A stretch of 45,611 nt of DNA, taken from positions 1-45,611 of the forward strand of contig JAGWSG010000207.1 of assembly GCA_028876335.1 (NCBI GenBank). Direction: 5' to 3'. Below, piece after piece: positions 1 to 45,611 of this stretch; the first letter of the stretch is position 1; each line of letters starts with the position of its first letter. The stretch is from Acidobacteriota bacterium (lineage in GTDB: Bacteria > Acidobacteriota > Terriglobia > Terriglobales > Acidobacteriaceae). Position numbers and translations under genes: made by a program. The notes beneath the pieces were generated by a model. That model saw nothing but the letters and a program-made list of their open reading frames with translations, was not told where the DNA came from and did not search any database.

Positions 1-270
1 CTCGCATTGGGATCTACTAAGTCTGACATGTATGTTTCACTACTGCGTCAGTTCGTCTGGCCCATTACTGCGGGGTTTGCACTGGGGACAGGAATTGCGC
101 TTTTTGCATCGCAGTTCCTGCGCATGGTTCTGTTCGGAGTCAGCAATCTTGATCCAGCGGGCTATGCAGCCGGAGTTGCGGTTCTGCTTGCCGTTGTTGC
201 GCTGTCAGGAATCTGGCCTGCGCGCAAGGCGATGAACCTGAATATGGCACGTGCGCTCCACTATGAATAA
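1..270 (+). CDS. ABC transporter permease, C-terminal fragment (FtsX/MacB-like)
   Basis: Only the last ~89 residues lie in the window; the reading frame is open from base 1, so the ATG at 28 and the listed start at 7 are internal. What is visible is the end of an FtsX-type permease: two hydrophobic helices (around WPITAGFALGTGIALFAS and AGVAVLLAVVALSGIWPA) followed by the typical terminal pattern ARKAMNLNMARALHYE, in which the permease ends shortly after a 'P..AL(R)YE' motif. This ending is common to the large acidobacterial orphan permeases that carry a MacB periplasmic domain. The stop codon abuts the stop of the convergent dehydrogenase gene with no spacer. The substrate cannot be judged. 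Confidence 0.8.
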   Translation, partial: LALGSTKSDMYVSLLRQFVWPITAGFALGTGIALFASQFLRMVLFGVSNLDPAGYAAGVAVLLAVVALSGIWPARKAMNLNMARALHYE

Positions 271-1701
271 TCAGTAATCCATTGCGTGTGGATACACATA
301 ATAGATAAGCCCAAGGTAATCGTCGGAGATAAGAAAAGTATCTGGCGCGATACGCAATATTCCGCATGGACGTCCGTGGACTTTGGGCAGGCCGGCAGTG
401 CGCGCTAAAAATCCCGTGATGAACGGCTGGGGCGTGCGGTTGCTCGGGGTGAAGCGCGCTACACGATAGCCGGTTCCAATGCTGGGATGACTTGCACCAT
501 GCAGTGCTACGAGGAAGCTGCCGCCGAGTACTGCATCACCCTGGGGAAAGTACTGAAAGCCCAACGGAGAGCTGTGCGCGGCAAATGTGGTGTACGCCGG
601 TGGAACGCTCTGGCATGAGCGCAAAGGTGTGGGAGGTTTGCCGAGCGCGGCATTCGGGTCTGTTTCCTCATGCCCTCCGCCTGCGGCAAGATTGGTTCCC
701 GCGGCGGCCACTCCGTTCTGCTTTCCGTAGACCGAATCTTCCTCGTCGACCTCTTCGGGACCATTGGTAAGTTTGCCTGCATCCTTCAAATTCGGCAGTG
801 GTGTGGCGTCATGGACGGCTTTGCCCTGTGCAAAGTAGCAGGTGGGCCAGCCGTAGTTGCGCGGTAGTTCACCGGACGTTGCAATCTCAAAAAATGTGTC
901 GTCCGGCAATTTGCGTCCGAGATGATCGTCGCCCATGTTGGTGGCCATCAGGGCCCCTCCGTCCACTTCCGGCACGTAACGCAGGTCAACGGCATTGCGC
1001 AGGCCCTCGGCAATCAATGTCTGGTGACTGCCATCCGGGTCCATGGCAACAATAGCCGCGCGCAGCACTTCACTCTCCTGGCAGTAATTGCACGAGGAGC
1101 CCGATGCAACGTACACCCGCGTGTGACCATTGCGCTCGACAACTTCGACAGTGCGGGTGAGATGCCAGCCACCGTATTTGTAACCGAGGCCGTAATCGGG
1201 AAAGTGAATAAGCGTCTGCGGCGCTGAGGTTGGCGCATTGTCGCCGGCCTTGTAACGGTAGCGCACCATCTTGTCCGTCAATGGCAAATAAAGCCACGAA
1301 TGTCCGGTCTTCGGATCGGTCCAGAAGGCAAGGTTGTTGGGATTGCGCAGGTGGTCAAGGTAGTGCGTGATTTTGGTGAAGCGGTGCGTCTTCTCATCCC
1401 AGCCGTCGAGGATAAATACCGAGCCACGCTTGTTATCAGAAAGGTTGTACATGCCGGTTGCAAAGATGCGTCCATCGGGTGACTTGGCGAAGAATCGCAC
1501 GCGCTTCAATCCGTTGGCCGCTATCTCGATATCGAAACTTGCGGGCAGATTAAGCGTGATGGATTTGCCTTTTGCGTAGACGAGTGTGTGCGGCTTCATC
1601 GGCGCTAAAGTTTGCGCAACTGTTCTTGTGGGAATAGCGCCCAATGCACACAACAATGCAAGCGCGACGCTCACTCGAAGAGTTCTTGGCTTTCGACTCA
1701 T
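271..1701 (-). CDS. Secreted PQQ-type sugar dehydrogenase-like beta-propeller (sorbosone/glucose dehydrogenase family)
   Basis: The 476-residue product has a signal peptide (RVSVALALLCALGAIPT, cleavage near VAQT) and then a propeller of the glucose/sorbosone dehydrogenase superfamily, recognisable from the LRNPNNLAFW, RVYVASGSSCNYC, LRNAVDLRY and NYGWPTCYF segments. Such proteins oxidise sugars or sugar derivatives in the periplasm, usually with PQQ; substrate and cofactor are inferred from the family only. I start at the ATG at 1701, which has GGGGA about 10 bases upstream. The longer TTG/ATG starts at 1722/1719 lie in the T-tract of the efp terminator and have no ribosome site. A CxxC pair (CNYC) could form a disulfide. 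The gene stands alone, convergent with the permease. Confidence 0.75.
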   Translation of the reverse strand: MSRKPRTLRVSVALALLCALGAIPTRTVAQTLAPMKPHTLVYAKGKSITLNLPASFDIEIAANGLKRVRFFAKSPDGRIFATGMYNLSDNKRGSVFILDGWDEKTHRFTKITHYLDHLRNPNNLAFWTDPKTGHSWLYLPLTDKMVRYRYKAGDNAPTSAPQTLIHFPDYGLGYKYGGWHLTRTVEVVERNGHTRVYVASGSSCNYCQESEVLRAAIVAMDPDGSHQTLIAEGLRNAVDLRYVPEVDGGALMATNMGDDHLGRKLPDDTFFEIATSGELPRNYGWPTCYFAQGKAVHDATPLPNLKDAGKLTNGPEEVDEEDSVYGKQNGVAAAGTNLAAGGGHEETDPNAALGKPPTPLRSCQSVPPAYTTFAAHSSPLGFQYFPQGDAVLGGSFLVALHGASHPSIGTGYRVARFTPSNRTPQPFITGFLARTAGLPKVHGRPCGILRIAPDTFLISDDYLGLIYYVYPHAMDY

Positions 1702-1720
1702 ATTGCTGTTAATCCCCATC

Positions 1721-1748
1721 AAAAAACGCCGGGGACATGGCCCCGGCG
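1721..1748 (-). terminator. Intrinsic terminator of efp
   Basis: An 8-bp GC stem (CGCCGGGG/CCCCGGCG, loop of six) is followed on the minus strand by six T residues. It sits directly after efp and before the dehydrogenase gene, so it should end the efp transcript. Confidence 0.85.
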
Positions 1749-1771
1749 CTCGTACATCGTCATCTGTCCGC

Positions 1772-2332
1772 CTACGCGCGGCTCATGTAGGTGCCTTCAC
1801 TTGTATCCACGCGGATTTTCTCACCCTCATTAATGAAAGGCGGCACCTGCACCACGAGGCCGGTTTCCATCTTGGCGGGCTTGGTAACGCTTGAAGCGGT
1901 TGCCGACTTGAGGCCCGGCTCGGTCTCAACCACGGTGAGTTCAACGTAGGTGGGCAGATCGATACCGACCGGCTGGCCGTCAATGTAGCTGATCTGGATC
2001 TGGATGTTCGGTGTGAGGTATTCGACGGCGTCGCCCAGCATCTCCGACTTCAGGATGGTCTGCTCGAAATCTGTAGGATTCATGAAGTAGTAGTCATCGC
2101 CGTCGTTGTAGAGATACTCCATGGTGACTTCGTCCACGGAAACTTTTTCAATGGAGTCCGCCGAGCGGAAACGATGCTCGAACATAGAGCCGGACTTGAG
2201 GTTGCGCAGTTTGGCCTGGATGAAGGCGCGCAGGTTGCCAGGGGTGCGGTGCTCCACTTTGAAGACCAGGTGGAGCTGGTCATTGTGCTTGATGATCATG
2301 CCGGGACGCATTTGAGTGGCGGGAATCGCCAT
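1772..2332 (-). CDS. efp: Translation elongation factor P
   Basis: The 186-residue product aligns over its full length with EF-P: an N-terminal KOW-like domain (MRPGMIIKHND, AFIQAKLRNLKSG), the YLYNDGDDYYFMN motif of domain II, and the conserved C-terminus VQVPPFINEGEKIRVDTSEGTYMSRA. EF-P binds between the P and E sites and relieves ribosome stalling at polyproline. The start at 2332 has AAGGAG 10 bases upstream; the 12-residue longer ORF has none. The domain I loop that carries Lys34 in E. coli or Arg32 in Pseudomonas reads TPGNLRAF here, so the tip residue is Asn33. Neither the EpmA nor the EarP pathway could modify that residue. No modification gene is adjacent. Probably monocistronic, closed by the hairpin just downstream. 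Confidence 0.95.
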   Translation of the reverse strand: MAIPATQMRPGMIIKHNDQLHLVFKVEHRTPGNLRAFIQAKLRNLKSGSMFEHRFRSADSIEKVSVDEVTMEYLYNDGDDYYFMNPTDFEQTILKSEMLGDAVEYLTPNIQIQISYIDGQPVGIDLPTYVELTVVETEPGLKSATASSVTKPAKMETGLVVQVPPFINEGEKIRVDTSEGTYMSRA

Positions 2333-2457
2333 AAAGGTAAAACTCCTTACTGTGGTTGCGCGCATCACGCAAAAAGAATTGGCCTTGGACCAACTTTCAT
2401 TGTAAATGAGGCTGGAATTTCAGGTATCGGAGACAAGATTGTGTTTTGATCGAAACG

Positions 2458-3417
2458 ATGCCGATCCGTACCAAATCGAAGAACTTCAAGGTTGTGACAG
2501 TGCTGCTTGGAATCAGCCTACTATGGGCTTTTGACGCGCTGCGCTTTGACGCTTGGCCGGAGATATTTCGACGTGCACCAGAAAGTCTCTATTTTCAGCG
2601 ATCAGCATTGCTCTGGAGCGTTCTAGCGCTTGGAGCGGCTGTTCCTGCCGCGGCCCGACGTGCCTGGCCCACCAAGCGACAAGCACTCCATGCAGCACTC
2701 ATCGGAGTTGGTATTTTTGTGGTTCCTGCTCTACTGACGCATGCGACTGCGAGCCTGATTGCTGACCAGGTGCGTGTGATTCTCTTCATGCTCACCCCTT
2801 TGTTTGCCGTGGTCCTCGAGCCGTCCGTTGGATCATCCAATGCGACGCCACCACACGGGAACTTGCTTGCGGCACTGGTTGCAGTGGCAGGCGGGCTGAT
2901 GCTGTTTTCATTTCGATTGCCTAACTCCATTCAGGAGGGGGGCGCTTTTTGCCTGCTCGTTGTCGGAGCGGCATGGGTAGCCGCAACCAATTGTTGGGCG
3001 GTCCACGTAACGCAACGTCACAATACAGACTCAAGCCTGGTCTTGGCCGCCATCGGTGCCGGTACAACTGCGCTGGCATTCGCGTGTTTGAGCATGGTCT
3101 TTGGATCTCAAGGCTTTGTATTCCACTGCTCAATGCCGGAGTTGCTTTGGACTGTCATTGTGGACTTGCCTGTACTTCTTGGCTTCTATTGGCTGCTCGA
3201 CCACATGTCGGCAACGCGCATGACGTTACGCTTTGTTCTTGCGCCGCTGTTCACCGCGCTCCTGAGCATTGTTCTATTTCAGCCCGCCGTGAGTCTGCAA
3301 TCCATTGGAGGGCTCATTCTTATGGCCACCGGCACGGGATGGATACTCTTCGTAACGAAAGTCGATGACACAACGCCTGCATCCCTTCTGCCTTTTAACG
3401 GTGATGACGGCAACTGA
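2458..3417 (+). CDS. EamA/DMT-superfamily membrane transporter
   Basis: About 320 residues with some ten hydrophobic helices and the two-fold repeat layout of drug/metabolite transporters: first half from VVTVLLGISLLWAF to VAVAGGLMLFSF, second half from FCLLVVGAAWVAA to IGGLILMATGTGWILF. The short helix ends GGLMLF and GGLILMATG fit the end of each EamA half. The substrate is unknown. The start is unsure: the ATG at 2458 gives MPIRTKSKN but has little ribosome-site signal, while an in-frame TTG at 2446 has GGAGA 12 bases upstream and would add four residues. Divergent from efp and not obviously in an operon. Confidence 0.7.
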   Translation: MPIRTKSKNFKVVTVLLGISLLWAFDALRFDAWPEIFRRAPESLYFQRSALLWSVLALGAAVPAAARRAWPTKRQALHAALIGVGIFVVPALLTHATASLIADQVRVILFMLTPLFAVVLEPSVGSSNATPPHGNLLAALVAVAGGLMLFSFRLPNSIQEGGAFCLLVVGAAWVAATNCWAVHVTQRHNTDSSLVLAAIGAGTTALAFACLSMVFGSQGFVFHCSMPELLWTVIVDLPVLLGFYWLLDHMSATRMTLRFVLAPLFTALLSIVLFQPAVSLQSIGGLILMATGTGWILFVTKVDDTTPASLLPFNGDDGN

Positions 3418-3549
3418 CGGAGTTGCCTCAGCGTGACTGCAGGATCTTGTATTGGTCGAACCCCATGCATGTTTGTGGTCAGAACTCGCCCTGGGTTAGG
3501 ATGACCGCGGACGAATCCAACCGATTTTTGTGTTTTGAGGTGTAACTCC

Positions 3550-5778
3550 ATGCGCACAAGGCTTGCCGTCGCTTTTTCCGTTCTGTGCCTGGCCACATTT
3601 TGTAACGGATATTCGCAGAGTGTGCCATCCAACGCTCCCTATAAGAACCCTAAGCTCTCCGCCGATGCGCGCGCCGACGATTTGCTTAAGCGTATGACGC
3701 TGGAAGAAAAGGCCACGATGCTGGCTGGATCGGGATGGATGGAATCTGCGCCTATTGAACGGCTGGGTATACCTGCAATTCATATGGCTGACGGCCCGCT
3801 TGGTGTGCGGTCGTGGATGGGCAGTTCGGCCATCACAAACGCCTCCAGCAATCCAGTCAAGATTGAGTCCACGGCCTTCCCCTCGGGCGTGGCCATGGCG
3901 GCCACATGGGATCCGGCGCTGGTGGAGCGCGAAGGCAAGGAGATTGGAGAAGAGGTAAAAGCGCTGGGACGTGACATGATCCTTGGACCGACCGTGAACA
4001 TTAACCGGCAGCCTCTTTGGGGGCGCAACTTTGAGGGATACGGAGAGGATCCATATCTGACATCGCAATTGGGAGTGGCTTACATTTTCGGGGTACAAAG
4101 CGAAGGAGTCATTCCTTCCGTGAAGCACTTCATCGCCAATAACCAGGAGTTCGAGCGGCACCGCATCAATGTGGTGATGGACGAGCGGACACTGCATGAG
4201 ATTTATCTGCCGGCCTTCAAGGCTGCAGTGCAACAGGCAAATGTGTGGACCGTTATGTCAGCCTACAACAAGCTCAATGGGACCTACTGCGCCGAAAACG
4301 AGGAGCTGCTGAACACAATCCTCAAGCGCGAGCTTGGCTTCAAGGGATTTGTCATCTCCGACTGGGGAAGCACTTACTCAACTGCGCCGACTGTAAATGC
4401 CGGAATGGATCTGGAAATGCCGGGCGGTGAGCCGGCGCGGAAGATGATTGCCTCACCGCGTTCGTTGCTGGCAGGTAACAGCGGAACCTGGCTGGAACGC
4501 GATAAGGTTCTGGCTGCGATGAAGGCCGGACAAATTTCAGAAGCGACGCTTGATGACAATGTGCGCCGCATTCTGCGCGTGATTTTTCTGAGCGGCATCT
4601 TCGATCATCCACACCCAGCAGGCGGCCCGGTGGATACGCCGGAGCAGCAGGCTGTGGCGCTGCAGGGAGCGACGGAAGGCATTGTCCTGCTGAAGAACGA
4701 GCACGCTCTGCTGCCGATTGAGCAGGACAAGGTGCACTCTCTTGCGGTCATCGGACCGAATGCGGCGACGGCACGCACTGGCGGAGGCGGCAGTTCCATG
4801 GTGCGGCCGAAGTTTGCGATTTCGCCGCTTGATGGCATCAAGACCCGTGCGGCGAAGGCCGGCATCACCGTAACTTACGCTCTTGGTGTAGGCATGGAAG
4901 GTGAGGACTCTGCAAGCGATACGCCTGAAGCGCGTGAAGCCGCACTGCAGGAAGCTGTCGATGTGGCCTCAAAAGCGGATGTGGCAGTTGTTGTTGTCGG
5001 CCGCTACTGGAAAAACGAGTCCGAGGGCTTTGACGTGAAGACAATGGACTTGCCGGCAGGGCAGGACGCATTGATCGAGGCGGTAGAGAAAGCGAATCCA
5101 CGCACCGTAGTGGTGCTGAACACAGGTGATCCTGTCACCATGACACAGTGGCTCGATACGACACCTGCCTTACTGGACATGTGGTACGGCGGGGAAGAGG
5201 GTGGGGCCGCGCTGGCATCGATTTTGTTTGGTGATGCGAATCCTTCGGGGAAGCTCCCCGTCACTCTGCCCAGGCGATTTGAAGATTCACCTGCTGCGGC
5301 CAATTATCCCGGCAAAGATCTGACCGTGCATTATGCCGAAGGAATTTACGTTGGCTATCGCTACTACGACACGAAGAAAGTTGAGCCTGCATTCCCGTTC
5401 GGCTATGGCCTGAGGTATACGAGCTTTGCTTATAGCGGGCTGAAGGTCACGCCACGCTTCTCTGTCGATCAATCCGTGGCCGTGAGTCTGAGGGTTCGCA
5501 ATACAGGCAAGCGCGCCGGTGCAGAAGTGGTGCAGGTGTATGTGCACGATGGACATTCGAAGATCGACCGGCCAGTTCATGAGCTGAAAGGTTTTGAGAA
5601 AGTCGATCTTATGGCTGGCGAATCTAAAACGGTGACACTGAAACTTGATCGTGCAGCATTCTCCTACTGGAATCCGGCAACGAAAAGATGGCAAGCGGAC
5701 CCAGGTACATTTGAAGTGCAGGTTGGAGCTTCTTCGCGCGATATCAGGCTGCGCGCGCCTGTCGTGCTCGAGCGTTAG
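3550..5778 (+). CDS. Secreted glycoside hydrolase family 3 (beta-glucosidase/xylosidase type)
   Basis: 742 residues. A signal peptide (RLAVAFSVLCLATFCNG) is followed by the GH3 TIM-barrel domain with KHFIANNQE and the nucleophile motif GFVISDWGST (Asp271), the alpha/beta sandwich domain (GIVLLKNE, LAVIGPNA, and AVVVVGR), and a C-terminal fibronectin-III-like domain (VRNTGKRAGAEVVQVYV). Length and domain order match bacterial beta-glucosidases of the BglX/BglB type, which release terminal sugars from beta-linked oligosaccharides in the periplasm; exact specificity is not readable. The ATG at 3550 is chosen because GAGGTG precedes it by about eight bases; the TTG at 3535 in the ORF track has no such site. 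Apparently a single-gene unit ended by the hairpin at 5804. Confidence 0.93.
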   Translation: MRTRLAVAFSVLCLATFCNGYSQSVPSNAPYKNPKLSADARADDLLKRMTLEEKATMLAGSGWMESAPIERLGIPAIHMADGPLGVRSWMGSSAITNASSNPVKIESTAFPSGVAMAATWDPALVEREGKEIGEEVKALGRDMILGPTVNINRQPLWGRNFEGYGEDPYLTSQLGVAYIFGVQSEGVIPSVKHFIANNQEFERHRINVVMDERTLHEIYLPAFKAAVQQANVWTVMSAYNKLNGTYCAENEELLNTILKRELGFKGFVISDWGSTYSTAPTVNAGMDLEMPGGEPARKMIASPRSLLAGNSGTWLERDKVLAAMKAGQISEATLDDNVRRILRVIFLSGIFDHPHPAGGPVDTPEQQAVALQGATEGIVLLKNEHALLPIEQDKVHSLAVIGPNAATARTGGGGSSMVRPKFAISPLDGIKTRAAKAGITVTYALGVGMEGEDSASDTPEAREAALQEAVDVASKADVAVVVVGRYWKNESEGFDVKTMDLPAGQDALIEAVEKANPRTVVVLNTGDPVTMTQWLDTTPALLDMWYGGEEGGAALASILFGDANPSGKLPVTLPRRFEDSPAAANYPGKDLTVHYAEGIYVGYRYYDTKKVEPAFPFGYGLRYTSFAYSGLKVTPRFSVDQSVAVSLRVRNTGKRAGAEVVQVYVHDGHSKIDRPVHELKGFEKVDLMAGESKTVTLKLDRAAFSYWNPATKRWQADPGTFEVQVGASSRDIRLRAPVVLER

Positions 5779-5803
5779 GCTAAATTTCTTTGCCAAAAAC
5801 AAA

Positions 5804-5838
5804 GCGGCAGCGAAATTTACGTCGCTGCCGCACGCATT
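5804..5838. terminator. Bidirectional terminator-like hairpin between convergent genes
   Basis: A perfect 10-bp stem (GCGGCAGCGA/TCGCTGCCGC) lies in the gap between the GH3 gene and the convergent DUF3106 gene. It is flanked by an A-rich stretch on the left and ATTTTCG on the right, so it could serve both strands. Confidence 0.7.
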
Positions 5839-5848
5839 TTCGTGTTTC

Positions 5849-6739
5849 CTATTTCGGCGGCGCGTAAGGCTCCACGCGCAACATGTCTGAAAGAATGCCG
5901 CGCTCTTCCGGACTGAAGTTGTCTTTGTAGCGTTCAGAGTTCAGCATGGTATCCCGCTGATTGGGTGGAACACCTCGGAGGTCACGGAAGGCCTCACGCA
6001 TCCGCTCCTGCCTGCCGGGCGGCATGGTTGCCCAGCGGCGGGCAGCCAGATTTACCTGTGCGCGCTGTTGCGGAGAAAGCCGTTCCAGAGCTTCCGCTCG
6101 AGCAAGGCGCCGCTCACGCTGCGCCTCAGGCATCTGGTCTACCTGGTGCAATTGCTGAATTAATCTCTGCTGATCGCTCTTGGGCAGACGCGAGAAGCTC
6201 GGATCGCGGCGCAGCATCTGCTCCTGCTGCTGGATGGGCACGCCGCGATGGTCATTGAGCCACGCGCCAAGGTGCCCAGGAGGAGCATAGACCGGCGCGG
6301 GATAGTTGGAGTATCCGGGCCGCTCATAGCCAGGCCGCGTTCCCTGCTCTCCGCGCGAGTAGCCGGGCTGCTCAAAGCGAGGTTGATCAAACTGCGACCC
6401 TCGCTGCTGGCCACGCCCTTCCGGTCCGCGATATTGCGGAATGGAATTTCGATTGGGCCGGAAGCCGTTTCTGTTTTGGCTGCCAGCCTCGGGATTGGGC
6501 TGGAAGCTTCTGCGTTCGTTGCCAAACTGCCGCTGTTGCCGAGGAGGAATCTCCCTGTTGCTGCCACTATTCTCGTTGCGCGGCTGCACATTACGTGGCC
6601 GTTCGGGGCGCTGTCTTTCAGACTGCTGACTTTGGCCTCGGCGTTGCGCCTGAAGCAATGGACTGAAGGCGCACAACCACACCATCGCCGCGGCAAGCGC
6701 CGCGGTGCAGGCCACTCTCGCTCTGGCTGCGCCTTTCAT
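5849..6739 (-). CDS. DUF3106-domain exported protein, last gene of sigma/anti-sigma operon
   Basis: 296 residues with an N-terminal signal or anchor segment (TAALAAAMVWLCAFSPLL), a long low-complexity region rich in Gln, Arg, Pro and Asn (about residues 33-150), and a C-terminal helical part with repeated 'LSPQQRAQV', 'MPPGRQERMREAFRDL' and 'FSPEERGIL' units typical of DUF3106. The function of the family is unknown; the Ser-Pro-(E/Q)-(E/Q)-R spacing recalls periplasmic stress sensors such as CpxP/Spy, which is only an analogy. It follows the anti-sigma gene by about 50 bases on the same strand, so it is probably co-transcribed and may be an envelope protein under control of that sigma factor. 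GGAAAG precedes the ATG. Confidence 0.75.
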   Translation of the reverse strand: MKGAARARVACTAALAAAMVWLCAFSPLLQAQRRGQSQQSERQRPERPRNVQPRNENSGSNREIPPRQQRQFGNERRSFQPNPEAGSQNRNGFRPNRNSIPQYRGPEGRGQQRGSQFDQPRFEQPGYSRGEQGTRPGYERPGYSNYPAPVYAPPGHLGAWLNDHRGVPIQQQEQMLRRDPSFSRLPKSDQQRLIQQLHQVDQMPEAQRERRLARAEALERLSPQQRAQVNLAARRWATMPPGRQERMREAFRDLRGVPPNQRDTMLNSERYKDNFSPEERGILSDMLRVEPYAPPK

Positions 6740-6790
6740 AATCTTTCCGTTCCCCTGTTTCTAAACGTCCGGTTGCTTCCTGGCAATCGC

Positions 6791-7294
6791 TTAATTCATC
6801 ACACTGCTGTTGTCGTTGTCTGTGATCGATTCGAGCTGATCCAGAAGCTGTGCATTGTTCTCCAGCGTCTGCAGGTCATGCACCACCGCTGCATCCTTGG
6901 CTGGAGCCTTCGGCTGCTCCCAGCTGGACAGCCCCAGGTAAGCACCGCCGCCCAGCAGCATCATCACTGTAAGGGCAAGTGCCGCAAGTGGCCGCGATTG
7001 CAGGTGAGGGTTATATGTCCACCGCGCGTGCAGGCGTTCAAGCCAGCCGGCGCGAGGAGCTCTGCGCTCCTCGCTCATCCGGGCTTCAAACTGCGTCATG
7101 AAATAGGGATTTGGCTCGGGCGCTTTCCACTCGTCCATCAGCGCCATCGTGGCGCGCAGTTCTTCCAGCTCGCGCTGGCATTCGGCGCATCCGTCAACAT
7201 GAGTTTGAACCTTGGCAGGCACTGTCTCAGGAGCGAGCAGCATCTCCGCCAGCTTCGCTTCCATACCCGTGCATTTCTTCATTGTCTCCGCCAT
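6791..7294 (-). CDS. Membrane-anchored zinc-finger anti-sigma factor
   Basis: About 167 residues. The N-terminal half carries the ZAS signature, with THVDGCAEC giving the His-x3-Cys-x2-Cys cluster and a further Cys upstream in MKKCTG. One transmembrane helix follows (LAALALTVMMLLGGGAYLGL), then a short periplasmic tail ending in NNAQLLDQLESITDNDNSS. Such proteins hold an ECF sigma factor at the membrane until a signal releases it. The gene starts ~40 bases after the sigma gene on the same strand, the usual arrangement of a cognate pair. Three starts are possible (GTG 7303, ATG 7294, ATG 7282); I prefer 7294 because GGGGTGG lies just upstream, with low certainty. Confidence 0.85.
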   Translation of the reverse strand: MAETMKKCTGMEAKLAEMLLAPETVPAKVQTHVDGCAECQRELEELRATMALMDEWKAPEPNPYFMTQFEARMSEERRAPRAGWLERLHARWTYNPHLQSRPLAALALTVMMLLGGGAYLGLSSWEQPKAPAKDAAVVHDLQTLENNAQLLDQLESITDNDNSSVMN

Positions 7295-7336
7295 TTCAAC
7301 CACCCCACTCTCTTCGCCGGTTTTCCCGGCTTTGTC

Positions 7337-7981
7337 CTACACAAAATCTTTCAATCTCTCGCGTAATGTTTGATACGCCCTGAACAAGAGCGACTTGGTC
7401 GCTGACTCACTCAGTTTCAGAACTTCGCCGATCTGCTTGTAGTCCAGCCCCTGATACTTGTGCATCAGGACGGCCATCCTTTGCCGCTCCGGAAGCGCCA
7501 TCACGTGTTTCCGGATCGACGCCATTCGTTCGTCGCGCAGCATTCGCTGCTCAACGGTCATCTCGTCATCGGCCACATCGGGCGTGGTGCCGGTTTCTTC
7601 GTCCGGCGCGTCGAGATAGACGTTTTGCGCCGCCCGCTCGTGCTTGGTGTCACGTGCATGGTTTACCGCAAGGTTGGTTGCAATGCGATAAAGCCATGTG
7701 GTGAACTTGGCTTCAGCGCGATAGCTGTCGCGCGAACGGTACACGCGCAGAAAAACTTCCTGCGCCAGCTCCTCTGCAACCGCCTGATTATGCACCATTC
7801 GGAAAAGAAACCGTGCGATTGCGGCATGGTGCTTACTCACAAGAAAATTGAAACCCGCTTCATCGCCGGCAGCAACGCGCAGCATGATTGCCGCATCGCT
7901 TGCCGGGTCCGGGCCATCTGCCGACTGTGCCGCCCGTGTCGCCCGACCCAGAACCGAATTGTCCAGGACCAGGGTTGCCAT
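7337..7981 (-). CDS. ECF-type RNA polymerase sigma factor (RpoE-like)
   Basis: 214 residues from the ATG at 7981. Sigma region 2 is clear (FLFRMVHNQAVAEELAQEVFLRVYR, then FTTWLYRIATNLAVNHAR) and so is region 4 with its helix-turn-helix (LPERQRMAVLMHKYQGLDYKQIGEVL). This is the ECF layout without region 3. The ORF track extends the frame to 8299 (320 residues); the added 106 residues have no family features, and the chosen start has GGTGAAG just upstream and gives the usual ECF length. An intermediate ATG at 8119 cannot be excluded. It heads a three-gene operon with its anti-sigma factor and DUF3106, and is probably autoregulated as such modules usually are. Confidence 0.88.
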   Translation of the reverse strand: MATLVLDNSVLGRATRAAQSADGPDPASDAAIMLRVAAGDEAGFNFLVSKHHAAIARFLFRMVHNQAVAEELAQEVFLRVYRSRDSYRAEAKFTTWLYRIATNLAVNHARDTKHERAAQNVYLDAPDEETGTTPDVADDEMTVEQRMLRDERMASIRKHVMALPERQRMAVLMHKYQGLDYKQIGEVLKLSESATKSLLFRAYQTLRERLKDFV

Positions 7982-8368
7982 ATCTTCACCAACCCCATCC
8001 TCGCCGGAAGGTTGCGTTTTCTCGCTCGATTCCGGGCCAATTTCCTCTTGATTTTCCGTGTCTTCGCCGGTTTCGGAAGATCTTCTGGCCGGGGAACTTC
8101 TGCCGGTACCGCGACTCATCGCCAATCGAAGTCCAGGACCGCACTGCGAAGCGCCGAATGAGACCCCATTTTCCGCAGCAAAGCCGGCCATTTCCCGTGA
8201 AGGAAAGAGCCAGGACAGGCTATCCAGAATTGTGCGTGCGCTCAAAAACATAGGGTCAAATAAGCGGGCCTCTGGGTTCATCAGGCAGGTTGGCTCCAAA
8301 GCCCTGCTGGTGTTACTCTACCCTACGGGATAACCTCTCGAGACCCGGCATACACTGGGCGTCTCTCC
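7982..8368. other. Gap between sigma gene and tRNA-Val
   Basis: About 390 bases with no convincing gene. The minus strand stays open in the sigma frame up to 8299, but that extension is unlike the family. The promoters of the sigma operon (minus) and of the tRNA (plus) should both lie here; I could not place either with confidence. Confidence 0.4.
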
Positions 8369-8443
8369 GGGCGCTTAACTCAGCGGTAGAGTGCCACCTT
8401 CACACGGTGGAAGTCATAGGTTCGAATCCTATAGCGCCCACCA
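8369..8443 (+). tRNA. tRNA-Val (anticodon CAC)
   Basis: A complete cloverleaf can be folded by hand: acceptor GGGCGCT/AGCGCCC, D stem ACTC/GAGT, anticodon stem CCACC/GGTGG around the loop TTCACAC, five-base variable loop, T stem ATAGG/CCTAT around TTCGAAT, discriminator A and an encoded CCA. The anticodon at positions 34-36 is CAC, reading GTG valine codons. The D stem begins with an A-U pair instead of the usual G10-C25. Confidence 0.96.
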
Positions 8444-8843
8444 TAGAATCAACAAGTTACGGTTCATTCTCTCAGCCTTGAATCGCGCACCCGCAACCTT
8501 TCCAGGGCCAGGTTTGTGGTCTCATGCAAAAGTCCCTGTGGACGGCTTATAGGCCTGACTTGATCGCACACGCTCTTGTGGACTCGAATGCAGAAATTCC
8601 TGTAGATATTACCTCTCACATGAGTGTTCTCAAATTGACCATCCGCTGGATTTTCGAGGTGGATAGAATCTTATCTGACGGTAGTGGCGCAGTTTTCCTG
8701 CCCTGTTCGAACTAACGGAAACACAGAACTTCCATGCCAGCCGGACCGAGCCGCTTTTTCCACGCGGGAACCTTCATTTCAATCCTGGATTCGACTGCAC
8801 GGCCCTGCCTGCAGCTTTCAATTAAGGCAGGCAACGCTGGCGA
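8444..8843. other. Non-coding gap after tRNA-Val
   Basis: About 400 bases without a supported gene. The 63-residue plus ORF at 8524 has no family features. One weak dyad, CTGCCTGC with AGGCAGGC near 8810-8840, lies just past the glycosyltransferase stop but lacks a T-run. Confidence 0.4.
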
Positions 8844-9614
8844 TTAGCGGCTCTCGCCTGCGCGCAAAACAGGTGAGACCTTCCGGCTGTAGCGGCCCAG
8901 CAGGGCATTCCAGCGAATGCACAGCAGCTCTTCCAGCATGCGCATGCCGTCTTTCAAATAGCTCATCCTGGTCCGTTCATCATGTGCCCAACTGACCGGC
9001 ACTTCCTGAACACGCAATCCACGCTTGAGGGCAATAAATAAAATTTCGGGGTCAAATCCCCACCCCTCAATAGTTTGCAACTGAAAAACAGTCTGTGCCG
9101 CGTTTCTGGTAAACGCTTTGAACCCGCATTGCGTATCGGCAAAAGGCAGGCCCATGATTGCGCGGGTTACAAGATTGAAGCACCGCCCGAAAAACTGCCT
9201 GTAGAGCGGCTGGCGGTGCGTCTGGCGACCGCTTTCAAGCCAGCGCGAGCCGATGGCAATGTCTGCACCGCCTGCAATAGCAGCGAAGAGCCGGTCAGCT
9301 TCCTCGATCGGCGCGGAAAGGTCAGAATCCGTGAACATTACGTATTCCCCCCTGGCCTGGAGGCATCCATTGCGGACGCTGTACCCTTTGCCGTGATTTC
9401 CGGGATTCTCGACGAGCCGGACTTCCGGGGCAGTACGCGCAAAGTCGGTGACAATTTGGGCCGTATTGTCCTTTGAACCGTCATTGACGACGATGATCTC
9501 AGCTTCCCAGCCATTGCTGCGGACGCACGCGAGCACAGCTTCGAGCGTGGCCGGAATGCGTGCGCTTTCGTTGTAAGCCGGGATGACGATGCTGTATTTG
9601 GGAAACTGAGACAC
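8844..9614 (-). CDS. Family 2 glycosyltransferase, dolichyl/polyprenyl-phosphate sugar synthase type
   Basis: 256 residues from a GTG at 9614 preceded by AGGAGG at about ten bases. The GT-A fold is clear: YSIVIPAYNESARI, EIIVVNDGSKDNT, the metal-binding FTDSDLSAP, and the acceptor-loop motif PFADTQCGFKAF followed by EGWGFDPEILF. This pattern belongs to the DPG/DPM synthase-like group (ALG5/DPM1 relatives), which move a sugar from a nucleotide donor to a polyprenyl phosphate on the cytoplasmic face. No C-terminal membrane helix follows. The ATG at 9668 would add 18 residues but has a weaker ribosome site. No neighbouring polysaccharide genes are present, so the end product is open. Confidence 0.85.
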   Translation of the reverse strand: MSQFPKYSIVIPAYNESARIPATLEAVLACVRSNGWEAEIIVVNDGSKDNTAQIVTDFARTAPEVRLVENPGNHGKGYSVRNGCLQARGEYVMFTDSDLSAPIEEADRLFAAIAGGADIAIGSRWLESGRQTHRQPLYRQFFGRCFNLVTRAIMGLPFADTQCGFKAFTRNAAQTVFQLQTIEGWGFDPEILFIALKRGLRVQEVPVSWAHDERTRMSYLKDGMRMLEELLCIRWNALLGRYSRKVSPVLRAGESR

Positions 9615-9818
9615 TGCGCCGCCCCCTCCTGTGGTGCGGTAATCACCGAGTAAGGCTCTGGTAATCATAAACCTGCCGGGTTATTTGCGACAGCCCTCGA
9701 ATGGGCCAACTCACTCCAAACTCGTCACTTTCACCAGACACTGCCTAAAATCCTTACCTTCGTTTCTTGCCTCTTTCGGGGCGAATGCGTTTATGCTGTG
9801 AGGGGAGGCCAAGAGGCT

Positions 9819-10115
9819 ATGACGAAAGCAGATCTGGTGGAAAAGGTAACCCAGCTCGGCGACCTGACGCGTCGCGATGGCGAGGTCATTGTCGAAACCG
9901 TGTTCAATTCTGTAATTGGAGCTTTGCAGGGCGGCGACAAGATTGAGATTCGCGGCTTCGGTTCGTTCCGCATTCGCCAGCGCAATCCGCGCATTGGGCG
10001 TAATCCCAAAACTGGTGAACGCGTGGAAGTTCCAGCCAAAAAGGTTCCCTACTTCAAGCCGTCCAAGGAATTGCGCGACCTTGTGAATCCTTCCGAAGCG
10101 CAGGCAGCCTCCTAG
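9819..10115 (+). CDS. HU/IHF-family nucleoid DNA-binding protein
   Basis: 98 residues starting MTKADLVEKV, with the family's helical N-terminal dimer part and the beta-arm segment: KIEIRGFGSFRIRQRNPRIGRNPKTGE, then VPAKKVPYFKPSKELRDLV. The invariant arm-tip proline in the RNPKTGE context is present. Such proteins bend DNA and compact the nucleoid; the sequence is somewhat closer to the IHF style (RIGRNPKTGE), but HU and IHF cannot be told apart safely by eye. The ATG at 9819 has GGGGAGG about ten bases upstream; the ORF-track start at 9798 adds seven residues before the natural N-terminus. Single gene, divergent from the glycosyltransferase. Confidence 0.95.
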   Translation: MTKADLVEKVTQLGDLTRRDGEVIVETVFNSVIGALQGGDKIEIRGFGSFRIRQRNPRIGRNPKTGERVEVPAKKVPYFKPSKELRDLVNPSEAQAAS

Positions 10116-10185
10116 GCAATCGATTTGCGGCAATCCAGGCAGGCGCAGATATCGCTCCTGCCTGATGCCTGTTCAGGCTTACAGT

Positions 10186-11103
10186 TCAGTCCCCTCGAAT
10201 CCCAATCACACTCATCATGCGGCCGGCAAAGCCCTGTGAGCCTCGGTGTGAGAAAAACAGCTCGCGATCGCACTGCGTGCATCCGCCCGTCACATGTATG
10301 GCGCGCGTGCTTAAGCCTGCGTCCAATAGCTGGCGACGATTGGCTTCTGCAACATCCAGATGCAACTGCGGCCCGATGGGCGAGTGGCCCGGCGCCCTCT
10401 GCGTGAGAAACAGCATGGGATATTTTTTTCGAACCGGGTCCGAATCGAACACTTCCCTGAAAAGCTCCGGCGCGTACGAGAACTGCGATTCGAAGGCAGC
10501 AAACACCTCATCGCCCACTCCATAGCAGCAGGCACCAATCCCCGGCCCGATTGCGGCGATCAAGTCCTCTGGTTGCGAGCCGTAGAGCAGGCGCATACGG
10601 CCCACGCCGTTCTCCACGATGCGCTGAACGGTTCCGCGCCAGCCGGCATGGAAAGCGCCCACCACGCGCTTCTTCATATCAGCCACAAGTACCGGAATGC
10701 AGTCGGCGGTCTGCACTGCGATCAGGATGCCTGGCTCATCCGTAATAAGACCGTCTCCTTTGCAGATGACGCTGTCGCTCTGGACACAACGCACTAGATT
10801 GGAGTGGAACTGCCTGACCAGCCTCAACCGAGTCTCTGAACGCCCGGTAATCGCCTCGACGAGCAGCCGGCGATTCTTCTGTACGTGTTCAGGCGTATCG
10901 GCGTCAGTTAGACCAAGGTTCAGGTCACCAGGCGCACCCTCCGCGCAGTAGACCCGGCTGACGCCACCCTTACGCGTACTGAAACCGTGCCAAAGCCAGG
11001 TCAGTTTCTTCCACTCGGGAACTGCAATCCAATGCACTCCGTTCGCGGCAGCGACAGTCTTCGGCGCAGGCTTTCTCAGCTCTTCCGCCGAATAGCGGGC
11101 CAT
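10186..11103 (-). CDS. pgeF: Purine nucleoside phosphorylase/laccase-domain protein PgeF (YfiH family)
   Basis: 305 residues. The multicopper polyphenol oxidase-like fold is shown by HGFSTRKGGVS, QFHSN, VQTADCIPVLVAD, VGAFHAGWRGT, IGPGIGACCYGVG and the C-terminal GGCTQCDRELFFSHR. The conserved Cys and His residues that bind zinc in YfiH/YlmD are all present. Members act on purine nucleosides (phosphorolysis or deamination) and PgeF edits peptidoglycan precursors with misincorporated L-Ser in E. coli. The ORF runs on to 11520, but the upstream part has no family match; I take the ATG at 11103, though no clear ribosome site precedes it. A TTG/GTG near 11155 would be an alternative. Confidence 0.88.
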   Translation of the reverse strand: MARYSAEELRKPAPKTVAAANGVHWIAVPEWKKLTWLWHGFSTRKGGVSRVYCAEGAPGDLNLGLTDADTPEHVQKNRRLLVEAITGRSETRLRLVRQFHSNLVRCVQSDSVICKGDGLITDEPGILIAVQTADCIPVLVADMKKRVVGAFHAGWRGTVQRIVENGVGRMRLLYGSQPEDLIAAIGPGIGACCYGVGDEVFAAFESQFSYAPELFREVFDSDPVRKKYPMLFLTQRAPGHSPIGPQLHLDVAEANRRQLLDAGLSTRAIHVTGGCTQCDRELFFSHRGSQGFAGRMMSVIGIRGD

Positions 11104-11306
11104 GCGAAGCCGAGTGGTGATGCCAGCCGGGGCTCCGCGGCGCCTGCTACGCACCAACCCGCCCGTCCGGTACAGCTCATCAATGGCTTCAACTGTGTTT
11201 TTTGAGGGTGATTTCAAGGAATTTCGCGCCTGAGTTACACCTTGATTGTAGCCGTCCGCAGCTTCTTGAGAGGAAATTGCAGTGAATGCCGTACACAGAA
11301 ACAAGC

Positions 11307-11328
11307 GAGCCCGCCTTCCGGCGGGCTC
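11307..11328 (-). terminator. Terminator-like hairpin in pgeF upstream region
   Basis: A perfect 9-bp stem, GAGCCCGCC/GGCGGGCTC, with a TTCC loop. The minus strand continues GCTTGTTTCTG, a modest T-run, so the minus direction is more likely. No annotated gene lies directly upstream of it on that strand. Confidence 0.5.
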
Positions 11329-11632
11329 TTGTGCGAGGCACTTATTTGGAGGGTATTCAGAAGGGGTAATGAGGAGGGGTCCTTTTGGAAACGGGCCCTC
11401 AATTGAAGGGTTCCTTGCTTGGATGGGTCGTACTTCGAGGAAGCCTCTGCTTGTTAATGGATAGGATGCACTGCCGGGTAAAGAGTTGCCTGAAATCGCT
11501 GGGCTCACCAAATTCTTCAAAATTATCCGCTTTCAGAGACACGGCAATTGGCAGGCTCGCCGGTTTCAGAATTTTTCCACAGGATTGCGATAGCCGGAGA
11601 AATGGCGCGCTCATTCTCCTCATGTTTTAACT

Positions 11633-11685
11633 GGAGGTGCCGATACTCCTCCCATACAGGAGCATCATTTGCTCCTAGCGGAGGG
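11633..11685 (+). promoter_or_regulatory. Structured leader with possible ribosome-site sequestration
   Basis: Directly before the gene at 11690 the leader holds GGAGG (11633), CTCCTCCC (11646), AGGAGCA with TGCTCCT (11658-11676, 7-bp stem) and the ribosome site GGAGGG (11680). The CTCCTCC block can pair either with the first GGAGG or with the ribosome site, so mutually exclusive folds are possible. Function is inferred. Confidence 0.4.
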
Positions 11686-11689
11686 ACTC

Positions 11690-12196
11690 ATGGCGTTCTC
11701 AGCCACTTCCACCTTCGCAGTCCGATCCGCATTACCGAATGCGGCGCTGCATCTTGCCTCGACGGTAAATCAATCTCGCGTGGCTACGTTTCAAACTGCG
11801 GCGGCCTCCGTGAAAGGCGCGAATACCTCCGCCATGATTACCCGGTCCGCCCAGCGCCTTGCCTATTTCCAGGCTTTGCAGGCCGCTCTGAGTCCGGCTC
11901 AAGCATCGCTGCTGCGCCTCGACCTTACCGCGTTGGGAGCAGCAATCCATTCGGGCAATCTGCCTTCCGCTCAAACAGCCTACATCACGTTCAAAGGCAA
12001 CCTGCGCGACATTCCGCAGCAGCAACTCGATTACTCCAATTCCGGACTCTCACAAACGGCAACCCGCGCCGATGTGCGCATTGCTCTGCTGAATTCCATT
12101 TCACAGGCGGTACGAAAGGCTGCAACGCAACTGAAGCAGGGTGCAGCTTCAGCTACCGCTGCCAATGTCGGTTCCATTATCGATACCTATGTTTAG
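11690..12196 (+). CDS. Hypothetical protein, Ala/Ser/Gln-rich helical
   Basis: 168 residues from the ATG at 11690, which has GGAGGG five bases upstream (the ORF-track start at 11669 lies inside a leader hairpin). No signal peptide or membrane helix is convincing. The composition is rich in Ala, Ser, Thr, Gln and Leu. The segment LTALGAAIHSGNLPSAQTAY resembles the 'ALxSGNLxxAQxAF' unit seen in small helical proteins of unknown role in Acidobacteriota and other soil bacteria; this is recalled pattern, not a search result. Only one clear copy is seen. It stands alone and is convergent with the SDR gene, with a leader that may regulate its translation. No function can be proposed. Confidence 0.65.
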   Translation: MAFSATSTFAVRSALPNAALHLASTVNQSRVATFQTAAASVKGANTSAMITRSAQRLAYFQALQAALSPAQASLLRLDLTALGAAIHSGNLPSAQTAYITFKGNLRDIPQQQLDYSNSGLSQTATRADVRIALLNSISQAVRKAATQLKQGAASATAANVGSIIDTYV

Positions 12197-12216
12197 GCCG
12201 CTACACTTGCCGGTCA

Positions 12217-13014
12217 TCATCGCTTTTCCTTGGGCCGCGCCGCCTTCTCCACATAGCGCGTGATCAGGCCGACGGGCAGCAAGCGAACAAGCAATGTATT
12301 GAAACGGCCCTGCGCATAAGGAACCACCGTTCGCTTGCCCTGCAACATTCCATCCACGCCTATGCGAGCCACTTCTTCGGCTGATTGCAGATTCTTCCAC
12401 ACAAAACTCTGCGCGTGCGCTACTTCATGGAACTCACTCTCTGTTGGCCCAGGGCACAGTGCCGAAACTTTCACGCCAAACCGTTCAACCTCCGCGGCTA
12501 TTCCCAGAGCGAACATGCGGTCGAAGGCTTTGGTTGCGGCGTACGTGGAAATGTACGGTACCGGCTGAAAGCTTGCCGTCGAGGCAACCACCATCACCCA
12601 TCCGCGCCGGCGCTCCACCATAGCGGGCAGAAACAACCGGGCAATGGCAACCACGGCGTCGCAGTTAACGCGGATTTGACTCAGCTCCTGCTCCACTTCG
12701 TTGGTATGAAAGGCACCGTAATTTCCCAGACCTGCATTGTTGATGAGGATTTCAATATCGATACCTTGTGCCTTAACCGCATCGAAAATTGCCTGAGCTG
12801 CGCTTGGATCATTCAAGTCCGCCGTTACGACGCGTACGTCAACGCCTTTCTGCACCAGCTCTGCAGCCAGTGTTTCCAGTCGCTCGCGCCGCCGCGATGT
12901 GAGAATCAGGTTTGCGCCGCGCTGAGCCAGATCGCGGGCAATCGCAGAACCGATGCCCGCACTGGCACCTGTGACCAGCGCCCATTTGCCTTTGAGTTCG
13001 GAAGATTGTGCCAT
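12217..13014 (-). CDS. Short-chain dehydrogenase/reductase (SDR)
   Basis: 265 residues of the classical SDR type. The cofactor site is TGASAGIG (residues 15-22), followed by Asn-Asn-Ala-Gly (92-95), a catalytic Ser in VVASTAS, and Tyr158-x3-Lys162 in YAATK. The basic residues after the second strand (LTSRRRERL) favour NADP(H). The sequence style (YVEKAARPKEKR tail, STYAATKAFDRMFA) is close to the DltE/YqjQ-like group of uncharacterised reductases. The substrate is unknown. The ATG at 13014 has AGGA nine bases upstream; three more starts upstream are possible. It is divergent from the EVE gene, whose ATG lies only 56 bases away, so promoters are short or overlapping. Confidence 0.88.
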   Translation of the reverse strand: MAQSSELKGKWALVTGASAGIGSAIARDLAQRGANLILTSRRRERLETLAAELVQKGVDVRVVTADLNDPSAAQAIFDAVKAQGIDIEILINNAGLGNYGAFHTNEVEQELSQIRVNCDAVVAIARLFLPAMVERRRGWVMVVASTASFQPVPYISTYAATKAFDRMFALGIAAEVERFGVKVSALCPGPTESEFHEVAHAQSFVWKNLQSAEEVARIGVDGMLQGKRTVVPYAQGRFNTLLVRLLPVGLITRYVEKAARPKEKR

Positions 13015-13069
13015 CGAATTCATCCTATCTGATGCACGTCGCCGGGACCTTCTCGCGTACCATGGCCTC

Positions 13070-13450
13070 ATGGCTTACTTCCTCTTCAAGACTGAACCGG
13101 ACGTCTACTCATTCGATGACTTCCTGCGCGACAAAGAGACCATCTGGGACGGCGTCACCAATCCAACCGCCGTGATGCACCTGCGGAATATGAAAGCGGG
13201 AACCAAATGGGTCTTTTATCACACTGGCGATGAGCGCACCGCAGTCGGAACCGGCACGGTTCTCTCTGTTGATGCCACCGACCCCAAGGTTCCCATCGTG
13301 CGCGTGAAAGTGGGTAAGCGCTTGAAAACTCCGAAAACGCTGGGAACCATCAAAGCGGAAAAGATCTTCGCCGGTTCGCCTTTGGTAGTAATTGGACGCT
13401 TGAGCGTGGTTCCACTCACCGAGGAACAATGGAAGTGGTTCGTGAGCTGA
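13070..13450 (+). CDS. EVE-domain protein (putative modified-base/RNA-binding)
   Basis: 126 residues starting MAYFLFKTEPDVYSFDD, the hallmark opening of the bacterial EVE/thymocyte nuclear protein 1 family, followed by WDGVTNPTAVMHLR, the KAGTKWVFYHTGDERTAVG strand region and TLGTIKA.KIFAGSPLVVIGRLSVVPLTEEQWK. EVE domains have a PUA-like fold and bind modified bases in RNA or DNA; the cellular role of the stand-alone bacterial form is poorly known. The ORF track start at 12953 overlaps the SDR gene on the other strand; the ATG at 13070 matches the family N-terminus. Convergent with the next gene. Confidence 0.9.
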   Translation: MAYFLFKTEPDVYSFDDFLRDKETIWDGVTNPTAVMHLRNMKAGTKWVFYHTGDERTAVGTGTVLSVDATDPKVPIVRVKVGKRLKTPKTLGTIKAEKIFAGSPLVVIGRLSVVPLTEEQWKWFVS

Positions 13451-13464
13451 ATTGTCAGCAGGTT

Positions 13465-13851
13465 TCACACGAAGTAAAAGAGCAGGCCCAGCCCAAGCAG
13501 AATCCACGGCCAGTACTGGGCGGGCGCAAAGAACAGCGTGTCTTTCCGAGTGAAGAAGGGTTTGCGCCCCTCGTGCAATTCTGAGCCCGGCACCGTTTCA
13601 TCCGCTGAACCGCTGTTCAACATCCATATAAGCAATGCCGCAGCGGCGAAAGCCGCCAGCTTTGGCCAGCCGTGGTTTGCGTAGTAGCTGCTGTCGTGGA
13701 AATACACCCCAGTCAGCCAGTCGGCTGCGAGCAGACAGGCCCCGGCGATCAGTCCTACAAGAATCCCCTTGCCGGTTGCAGCAAAAAAGAAGAACCCGTA
13801 GCGGACAAGTCCTGCATGAACCGCATCGCTTTCCGCGCCGCCAAAATTCAC
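13465..13851 (-). CDS. Small membrane protein translationally coupled to the YhaM-like nuclease
   Basis: 128 residues with three hydrophobic segments: GILVGLIAGACLLAADWLTG, LAAFAAAALLIWML and the C-terminal WPWILLGLGLLFYFV. I do not recognise the family. The start is a GTG whose last bases form the TGA stop of the upstream nuclease gene (GTGA overlap), so translation of the two is very probably coupled. The polar part between helices two and three (SADETVPGSELHEGRKPFFTRKD) would face the cytoplasm or periplasm. The coupling suggests a fixed ratio with the nuclease, but a direct interaction is only inferred. Confidence 0.7.
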   Translation of the reverse strand: MNFGGAESDAVHAGLVRYGFFFFAATGKGILVGLIAGACLLAADWLTGVYFHDSSYYANHGWPKLAAFAAAALLIWMLNSGSADETVPGSELHEGRKPFFTRKDTLFFAPAQYWPWILLGLGLLFYFV

Positions 13852-14849
13852 TCTTCGCTATCTCCGCCTTTGAGCCAGCCTCGCGTGTCGAGCATCTGGC
13901 GGTTATCGAGCGACCAGACCTTGCCTGTGAGATCTGCACCGTTGCGTCCTTCACGCGCGCCCTTTTCGAACTCGCTGACTACCGCTTGCATCTTGGCGTC
14001 GAGATCGTCCACAAAGCTGAGAACCAGCGCCTCGGGTGTCATGGGTAGCTTGGGCGAGCCAAACTCCAGCTTGCCGTGGTGCGACAAAATCAGGTGGATT
14101 ACCAGTGTGCGCAAGCGCGGAGGAAAATCCCCCAGGGCGTCGATCGCCTTCTCCACCAACGCCACACCCATGGGAATGTGTCCGACCAGTACGCCTTCCA
14201 CTGTATATTCAAAGCCCATCTGCCACTTCAGCTCCTGGGTCTTGCCAACGTCATGGAGAATGACGCCCGTCAGCAGTAGGTCGCGATGCACCAGGGGATA
14301 GTGCGCAGCCACGCGATCGGCCAGACCGATGAGACTGACTACATGTTCAAGCAGCCCTCCCAGCCATGCATGATGCAGTTGCCGGGCAGCCGGTGCTTCA
14401 CGATACGCTCGCGCCAATTCTTCATCGGCAAACATGGACTCAAGCAGCCGTTTCAAATCCTGATCTGTAAAACTAGCGATTGTCTCGGTGAGAGTCTTCC
14501 AAAGCGCGTTCACGTCATAGCGTGTGGAAGGAAGCATGTCACTCATGTCCGCTTCAGACGTGGAGGCTTTGCGCATCTGCTCAATCTTCATCTGCAGACG
14601 GCCATCAAAGGCGGAAACCGAGCCACGCGCTTTGACAATGTCACCGACGGCTGCGTCTTTGGCGATACGAGGATCGTTTGGATCCCAGACGCGCGCTTCA
14701 ATCTGTCCCGTATTGTCGCCCAGCGTAAGACTCAAATAGGGCTTGTTGGTCTTCGTCATTCGCTGCTGACGCGCCAGCATCAGAAAGTAGCTATCGAAGA
14801 CTTTGCTCTCGTCAAAACCTGCAAGATCGGCAATATAGATATCTTTCAT
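13848..14849 (-). CDS. YhaM-like 3'-5' exoribonuclease (OB-fold plus HD domain)
   Basis: 333 residues. The N-terminal ~110 residues form an OB-type nucleic-acid binding domain (FDSYFLMLARQQRMTKTNKPYLSLTL, GQIEARVW, GDIVKARGSV). A phosphohydrolase HD domain follows with LHHAWLGGLLEHV, GVILHDVGKT and the downstream LILSHHG motif that completes the metal site. This combination is that of YhaM/CBF1, a 3'-5' exonuclease acting on RNA and single-stranded DNA and dependent on divalent metal. Length agrees with the family (about 315). The ATG at 14849 matches the family N-terminus MKDIYIADL. The gene is followed, with a 4-base overlap, by a small membrane protein gene. Confidence 0.9.
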   Translation of the reverse strand: MKDIYIADLAGFDESKVFDSYFLMLARQQRMTKTNKPYLSLTLGDNTGQIEARVWDPNDPRIAKDAAVGDIVKARGSVSAFDGRLQMKIEQMRKASTSEADMSDMLPSTRYDVNALWKTLTETIASFTDQDLKRLLESMFADEELARAYREAPAARQLHHAWLGGLLEHVVSLIGLADRVAAHYPLVHRDLLLTGVILHDVGKTQELKWQMGFEYTVEGVLVGHIPMGVALVEKAIDALGDFPPRLRTLVIHLILSHHGKLEFGSPKLPMTPEALVLSFVDDLDAKMQAVVSEFEKGAREGRNGADLTGKVWSLDNRQMLDTRGWLKGGDSEE

Positions 14850-14941
14850 TCTGCTCTGAAGATTACCGCATTGCGTTTATGCTCTGCCATAAACACCCTT
14901 TGAACATTTCTACACACCAGTCTGCAAGAATGAGGGACGCC

Positions 14942-15415
14942 ATGCACATAACCGAATCATCCTCGAAAGCCTTAATCACCCTTCGCTCCATGGAAGAGCG
15001 GGATGCCGAAGCCACTGCACAACTTTGCGCTGAGCTCGGCTATCAGCGCTCAACTGAGGACGTGCTGAACTGGATTGAGACAATCAGCCTGAACAAAGAA
15101 GGGCAGGCCGCTTTCGTTGCGTACAAAGACGAAGTCATTCTTGGCTGGGTAGAGGTTTCGATGGAGCGACGCCTGCAGAGTCCGCCTTTCGCACTCATTG
15201 GCGGACTGGTTGTGAAAGCTGAAGCACGCGGCATGGGCGTTGGCCGGCTACTCTGCGGAAGGGCGGAGCAGTGGGGATGGCAACACGGCGCTGAAAAAAT
15301 CCGCGTTACCTCCCGAAGTACCCGCACCGATGCGCACCGTTTTTATCTCCAAAGTGGGTTTGAAGAAACCAAGCTCTCACATGTTTTTGAGAAGTGCAAA
15401 AGCAAACGGGCCTGA
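14942..15415 (+). CDS. GNAT-family N-acetyltransferase
   Basis: 157 residues with the GNAT fold: the N-terminal ITLRSMEERDAEATAQLCAELGY, the central strand AFVAYKDEVILGWVEVS, acetyl-CoA loop GGLVVKAEARGMGVGRLL (a variant of R/QxxGxG/A), and the closing DAHRFYLQSGFEETKLSHVFEK. The acceptor substrate is not evident. The ATG at 14942 has GAGGG five bases upstream; the upstream ATG at 14930 and the ORF-track start at 14879 are less supported. The stop codon lies inside the stem of the hairpin at 15408-15434, so translation would run into the terminator. Divergent from the nuclease gene. Confidence 0.85.
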   Translation: MHITESSSKALITLRSMEERDAEATAQLCAELGYQRSTEDVLNWIETISLNKEGQAAFVAYKDEVILGWVEVSMERRLQSPPFALIGGLVVKAEARGMGVGRLLCGRAEQWGWQHGAEKIRVTSRSTRTDAHRFYLQSGFEETKLSHVFEKCKSKRA

Positions 15416-15434
15416 GACTCTCAGTCTCAGGCCC
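15408..15434 (-). terminator. Long perfect hairpin ending the foldase gene, overlapping the GNAT stop codon
   Basis: A 12-bp perfect stem, GGGCCTGAGACT/AGTCTCAGGCCC with loop CTC. On the minus strand it is followed by GTTTGCTTTTGC, suited to end the SurA-like gene. The left arm contains the last codons and stop of the GNAT gene on the plus strand. Confidence 0.75.
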
Positions 15435-15460
15435 TGCCTATATGGAGTGTACTGAATCTT

Positions 15461-17149
15461 CTACTGCGGATTTGATGAAGGCGCTGACTGGGTGGAAGGC
15501 GTCGGAGCATCGCCCAGCAGACGACCAGTGGATGGCTTTTCTTCCTTCTTCTCGTCCTTTTTACGATCACTCAAGCGGGTCTTCTCGCCTGTCGTGGTTT
15601 CAGTACCTTTCTTTTTGGTTGCCGTTTCGCCGTTCAAGCCGAGCGGCGCGGATTGAATCTGGCGATTCGCAATCGTTGCGGCATCGGGAGTCGGAGCCGA
15701 CATCGGATCTGCTCCCGGAGAATTGGAGGCATTCTTCTTTTCTTTGTTTTCCTTTTTCTCTTCGCGCAGCCTATCGCTGAAGCGGGTCTTCTTTTCCTTC
15801 ACCGGTGCTTCGTCAAAGCTTTCCTGCGAATCTGCGTTGCTTGCGGTCTCAGGCAATGCCCCGGCATCTTCAATACTGCTTGCTCGTGCTGCCTTCGGAA
15901 GGGTTTCCTGAGGAGCCTGTCCGAAGCGGATCTTTTCCTTCTTACCCGGCTTCAATGAGCCTGGTGCTTCTTCTTTGGATGACTTTGCCTCCGCCACCCG
16001 TTCCACCTTCGCACCCGACTTTTGCCGGAATCCGTGACCGGTTTCGCGGAAGCGCGTACGCTCTACCTTCTTGCGTTTCTTGGGCGAGGGAGGTGTGTAG
16101 GCACTGAACACGGGCTTGGTTTCATTTGGGCTGGCGCCGGTGTCTGTATAGCCTGGACGAATGTCGATGAATGCCTGTTCGCGCATCTTGGTCAGATAGT
16201 TGCGAATGGCAGGCTCCATCTTGCTCATGTAGTAGGTTTGCTCAACTTCCTGCTCAACATCCTTGAAAGCGGGCACACCGCCAGGGTTGTGCTTGACTAC
16301 CTTGAAAATAATGAAACCCTGCTTGGTGCGAATGGGCTGTGTAACCTGTCCGTCCTTGAGTGGAAAGACCGCATCTTCAAATACTTTGGCCAGCTCTCCG
16401 TGCTTGTAAGTGCCCAGGCTTCCGCCGTCGGCGGCGGTCTGTCCATTGCTGAAGGTCTTGGCCAGATCCGTAAAATCTCCGCCGGCCTGCAATTTATTCT
16501 CAATGTCCTCTGCTTTTGCCTTGGCATCGGCAACCTTCTGCTCACTGCCATCACTGGAAGAAATCAGAATCTCGCTCAGCTGTACGCTCTCGGGCTGCAC
16601 ATAATTCTGCTTGTGCTCTTCAAAATAGCGGCGAACCTCACCCGGTGTCATGGAGATGTGCGCACCAACTTCCTGGCGCATCACCTGCTGGGTAATGATT
16701 TGATTGCGAATATTGGCCTTGAAGTCCTCATAGGAAACGCCCTGCTGCTCGGCAGCCTTTTCCAGATCTTCCAGCGAGTCCATGTGGTACTGCTTGCGGA
16801 TTTCATTCAGGCGATTGATGAGCTCTGTTTCACCCGTGATGCCCAGTTCCTTGCCCTTGGAAAGCCAAAGCTGCTGGTCGATCAAATTCCGCAGAAGATC
16901 GCGATGAGCCTCTGAAATCTGCTGCATCGAGGCGCCATGCTGACGCTCATCCTGATCCAGATCCTTCATGGCTCGGTCGTAATCCGAGTTGGTGATGATC
17001 TGATCATTCACTCTGGCCACAATCTGCTCCACGACGGTTCCGCCATAGGGGCTTGCCATCGCTTCATTTGATTGGGCTTGAGCGGAGGAACCGAGCAGCA
17101 ACGTACCGAAAACTATCGCCGCGGGAATGCAAAGAGAATTCAATTTCAT
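15461..17149 (-). CDS. SurA-like periplasmic peptidyl-prolyl isomerase with long charged C-terminal tail
   Basis: 562 residues. Signal peptide (CIPAAIVFGTLLLGSSAQAQ), then a SurA N-terminal chaperone domain (VVEQIVARVNDQIITNSDYDRAMKDL; about residues 40-185) and one parvulin domain (SVQLSEILISS to FIIFKVVKHNPGG; about 190-310). The last ~200 residues are a Lys/Glu-rich low-complexity tail with recurring basic motifs (RTRFRE, KIRFGQ, KTRFSDR, KTRLSDR). SurA proteins guide outer-membrane proteins through the periplasm; E. coli SurA is about 430 residues with two parvulin domains, so this one lacks a parvulin copy and gains the tail. The ATG at 17149 and a GTG at 17155 are both possible; neither has a clear ribosome site. 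Confidence 0.85.
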   Translation of the reverse strand: MKLNSLCIPAAIVFGTLLLGSSAQAQSNEAMASPYGGTVVEQIVARVNDQIITNSDYDRAMKDLDQDERQHGASMQQISEAHRDLLRNLIDQQLWLSKGKELGITGETELINRLNEIRKQYHMDSLEDLEKAAEQQGVSYEDFKANIRNQIITQQVMRQEVGAHISMTPGEVRRYFEEHKQNYVQPESVQLSEILISSSDGSEQKVADAKAKAEDIENKLQAGGDFTDLAKTFSNGQTAADGGSLGTYKHGELAKVFEDAVFPLKDGQVTQPIRTKQGFIIFKVVKHNPGGVPAFKDVEQEVEQTYYMSKMEPAIRNYLTKMREQAFIDIRPGYTDTGASPNETKPVFSAYTPPSPKKRKKVERTRFRETGHGFRQKSGAKVERVAEAKSSKEEAPGSLKPGKKEKIRFGQAPQETLPKAARASSIEDAGALPETASNADSQESFDEAPVKEKKTRFSDRLREEKKENKEKKNASNSPGADPMSAPTPDAATIANRQIQSAPLGLNGETATKKKGTETTTGEKTRLSDRKKDEKKEEKPSTGRLLGDAPTPSTQSAPSSNPQ

Positions 17150-17258
17150 AGGCACACATGGGGTGGCGGTAGGAATGCTCCGCCTAAATCCATAGACGTC
17201 ATTGTAAATGGCAGGAGAGCAGTCGGTCAGTCATTCCTTACGAATTCCTGTCGGTACT

Positions 17259-18191
17259 TCATTGTGTGGCGGTTCCAGCTTCGCGCGGATGTGCCCAGGC
17301 ATAGATTGCGCCCAGCCACGAACTTCCCTTTTCAGGCTCTTTTACGTGTGGAATTAACGCCCAAATGCCAATAAAGGCAAGCCCGACTAGATTTGGAAAC
17401 AAAAGTGGCGCCAGCGGAGGTGCTCCATTCACCAGCTTGTCCCAAAGCCCATGGCCCGGTTCAACCAGATTGGCCTGAAGATGAAACCAAAAGCCCAAAA
17501 CACCCACCGCCGCTTGCCCGCACATCACCGCCATGCAGACATCCAGATAGCGCCGGGTTACTTCCATCATTAAAGGAACCAGTAAAAAACCGGTGGCGAA
17601 TGCCGAGGAAATCACCGGTATCCACTCTGTTTTGAGGAAGAACCCGTTGGACGCGTGGTCTGTAAGTGAGAGCAGGAAATTGCCCATAAATCCGCCAAGT
17701 GCAAGAAGAATGACCCATCGAGCCCAATCGGCGGTCCTTGATGCCACCATTCGATTCACTAGAAGCAGGAAACCAAGGCCCGTGTAAGCGAGCGGTGCGG
17801 CAAAAGGCGCAGCATAGGTCAAGCTCTTCAAGGTTCGGTCGAGAAAAAAATGGCTTTCAAGGTGATATAAAACGCCGCCAAGCCCCACCAAAATCGATAG
17901 CCAGCCGACAAGGTAACCAACATCGCGCCAGGCAGCCTCAAAGTGCCACACCCATCGGAGCAAGATGACGGCCGCAAGGGCAAGCGGGGCAACGAGCGAA
18001 AAATAGAGCGGAATAAACTCTGCGGTCTTCGCGAAGTGATTTACCGAGTGCGCAATGAAAATATCGCCGGCGAGGATGGCCAGGTTCGAAGTAACAAAGA
18101 GCTCTATCCATAACTGTGGATCGTGCGCCCATCGCAGCGGTTCGCCGGTTACCAGAGCCTGCATTTGCGCCACAAGACTATTTGCGCGCAT
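17259..18191 (-). CDS. Eight-helix membrane protein paired with octaheme cytochrome c
   Basis: 310 residues with eight predicted transmembrane helices (for instance LAILAGDIFIAH, LVAPLALAAVILL, VGWLSILVGLGGVLYH, FAAPLAYTGLGFLLLV, VILLALGGFMGNFLL, PNLVGLAFIGIWALI). I do not recognise a named family. Histidines sit in or near several helices (His48, 52, 83, 110, 114, 179, 237), which would allow heme b ligation, as in membrane quinol oxidoreductase subunits; this is inference. Its ATG has GGAGAG just upstream and lies 14 bases inside the end of the cytochrome gene, so the two are translationally coupled. It may be the membrane electron-transfer partner of the cytochrome. Confidence 0.75.
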   Translation of the reverse strand: MRANSLVAQMQALVTGEPLRWAHDPQLWIELFVTSNLAILAGDIFIAHSVNHFAKTAEFIPLYFSLVAPLALAAVILLRWVWHFEAAWRDVGYLVGWLSILVGLGGVLYHLESHFFLDRTLKSLTYAAPFAAPLAYTGLGFLLLVNRMVASRTADWARWVILLALGGFMGNFLLSLTDHASNGFFLKTEWIPVISSAFATGFLLVPLMMEVTRRYLDVCMAVMCGQAAVGVLGFWFHLQANLVEPGHGLWDKLVNGAPPLAPLLFPNLVGLAFIGIWALIPHVKEPEKGSSWLGAIYAWAHPREAGTATQ

Positions 18192-19413
18192 GCTCTCTCC
18201 GCAGTTCGGCCGCTTCTTCCTTCAATTCAACTGTCTTTGACAGCAGCTCGTAATTTCCGTGCCACTGCACAAAATCAGCACCGCCCATGAAAGCCCCATG
18301 CTTGCTGGTTCGCCCGTCATAGTGCCACATGTTGAAGTAGGTAAAGTCGATTGTGTGCGTAAAGGGCGGCCCGGTCAGTGTCCCGTCCTTGTGAAGTTCG
18401 TCAACAATCTCCTTCGCGGCCAGAATCTTTTGATTCGTGTTTTCAATCACCTGCTCGGCCTGTGTGTAAACCCGATTGACCAAAGCCGAGGTGTGGCACT
18501 GCTCGCATACCTGTTTCATGTTTGCCTGTGCCTGCAGGTAATTGGGACGCTTGGTGCTGACGGCCGCTGCCAAATACCAGCTCAAGCGTTCAGAGGGATC
18601 ATGGGTCACTTTCAGTCCATTAATGCCGCTCATGTGGCATGTCGCGCATGTGGGGACGAACATATCGCGGGTCGTCAAAGAGTCCGGCGGAGCGTTCAGA
18701 TTCAAGAGATTACGTTGCGCTGCAAACATCACTCCGTGCCTGGACTCGGTGTAGATCTCCAATTGCGAATGATCCGGTCCCATGTGGCATTGCCCGCAGG
18801 TGGAGGGCAGCCGTGCCAACGCTACGGAGCCGGTGTGGCGCGAATGGCACTCTGTGCAGGTTCCGATGGTGCCGTCATCATTGGGTTTCCCAATTGCATG
18901 GCACTTCTCACAGCCTGCAGTAACGGCTGGATGTCCCTCCGGTAACGTAAGCGGATTGGGTGGCCTTTTGGTTCCGCCAGGCTGGTACTTTTCGCTGAAT
19001 GCTACTTCCTCCGGTGTAAGTCCCTTTTCTCCGTGGACCGCTGCCCAGCTTGGCGCCGCGTGGCGGCTGCGCAAGAACTCCTGATACTCCCCTTCATGAC
19101 ACGAACGGCAATTGCCAGCAGTAAGGTGCGCGCTTATTACAAATCCGTGGTGATCGACTTTCTTTTGCCCAGGTGCGGGCTGATGACAGTCCAGGCAGTT
19201 CACGCCCTTCTTTGCATGCTCTGACATCTCATACTCATGCACTACCGCGTATTGCAGCCGTGCATGACATTCCGCGCATCTGCCCGAAGCACGAACAAAA
19301 TCCGCGGTTGGTTGCTGGGTCTCCAACTTGGGACGAGCCCGGTTGATCAGGAAGGCGGAAATAATCAGCGCAAACGCAATGACGACTGCAACAAACACCG
19401 AACGAAACGACAT
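18178..19413 (-). CDS. Membrane-anchored octaheme cytochrome c, hydroxylamine oxidoreductase-like
   Basis: 411 residues from the ATG at 19413 (GAGG about nine bases upstream). A single N-terminal helix (VFVAVVIAFALIISAFLI) would serve as anchor or uncleaved signal. Eight CxxCH sites follow at residues 46, 73, 102, 168, 186, 206, 256 and 303. All are standard CxxCH; no CxxCK active-site heme is present, which argues against NrfA, ONR or OTR. The C-terminal stretch FNMWHYDGRTSKHGAF and DFVQWHGNYEL resembles HAO-family octahemes, though at about 410 residues it is shorter than Nitrosomonas HAO. The reaction, whether oxidation or reduction of a nitrogen compound or plain electron transfer, is undecided. 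The membrane protein gene overlaps its 3' end. Confidence 0.85.
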   Translation of the reverse strand: MSFRSVFVAVVIAFALIISAFLINRARPKLETQQPTADFVRASGRCAECHARLQYAVVHEYEMSEHAKKGVNCLDCHQPAPGQKKVDHHGFVISAHLTAGNCRSCHEGEYQEFLRSRHAAPSWAAVHGEKGLTPEEVAFSEKYQPGGTKRPPNPLTLPEGHPAVTAGCEKCHAIGKPNDDGTIGTCTECHSRHTGSVALARLPSTCGQCHMGPDHSQLEIYTESRHGVMFAAQRNLLNLNAPPDSLTTRDMFVPTCATCHMSGINGLKVTHDPSERLSWYLAAAVSTKRPNYLQAQANMKQVCEQCHTSALVNRVYTQAEQVIENTNQKILAAKEIVDELHKDGTLTGPPFTHTIDFTYFNMWHYDGRTSKHGAFMGGADFVQWHGNYELLSKTVELKEEAAELRREHARK

Positions 19414-19728
19414 TGGCCACGACCTCGCCGCAAAATCAATCAACTAAATTGAAAGGCTTGACACGTCAGTACATTCATTCAAACTGGCGCACATTTCAGG
19501 CGTGGCAATCTTAACAACTGCGCTTCATATGTGAATCAAAATTCCGCTTATTTGGACGGTTGTCGAACCCAAGCTCCACAGTTCCCTTTTCAGTGGTGCC
19601 ACGATTCAATGCACCGCCTGCTCAAAGGCAAGTGCTGACGGGCAAACAAGGCCCCATTCGAAAGAGAATCAACACCCGCTACCTACTGTTGAATTGGCAT
19701 CATATGGAATGGAATGTGAAACTTCCGT

Positions 19729-19740
19729 CCACATATGTGG
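19729..19740. promoter_or_regulatory. 12-bp perfect palindrome, possible operator
   Basis: CCACATATGTGG is self-complementary over its full length and lies about 45 bases upstream of the extended -10 site of the protease gene. The binding protein is unknown. Confidence 0.3.
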
Positions 19741-19783
19741 TAGCCGCTACCTTCGCTTCATCTCCAGAGTCCAATTCTCTGAG

Positions 19784-19792
19784 TGCTATACT
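19784..19792 (+). promoter_or_regulatory. Extended -10 promoter of the protease gene
   Basis: TGCTATACT gives an extended -10 element (TGnTATACT). No good -35 hexamer is found 17 bases upstream, as is usual for extended -10 promoters. It would start transcription about 65 bases before the ATG at 19866. Confidence 0.45.
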
Positions 19793-19865
19793 TTAGCCCA
19801 AGACCGCAGCGCCTTGGCCATGTTTTTTGTCCATCGCAGCAGCTGTCCGGAGGTACCACCCGCCC

Positions 19866-21488
19866 ATGACTCCCCGCACACGCCGGGCCATCTTCAGCCT
19901 TACTATCTTCTTTGCTGTCTGCGCCGTAGCAGGCCTCGTCCTGCAGGGCAAGGTCGGTGCTCAATCGTCTGAAGACGAAAGCCAGTTGCGCGACAGCATC
20001 AAGTCGTTCGCGGATGTTTACTCCATCGTCGAACAGAATTACGCGGAACCCATCAAAGGGGACAAGGTAGACGACGCAATTTATGACGGCGCCATCCCCG
20101 GCATGCTGCGCGTGCTCGATCCGCACTCAAACTTCTACGATCCGAAAGCCTACGCACGCATGCGCGAAGACCAGCGCGGCCACTATTACGGTGTCGGCAT
20201 GGTCATCCAGCAGCAAGGCAATAAGGTGTATGTGATCACTCCGTATGAGGGCACACCGTCCTACCGTGCCGGCATTAAACCCGGTGACGTGATTGCTTCC
20301 ATTGACGGCAAGGCCACCACAGGATGGACCTCCGATCAGGTGGCAAAGGCGTTGAAGGGTCCCCGTGGAACGCATGTGCAGGTTTCGATGATTCGCGACG
20401 GCCACACAAGCCCGCTTGTGTTTGACCTTGTGCGCGACGACATCTCGCATCCTTCTGTTGATCTGGCCTTCGAGATCCGTCCCGGCATTGGTTACATCCA
20501 TCTGACACAGTTCCAGGAAACCACCGGTAAGGAAGTGGTTGACGCGATCAACAGCTTCCCGAACCTTAAGGGATTGCTGCTCGACCTGCGTGGCAACCCG
20601 GGCGGCCTGTTGAGCCAGGCGGTAGACGTATGCGACCACCTACTTGCCAAAGGACAGACCATCGTCTCGCAGCGTGGACGCGCCTATCCGGACCAGAATT
20701 ACGTAGCCACCCACGGAAACGGCGGTAAAACTTTTCCCATCGTGGTGCTGGTCAATCGTGGAACCGCTTCCGCAGCGGAAATTGTCTCTGGCGCGCTGCA
20801 GGATCATGATCGAGCGCTGATTGTTGGCGAAACCACATTCGGCAAGGGCCTGGTGCAGACGGTATACAACCTAAGCGACAACACAGGTCTGGCACTGACA
20901 ACTTATCACTACTACACGCCATCCGGCCGCCTGATACAGCGCAACTACACTGGCGTTTCGCTGTATGACTATTACTACAATCACGCTGGCGCTTTGCCTT
21001 CTAACTCGACCAATCGCGAAGTGAAATTTACCGACTCCGGCCGCACAGTCTACGGCGGCGGCGGTATCACTCCGGACGAGAAGATTGAGTCGCCCAAGTC
21101 GAACAACTTTCAGGACCAGCTCATTTACAAACAGGTCTTCTTTCATTTTGCCGCCAACTACCTGGCGAATCGTACGATTGATCGTGACTTCAAGGTCGAT
21201 GACGCAGTGCTCAAAGCTTTCAAGGACTTCCTGACCAGTCAAAACATTGCCTATACGGATCAGGACATCAATGGTGTGATGGATTGGCTAAAGGCGAGCA
21301 TTCGCGACAAGATGGTCACCTATGAATTCGGGCAGCAACAGGGGCTTCGTGTTCTCGCGGATTGGGACCCGATGATTCAGAAGGCGCTCACCTACATGCC
21401 GGAAGCGCAAGCGCTGGAAGAGCACGCGCATGAGGTACTTGCGCAGAAGGCGCAGGCTCGCAATGAAGGCGCTCCAACTCATCAGTAG
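19866..21488 (+). CDS. C-terminal processing peptidase, S41 family (CtpA/Prc type)
   Basis: 540 residues. An N-terminal membrane or signal helix (AIFSLTIFFAVCAVAGLVL) precedes a PDZ domain (GVGMVIQQQG to VQVSMIRDG) and the S41 protease core: GIGYIHLTQF, LLLDLRGNPGG, the catalytic serine in NRGTASAAEIVSG (Ser302) and the general-base lysine in GETTFGKGLVQ (Lys327). The Ser/Lys dyad is intact. A further ~130 residues (YKQVFFHFAANYL onward) follow, as in acidobacterial S41 proteins. Such enzymes cut C-terminal ends of periplasmic proteins. The start at 19866 has GGAGG 12 bases upstream; the listed TTG at 19827 is unlikely. Ends at a hairpin at 21506. Confidence 0.92.
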   Translation: MTPRTRRAIFSLTIFFAVCAVAGLVLQGKVGAQSSEDESQLRDSIKSFADVYSIVEQNYAEPIKGDKVDDAIYDGAIPGMLRVLDPHSNFYDPKAYARMREDQRGHYYGVGMVIQQQGNKVYVITPYEGTPSYRAGIKPGDVIASIDGKATTGWTSDQVAKALKGPRGTHVQVSMIRDGHTSPLVFDLVRDDISHPSVDLAFEIRPGIGYIHLTQFQETTGKEVVDAINSFPNLKGLLLDLRGNPGGLLSQAVDVCDHLLAKGQTIVSQRGRAYPDQNYVATHGNGGKTFPIVVLVNRGTASAAEIVSGALQDHDRALIVGETTFGKGLVQTVYNLSDNTGLALTTYHYYTPSGRLIQRNYTGVSLYDYYYNHAGALPSNSTNREVKFTDSGRTVYGGGGITPDEKIESPKSNNFQDQLIYKQVFFHFAANYLANRTIDRDFKVDDAVLKAFKDFLTSQNIAYTDQDINGVMDWLKASIRDKMVTYEFGQQQGLRVLADWDPMIQKALTYMPEAQALEEHAHEVLAQKAQARNEGAPTHQ

Positions 21489-21505
21489 CGACAACAGTTC
21501 AATCA

Positions 21506-21543
21506 AAACTGAGGCCTTCCCGCATGGGATGGCCTTTCAGTTT
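21506..21543. terminator. Hairpin between convergent protease and DUF1572 genes
   Basis: AAACTGAGGCC pairs with GGCCTTTCAGTTT (11 bp with a two-base bulge). The A- and T-rich arm ends make it usable on either strand. Confidence 0.65.
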
Positions 21544-21560
21544 CGAACTGGCTTATCTTT

Positions 21561-22109
21561 TCAACGCTGACTTGCTTCGCCGGCTGCAACCTTCTTATTG
21601 AACTCCGCGGAACCTTTCCTGGGAACGGTGAGCGACTTCCATCCTTCGCCTGCAAAGTGGCGGGAGAGCAACACAATTTGTCCTACGTGATAGGGATAGT
21701 GCGCGAGTTGCCGGTTGATGGCCTGCATCACGGAGTGGGCCTCGCCTCGAATGGTGATTGTGCGGTCGAGATCTTCATCCGTCAGAGCGTCGAGCGCCGC
21801 AAAGAATACACTCCAACCATATTCCCATTGAGCCATGAGTTCTGCGCGTGTGGCTGCGGGTTCTTCAAATTCGCTGTCTCGATTGCGATCCGGCTTCTCG
21901 CCATCCGTGGTAAGGAAATCCGTCCATCGCGAACGCATATTCCCCACCATGTGCTTCACGATGATGGCAATAGAATTCGACTCGCCGTCAATAACCGTGA
22001 ACAGTTGCTCGTCGGGCGTCTGCTCCATTGCGCGTTCTGCGAGCTTTTTGTAGTAGTGAAAAACGGCCAGTGCGTCAGTTAAAAACGAGGTTGTGAATTC
22101 GAGCGCCAT
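21561..22109 (-). CDS. DinB-superfamily protein (DUF1572 type)
   Basis: 182 residues, all helical. The DinB-like four-helix bundle is suggested by SNSIAIIVKHMVGNMRSRWTDFL (first metal His) and QLAHYPYHVGQIVLLSRHFAG (two further His in the HYPYHxGQ pattern). With one His in helix 2 and two in helix 4 the usual metal triad of the superfamily is present. Members of known function are metal-dependent thiol transferases, but the substrate of DUF1572 proteins is not established. It begins 16 bases after the stop of the peptidase gene on the same strand, so co-transcription is likely although no clear ribosome site is seen. Confidence 0.85.
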   Translation of the reverse strand: MALEFTTSFLTDALAVFHYYKKLAERAMEQTPDEQLFTVIDGESNSIAIIVKHMVGNMRSRWTDFLTTDGEKPDRNRDSEFEEPAATRAELMAQWEYGWSVFFAALDALTDEDLDRTITIRGEAHSVMQAINRQLAHYPYHVGQIVLLSRHFAGEGWKSLTVPRKGSAEFNKKVAAGEASQR

Positions 22110-22125
22110 ACTGGGAGTCTAGCTC

Positions 22126-23193
22126 TTACGGCTCATCGCTATAGATCGACACGATCGGTTTACCGCCCTCTGCCTGCCGTGCGCGGTACATCCCCGGCGT
22201 GTTGAAGCTCCATGCCATCTGTCCGTCAGGCGCAATGGCAATCACGCCGCCGTCGCCTTTCAATGCAGTCAATTCGCCATGAATCACTTCATCGGCAGCC
22301 TTCTGCAGTGGCATCTTCCTGAAGTAAACAAGATTGCATACTTCGCGTGCCACTCCGAGGCGGATGAAAAACTCTCCTGTCCCGGTACCCGAAACCGCGC
22401 ACGACTTGTTCGAGGCATAAGTGCCTGCGCCGATGATCGGCGAATCGCCCACGCGACCCCACTGCTTCGCGGTCAGTCCGCCCGTGGATGTACCCGCTGC
22501 AATATTGCCGGCCTTGTCGAGTGCAACGACACCTACCGTCCCGAACTTGTGCGCGCCTGGCGCGTCAATCTCCGCCACTGGCTTTGCGGGAGCCGGAGGC
22601 ACGCCCGCTGGACGCTGAGGTATGGGCAATCCTTCCTTCTTCAGTTCGCGCACCAGAGACTGCCACCGCCTCTCCGTGAAGAAGTAGCTGGGCGGCACCA
22701 TTTCCAATCCCTCTTTCTGTGCGAATGCATCGGCGCCAGCGCCCTCCAGCATCACATGTGGGGATTTTTCCATAACTGCACGCGCCAGGGTGATTGGATG
22801 CTTGGTTCGCGTGACGCCCGCAACCGCGCCTGCCATCAGGCTGGATCCATCCATGATTGCCGCGTCTAGTTCGTTCCTCCCCTCGGCTGTAAAAACAGCA
22901 CCCCGGCCTGCGTTGAACAGAGGATCGTCTTCAAACCGCCGGATCACTGCCTCTACCGCATCCAATGAAGACCCGCCTCGGTCCAGTACCGCTGCCCCCG
23001 CGGCCAGCCCTTCGCCAAGAGCCTTGCGATAAGCAGCTTCGGTTTCAGGTTTCATGTGCGCGCGTTCAATCACTCCGGCGCCGCCATGCAACACGATGGC
23101 CCAGTGGTGCGCTGGCTTCTGAGCCTGCAAGGAAGAATTCAATCCAGCCATAATCATCGCTACCGATAGAGCGAGGAAGAAAAAACGACGCAC
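22126..23193 (-). CDS. Isoaspartyl peptidase/L-asparaginase (Ntn-hydrolase, IaaA type), exported
   Basis: 355 residues. A signal peptide (FFFLALSVAMIMAGLNSSLQAQ) precedes the plant-type asparaginase fold: AIVLHGGAGVI, LDAVEAVIRRFEDDPLFNAGRGAVF, ELDAAIMDG, and the autocleavage site HKFGTVGVVALD, where Thr219 becomes the N-terminal nucleophile of the beta subunit. GDSPIIGAGTYA and SGTGTGEFF supply the substrate-binding loops. Such enzymes release aspartate from isoaspartyl dipeptides and hydrolyse asparagine; here this would happen in the periplasm. A ~25-residue proline-rich linker before the nucleophile is the usual disordered loop. Likely first gene of a two-gene unit with the DUF1572 protein. 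Confidence 0.93.
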   Translation of the reverse strand: MRRFFFLALSVAMIMAGLNSSLQAQKPAHHWAIVLHGGAGVIERAHMKPETEAAYRKALGEGLAAGAAVLDRGGSSLDAVEAVIRRFEDDPLFNAGRGAVFTAEGRNELDAAIMDGSSLMAGAVAGVTRTKHPITLARAVMEKSPHVMLEGAGADAFAQKEGLEMVPPSYFFTERRWQSLVRELKKEGLPIPQRPAGVPPAPAKPVAEIDAPGAHKFGTVGVVALDKAGNIAAGTSTGGLTAKQWGRVGDSPIIGAGTYASNKSCAVSGTGTGEFFIRLGVAREVCNLVYFRKMPLQKAADEVIHGELTALKGDGGVIAIAPDGQMAWSFNTPGMYRARQAEGGKPIVSIYSDEP

Positions 23194-23241
23194 GATTCTC
23201 TCCTGGATTGCAGAATAAAGCGCGCTTGAGCCAGTGCAAAG

Positions 23242-23275
23242 AAAAAAGGCGCGGCGGCCAAAGCCGCCACGCCTG
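23242..23275 (-). terminator. Intrinsic terminator of the TonB-dependent receptor gene
   Basis: A GC-rich hairpin (GGCGGC/GCCGCC extended by GGCG/CGCC across one mismatch, loop CAAA) is followed on the minus strand by six T residues. It lies between the receptor stop and the peptidase start. Confidence 0.85.
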
Positions 23276-23294
23276 AGGTTTCCCAGGACTTACT

Positions 23295-26200
23295 TTAGAA
23301 AACGAACTTACCGACAATCTGCATCTGTCGCGCACCAAACAGAATGCCCGAGGTGCTGGTTGGAGTGCCTAGATAAGTTGCCGCATTGGTGTACGGTGCA
23401 ATACAGCCATTGGTGTGACCTGAGCAACTGCCCGCACCCGGAGCAACGTAAGTGGAATAATTCGTAGCCTCACTCAGGATGTTCTGGTGATTCAGAAGGT
23501 TAAAGGACTCCACGTAGAACTCGAACTTCGTCTTTTCAGTAATGTTAAAGTCACGGGCAAGACGAGCATCCACGTTCCGCAGACCGGCTCCGGGGAAGGA
23601 GTTGCGGCCAAGCTCCGGAGTCCTCACCGCCGTTCCAAAGTTGAACCAGCTAACCGAAGCGCCGGTAAGGCCACCATTGCCGAAGATGCCGGGCGAGGAA
23701 AGTGCACTGGTCGGGTAGTTGCTCATCATCGCCGTAAGCGGGAAACCGGTCTGCGCCGTAAATCCGCCTGAAAGAGTCCAGCCGTTTGCGATGTAGCCAA
23801 GCGGAGTCACCGAGGTCCGGACCTTTGGAGACCAGATCAGGCTGCCCACAAAGCGATTCCGAAGATCAAGGTCAGAGCGTGCGTACTCGGCTTTGTAGTT
23901 GTTCGGATCGATCGGCACGTCGGTTCCGTTAAAGGTTCCGCTCACGCCTCCCACCTCACCGTTGTCCATAGCCTTGGCCCAGGTGTAATTAACAAGCACC
24001 TGCACGCCATGGCCCATAGGCTTCTTCACCGTTACCACCATGGAGTGGTACCAGGTGTTCATGTCGGAGAAACCCGTCAACACACCGGCAGTATCGGTTG
24101 TTACGCGCTGTGTATACCACGGCAGTGTGACCGTCTCCTGCGTAACGCCTGCAGCGTTCACAATGTCGTAGCTCTTGGTCTCTGTCGCCGGCTGCACGTT
24201 CGTGTCAATAAACCTGGGCAGACGCATGCCGCGATTGCCCACGTAGCCGACCGTCAGGCCGATGTGGCCGGGCAGCTCCTGGTCGATTGCGAGATCCCAT
24301 GAGTGCGAATACGGATTGCTGAACTTGGGATCAAGACCGCGTGCAGCCAATGGAGCAAGAGACGCGCCAGTGTTCTGCACCACAGGAGTCAGTGCGCCGT
24401 CAAACGGAGCAGCCAGTGCCGGCCCCGGAGGTGTAAACAGAACACCGAGGTTTGCAGGAGCCCACGATGTAGTCGGGCCTGCGTTGTACTGTTGCTGGAA
24501 GACGCCATTTTCCGCACGGATGGTGTAATACGTGGAAGCCTGCGTCAGGCCATAGAACATTCCGTAGCCACCACGAATAACTGTCTTGGGGAACGGGTTC
24601 CAGTTAAAGCCGAAGCGAGGCTGGAAGTTGGCCTTGCCGATATGAATCTTCGAAGTATATAGCTCGGCCAGAGCACTGGTCTTATTCGGCATGGGAGGTT
24701 GCGGCATCATCTGAATGTCGTAACGCAGACCAAGTGAAACCTGGAATTTCGGGCTCACCTTATAGCGCTCGTTCACAAATGCGCCCAGAACCTTCTGCCA
24801 TGCGTCGTCTTTGCCAATGCCGGTGATAGGATCGTTCACTTGAGTGAAGGAGGTGTAGTGCTTGCCACCATTCACTCCGTAAACGTCCTGCACCCAATTG
24901 GCGAAGGCGTCTTCCGGTGTACCAGGCCTATAGGTGTAGATACCGCCACCCTGGAACAGGTTGATGGCCAGTTCGTCGATCAGGTTCAGATCGAAGCCGG
25001 CTTTCAGTGTGTTGCGTCCGAAAGTCTTCGAGTAGGTATCCGCGATCTCCCAACGATGTTCATCAGGAAACGCTGGGCGAGGCAGCGCGTTGGGCATGCC
25101 GTAGGAGGCGATGCTCGTAATCGCGACAGAAGGTCCGGAGGCGTTTGCGCCCGCCGTCTCCAGATCACGCGCCCATTGGAAGGTCATCTGATTTACGGAG
25201 CTCGCATTCAGAACCGCGGTCCAGTTCGCGATGAAGAAACGTTCGTGATAGACCGTTGAACCATTCTGCGTGACACCGTTGTTGACTGAAGTACTGGACG
25301 AGTTGTAACCGTTTGGCAGCTTGAAATTATCCCAGTTGAACTCGGCGGATACCAGGTTCTTCGGGGTGATCTGCCAGTCGAGCTTAGGGAAAAAGATGTT
25401 CTGGTCCCACGTACGGGGATACAGACCCTGCAGCTTATAGCCACCTACTCCGGCGATTCTGCCGGTCAGGTAATCCAGAGCAGTCTGGCACTGGCTAACA
25501 GTCAAAGGAGACTTGCAATAGGCTGTGCTGCCAGACTGAATCGATGTGGAAAGCTCGCTGTACGGCGCCGTGGAGATGTAGGTGATCGGGTTCACCTTGC
25601 GGAAACCGTCATAAGTGAAGAAGTAGAACAGCTTGTCCTTTTTGATGGGTCCGCCGATCGATCCGCCAAACTGGTGCTGCTGATGTACAGGCTGGGTAAA
25701 GACACCGTGTGCCTTACCGTAGGGGTCCAGCGCGTTCAGGCCGGGATAGCGAAGAAAATAAAACAGATCGCCATGCATATTGTTCGTGCCCGACTTGGTA
25801 ATCGCATTGATCTGTCCGCCTGCGGCCTGACCGAGTTCGGCAGAGTAAGGGCCCGATGCTGACTGGAACTCCTGAATCGAATCTGTCGAATAGACATAAG
25901 GAGCACCCGTCGCGCGTCCACGCGCCTCGGAGAAGAACGCCTGGTTGTTGTTCGCTCCGTCGATCAGGTTCGAGTTGTACAAAGACGAAATGCCACGGTA
26001 TGAAATCAGGCCGCTTGCTCCGTCCGGAGCCACGTTTGGAGTCATCAGCACATAGTTGTCATACCGGCGTCCATTCACCGGCATGTTGCTGATCGTTTCC
26101 TGTCCAATTTCCTGCGAAGTTGAGATCTTTTCCGTATCAATAAGCGGGGCTTCACTTGTGATCGTCACTGTGTCTGAAGCCGTAGCAACGGGCAATTGCG

Positions 26201-26555
26201 CATCCACATTTACTGTCTGACCGACGAGTACAGTCACGTCTTTGCGGACCACTTTTGCGAACCCCGGAGCGACAAGAGTCACCTGATAGCGCCCTGGCTT
26301 GAGAAATGTGGCCGTATACGTACCCGCAGAGGTGGTCACCAGTTGACGTGAAATACCCGTGTCAGTTTGCAGCACAGTCACGGTTGCACCGGCGACGACC
26401 GCGTTATTGGGATCGGTGACGGTACCGCTGATGGTACCCAGTCCGGCATCCTGCGCTATGACTGGTGTTGCAAACAACACCAGCACAGACGCGCAGAAGA
26501 GCCCGACCCGCAAAAGGCCTCGAAGGGTCTTCTGAGTCGAAGAAATAATATTCAT
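23295..26555 (-). CDS. TonB-dependent outer-membrane receptor, Oar-like, with carboxypeptidase-regulatory domain
   Basis: 1086 residues. Signal peptide (LFCASVLVLFATPVIAQ), then a carboxypeptidase regulatory-like domain (GTISGTVTDPNNAVVAGATVTV to VTLVAPGFAKVV), a plug domain (ISNMPVNGRRYDNYVLMTPNV, YRGISSLYNSNLIDGANNNQ, QINAITKSGTNNMHG) and a long 22-strand-type barrel ending in the aromatic residue Phe (QMQIVGKFVF), the outer-membrane insertion signal. This is the Oar-like family that is greatly expanded in Acidobacteriota and is thought to import oligosaccharides or peptides; the ligand is not readable. The ATG at 26555 has AGGAGA ten bases upstream; the ORF-track start adds 26 residues before the signal peptide. 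Single gene with its own terminator and a palindrome upstream. Confidence 0.93.
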   Translation of the reverse strand: MNIISSTQKTLRGLLRVGLFCASVLVLFATPVIAQDAGLGTISGTVTDPNNAVVAGATVTVLQTDTGISRQLVTTSAGTYTATFLKPGRYQVTLVAPGFAKVVRKDVTVLVGQTVNVDAQLPVATASDTVTITSEAPLIDTEKISTSQEIGQETISNMPVNGRRYDNYVLMTPNVAPDGASGLISYRGISSLYNSNLIDGANNNQAFFSEARGRATGAPYVYSTDSIQEFQSASGPYSAELGQAAGGQINAITKSGTNNMHGDLFYFLRYPGLNALDPYGKAHGVFTQPVHQQHQFGGSIGGPIKKDKLFYFFTYDGFRKVNPITYISTAPYSELSTSIQSGSTAYCKSPLTVSQCQTALDYLTGRIAGVGGYKLQGLYPRTWDQNIFFPKLDWQITPKNLVSAEFNWDNFKLPNGYNSSSTSVNNGVTQNGSTVYHERFFIANWTAVLNASSVNQMTFQWARDLETAGANASGPSVAITSIASYGMPNALPRPAFPDEHRWEIADTYSKTFGRNTLKAGFDLNLIDELAINLFQGGGIYTYRPGTPEDAFANWVQDVYGVNGGKHYTSFTQVNDPITGIGKDDAWQKVLGAFVNERYKVSPKFQVSLGLRYDIQMMPQPPMPNKTSALAELYTSKIHIGKANFQPRFGFNWNPFPKTVIRGGYGMFYGLTQASTYYTIRAENGVFQQQYNAGPTTSWAPANLGVLFTPPGPALAAPFDGALTPVVQNTGASLAPLAARGLDPKFSNPYSHSWDLAIDQELPGHIGLTVGYVGNRGMRLPRFIDTNVQPATETKSYDIVNAAGVTQETVTLPWYTQRVTTDTAGVLTGFSDMNTWYHSMVVTVKKPMGHGVQVLVNYTWAKAMDNGEVGGVSGTFNGTDVPIDPNNYKAEYARSDLDLRNRFVGSLIWSPKVRTSVTPLGYIANGWTLSGGFTAQTGFPLTAMMSNYPTSALSSPGIFGNGGLTGASVSWFNFGTAVRTPELGRNSFPGAGLRNVDARLARDFNITEKTKFEFYVESFNLLNHQNILSEATNYSTYVAPGAGSCSGHTNGCIAPYTNAATYLGTPTSTSGILFGARQMQIVGKFVF

Positions 26556-26891
26556 TGCGTTCTGGTTCTCCTTAGTAAATGGTTCGAATTCAAGTAAGAA
26601 CAGCGGTCCGCCTCTAAGGTCAGATAGTTCCAAAATTCCTCAAAGCAGCTCTTGTGTACACAATTCACTTGATTTGTGCGTTTTTGGCTCTGTCGCGCAA
26701 ATTCTGCTGCAACGAGCCTCTGCCCGGGTGCCGGCCATACTTCGCCGACTTAGAGTAGTTACACATGATCTCGGGTAAGATGCCCTGATTCTACCTTCAA
26801 CAAAGCTGAAAATAACCCCGGAAAAACATGTACCCATGTGAAAATAATGTCATACTCACTCGCAAGTTGCACAATTTGGACGGCATTTTTC
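26556..26891. other. Divergent control region of receptor and NUP genes
   Basis: About 340 bases with no supported gene. It contains a perfect palindrome at 26652-26663 and A/T-rich stretches suitable for promoters on both strands; no hexamer pair was convincing. Confidence 0.4.
26652..26663. promoter_or_regulatory. Perfect 12-bp palindrome upstream of the TonB-dependent receptor, possible operator
   Basis: TTGTGTACACAA is fully self-complementary and lies about 97 bases upstream of the receptor ATG. The form TGTnnACA is typical of GntR-family operators, so a local or distant GntR regulator is one candidate; no regulator gene is in this stretch. Confidence 0.45.
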
Positions 26892-27968
26892 ATGGTTTTT
26901 CGCTTTCGAACTCTCTCCGCTGCTCTACTTACCTTTCTCATTAGCCAATCAGCCGCCCTTCAGGCGAGTTCCTCTCAGCCTGCGCAGGCCCCTATCCCCG
27001 TTAAGGTCGTTGTCGTAGCCATGTTTGAGTTGGGCAACGACACAGGCGACCGACCCGGCGAGTTGCAGTATTGGGTCGAACGCGATCACCTCGACCACGT
27101 CTACGAGGTTCCCGCCGCCTATCACTCCGTCCGCATGAACGACCGGGGAGAGATGGCAATTCTTACCGGTGCGGGTACGGCACATGCTGCGGCCACGCTC
27201 ATGGCTGTCGGCCAAGACCCGCGTTTCGATTTCTCACATGCCTACTGGATCATTGCCGGAATCTCCGGAGGAAATCCAAAGCGTGTTTCTCTTGGTTCCG
27301 CTGTCTGGGCAAACTGGGTGGTGGATGGAGACCTGGCCTACGAGATCGATGAGCGCGAAATCCCGAAGAACTGGCCAACCGGCTATGTACCGCTGCGCAA
27401 GACCATCCCTTTCGAAAGGCCCGCAGAGCCAACGCCCAACCAGGTCTTCGAGCTCAACCACGGGCTTGAGAAATGGGCGTATCGACTGACAAAAGATATT
27501 CCTCTTGCCGACGATGAAAAGCTGCGTGCGATTCGCGGCAACTACGATGGCAAGGCAGCGCAACTACCTCCCATAGTCACAGAAGGCGATGAGATTTCCT
27601 CCTCGACCTTTTGGCACGGCAAATTGCTCGATAAGTGGGCGGATGAGTGGATCACCTATTTCACAAACGGACAGGGCCACTTTGCGACTACGGCCATGGA
27701 AGATACCGGGACTCTGCTCTCCATCGATGGACTTGCGGCAGCAGGTAAGGCAGATGGAAACCGCGTTCTCGTTCTGCGCACCATCAGCAATTTTGACCAG
27801 CAGCCGCGCGGCCTGGATGCTGCGACGAGCCTCGCTCGCCAGCGACTGGGATCCTACAGTGCATATATGCCATCTCTTGAGGCGGCTTACACCGTCGGCC
27901 ATACGGTCGTAAACGAGCTACTCACCCATTGGTCCAGGTACAGCTCGGCAATTCCATCGGCACAATAA
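26892..27968 (+). CDS. Purine nucleoside permease-like protein (NUP family), exported
   Basis: 358 residues from the ATG at 26892. An N-terminal export signal (LSAALLTFLISQSAALQA) precedes the NUP domain: PVKVVVVAMFELGND, GELQYWVER, ILTGAGTAHAAATLMA, YWIIAGISGGNP, GSAVWANWVVDGDLAYEID, and GHFATTAMEDTGT. NUP is known from fungal purine nucleoside transporters, but the sequence has no further membrane helices and resembles nucleoside phosphorylases in its glycine-rich loops, so a periplasmic nucleoside-binding or cleaving role is as likely as transport. The GTG start at 26838 in the ORF track has no better ribosome site (GGACGG lies ten bases before 26892). Divergent from the receptor gene. Confidence 0.85.
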   Translation: MVFRFRTLSAALLTFLISQSAALQASSSQPAQAPIPVKVVVVAMFELGNDTGDRPGELQYWVERDHLDHVYEVPAAYHSVRMNDRGEMAILTGAGTAHAAATLMAVGQDPRFDFSHAYWIIAGISGGNPKRVSLGSAVWANWVVDGDLAYEIDEREIPKNWPTGYVPLRKTIPFERPAEPTPNQVFELNHGLEKWAYRLTKDIPLADDEKLRAIRGNYDGKAAQLPPIVTEGDEISSSTFWHGKLLDKWADEWITYFTNGQGHFATTAMEDTGTLLSIDGLAAAGKADGNRVLVLRTISNFDQQPRGLDAATSLARQRLGSYSAYMPSLEAAYTVGHTVVNELLTHWSRYSSAIPSAQ

Positions 27969-28213
27969 ACACCGCCGCGAGAGAAAAACACCCTGCACAT
28001 CATCGCTCGCGGAATAAAGCGCCGAGATGCGCACGCACTCGTCTCCGCGCCGCCATTCCCAGCCTGCTTGAAGGCAGCAAAATCGCCTGAAAATCAGGCC
28101 GCATCAATTCCCGCACTTGGCGACTCCACGCCCGGCAGTGCACAATTCTTGAGTTTCCGCATCATGCACTAAAGGCACATCCCCATCGCTCCTGCGACCG
28201 TAAAAGAGGTTTC

Positions 28214-28627
28214 ATGAAACTCAACATCGGAACCCTCCTTCTCATCCTCGTCGCGGCACTTTTGTTCGCGCGCAGCGTCTCGCATCTTCCACTCACGCCG
28301 ATGCGGGTGGCCGGACTTGCCATCGCCGTTCCCTCGTTTCTCCTGCTTGTCATCGCCAGGGTGCAGTTGGGCCGTGCCTTCAGCGTCGGGGCCAAGGCAT
28401 CCACTCTGGTCTCAACCGGCCTCTATTCCCGCATTCGCAATCCCATTTACGTCTTCGGATTTTTGCTGTGCACGGGCGTCATCATCTGGGCAGGCAACCC
28501 GTGGCTCATTCTCTTTCTCGCCGTTTTGGCCCCGCTGCAAATCTGGCGCAGCGGCAAGGAAGAGGCTATTCTCGAACAAACCTTTGGCGAAGAATACCTG
28601 GAATACAAGCGCAAGACTTGGTTTTAG
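28214..28627 (+). CDS. Isoprenylcysteine carboxyl methyltransferase-like membrane protein (ICMT/PEMT family)
   Basis: 137 residues with four hydrophobic segments (IGTLLLILVAALLFA, GLAIAVPSFLLLVIA, YVFGFLLCTGVIIWAG, ILFLAVLAPLQIW). The SAM-binding core of the family is present: STGLYSRIRNPIYV (the R-x-P-x-Y motif), and the C-terminal EEAILEQTFGEEYLEYKRKTWF with the Glu-Glu pair and FGxEYxxY. Bacterial members methylate carboxyl groups or lipids in the membrane; the substrate is unknown because bacteria lack prenylated CaaX proteins. The start MKLNIG has AAGAGG about six bases upstream. A terminator follows immediately, so the gene is its own unit. Confidence 0.88.
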   Translation: MKLNIGTLLLILVAALLFARSVSHLPLTPMRVAGLAIAVPSFLLLVIARVQLGRAFSVGAKASTLVSTGLYSRIRNPIYVFGFLLCTGVIIWAGNPWLILFLAVLAPLQIWRSGKEEAILEQTFGEEYLEYKRKTWF

Positions 28628-28632
28628 TAAGC

Positions 28633-28657
28633 AGCCGCATGCGCTGGCGGCTTTTTG
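28633..28657 (+). terminator. Intrinsic terminator of the ICMT-like gene
   Basis: A 6-bp stem AGCCGC/GCGGCT with an eight-base loop is followed by a run of T residues (CTTTTTGC) right after the stop codon. Confidence 0.8.
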
Positions 28658-28697
28658 CATATTTTAGAAACCGATTCTGTTTCTCTGGAGATCAAGA

Positions 28698-29426
28698 ATG
28701 CACTCAGTCTGGTTCGGTGAATTTCTCGGCACACTTGTACTTTTGCTCCTTGGCAACGGTGTCTGTGCCGCAGTCACATTGAAAAAGTCCTACGCCCAGA
28801 ATTCCGGCTGGATGGTGATCGCCACTGGGTGGGGACTCGCAGTTCTTTGCGGCGTCCTGATTGCACAGGCCTTCGGCAGTAGCGGAGCGCACCTCAATCC
28901 TGCCGTCACAATGGCAATGGCGGTCAATACGGGCAACTACTCGCAGCTTGGCCTCTATTGGTCTGCTCAGCTTGCCGGTGCCATGTGCGGGTCAGTACTC
29001 ATGGTGCTGCAATATGGTCCCCATTGGAGCCTGACAGAGGACCCTGCGGCGAAACTCGGCATTTTCTGCACGGCGCCCGCAGTCAAGAACACACCCTTCA
29101 ATCTTCTCAGTGAAATCATCGGCACCATGGTGCTCGTTGTCGTCGCGGGAGCCATCGGTTCGCAGGGTGTCTCCGCCACCGGCCCCGCACCTGCGCTCGC
29201 ACCATGGCTGGTGGGCAGTCTTGTCTGGAGCATCGGTCTCTCACTCGGTGCCACTACGGGATACGCCATTAATCCCGCCCGAGACTTTGGACCGCGCCTG
29301 GTGCACTTCCTGTTGCCTATTCCGGGCAAGGGTGGTTCCAACTGGGCATATGCACCCATCCCCATCCTTGGCCCACTCATCGGCGGAGCTTTGGGTGGCT
29401 TGCTTTTGCACTTCGGAAAAATTTAG
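28698..29426 (+). CDS. Aquaglyceroporin (GlpF-like MIP channel)
   Basis: 242 residues with six membrane helices and the two half-helix motifs of the MIP family: HLNPAVT (Asn67-Pro-Ala) and INPARDFGPR (Asn192-Pro-Ala-Arg-Asp196). The aspartate after the second NPAR is the mark of glycerol facilitators as opposed to strict water channels. It moves glycerol or similar small polyols across the inner membrane. ATG at 28698 has TGGAGA about eight bases upstream. No glycerol kinase or dehydrogenase gene lies nearby, so the channel is not in a glp operon here. Convergent with the isomerase gene, six bases apart. Confidence 0.93.
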   Translation: MHSVWFGEFLGTLVLLLLGNGVCAAVTLKKSYAQNSGWMVIATGWGLAVLCGVLIAQAFGSSGAHLNPAVTMAMAVNTGNYSQLGLYWSAQLAGAMCGSVLMVLQYGPHWSLTEDPAAKLGIFCTAPAVKNTPFNLLSEIIGTMVLVVVAGAIGSQGVSATGPAPALAPWLVGSLVWSIGLSLGATTGYAINPARDFGPRLVHFLLPIPGKGGSNWAYAPIPILGPLIGGALGGLLLHFGKI

Positions 29427-29432
29427 AGCGGT

Positions 29433-30863
29433 TCAGCACACACGTTTGTAGCCAAGCCCGCAGAGTGCGGCCAGCTTCTCAATCGTCGCCGCCACGTGTC
29501 CTACGCCCACTGCGCAATGGTGCGCCGGCCCTTCGGCATTCCATGCATTCACGAACCCGCGCGCGCCAAGCGGAAATCTGTAGCGACTGTTTGTGTTGCC
29601 AATTTCAAGAATCGGACCGGCTACGCACTCGCCTTCAGCCACCAGCAGCTTGAACCGCTTTTCCGCATCTTCGACAACGGACAGCAATGTAACAGGACCG
29701 TGCCTTACGCTCATCTCGACAGAGAGACCACGCCCTACTTTGCCGTGATAAACCTTCAGCGGTCGCACCTTGGTTTTACCTTCGGCAATCGCAATGTGGC
29801 CCGGCCCATCGTGCCCCATCAGGACTAAATCGTCGTTGAAATCCATCGCATAATACTCGGTAAACGATCCACCCGCACCCAGCAGGTCCATAATCTTCAT
29901 CGCCACCGCGTTCTTTACTTCGTACTCACCGGCCACGGGGATATGCCGCGCTGTGAGCAGCGACGTCCCCAGAATGATCGAACTCATCGTGTCTTCATTC
30001 GAGGCCACTCCGGAGCCCTTGTAGTAGTACGCCATCGCGTCCAACTCATATTTCGCTACAAATCGGTCGAGAGCAACAGATGTTCGCGCCGCGCGTTCCA
30101 GTTCCTCGTGCGGGCAATCTGGCTGCACCTCGAATGCGGTGCTGAACTCCTCCACCCGAGCGGCAACTTCTGATTGTTCCGCCTCAGCAACCAGCGCCGT
30201 CAGCTCATCCACTTCCACGATCTCCACGTGGGTACCAAACGCAATCGACACCAGCGTCACATCGGTCATGATGTCGAGCATGCCTGAGTAGTAATGGCCC
30301 ATGAGCCCAAGCCTTGCCGATCCCAGTGCTGCCCGTACGCGCGCTGCGGCCAGCCACTGCTCAATCTCGCTCCACGTCGCGTCTTCGTCCAGAATGCCAG
30401 TCACCTGATGAAATGGAATCCGCGCACGCTGCAACACATTCGCAATCTCCGGGACAGGGCACGCGGAACAATAGGCCAGCCACTCGCCCGTCATCGCGGT
30501 GCGGTCCGTCAGCTTGTTGAACGCTGCGTAGTCAATGGCAGACTTTGGTTGCAGATTCAGAATCACAACGGGAACGCCCGAACGCTGCACAAGCGGTAAT
30601 ACAGTATTCGACAAGGCGTAGGTCGTCACGTAGAGAAACAGCATATCGATGTCGGCGCGCCGTGCAGCGCGTCCGGCTGCCAGTGAACGCTGCGGCGCAT
30701 CAATCAGGCCCAGATTCACAACCTCCACTCCGGGACGCTTCAGTTTCTCCGCCACTTCTGCGACGTACCCCTTCAGACGTGCTTCAAGACCCGCAAACTG
30801 GGGCCAATACGCTTCAAGGCCAATACCGCACAGCCCCACGCGGAGGGGTTCATTGCTGTTCAT
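29433..30863 (-). CDS. L-fucose/L-arabinose isomerase-family protein
   Basis: 476 residues of the FucI/AraA-like ketol isomerase superfamily. Visible landmarks are the N-terminal alpha/beta domain (RVGLCGIGLEAYWPQF, DMLFLYVTTYALSNTVLPLVQ, VVILNLQPK), a second domain starting GLMGHYYSGMLDIMTDVTLV, and the active-site rich C-terminal half (YYYKGSGVASNEDTMSSIILGTSLLT, GEYEVKNAVAMKIMDLLGAGGSFTEYYAMDFNDD, VLMGHDGPGH), which supplies the Glu/Asp/His metal ligands. The family turns aldoses into ketoses with Mn2+; L-fucose, L-arabinose and D-arabinose are all known substrates. It is the last gene of a four-gene minus-strand unit, 21 bases after the mutarotase gene, which points to a 6-deoxy or aldose sugar. 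Confidence 0.8.
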   Translation of the reverse strand: MNSNEPLRVGLCGIGLEAYWPQFAGLEARLKGYVAEVAEKLKRPGVEVVNLGLIDAPQRSLAAGRAARRADIDMLFLYVTTYALSNTVLPLVQRSGVPVVILNLQPKSAIDYAAFNKLTDRTAMTGEWLAYCSACPVPEIANVLQRARIPFHQVTGILDEDATWSEIEQWLAAARVRAALGSARLGLMGHYYSGMLDIMTDVTLVSIAFGTHVEIVEVDELTALVAEAEQSEVAARVEEFSTAFEVQPDCPHEELERAARTSVALDRFVAKYELDAMAYYYKGSGVASNEDTMSSIILGTSLLTARHIPVAGEYEVKNAVAMKIMDLLGAGGSFTEYYAMDFNDDLVLMGHDGPGHIAIAEGKTKVRPLKVYHGKVGRGLSVEMSVRHGPVTLLSVVEDAEKRFKLLVAEGECVAGPILEIGNTNSRYRFPLGARGFVNAWNAEGPAHHCAVGVGHVAATIEKLAALCGLGYKRVC

Positions 30864-30884
30864 TGGTTGTCCTCACTCGCCGGT

Positions 30885-31211
30885 CTACTTCAGGTAGAAG
30901 ACCTCTTCCATCATGGGGAAGCGCTCGCCCGGCCGCAAGCCCTCCAGCGTTTCGAAGAAGGGTGCCATTGCCTGTTGCCACCGCGTATTCACCGGGTCGG
31001 CCTCAATGATGCGCCACGTCGCCTCAAAGTCCTCACAACGCAGCGCGAGCACCAGAAGTTGATCACGCCGGTAGATGGAGTATTCCGAAATCCCCGCACG
31101 CTTCAACAATGCCAGCATCTCCGGCCATACAGCTTTGTGCGACTCGTCGTAGGCAGCCTCCGCCCCCGGCTTAATCCTCAATTGAAAGGCATATCGCTTC
31201 AATTCCGCCAT
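30885..31211 (-). CDS. rhaM: L-rhamnose/L-fucose mutarotase (RhaM family)
   Basis: 108 residues, full length for the family. The alpha-beta ferredoxin-like fold with MAELKRYAFQLRIKPGAEAAYDESHKAVWPEML, the active-site His (SHKAVWP), ISEYSIYRRDQLL and TRWQQAMAPFFE is typical of RhaM. The enzyme interconverts alpha and beta anomers of L-rhamnose; relatives serve in L-fucose gene clusters (for example in Campylobacter jejuni, from memory). The gene begins 3 bases after the stop of the glycoside hydrolase gene and is followed by the isomerase gene, so it is clearly part of the sugar operon. The symbol reflects the family, not a proven substrate. Confidence 0.9.
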   Translation of the reverse strand: MAELKRYAFQLRIKPGAEAAYDESHKAVWPEMLALLKRAGISEYSIYRRDQLLVLALRCEDFEATWRIIEADPVNTRWQQAMAPFFETLEGLRPGERFPMMEEVFYLK

Positions 31212-31214
31212 CGC

Positions 31215-32744
31215 TCACCAACTCACAACAGTCACAGCAAACGGCGCTAGCTTCACAGTTCCGTTCGATACTGGCTCACTTTGTGCCGGCCCGTCACCCG
31301 TCGACTCGTCCACTGTCAGAGCCGTCATATGCCCCGCGCTGGGTACTGCAACATCGATCTCATGATTGCGCTTGTTCACCAGGAGCAGCTTGTGCCCATT
31401 CGGTGTGTCAAATCCCTGCGATGTCAAATCGCCTGAGCCCGCCCCATCTAGCTTGGTTTGCACAAGCTTGTCGCCCGGATGGAAGTTGTCATGAATCAGT
31501 TTCAACACCCAGAACCGCGCATTGGGCTTGTTGTTCTGCCAGTTCATCATGCTCACGCTTGGAAACTGGGTTGGTACACCAACAAGCTGCGATTCTCCAA
31601 TCACGTCAATTTGCAGACGCGAAAGCTCGATGAACAGGTGCGCATAGAGCGCGCCTGCCAGATTCCAGTACTTCTTCGGCGGCGGCACATCGTCACCAGG
31701 CTTGTTATCCGTAGGCAGAATCACGCCGAGTTCATCTGTGTCCGTCTTCGTCTCCGGCGAGAGCCGCTTCCTGATCTCTTCGATGTAATGCACTGTATTC
31801 AGGAATCCAGCAGCCTGGTCAAAGAAGGTGTACTGCCAACTGTTAATGTCCTGCCCCGGAGCCGGCGAAGCGTAGAAGTGATAGGAAATATAGTCGAGTG
31901 GAATTCCCGCCTCGTGATTCCTGTGATTCAGGAAGTACTCGAACATCTGCGGATTGTTGCCCGGAATCGCCAGCGCAAGGCCCATGAATTTCGTTTCCGG
32001 TGACACCTTGTGAATCGCGCTCACAATCGCGTCATAGCGGTCCGTGTACTGCTTCGGTGTCATGTTGTGCTCAAAATCAACCTCATTGAGCACTTCCCAA
32101 ATGGGGAATGAGTAGTGATAGCCCGACTCGTGGCGCTTGCCAAGCTCGTCGGTGAATCCGCCTTTCGTGTACCAGCTCACCAGTCGCGCGTAGTAGTCGC
32201 CCAGCTCTTTGCCACTTGGGTCGCGCAGTTCTGTCCCCTGCGTGTAATTCCACACCGGCTTATTCGGGTCCTCCGGATACGTAACTGGCTTGTCGGTCTT
32301 GAAAAGCCACGCTGGAATTGTGCTGAAATTCATCACTGTCGGATGACCGGCAGTTGCGTTGAGAAAGTCCTTCGTCATGGGATCGATCAGTGTGAAGTCC
32401 CAGCTTGTCTTGGTTGCCGTGGGAGGCTCAAGTTCAGCGACAGCAAGCTTCGGATAGGGCAGCCACGGAACATAGCGCACGTCATTTGCGCCCAGCTCTT
32501 TGAGCGCCTTGAAGGATGCCTCGCTCAGGGGGTTTCCAGGACGCAGCGGCGGATTCACCACCACCTGCAATGTCGGCGTTGACTTCGAGACAAGAGTCGT
32601 CTTACTCCAGTCAACTTCAACCTTTGGTCCTGAATCCTCCTGCGCATACAACGCAGGCGCCGCAGCAGCCGCCAACGCGACCAGCGCACAAAACGTTAAA
32701 TGAAGCTTTCTATTGACACATTCCTGACCATGGATCGATCGCAT
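31215..32744 (-). CDS. Secreted GH39-like glycoside hydrolase
   Basis: 509 residues from the ATG at 32744 (GGAGG seven bases upstream). A long signal peptide (LTFCALVALAAAAAPALYAQ) precedes a TIM-barrel clan GH-A enzyme. FPIWEVLNEVDFEH carries the Asn-Glu acid/base pair, and the Glu in TDTDELGVIL after strand 7 may be the nucleophile. SYHFYASPAPGQD and a small C-terminal beta domain (HKLLLVNKRNHEIDV, VKLAPFAVTVVSW) complete the shape of GH39-type enzymes (beta-xylosidase or alpha-L-iduronidase group). It would release sugars in the periplasm that the downstream mutarotase and isomerase then process. The family call is by motif and layout; related GH-A families are not excluded. Confidence 0.7.
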   Translation of the reverse strand: MRSIHGQECVNRKLHLTFCALVALAAAAAPALYAQEDSGPKVEVDWSKTTLVSKSTPTLQVVVNPPLRPGNPLSEASFKALKELGANDVRYVPWLPYPKLAVAELEPPTATKTSWDFTLIDPMTKDFLNATAGHPTVMNFSTIPAWLFKTDKPVTYPEDPNKPVWNYTQGTELRDPSGKELGDYYARLVSWYTKGGFTDELGKRHESGYHYSFPIWEVLNEVDFEHNMTPKQYTDRYDAIVSAIHKVSPETKFMGLALAIPGNNPQMFEYFLNHRNHEAGIPLDYISYHFYASPAPGQDINSWQYTFFDQAAGFLNTVHYIEEIRKRLSPETKTDTDELGVILPTDNKPGDDVPPPKKYWNLAGALYAHLFIELSRLQIDVIGESQLVGVPTQFPSVSMMNWQNNKPNARFWVLKLIHDNFHPGDKLVQTKLDGAGSGDLTSQGFDTPNGHKLLLVNKRNHEIDVAVPSAGHMTALTVDESTGDGPAQSEPVSNGTVKLAPFAVTVVSW

Positions 32745-32820
32745 CGTCTTTCCTCCCGGCCCATGCATCGCGCGCTCGCATCTTATGGCAAGCACAGATG
32801 GGCTTTCTATCCGTCGCAAC

Positions 32821-32850
32821 CGTATATCATTTGCCGAGTCCGATTTGCAA
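32821..32850 (-). promoter_or_regulatory. Possible sigma-70 promoter of the GH39-like gene
   Basis: On the minus strand TTGCAA and TATACG are separated by 18 bases, about 75 bases upstream of the ATG at 32744. Each hexamer matches the consensus at four of six positions, so the call is weak. It would give the last three genes a start independent of the dehydrogenase gene. Confidence 0.3.
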
Positions 32851-32904
32851 TCTTTTCTGTATTGATACTTTATCTTTGAAATCATCCCGGAGCGTGAAGC
32901 CTGA

Positions 32905-33924
32905 TCAACGGCTCACTTCCACCATGATCTTTGAGAACTTCACAGGCTCGCGACTCCATTGCTCCAGAATTACAGGCACCTGCTCCATCGGCACAATGTG
33001 CGTCACAGCATCGTCAACGGGAAAAGTGCCTGCCTCCAAATACTTCATTACCTCTCGAAAATCCTCTGGCAGCGCATTACGCGAACCACGAATATCGAGC
33101 TCTTTCTGCACAAAGTATTTCGTCTCGTAGCTCACCGGCTCTTTTGCATAGCCGATATAGACGACCCGTCCCGTGAATGCGACTTCCTCGACGGCCATGC
33201 GATACGTATCTGGCAATCCAATCGCTTCGATCACTACATCCGGCCCCAAACCATCAGTGAGTTCGGCGAGACGTTCGTGCACGTTCTCTCGCCCTGAATG
33301 AATTGCTTCCACTGCACCGGCCTTCTTTGCTGTAGAAAGCTTTCGATCATCCACATCAATCGCAATCACACGCGCGCCTCGATGAGCCGCTCCCGCCACT
33401 GCGCCAAGCCCCACTCCGCCGCAACCGATAACGGCTACGGTTTCGCCCGGTGCAACATTCCCTCGCGCCGAACTGTGAAAGCCTACAGTCAGCGGTTCCA
33501 CAAGGCACAGTTCCTTCAATGACAGATTTGCAGCAAACAATTTCGATGCCGGCATATAAATGCGCTCACACATTGCTCCATCGCGCATTACACCCATTGT
33601 CAGATTGTTCTTGCATGCGTTGTAACGCTGTCGCCGGCACGAAGCGCACACGCCGCAGTGGTTGTAAGGAGAAAGCGTAACCTGCGTACCGGCGCGCCAC
33701 TCCGGATGCTTCGGATTTGTTTCAGCCACAACGGCCGAGACCTCGTGTCCCAGAATTCTGGGAAAGCTCAACAACGGATTCTTTCCGCGATAAGAATTCA
33801 GGTCGCTGCCGCACAAGCCAATGTAACGAACAGCAAGCATCACTTCATCATCACTTCCAGTCTCCGGTTCTGCCACTTCCTTCAAGACAACTTTCCCCGG
33901 CTCTTCCAGCACAATCGCTTTCAC
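32905..33924 (-). CDS. Zinc-dependent alcohol/polyol dehydrogenase (MDR family)
   Basis: 339 residues of the medium-chain dehydrogenase family. The catalytic zinc site shows GLCGSDLNSY and GHEVSA; the structural zinc is held by four cysteines in HCGVCASCRRQRYNAC. The NAD(P) site is VIGCGGVGLGAVAG with an acidic residue after strand 2 (VIAIDVDD), favouring NAD. The C-terminal part (ALPEDFREVMKYLEAG) resembles the LgoD/YjjN group of sugar-acid oxidoreductases (L-galactonate 5-dehydrogenase), which would fit the divergent UxaA gene; polyol or threonine dehydrogenases are alternatives. It is the first gene of the minus-strand unit, with a 160-base gap before the GH39-like gene. Confidence 0.88.
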   Translation of the reverse strand: MKAIVLEEPGKVVLKEVAEPETGSDDEVMLAVRYIGLCGSDLNSYRGKNPLLSFPRILGHEVSAVVAETNPKHPEWRAGTQVTLSPYNHCGVCASCRRQRYNACKNNLTMGVMRDGAMCERIYMPASKLFAANLSLKELCLVEPLTVGFHSSARGNVAPGETVAVIGCGGVGLGAVAGAAHRGARVIAIDVDDRKLSTAKKAGAVEAIHSGRENVHERLAELTDGLGPDVVIEAIGLPDTYRMAVEEVAFTGRVVYIGYAKEPVSYETKYFVQKELDIRGSRNALPEDFREVMKYLEAGTFPVDDAVTHIVPMEQVPVILEQWSREPVKFSKIMVEVSR

Positions 33925-34060
33925 TTGGCTCGTTTACCTCCGCAATTCCTACTCGAACCTTTGATCATAGTGGCCGGGGCTACCCGTTCGCTGCCGGGGC
34001 TCTGGATGTATGCTTTGTTTTGGCACAATCTGCTGCCCAGCGCCCGTTCGAGGAATACCC

Positions 34061-35695
34061 ATGCCGGAAACAGTCCTTCACCTTGATGCCCGTGATAATG
34101 TGCTCGTCGCACTTGTGCCGCTTGAAGACGGTTCTACCGTTCACTACGGACCTGCATCCTGTCCGGTGGTCGACAACATTCCAGCCAAGCACAAACTCGC
34201 GCTTGTTGACCTTAATCCCGGCAGCCTCGTCATCATGTATGGAATGGTTGTGGGTGAAACAACTGCCTTCATCCCACGGGGAGGCTTGCTTTCGACAACC
34301 AACGTGCGCCATCGCGCATCCGACTACTCCTCCACGCGGCGGCCTTCGCATCACTCTCTTCCCGATCCCACACCCTGGGCTAACTTCACCTTCAATGGCT
34401 TTCACCGCGCCGACGGGCAGGTGGGCACACGCAATTACTGGCTCGTGCTGCCGCTCGTATTTTGCGAGAACCGCAACATCGAGCGCATGAAGGAAGCTCT
34501 GGAAGAGGAACTTGGATACGGAATCGCTAACTCCAGCTATCGCCAGCATGTCCGCAACCTTGTTCACGGGAAATCGGGCAACAGGGATGATTCGCAGACC
34601 GCCATTGTCGAGGCCCGCGCCCATCGAGTCTTTCCCAACATCGATGGAATTCGCTTTCTTACTCACCAGGGCGGCTGCGGCGGCACGCGCCAGGACGCAC
34701 AGGCGCTCTGTGGTCTGCTTGCCGGATACATTCACCACCCCAATGTCGCGGGCGCAACTGTGCTCAGCCTCGGTTGTCAGCACTCGCAGGCAGACATCCT
34801 GATGGACGAACTGCGTGCGCGCGACCCGAAGATGACCAAACCGGTCCTGATTTTCGATCAGCAGAAATCCGGCCGTGAGTCTGCTCTGATGACGCGTGCA
34901 CTGGATGAAACATTCGCCGCTCTTAGCTCGGCAAATAGCGTTGTCCGCAAGCCCGCGCCCATTACCGCACTTACCGTCGGCCTCAAGTGCGGCGGTTCGG
35001 ACGGCTTCAGCGGTATCTCCGCCAATCCCACCCTCGGTTATCTCTCGGACATGCTCGGAGAACTTGGCGGGAAAACCATCCTCAGTGAATTCCCAGAGCT
35101 CCATGGCGTCGAGCAGGAAATCATCAACCGATGTGCCACTGATCAGGTTGCCTACCGGTTTTTCAATTTAATGCAGGTTTACTCCGCGCGTGCCAAGGCA
35201 GCGCATTCCAGCTTCGAAATGAATCCATCCCCCGGTAATATTGCCGACGGCCTGATCACAGATGCCATCAAGTCCGCTGGCGCGGCACGAAAAGGCGGAG
35301 TTGGTCCCGTCCGCGACGTGATCGACTATCCCAATTACACCCGCTCGAAGGGACTCACTCTTCTCTGCACGCCGGGCAACGACGTGGAGTGTGTTACTGC
35401 GCAGGCCGGATCGGGCGCCAACCTCGTTCTCTTCACCACGGGCCTGGGCACGCCGACAGGGAACCCCGTCGCGCCGGTAATTAAGATCTCTACCAACTCT
35501 CAGCTCGCCGAGCGTATGGGCGATATCATCGACTTCGATGCCGGTGCGATTGTCACCGGTGAAAAGTCCATTCCCCAATGCGCGGATGAACTGATGCAGT
35601 TGTGTATTGAAGTTGCAAACGGCGACAAGCTCACCAAAGCCGAGCAACTGGGCCAGTACGATTTCATTCCCTGGAAGCGTGGCGTTTCGCTTTAA
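34061..35695 (+). CDS. uxaA: UxaA-family sugar-acid dehydratase (altronate dehydratase type)
   Basis: 544 residues from the ATG at 34061 (AGGA about nine bases upstream; the ORF-track start at 34010 is not needed). The N-terminal SAF domain (residues ~1-90, LHLDARDNVLVALVPLEDG) is followed by the UxaA core: VGTRNYWLVLPLVFCENRN, FLTHQGGCGGTRQDAQ, SLGCQHSQ, GLKCGGSDGFSGISANPTLGYLSD, and the C-terminal CTPGNDVECVTAQAGSGANLVLFTTGLGTPTGNPVAPVIKIS. The conserved Cys/His residues are the likely iron site. E. coli UxaA (altronate) has 495 residues and GarD (galactarate) 523, so the specificity is open; L-fuconate is a third candidate. Divergent from the dehydrogenase operon across ~135 bases, which suggests joint regulation. 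Confidence 0.88.
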   Translation: MPETVLHLDARDNVLVALVPLEDGSTVHYGPASCPVVDNIPAKHKLALVDLNPGSLVIMYGMVVGETTAFIPRGGLLSTTNVRHRASDYSSTRRPSHHSLPDPTPWANFTFNGFHRADGQVGTRNYWLVLPLVFCENRNIERMKEALEEELGYGIANSSYRQHVRNLVHGKSGNRDDSQTAIVEARAHRVFPNIDGIRFLTHQGGCGGTRQDAQALCGLLAGYIHHPNVAGATVLSLGCQHSQADILMDELRARDPKMTKPVLIFDQQKSGRESALMTRALDETFAALSSANSVVRKPAPITALTVGLKCGGSDGFSGISANPTLGYLSDMLGELGGKTILSEFPELHGVEQEIINRCATDQVAYRFFNLMQVYSARAKAAHSSFEMNPSPGNIADGLITDAIKSAGAARKGGVGPVRDVIDYPNYTRSKGLTLLCTPGNDVECVTAQAGSGANLVLFTTGLGTPTGNPVAPVIKISTNSQLAERMGDIIDFDAGAIVTGEKSIPQCADELMQLCIEVANGDKLTKAEQLGQYDFIPWKRGVSL

Positions 35696-35705
35696 AGAGC
35701 CGCGA

Positions 35706-36449
35706 CTACTCCAGGAGTGAAGCCGTCACAGCCAGCGCCGCGATTGCGGCCGTCTCCGCACGTAGAATCCTCGACCCGAGCGAGACCGCCTTCCATCCAT
35801 TCGCCTCGAACATCTTCGCTTCTTCGGGAGCCCATCCACCTTCCGGTCCAACAGCAATCTCGAATGCAGGCGTACTTTCGTGGTCCTGAATCGCCCCTTG
35901 CACGGTCTCGTGCAACATCGTCGCACGCTCCTGCTCCGCAAGAACGATGCGCACCGCATTCATCTCCAGCTGCATTCGTTCCTTCAATACAACTGGATCA
36001 TGAATCTCCGGAACGTCGCTGCGGCGTGACTGCTGTGCCGCTTCACGCGCAATGCGTCTCCATCGCTCCGCACGTTTGGCGGCCGACTGCGCGAGATGCT
36101 TTTCGCTTCGCCGTGCGATGACCGGAGCAATTGCAGCCACACCCAGTTCCGTCGCCTTCTCGATTGCCCACTCCATCCGGTCGAACTTGTAGACCGCCAT
36201 TACCAGCGTAATAGGCAATGCACTCTCTGCCGATGCCTCATCAAGCAAAGCAAAGCGGACTTCCATTTCTCCATTGTCGTCCTGCCGCACTTCATCCACC
36301 GTGGAATGGAAGAGTCGACCACCCGCCACCACATCGGCCTTCATGCCGCGTTCGGCCCGCAACACGCGTGCAAGATGCGCCGCCTGTGATCCCGTCAGCG
36401 TCGCGGTCTCGTCATCCCACTTGTCGGCAATCCAGCGTCGTCTCGTCAT
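35706..36449 (-). CDS. rsmE: 16S rRNA (uracil1498-N3)-methyltransferase
   Basis: 247 residues. The N-terminal PUA-like domain (RRRWIADKWDD, GSQAAHLARVLRAERGMKADVV) and the SPOUT methyltransferase domain are both present: MAVYKFDRMEWAIEKATELGVAAIAPVIARRS, EAAQQSRRSDVPEI, and the trefoil-knot SAM site AVGPEGGWAPEEAKMF with SRILRAETAAIAAL. RsmE methylates U1498 in the decoding region of 16S rRNA. Length and motif order are those of the family. A GGCGA lies directly upstream of the ATG at 36449. Convergent with uxaA, ten bases apart; no operon partner visible. Confidence 0.95.
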   Translation of the reverse strand: MTRRRWIADKWDDETATLTGSQAAHLARVLRAERGMKADVVAGGRLFHSTVDEVRQDDNGEMEVRFALLDEASAESALPITLVMAVYKFDRMEWAIEKATELGVAAIAPVIARRSEKHLAQSAAKRAERWRRIAREAAQQSRRSDVPEIHDPVVLKERMQLEMNAVRIVLAEQERATMLHETVQGAIQDHESTPAFEIAVGPEGGWAPEEAKMFEANGWKAVSLGSRILRAETAAIAALAVTASLLE

Positions 36450-36502
36450 TCGCCTTTATTCATGCACCTTTTCGTATCAGTTTACCGAATGCAGAAACAC
36501 TG

Positions 36503-36528
36503 AGAGGGATGCATTTGCATCCCCCTCT
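36503..36528 (-). terminator. Hairpin downstream of the Lys/Ala peptide gene
   Basis: AGAGGG and ATGCA pair with TGCAT and CCCTCT around a short loop, with two bulged C residues. On the minus strand it follows the 24-residue gene by about 27 bases; the T-run after it (GTGTTTCTG) is modest. Confidence 0.5.
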
Positions 36529-36554
36529 TGTGTTGCCTTGTTGATGGTTGCCAG

Positions 36555-36629
36555 TTACTTCTTCTTCTTGGCGGCTTTCTTTGCTGCCTTCTTCGCAGGT
36601 GCCTTCTTGGCTGCTTTCTTGGTTGCCAT
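36555..36629 (-). CDS. 24-residue Lys/Ala-rich histone H1-like micro-protein
   Basis: The ORF is too short for the track. It reads MATKKAAKKAPAKKAAKKAA followed by four lysines and TAA: 13 Lys, 8 Ala, one Pro and one Thr after counting by hand. The pattern KKAAKKAPAKK is that of histone H1/Hc1-like tails, so electrostatic DNA or RNA binding is a fair inference, but no folded domain is present. Support for a real gene is strong for its size: GGGAGA nine bases before the ATG, a near-consensus sigma-70 promoter on the same strand (36692-36720), two leader hairpins, and a hairpin after the stop. It stands between rsmE and the CPBP protease gene, both on the same strand but with their own spacing. 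Confidence 0.75.
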   Translation of the reverse strand: MATKKAAKKAPAKKAAKKAAKKKK

Positions 36630-36644
36630 TTGCCTATTCTCCCT

Positions 36645-36685
36645 TTTCGATGGGTTGCATCGAAACTGCAATATTTATTGCAGTT
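36645..36685 (-). promoter_or_regulatory. Two adjacent stem-loops in the leader of the Lys/Ala peptide gene
   Basis: A perfect inverted repeat AACTGCAATA-TT-TATTGCAGTT (36664-36685) begins about where transcription should start. A second stem TTTCGATG/CATCGAAA (36645-36652 with 36658-36665) follows directly and shares two bases with it. Both lie between promoter and ribosome site. Confidence 0.6.
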
Positions 36686-36691
36686 GAGGAA

Positions 36692-36720
36692 TGTATAGAT
36701 TCATGCTTGCTCAGTGTCAA
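36692..36720 (-). promoter_or_regulatory. Sigma-70 promoter of the Lys/Ala peptide gene
   Basis: On the minus strand TTGACA and TATACA are separated by exactly 17 bases, with a T-rich stretch (GTTTTTTTC) before the -35. Expected transcription start is near 36685, giving a leader of about 56 bases. Confidence 0.7.
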
Positions 36721-36803
36721 GAAAAAAACACACATGAAGTGGAAAAAGTGGCAACAATTTTTGCAGCCAATTTCCTACCCCGAATCTCACTGTGATGTAG
36801 AGC

Positions 36804-37703
36804 TCACAACATGTGATGAGAACGCAGCAGTGAGAGCGTCACTCCGGTGACAAAATCGTGCCATGCATGCGCGTAAATGCAGGAGCGCAAACTTCGCCGT
36901 AAAAGCACCAGTACACCAAACAAGGCTCCGAACACGGCGAGCAACACCATACTGCGAATACCTTCGTATCCGTGCGCCGCACCAAAGACCAATGCTGAAA
37001 ACACCACGCCGTACGCGGCTTTTCCGCCTGCCCACGCCGTAAACTGACTCTGCAGATATCCGCGAAACACGGTCTCTTCCACCACGCCGACTACCGCGCA
37101 CAACACAAACCACATCGCAAATTCTGCGCCACCTTCGGGTGCAAGTTGCGAAATCAGGCGCACCTGATGACGCTGTGCTTGATTGACCTCAGACATTTTT
37201 CCCGCATGCATAGGAAGCGGTTGATGATGAATTGCCGCGTCCACAGTCAGCCAACCCAGGTTAAGCGACCCCAGTACAAACAGAGATACCCACCAGAACA
37301 AAAGTGCTACACCGGCGTCGAGAAACCACTTCTTTGCCCCTTTGCGTCGCACACCGTACAGAGTGAGGAACGGAACCTTGCGCAGATGCAGCCCCAGCCA
37401 CACCCATCCCAGCATTACCAGTTGCATCGCAATCGTTGAGCCGTAAGTGAACATGCGGTGAGACGCTAGACCTCCGCCGGCCCCCAGACGCTTTGTGCCA
37501 GTCAGCGAAAGCAGAAGTATCCCTGCGACCAGCACCGCCGTGTGCCACCACGGGGCCAGACTGCGTGAGTGTGCAGTGTTATCAGGGTCCATCGAACCGT
37601 TGGCGATCGTGCTGTCAGTATGAGACTGAGTTGACGGCTCGGGGACTGCCGGACGCGGAACACCCTGCTCATTCAACTGGTCCTCAGGTTCCAACTCGGC
37701 CAA
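36804..37703 (-). CDS. CPBP-family intramembrane metalloprotease (CAAX protease/ABI type)
   Basis: 299 residues. A ~50-residue polar N-terminus rich in Pro, Glu and Ser precedes about seven to eight membrane helices. The catalytic motifs of the family are intact: motif 1 VVEETVFRGYL (Glu209-Glu210-x3-Arg214), motif 2 FGAAHGYEG (His244) and motif 3 HAWHDF. Such proteins cleave substrates within or near the membrane, or protect against bacteriocins; the substrate here is unknown. The N-terminal polar extension has no recognised domain. On the same strand as sdaA, 57 bases downstream of it, so a shared transcript is possible. Confidence 0.9.
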   Translation of the reverse strand: MAELEPEDQLNEQGVPRPAVPEPSTQSHTDSTIANGSMDPDNTAHSRSLAPWWHTAVLVAGILLLSLTGTKRLGAGGGLASHRMFTYGSTIAMQLVMLGWVWLGLHLRKVPFLTLYGVRRKGAKKWFLDAGVALLFWWVSLFVLGSLNLGWLTVDAAIHHQPLPMHAGKMSEVNQAQRHQVRLISQLAPEGGAEFAMWFVLCAVVGVVEETVFRGYLQSQFTAWAGGKAAYGVVFSALVFGAAHGYEGIRSMVLLAVFGALFGVLVLLRRSLRSCIYAHAWHDFVTGVTLSLLRSHHML

Positions 37704-37760
37704 GTAGGTCCTCTCTTCGCGTACGGTGAGTTCTCCAAAAGTCTGACGCAGCAGTCGCTG

Positions 37761-39182
37761 TCAGCATTCAATAATGTTCAGCGCCAGCCCCGCCAGGCTT
37801 GTCTCTTTATACCGCGACTGCATGTCGAGACCCGTCTGGTACATCGTTTTGATTACCTGATCGAGAGATACTTTGTGTCCTTCGGTCTCGTTCATCGCTA
37901 TCCGCGCTGCATGCACCGCCTTCACCGCGCCCATGGCGTTGCGCTCAATGCAGGGAATCTGCACCAGACCTCCAATAGGGTCGCACGTCATTCCCAGGTT
38001 GTGCTCCATTGCGATCTCCGCAGCATGTTCCACCTGGCCGTTCGTTCCTCCCAGCGCAGCTGCCAGCCCACCGGCAGCCATGGAGCATGCAACCCCAACC
38101 TCTCCCTGGCATCCCACTTCCGCACCGCTGATGGAGGCATTCTCCTTGTAGAGAATTCCAATCGCGGCCGAAGTCAGAAAGAATCTCAGAATCCCCTCGT
38201 CGTCAGCTTCAGGAGCAAATCGCTCATAGTAGTGCGCCACCGCCGGCACCACACCTGCCGCTCCATTCGTCGGTGCCGTTACCACGCGGCCGCCGGCGGC
38301 ATTCTCTTCATTCACCGCCATTGCGTATACCGTCACCCAGTCCAGCGGCGCCAGCGGATCGCTGCGTAAACCGTTGGCTTCCTTTTCGCGCAGTCTCTCC
38401 GCCAGCCGATGCGCGCGCCGCCGCACGTTTAGCCCACCCGGCAGGATTCCTTCCGTCGCAATGCCGCGTACCACGCAATCGCGCATCGTCTGCCAGATCC
38501 GCTCAATTCCCTGGCGCACCTGTTCAACCGGCGCCGTAGCGCACGTGTGGTCCATCCGTGCGCACTCGTTTTCAAGCATTAATTGGCTGATCGAGATCTC
38601 ATTGGCATCCGCAATGCGTAGCAACTCAGCCGCGGTTCGAAATGGAAACGGCACTTCAATCTCATTCTGGATAATTGGCTGCGAAGCCGCATCTTCACCA
38701 TCCTCGACAATGAAACCGCCGCCAATGGAAAAGTAGGTGCACATCTCTAGCGCTACGCCATCCGCATCAAGCGCTTCAAATCGCATTCCATTCGGATGTT
38801 CGATTCTTGCACCCGGCGGATAGAGAGTATCCCGGTGCTCAATCAACGAATCCGCCTCATCGAAGCACACAACCGCCGTACCATCAAGAGCCAATTTCTT
38901 TCCAGCGCGGATGCACCCAACGGTTGCCTCTATAGCCCCCGGATCGATTGTGGCCGGTTCAAATCCGGAAAGTCCCAGCAATACCGCCCGGTCTGTTGCG
39001 TGCCCCTTGCCGGTCAACGCAAGTGATCCGTACAGGTCCACGCGCACGCGCTTTACGCGTTGAAGCAAACCGCGCTCGGAAAGCCTTTGCGCAAAGGCAC
39101 GCGCGGCCTTCATCGGGCCCATAGTATGTGAGCTTGAAGGCCCAACTCCGATTTTGTAGAGGTCAAAGAGACTCGTGGCCAC
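37761..39182 (-). CDS. sdaA: L-serine ammonia-lyase (dehydratase), single-chain, iron-sulfur
   Basis: 473 residues combining the beta domain ([45 protein letters not shown]) and the catalytic alpha domain in one chain, as in E. coli SdaA. The serine-binding loop SSSHTMGP is intact, and the [4Fe-4S] cysteines appear in [17 protein letters not shown] and [18 protein letters not shown]. The enzyme converts L-serine to pyruvate and ammonia in the cytoplasm and is oxygen sensitive. The N-terminus [12 protein letters not shown] matches the family, and there is no reason to shift the start. Followed by the CPBP protease gene after a short gap; no serine transporter is adjacent. Confidence 0.95.
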
Positions 39183-39220
39183 GGTGTGATTCTAGCCCTT
39201 TTACCGTGCGCAGAGTTTTC

Positions 39221-40306
39221 TTAGTTGCAGGCAACGCTCCCGGGATTTCGCCGCGTGCGTTTCGACTTCGAAATAGCCTCTTCCGCCTTGTTCAGCATCT
39301 CGCCAAGGGTTGGATGTTCCGACATGCGTGCCTGTGCCAGACCGATACTCATGGTAAGCGGCACTGCCGCGCCGCTGGTCTGGTTGTAGGCGTCGATATA
39401 GAGCTGAAGGCGGTCGGCAAAATCCGCCGGATGCGGATTGCTGACGCCAAGGACCGCAAAGGCCGCCTCATCCATGCGCGCGATTACATCGCTCCCACGG
39501 AAAGCTTCCCGCAGAATGCGCGCCGCTGCCTCCAGCAATTTATTACCCTCTATGCGGCCCAATCCGTCGTTCACCGGCTGCAGTCCGTCAATATCCGCCA
39601 GCAACAGCCACGTTGTTTCATAGGAGCGTTGCGCCAGACCCAGCAATTGCATCGCCAACAACTCAAAACCGCGACGGTTATACAAACCGGTTGCTTCATC
39701 CATCAGGGTGAGCTCCCGCAGTTCGCGATGCGCCGCCTCAAGCTGAGTGTTGCGTTCAATGACTCGCTCTTCCAGTTCCTGCTGAATGGCAACGTCTTCC
39801 ATTGCCACGGCAGTTGCGTCCGCCATCACTTGCAGCAGTCGCATCTGCTCTTCGCTCGCCCGGTAGTGCGAGGCCCAGTACACGCCAATGGCGCCCAGCG
39901 GGTCTGCCGTGCGAATGGGCACCATCGACATCGCGTGAACGAAGGTGGCCCGGTAAAGATCGCCCGAAACCCGGCTGTCGTCGAATACGTCCTTGATCGA
40001 CACCGCCTGCTTGTGTTCCATCACCCATCCGCTGACGCACGCTGAAAGCGGAATCCGTGCTCCCTTCCACAGCGGAGAAATAGCATCCTCATCCACGTAG
40101 AAACTGAAATCCCCGTCGCGCACAATAACTGTCGCGCCATCGGCTTTCAACAGAGCGCGTGCCTCGCTGCGCACAATATCCACAATCGTGTCGAAACTCT
40201 TGGCCAGCGACAACTGATGCACCACCTCAACCAGGCGTTCAACAGTGCCCATCGAGTTGCCAAGTTCATCCTGGGAGGAGTTCCCTCCACGTGTGCGCAA
40301 TACCAT
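39221..40306 (-). CDS. GAF-GGDEF protein with destroyed cyclase motif and intact I-site
   Basis: 361 residues. A GAF domain spans about 22-172 (LSLAKSFDTIVDIVRSEA, VPIRTADPLGAIGVYWA), a short coiled coil about 174-200, and a GGDEF-type domain from LTLMDEATGLYNRRGFE to the end. Where the catalytic motif should be, ARLGGDEFAVL in active enzymes, this protein reads ARMDEAAFAVL, so GGDEF is replaced by DEAAF (residues 279-283) and both the metal-binding acid and the adjacent Glu are lost. Five residues before it RGSD (270-273) keeps the RxxD inhibitory-site pattern at the right spacing. It therefore should not make c-di-GMP but may bind it as a receptor. No signal or membrane helix. Confidence 0.88.
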   Translation of the reverse strand: MVLRTRGGNSSQDELGNSMGTVERLVEVVHQLSLAKSFDTIVDIVRSEARALLKADGATVIVRDGDFSFYVDEDAISPLWKGARIPLSACVSGWVMEHKQAVSIKDVFDDSRVSGDLYRATFVHAMSMVPIRTADPLGAIGVYWASHYRASEEQMRLLQVMADATAVAMEDVAIQQELEERVIERNTQLEAAHRELRELTLMDEATGLYNRRGFELLAMQLLGLAQRSYETTWLLLADIDGLQPVNDGLGRIEGNKLLEAAARILREAFRGSDVIARMDEAAFAVLGVSNPHPADFADRLQLYIDAYNQTSGAAVPLTMSIGLAQARMSEHPTLGEMLNKAEEAISKSKRTRRNPGSVACN

Positions 40307-40400
40307 GTGATCTATCTCGCTTTTGTTGCCTTTTCGGCAGCTTTCGATGCGACACTATCACACCGGTACGTGCCTTGGTCTCCCACATTCGTGTCAACAG

Positions 40401-40420
40401 ACCTAACGTTCGTCATAGGT
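40401..40420. repeat. Inverted repeat with ACGTTCGTCA core upstream of the GGDEF gene
   Basis: The six-base arms ACCTA(A)/TAGGT flank the ten bases ACGTTCGTCA (40406-40415); with the preceding G the arms are GACCTA and TAGGTC. The same ten-mer recurs at 41958 on the other side of the GT87 gene. Confidence 0.35.
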
Positions 40421-40555
40421 CCGGTCTAAATCGGGACCGAAATGCCGATTGCCCACTCCAAATGTCTGCAACAGAGACATCTTTCTGCCGCCCGCGAGCT
40501 GTCACTTCCTTCATCGGTCTGGAGGCCGAACAAATCGTCAATGTCTCGCGATTCT

Positions 40556-41902
40556 TCACCTGGTGGTCGCAGCTTCCGCCCCCAATGAACCTTCGCGTCG
40601 AACATACAAAAATGTAGCTGCCAGCAGAAAAAGCGTCAGCAGCAAGAGGGCGAGAGTTCCAGCGCGAGAGAGAAGCAACGATGCAACGTTCATGCCGCCC
40701 CCGGATGTCGCGTGGCTGTGCAGGAGTCCCACTTGCACAAAGGTCAAAATATCGGTATTGAGGGCAATCGTAAGGGTCGTCAATGCAATGGCGGACTTGG
40801 CCAGAAACTTGTCTCGCGCCAGCACCGCGCACGCCGGGATTGTGAGCATAAGCAGCTTCGCATCATGCTGAAAGTGGTACAGAGGAAGCAGCGCCAGAGG
40901 AATGATGGCGGCCAGTGCAATGTATTGGGCATCCACGCTGTTGCGGGTGCGGCGCAGGGCGGCTATCCAGACAACAAGCAGGACTCCGCATACGGAATAG
41001 ACCACCAGGTCGGCAACACGCGCATTGGCGATGAAGAGCCGGACTGCAACCTGTAACTGAACCATTGGGTCCATGACCCTGCCCACATAGCCCATTGGCC
41101 CGGCATCGGCAATTCCTCCAGTACGCGAGAAGAACTCGAGGTTGTTCCGAACACTCTCTGACCAGTGTGGAAAATTCACCTGCACGTAGAGCAGGCATGG
41201 CAGGCCAATCGCCGCGGATGAAGCCAGCACTTGCCACGCTCTGCGCCGCAAGCCAGGACTGGCAGACAAAAGAAACAACCAGACGGGCCCCGCATCGTGC
41301 GGTTTGAGCATCAGGCTGATAGTCATGCATACAACACCCGCCACGGCATATCGCTCGCGCAGAAAACACCACATGCTGAAAACACACAGTCCAACGCCGA
41401 TGGCGGCGGAATTTCCCAGCAGCAACACCCAGAAACTGCCTGAAAGGAGCAGCCCAAGCAAAGCACCGGCTAACAAAGGCGCTGCATCGCGGCTCAAATC
41501 CCACACAGCCCATGCGCCGAGCAACATGCTCACCGCCACCAGCACCCCCCAGAGTAGGTGTCCTGCCGCATAGCCCAGCGCCGCAATGGGAACGGACACC
41601 ACAAGCGTAGAGGGGAAGTAGATGAACCGCGTCATTACCGCACGGTTGTCGGCAATTTCACCGATACTTTCCCGGCCTTCGGCCCGGTAAACGCGCAATA
41701 CATCCTGCTCGCTATAGGGATTTCCATGTTGCAGCAGGGTGCGCGCGCTGTAATAGACGACTTTAAAATCGCCCATCGCATTTTTGCTGGAGACTGAAAG
41801 CAGACCGCTGAATGCCAGCATGACCAGGGCGCCAACAATCGCAAGCGCCCTTCCATCGCGCCTCTTCTTCTCGATCTCCGGCTTTGCGCCTTCGGCCCCC
41901 AT
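40556..41902 (-). CDS. Polytopic glycosyltransferase, GT87/DUF2029 (PIM mannosyltransferase-like)
   Basis: 448 residues with about ten to twelve membrane helices. The first luminal loop carries GDFKVVYYSARTLLQHGNPYSEQD, the GT-C hallmark of the DUF2029 family with the catalytic Asp in the GDF context and the NPY motif. RFIYFPSTLVVSVPIAALG, LMLKPHDAGPVWLFLL and LLPLYHFQHDAKLLML are further family landmarks. These enzymes use polyprenyl-phosphate sugars on the outer face of the membrane; the acceptor is unknown here. The polyprenyl-phosphate sugar synthase-like GT2 gene at 8844 could supply a donor, but it is far away. ATG at 41902 has GGGGGAAG six bases upstream. Confidence 0.8.
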   Translation of the reverse strand: MGAEGAKPEIEKKRRDGRALAIVGALVMLAFSGLLSVSSKNAMGDFKVVYYSARTLLQHGNPYSEQDVLRVYRAEGRESIGEIADNRAVMTRFIYFPSTLVVSVPIAALGYAAGHLLWGVLVAVSMLLGAWAVWDLSRDAAPLLAGALLGLLLSGSFWVLLLGNSAAIGVGLCVFSMWCFLRERYAVAGVVCMTISLMLKPHDAGPVWLFLLSASPGLRRRAWQVLASSAAIGLPCLLYVQVNFPHWSESVRNNLEFFSRTGGIADAGPMGYVGRVMDPMVQLQVAVRLFIANARVADLVVYSVCGVLLVVWIAALRRTRNSVDAQYIALAAIIPLALLPLYHFQHDAKLLMLTIPACAVLARDKFLAKSAIALTTLTIALNTDILTFVQVGLLHSHATSGGGMNVASLLLSRAGTLALLLLTLFLLAATFLYVRREGSLGAEAATTR

Positions 41903-41941
41903 GCGTCTTCCCCCGTCCAATGCATTATCCCAAGCTTGTGA

Positions 41942-41967
41942 CAGCTAAACATAGCTGACGTTCGTCA
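41942..41967. repeat. Two adjacent dyads in the GT87/comM divergent gap
   Basis: CAGCTA-AACA-TAGCTG (41942-41957) is followed, overlapping by two bases, by TGACG-TT-CGTCA (41956-41967). The second includes ACGTTCGTCA, shared with the dyad upstream of the GGDEF gene. Confidence 0.4.
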
Positions 41968-42013
41968 CTGTACACCTCAAAATCTGGTGCTAGACTGCCT
42001 TCCACTCATCACC

Positions 42014-43573
42014 ATGCTCTTTAAAGCACTCAGCGCTGCCGTTTACGGAATCGACGCCAACCTCATCGACGTCGAGATCGACTACAGCGGGAATGTCGCG
42101 GAAAAGGAAGTGTTCCAGACCGTGGGCCTGCCCGATGCCGCCGTGCGCGAAAGTCGAAATCGCGTGCGCGCCGCCATCAAAAACTCTGGCTACGCCATTC
42201 CTCCCACATTCATCACGGTCAATCTCGCACCTGCCGACATCAAAAAAGAAGGCTCCGGCTTCGATCTCCCGATTGCGCTCGGCATCCTCGGTGCCTACGG
42301 CGCATTGCAGGTTTCCGATGTCAGCCAATTCCTCATCGTCGGCGAACTCGGACTCGACGGAAGCGTGCGCCCGGTACCAGGTGTATTGCCCATGGCTATT
42401 CTCGCGCGCGAAAAAAACATCCCCAACTTCATCCTCCCCGCAGAGAACGCCGCGGAAGCAGCCGTCGTGGAAGGCGTGAATGTCTACCCCATCTCCTCGC
42501 TCACGGACGTAATCGACCTGCTCAATCGGGCTGTGGTTGGCGTGGTGCAGCGCGAGCCCTTTCGCGTGTCAAACGAAAAGCTGCTCAGTGAGCTTCAGCA
42601 ATTCTCAGTTGATTTCAAGGATGTGCGCGGCCAGCAAACCGCCAAGCGTGCGCTGGAAGTGGCCGCCGCGGGCAGCCACAACATTCTTATGATCGGCCCT
42701 CCCGGCTCCGGCAAAACAATGCTGGCCAAGCGCCTGCCCTCCATTCTCGCTCCGCTTTCGTTCGATGAAGCGCTGGAGACCACAAAGATTCACTCCGTTG
42801 CCGGTGTACTCGATGCCGCCCAGGGCCTCGTTACCCAGCGTCCCTTCCGCGCCCCGCATCACACCATTTCCGACGCGGGTCTGATCGGCGGAGGCATCGT
42901 GCCGCGCCCAGGGGAGGTTTCCCTCTCTCACAATGGGCTGCTCTTTCTGGATGAGTTGCCGGAGTTTCCGCGCAATGTCCTCGAGGTCATGCGCCAGCCG
43001 CTCGAAGATCACACTGTTACCATTGCCCGCGCGTCTATGTCGCTCAACTTCCCTGCACGCTTCATGCTCGCTGCTGCTATGAATCCCTGCCCCTGCGGCT
43101 ACTTCAATGACAAGTCGCGCGAGTGTATGTGTACACCGCCCATGATTCAACGCTATGTCTCAAAAGTCTCCGGCCCCCTGCTGGACCGAATTGATATCCA
43201 TATAGAGGTGCCCGCGGTTCAATACAAGGAGCTACGCGGTGGCGCCGCTGCGGAAGGCTCCTCAGAGATCCGTGACCGCGTCCTGGCCGCACGCGAACGG
43301 CAAAGGGACCGCTTTCGCAAACACGGAGAAAAGATCTATTCCAACGCGCAAATGACCACACGCCAGATTCGCGCCTATTGTGAACTTGGTCCCGACGCCG
43401 AAAGGCTCCTCGAGCGGGCCATGCAGCAACAGGGCTTAACCGCGCGTGCCCACGACCGCATCCTGAAAGTGGCCAGAACCATTGCGGATATTGAAGGTGC
43501 CGAACACCTGAACGTCTCCCACCTGGCCGAAGCCATCCAATATAGGACTCTCGATCGCAGTTACTGGGCTTGA
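42014..43573 (+). CDS. comM: YifB/ComM family Mg-chelatase-like AAA+ ATPase
   Basis: 519 residues from the ATG at 42014, which gives the family N-terminus [24 protein letters not shown]. The N-terminal ChlI-like domain ([51 protein letters not shown]) precedes the AAA+ module with Walker [11 protein letters not shown], Walker [12 protein letters not shown], and [27 protein letters not shown] and CTPPMIQRY hold the cysteine cluster, and the C-terminal lid follows ([22 protein letters not shown]). ComM is a hexameric helicase that promotes branch migration in natural transformation. Other competence genes are not in the window. The ribosome site is weak. Confidence 0.94.
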
Positions 43574-43782
43574 ATCACTGAAAAACCCTGTGAGACCAGT
43601 AAAACTTCGCCTGTGGATGCCCTGAAACGTCGAAGATATCGACACACCGCTTCAATATCACCTGATGAGACGGGCAGAGAGACAAAATCCGCATGTAAAT
43701 CAATCATTTAAATAGATTTAGAAGCATCAACCCGATGTACCCAAACAGGCAATCTTTCATCATTTCCAGCCTTAAAAAACTG

Positions 43783-43809
43783 TTGACCCCTCATCGGGCT
43801 GGGTATACA
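43783..43809 (+). promoter_or_regulatory. Possible sigma-70 promoter for the rpoZ leader
   Basis: TTGACC and TATACA are separated by 15 bases, shorter than the usual 17. An A-rich stretch (TTAAAAAACTG) precedes the -35. If real, the rpoZ message would have a leader of about 355 bases. Confidence 0.4.
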
Positions 43810-43933
43810 TTCATGATTGCCATCCACCAAGGGTAGATTGCATAGATCGATCTCCTGTCAGTCTGATTGCCTTTTCCCGCATCTAAGCTGAAGAGATGTA
43901 TATCGTGTAACGACCGGTGTGTAGGTGACCGGA

Positions 43934-44011
43934 ATGGGAAAAGCTAAGCAAGTTATTCCTGAACCGGCTGAAAAGCTAGAGCATTCGAATTGTAGACGGA
44001 CACGTGGATGA
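43934..44011 (+). CDS. Possible 25-residue leader peptide before rpoZ
   Basis: A short ORF not in the track: ATG with AGGTGA about six bases upstream, reading MGKAKQVIPEPAEKLEHSNC and five further residues (mostly Arg/Thr). Its TGA overlaps an ATG (44008) that opens a frame running in phase into rpoZ. No family is recognised. It also overlaps the right arm of the CTTTTCCC/GGGAAAAG stem, so coding and structural roles would compete. Real translation is uncertain. Confidence 0.25.
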   Translation: MGKAKQVIPEPAEKLEHSNCRRTRG

Positions 44012-44172
44012 GGAAATGCGCCAAGATTTTAAAACTCGGCAAGCATTTCTTGCGTCTAACAGCTTGGGGAGGATTCCAACGGGTAGTTTTACCCGTTCGT
44101 TCAATTCCCCGGTACATAGCCGGCACCACGCAGTTCCGCGCACGTACCGGATTTTTGGAAGGAGAATTTCTT

Positions 44173-44394
44173 ATGCGTTCTGATTTGGTTTTTGGGGCAC
44201 TCACTCACGTGTCCAATCGCTATCAGCTCTGCCAATTGGCCAGCAAGGCCACCCGCAAGCTGCATAAGCCCAACACTCGTTTGCAGGATACGACCAACGA
44301 AGTCCTGGTTCGTTTTCACACCATCAATCCCGGCTCCGCGGCGCCCGTTATGCAAGCTGCGACACAGACTGTTGAGACGCGCCGCGCTGCATAG
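44173..44394 (+). CDS. rpoZ: RNA polymerase omega subunit
   Basis: 73 residues: MRSDLVFGALTHVSNRYQLCQLASKATRKLHKPNT, then DTTNEVLVRFHTINP. This is the omega N-terminal pattern with the conserved 'NRY.L...A..RAR.L' helix in the form NRYQLCQLASKATRKL. Omega assists folding and assembly of the beta' subunit and forms part of the ppGpp site in proteobacteria. AAGGAG lies nine bases before the ATG at 44173. The ORF track joins 55 upstream residues in frame, but those have no family match. In many Acidobacteriota and Firmicutes rpoZ sits beside gmk or coaBC; here it lies between comM and rho. Confidence 0.88.
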   Translation: MRSDLVFGALTHVSNRYQLCQLASKATRKLHKPNTRLQDTTNEVLVRFHTINPGSAAPVMQAATQTVETRRAA

Positions 44395-44521
44395 GCTCGC
44401 GGCCGCTCACAGGCGTTCTTTTTGTTGATAGTAGGTTCTTTGTTAAGTAAGTACTCATCACAACCAGCCAAAACAGCCTCGAAGTTCCGATTTCCCAGGC
44501 ATTTGTTGTGAATCCCATTTT

Positions 44522-44561
44522 GAGCGGGCCACCCCCGGGGCCGCTCCTTCGGGTCTTCTCC
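44522..44561 (+). promoter_or_regulatory. GC-rich hairpins in the rho leader
   Basis: GAGCGG/CCGCTC with inner CC/GG pairs (44522-44546) is followed by CGGG/CCCG around TCTTCT. They lie about 80-115 bases before the rho ATG and could end the rpoZ transcript or attenuate rho. No long T-run follows, so the role is open. Confidence 0.35.
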
Positions 44562-44637
44562 CGCTTGCCGCTGGTGAGTCATCCTTTCAAATTCCATTCA
44601 TCACTCCCATCTCAAAAATCCCGACCGCAGGTGAATC

Positions 44638-45611
44638 ATGACCATCGCTGAGCTGAAAGAAAAAAACATCACGGAACTGAGCCGTATCGCGCGCACCCTT
44701 GAAATTCCAGGTGCGAGTGGCCTGCGCAAGCAGGATCTGATCTTCAAGATCCTTCAGGCGCAGAGTGAAAAGGAAGGACACATCTTTGCCGATGGCGTCC
44801 TTGAAATCCTCCCGGACGGTTACGGCTTCCTCCGCTCGCCTGACTACAACTACCTGCCCGGACCAGACGACATCTACGTCTCCCCTTCGCAGATTCGCAA
44901 GTTCGACCTCAAGACCGGCGACTCCATCAGCGGCAACGTCCGCCCGCCGCATGAAGGCGAAAAGTACTTCGCCCTCGTCAAGATTGAGGCCATCAACTTC
45001 GAGTCGCCCGAGGAAACGCGCAACAAGATCCTCTTCGACAACCTGACGCCGCTCTATCCGCAGGAGCGGATCAAGATGGAGACGGTACGCGAAGCCACCA
45101 GCGGCCGCGTCATGGATCTTCTCACCCCCGTCGGTAAGGGCCAGCGCGGACTCATCGTCGCTCCGCCGCGCACCGGTAAAACCATCCTCCTGCAGTCCAT
45201 CGCAAACTCCATCTCGGCGAACCATCCGGAAGTCGTCCTCATCGTTCTGCTCATCGACGAGCGCCCCGAAGAAGTCACCGACATGCAACGTTCGGTCAAG
45301 GGCGAGGTCATCAGCTCCACCTTCGACGAACCCGCGGCGCGCCACGTACAGGTGGCAGAAATGGTCATCGAGAAGGCCAAACGCCTCGTCGAGCACAAGC
45401 GCGACGTCGTCATCCTCCTCGACTCCATCACGCGTCTCGCCCGCGCTTACAACACCGTCGTGCCTCCGTCAGGGAAGATCCTCTCCGGCGGTGTGGATTC
45501 AAACGCCCTTCATAAACCCAAACGTTTTTTCGGAGCCGCGCGAAACATCGAAGAAGGCGGGAGCCTCACGATCATCGCCACAGCCCTTATTGATACCGGT
45601 TCACGGATGGA
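44638..45611 (+). CDS. rho: Transcription termination factor Rho, 5' part
   Basis: Not in the ORF track because it runs off the window; 324 codons are present and no stop is met. The N-terminus [19 protein letters not shown] is the Rho SAP-like domain; [37 protein letters not shown] is the RNA-binding CSD with RNP1-type aromatic residues; the ATPase core shows Walker [21 protein letters not shown], Walker [17 protein letters not shown] and the start of the Q/R-loop region ([18 protein letters not shown]). Rho is the hexameric RNA helicase that ends transcription. The N-terminal region lacks the long Arg/Asp-rich insertion seen in some phyla. AGGTGA lies just before the ATG. The minus-strand 269-residue ORF here is its shadow. 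Confidence 0.97.

Follow-up and report, generated by a model that had tools for sequence, protein, structure and literature searches.

The window analysed here, a 45,611-nucleotide stretch of DNA from a soil acidobacterium, carries on its minus strand a gene for an octaheme cytochrome c followed by a gene for a membrane protein, the start of the latter lying inside the end of the former. An earlier note, made from the sequence alone, had described a cytochrome with eight CxxCH sites and one N-terminal anchor helix, overlapped over 14 bases by a second gene; the 411-aa reading frame and the overlap at 18178-18191 bear out this description. The overlap likely couples the translation of the two genes. 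The host genome (~3.8 Mb in 236 contigs) holds one copy of the pair, with the following features.

18178..19413, minus strand: 411-aa HAO-superfamily octaheme cytochrome c (ATG at 19413, N-terminal membrane anchor)
18898..18912, minus strand: fourth CxxCH of the cytochrome (residues 168-172), aligned with the HAO CxxCH that we take to be the site of active-site heme 4
18769..18774, minus strand: Asp214-His215, invariant in 26 sequences, aligned with the HAO Asp-His in SGVDHNNWEAY
18178..18191, minus strand: overlap of both reading frames (14 nt)
17259..18191, minus strand: 310-aa membrane protein with eight helices (N-terminus inside, without a known family)
17742..18128, minus strand: first four-helix half of the membrane protein (residues 22-150; internal duplication)
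17328..17741, minus strand: second four-helix half (residues 151-288; internal duplication)
18048..18050, minus strand: invariant His48, periplasmic end of helix 1
17862..17864, minus strand: invariant His110, periplasmic end of helix 3
17655..17657, minus strand: invariant His179, periplasmic end of helix 5
17481..17483, minus strand: invariant His237, periplasmic end of helix 7

An HAO-type octaheme cytochrome

The cytochrome contains exactly eight CxxCH motifs (heme His 50, 77, 106, 172, 190, 210, 260 and 307) and one N-terminal hydrophobic helix; from this anchor and the c-type hemes we infer that it faces the periplasm. It matches PF13447 in Pfam (E 2e-26), and a PDB profile search built on 26 relatives found IhOCC (4qo5; 9e-61), HAO (3e-39) and HAOr (6h5l; 1e-31). 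The predicted structure (pLDDT 76, pTM 0.64) has IhOCC as its top Foldseek match (E 1.5e-11, TM 0.73), and only IhOCC, HAO, HAOr and HDH fall below an E value of 1e-3; ONR and NrfA gave no close fold match in the same search (E >0.1). The earlier note had placed the cytochrome in the HAO family and proposed a structural comparison with HAO, which supports that assignment together with the sequence comparison and revealed no mismatch of fold. The cytochrome thus combines eight CxxCH motifs, the HAO fold and an Asp-His pair at heme 4, as is characteristic of the superfamily.

Invariant positions in the alignment are the eight heme histidines, nine other histidines and Asp214-His215. Met376, an invariant methionine, stands opposite the only C-terminal histidine of HAOr in the alignment, which did not extend to the HAO C-terminus; by this alignment, the position is probably that of the HAO cross-linking tyrosine, which may be absent from the cytochrome. 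Tyr388 is also invariant. The cross-linking tyrosine is present in oxidative HAOs and missing in reductive ones, and a recent phylogeny inferred that most HAO-like proteins outside anammox bacteria are reductive (PMC12758564).

A membrane protein built from two four-helix units

The second gene product, as the earlier note had claimed, is an eight-helix protein: its AlphaFold2 model (pLDDT 90, pTM 0.89) has eight transmembrane segments. No match in Pfam, NCBIfam or the PDB sequences rose above the cut-offs, whether a single sequence or a profile was used. A known fold was likewise rejected, since Foldseek against 350,542 PDB chains gave a best E value of 0.3, with TM at or below ~0.3 among the matches listed. 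Pfam and the Foldseek search of the PDB showed no kinship with the NrfD/PsrC/DmsC family or fold. None of the 26 members of the membrane-protein family matched cytochrome b, and the profile comparison suggested in the earlier note found the protein unrelated to the cytochrome b of sister loci (hhalign probability 0.1%). A NapC/NrfH-type identity was also rejected, as the protein has eight helices and lacks CxxCH, in agreement with the polytopic, non-NapC-type partner that had been proposed.

The two halves of the protein, residues 22-150 and 151-288, are homologous (hhalign 98%, E 8e-14). When compared as hairpins, 1 pairs with 3 and 2 with 4 (scores of 36 and 46, vs 12 or less for column shuffles), and the remaining combinations are unmatched. 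Because both the halves and the matching hairpins are homologous, we conclude that the protein arose by duplication of a four-helix unit. Seven membrane-near histidines had been pointed out in the earlier note; His48, His110, His179 and His237 are invariant across the 26 homologs, two per half and each near an odd-helix end, whereas the other histidines vary. Loop charges, read by the inside-positive rule, place the odd-helix histidine ends outside in 26/26 sequences, and the four histidines therefore lie on the octaheme's side of the membrane.

Four invariant histidines are consistent with bis-His heme b ligation, no more, and none of the heme b families matches the protein. Four histidines on one face could also make a metal site, and a few members show weak matches to Ceramidase and HlyIII. 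The protein might accordingly be a metal binder, or a transporter or hydrolase, whose link to the cytochrome is not one of electron transfer. We consider this quite unlikely: the Ceramidase and HlyIII matches, which we rejected as an identity, are far below the cut-offs and not family-wide, and the partners of the wider family are two unrelated kinds of redox enzyme, as described below.

A conserved pair at varying loci

A scan of 84,980 species, using patterns drawn from close relatives, returned 14 loci, all in Acidobacteriota and all with the octaheme directly upstream. The earlier note had called for such a survey across the phylum; an intact membrane protein was found in 14 of 396 acidobacterial genomes, spanning eleven family codes, and always beside an orthologous octaheme, so that co-occurrence is conserved. 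In total, the intact membrane gene has the octaheme gene directly upstream in 27/27 distinct loci, the window included, with membrane-protein identities of 31-76%; the carriers are mostly metagenome-assembled genomes. The recurrence of the intact pair in 27 distinct loci excludes chance. One of the two refuting cases named in the earlier note, a common unrelated transporter found mostly without the cytochrome, was looked for and rejected, as intact orthologs never occur without the octaheme in the genomes searched. Carriage of the pair by plasmids or viruses found no match.

No third gene is common to all pair loci, other shared genes being confined to subclades, and the genes flanking the pair in the window are not shared with other pair loci, except for Ctp in one (L006). 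These observations point to a two-gene unit that sits in varying places. The two most divergent pairs (L070:9789-11300 and L071:10134-11534) are followed by a third gene; its product, 466-503 aa long, is predicted to have six to nine helices and matches nothing in Pfam. In a congener (G345), a remnant (L076:5900-6212) consists of cytochrome residues 1-26 abutting membrane-protein residues 206-291, the outcome expected of a single deletion spanning the two genes. In a tree, a fully supported branch separates the octahemes of the pairs from seven other acidobacterial ones. A mirror-tree correlation of 0.99 was given no weight because it hinges on a single distant pair of loci; for the close clade taken alone, the correlation is 0.57.

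Strict one-to-one pairing and gene overlap would also suit a dedicated assembly factor for the octaheme, acting in heme handling or as a folding chaperone. However, NCBIfam and Pfam revealed no heme-lyase family, and the paralogs of the membrane protein belong to operons that encode no CxxCH protein, making this explanation very improbable.

Sister octahemes, distant paralogs and a proposed role

More distant acidobacterial octahemes suggest what the membrane protein may have replaced. Three of them (L072, L073 and L079), 35-40% identical to the window octaheme, are bordered on one side by genes for Rieske and/or cytochrome b proteins, and on the other by those for an Alginate_exp outer-membrane protein, a tetraheme and a NapA-like protein. 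These clusters are followed by a NapH-like gene in L073 and by NapG- and NapH-like genes in L079, and in L078 a cytochrome b gene also adjoins the octaheme. The same layout is seen in the nap-Rieske/b-eHao locus of Caldithrix abyssi, whose octaheme is taken as a nitrite reductase, εHao, fed by quinol via a Rieske/cytochrome b complex (PMC5317091). In the window lineage, this quinol complex has apparently been replaced by the eight-helix protein. No nap or nrf genes lie beside the pair, whereas the sister clades do have nap. Other octaheme contexts (L074:7007-10471 and L077:5813-9144) feature a membrane protein resembling YwiC, encoded downstream, and a multiheme protein of NapC/NrfH-like type.

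The host's own genome was searched by family. It encodes four molybdopterin proteins, three of them named as Nas/formate-dehydrogenase-like, formate dehydrogenase and DMSO-reductase-like, and none of the four attains the NapA cut-off, so a Nap of its own was rejected. The Nas/formate-dehydrogenase-like gene overlaps one for an iron-sulfur/DmsC fusion (L094:2810-6546, in G000:C175). Another cluster (L093:3762-9001, in G000:C217) encodes a DmsE/MtrA-type decaheme, then an 864-aa protein that matches nothing in Pfam, along with a NapC-type cytochrome and small cytochromes c, and is a possible outer-membrane electron conduit of the organism.

Such a context raises the idea that the octaheme is mainly an electron-transfer hub, passing quinol electrons received via the membrane protein to other periplasmic or outer-membrane cytochromes. 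The decaheme beside its 864-aa neighbour and the NapC-type cytochrome favour this idea, as do the outer-membrane protein and tetraheme of the sister clusters. Nevertheless, we judge a hub unlikely, because the catalytic Asp-His pair and the HAO-type fourth heme site are invariant and no electron-acceptor gene is conserved beside the pair.

A second search with a broader profile found distant members of the membrane family. Seven Acidobacteriaceae genomes carry a paralog of 315-330 aa (one copy cut short), both halves of which align to one and the same part of the profile; the four histidines and an AP..APL motif are kept in 6/6 copies compared, and a profile comparison with the membrane protein gave 96.7% (E 3.7e-10, 239 columns). 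The paralog operons (L113-L119, L126-L131) encode Gluconate_2-dh3 (two copies tested), a GMC-like protein and a TPP enzyme, some also a cyclase, along with enzymes of central metabolism; the GMC_oxred_N match, obtained on a truncated piece, narrowly missed the cut-off. Gluconate dehydrogenases of the GMC/Gluconate_2-dh3 type normally use a cytochrome c subunit, and the six regions read contained no CxxCH protein. Thus, with four-His paralogs in dehydrogenase operons that lack cytochrome c, the family would seem to serve generally as a redox partner in the membrane, and may carry two b hemes. The strongest argument for such a role is that the family is tied to two unrelated redox enzymes. Single four-helix, two-His homologs (L120:1495-1920, 141 aa; L121:1432-1914, 160 aa) are possible relatives of the unit before duplication. 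More tentatively, and with somewhat less than even confidence, we suggest that the protein founds an unrecognised superfamily of membrane redox carriers, each a duplicated four-helix, two-His unit, linking periplasmic enzymes unrelated in structure (octahemes and GMC flavo-dehydrogenases) to the quinone pool.

By analogy, electrons would enter the membrane from the GMC partners and leave it toward the Nap-linked sisters, in opposite directions. A paralog that would take electrons from a flavoprotein lends some appeal to reverse flow in the pair itself, in which hydroxylamine or some other donor would give its electrons to the octaheme and the membrane protein would reduce quinone. This direction appears very unlikely, as oxidative HAOs have the cross-linking tyrosine (PMC12758564) and the window cytochrome has an invariant methionine at the probable site.

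Our results instead lead us to lean, by a little, toward a model in which the two genes form a self-contained redox module, a likely cofactor-bearing membrane protein linking the quinone pool to an octaheme whose likeliest activity is nitrite or hydroxylamine reduction. The octaheme would be a membrane-anchored, periplasm-facing relative of IhOCC and of the eHao-type nitrite reductases. Its partner most likely holds redox cofactors at the periplasmic face by means of the four histidines, probably one bis-His heme b per half; two b hemes would be the simplest reading, and one metal site the alternative. The membrane protein would then relay electrons between octaheme and quinone pool, filling the place that the Rieske/cytochrome b complex occupies beside the sister octahemes. 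Judging from its relatives, the octaheme would most likely reduce nitrite or hydroxylamine, in respiration or detoxification, with quinol as donor. The lack of a heme b family match, the lack of nap or nrf genes with the pair and the opposite electron flow expected with GMC partners count against this module, as does the difference from bc1-type cytochrome b, which has hemes at both faces, whereas the four histidines here lie near one. The earlier note had proposed a different link between an octaheme and the quinone pool, and this idea is strengthened both by the use of Rieske/cytochrome b by sister octahemes in Nap clusters and by the membrane paralogs in gluconate-dehydrogenase/GMC-type operons. 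The pair is probably a new means by which a periplasmic enzyme exchanges electrons with the quinone pool, and no description of it was found in the literature searched, which comprised open-licence papers only. The pair offers a small, testable system for learning how octaheme cytochromes outside nitrifiers and epsilonproteobacteria are wired to the membrane. With the family also present beside flavo-dehydrogenases, Acidobacteriota, which are among the commonest soil bacteria, would have a general link to quinone that has so far escaped notice.

Among known systems, IhOCC of Ignicoccus hospitalis (4qo5) is the best sequence and fold match of the cytochrome and has the same heme motifs; it is longer (521 residues vs 411), and the eight-helix protein has no PDB counterpart. 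IhOCC is reported to be membrane-associated (Parey 2016), like the window cytochrome. The eHao-type systems of Caldithrix abyssi and of the acidobacterial sister loci share the octaheme superfamily and quinone-linked partner genes, but those partners are Rieske, cytochrome b and Nap genes, whereas the window has just one eight-helix protein, an unrelated one, without adjacent Nap genes. HAO (1fgj) and hydrazine dehydrogenase (6hif) share with the cytochrome the fold and the heme 4 region with its Asp-His; in contrast, they are oxidative and soluble, have the cross-linking tyrosine and are accompanied by no such membrane gene. Finally, FAD-dependent complexes of the gluconate dehydrogenase type (GMC flavoprotein plus Gluconate_2-dh3) are encoded beside the distant paralog of the membrane protein in some Acidobacteriaceae operons, where a flavoprotein stands in place of the octaheme and the usual cytochrome c subunit is absent.
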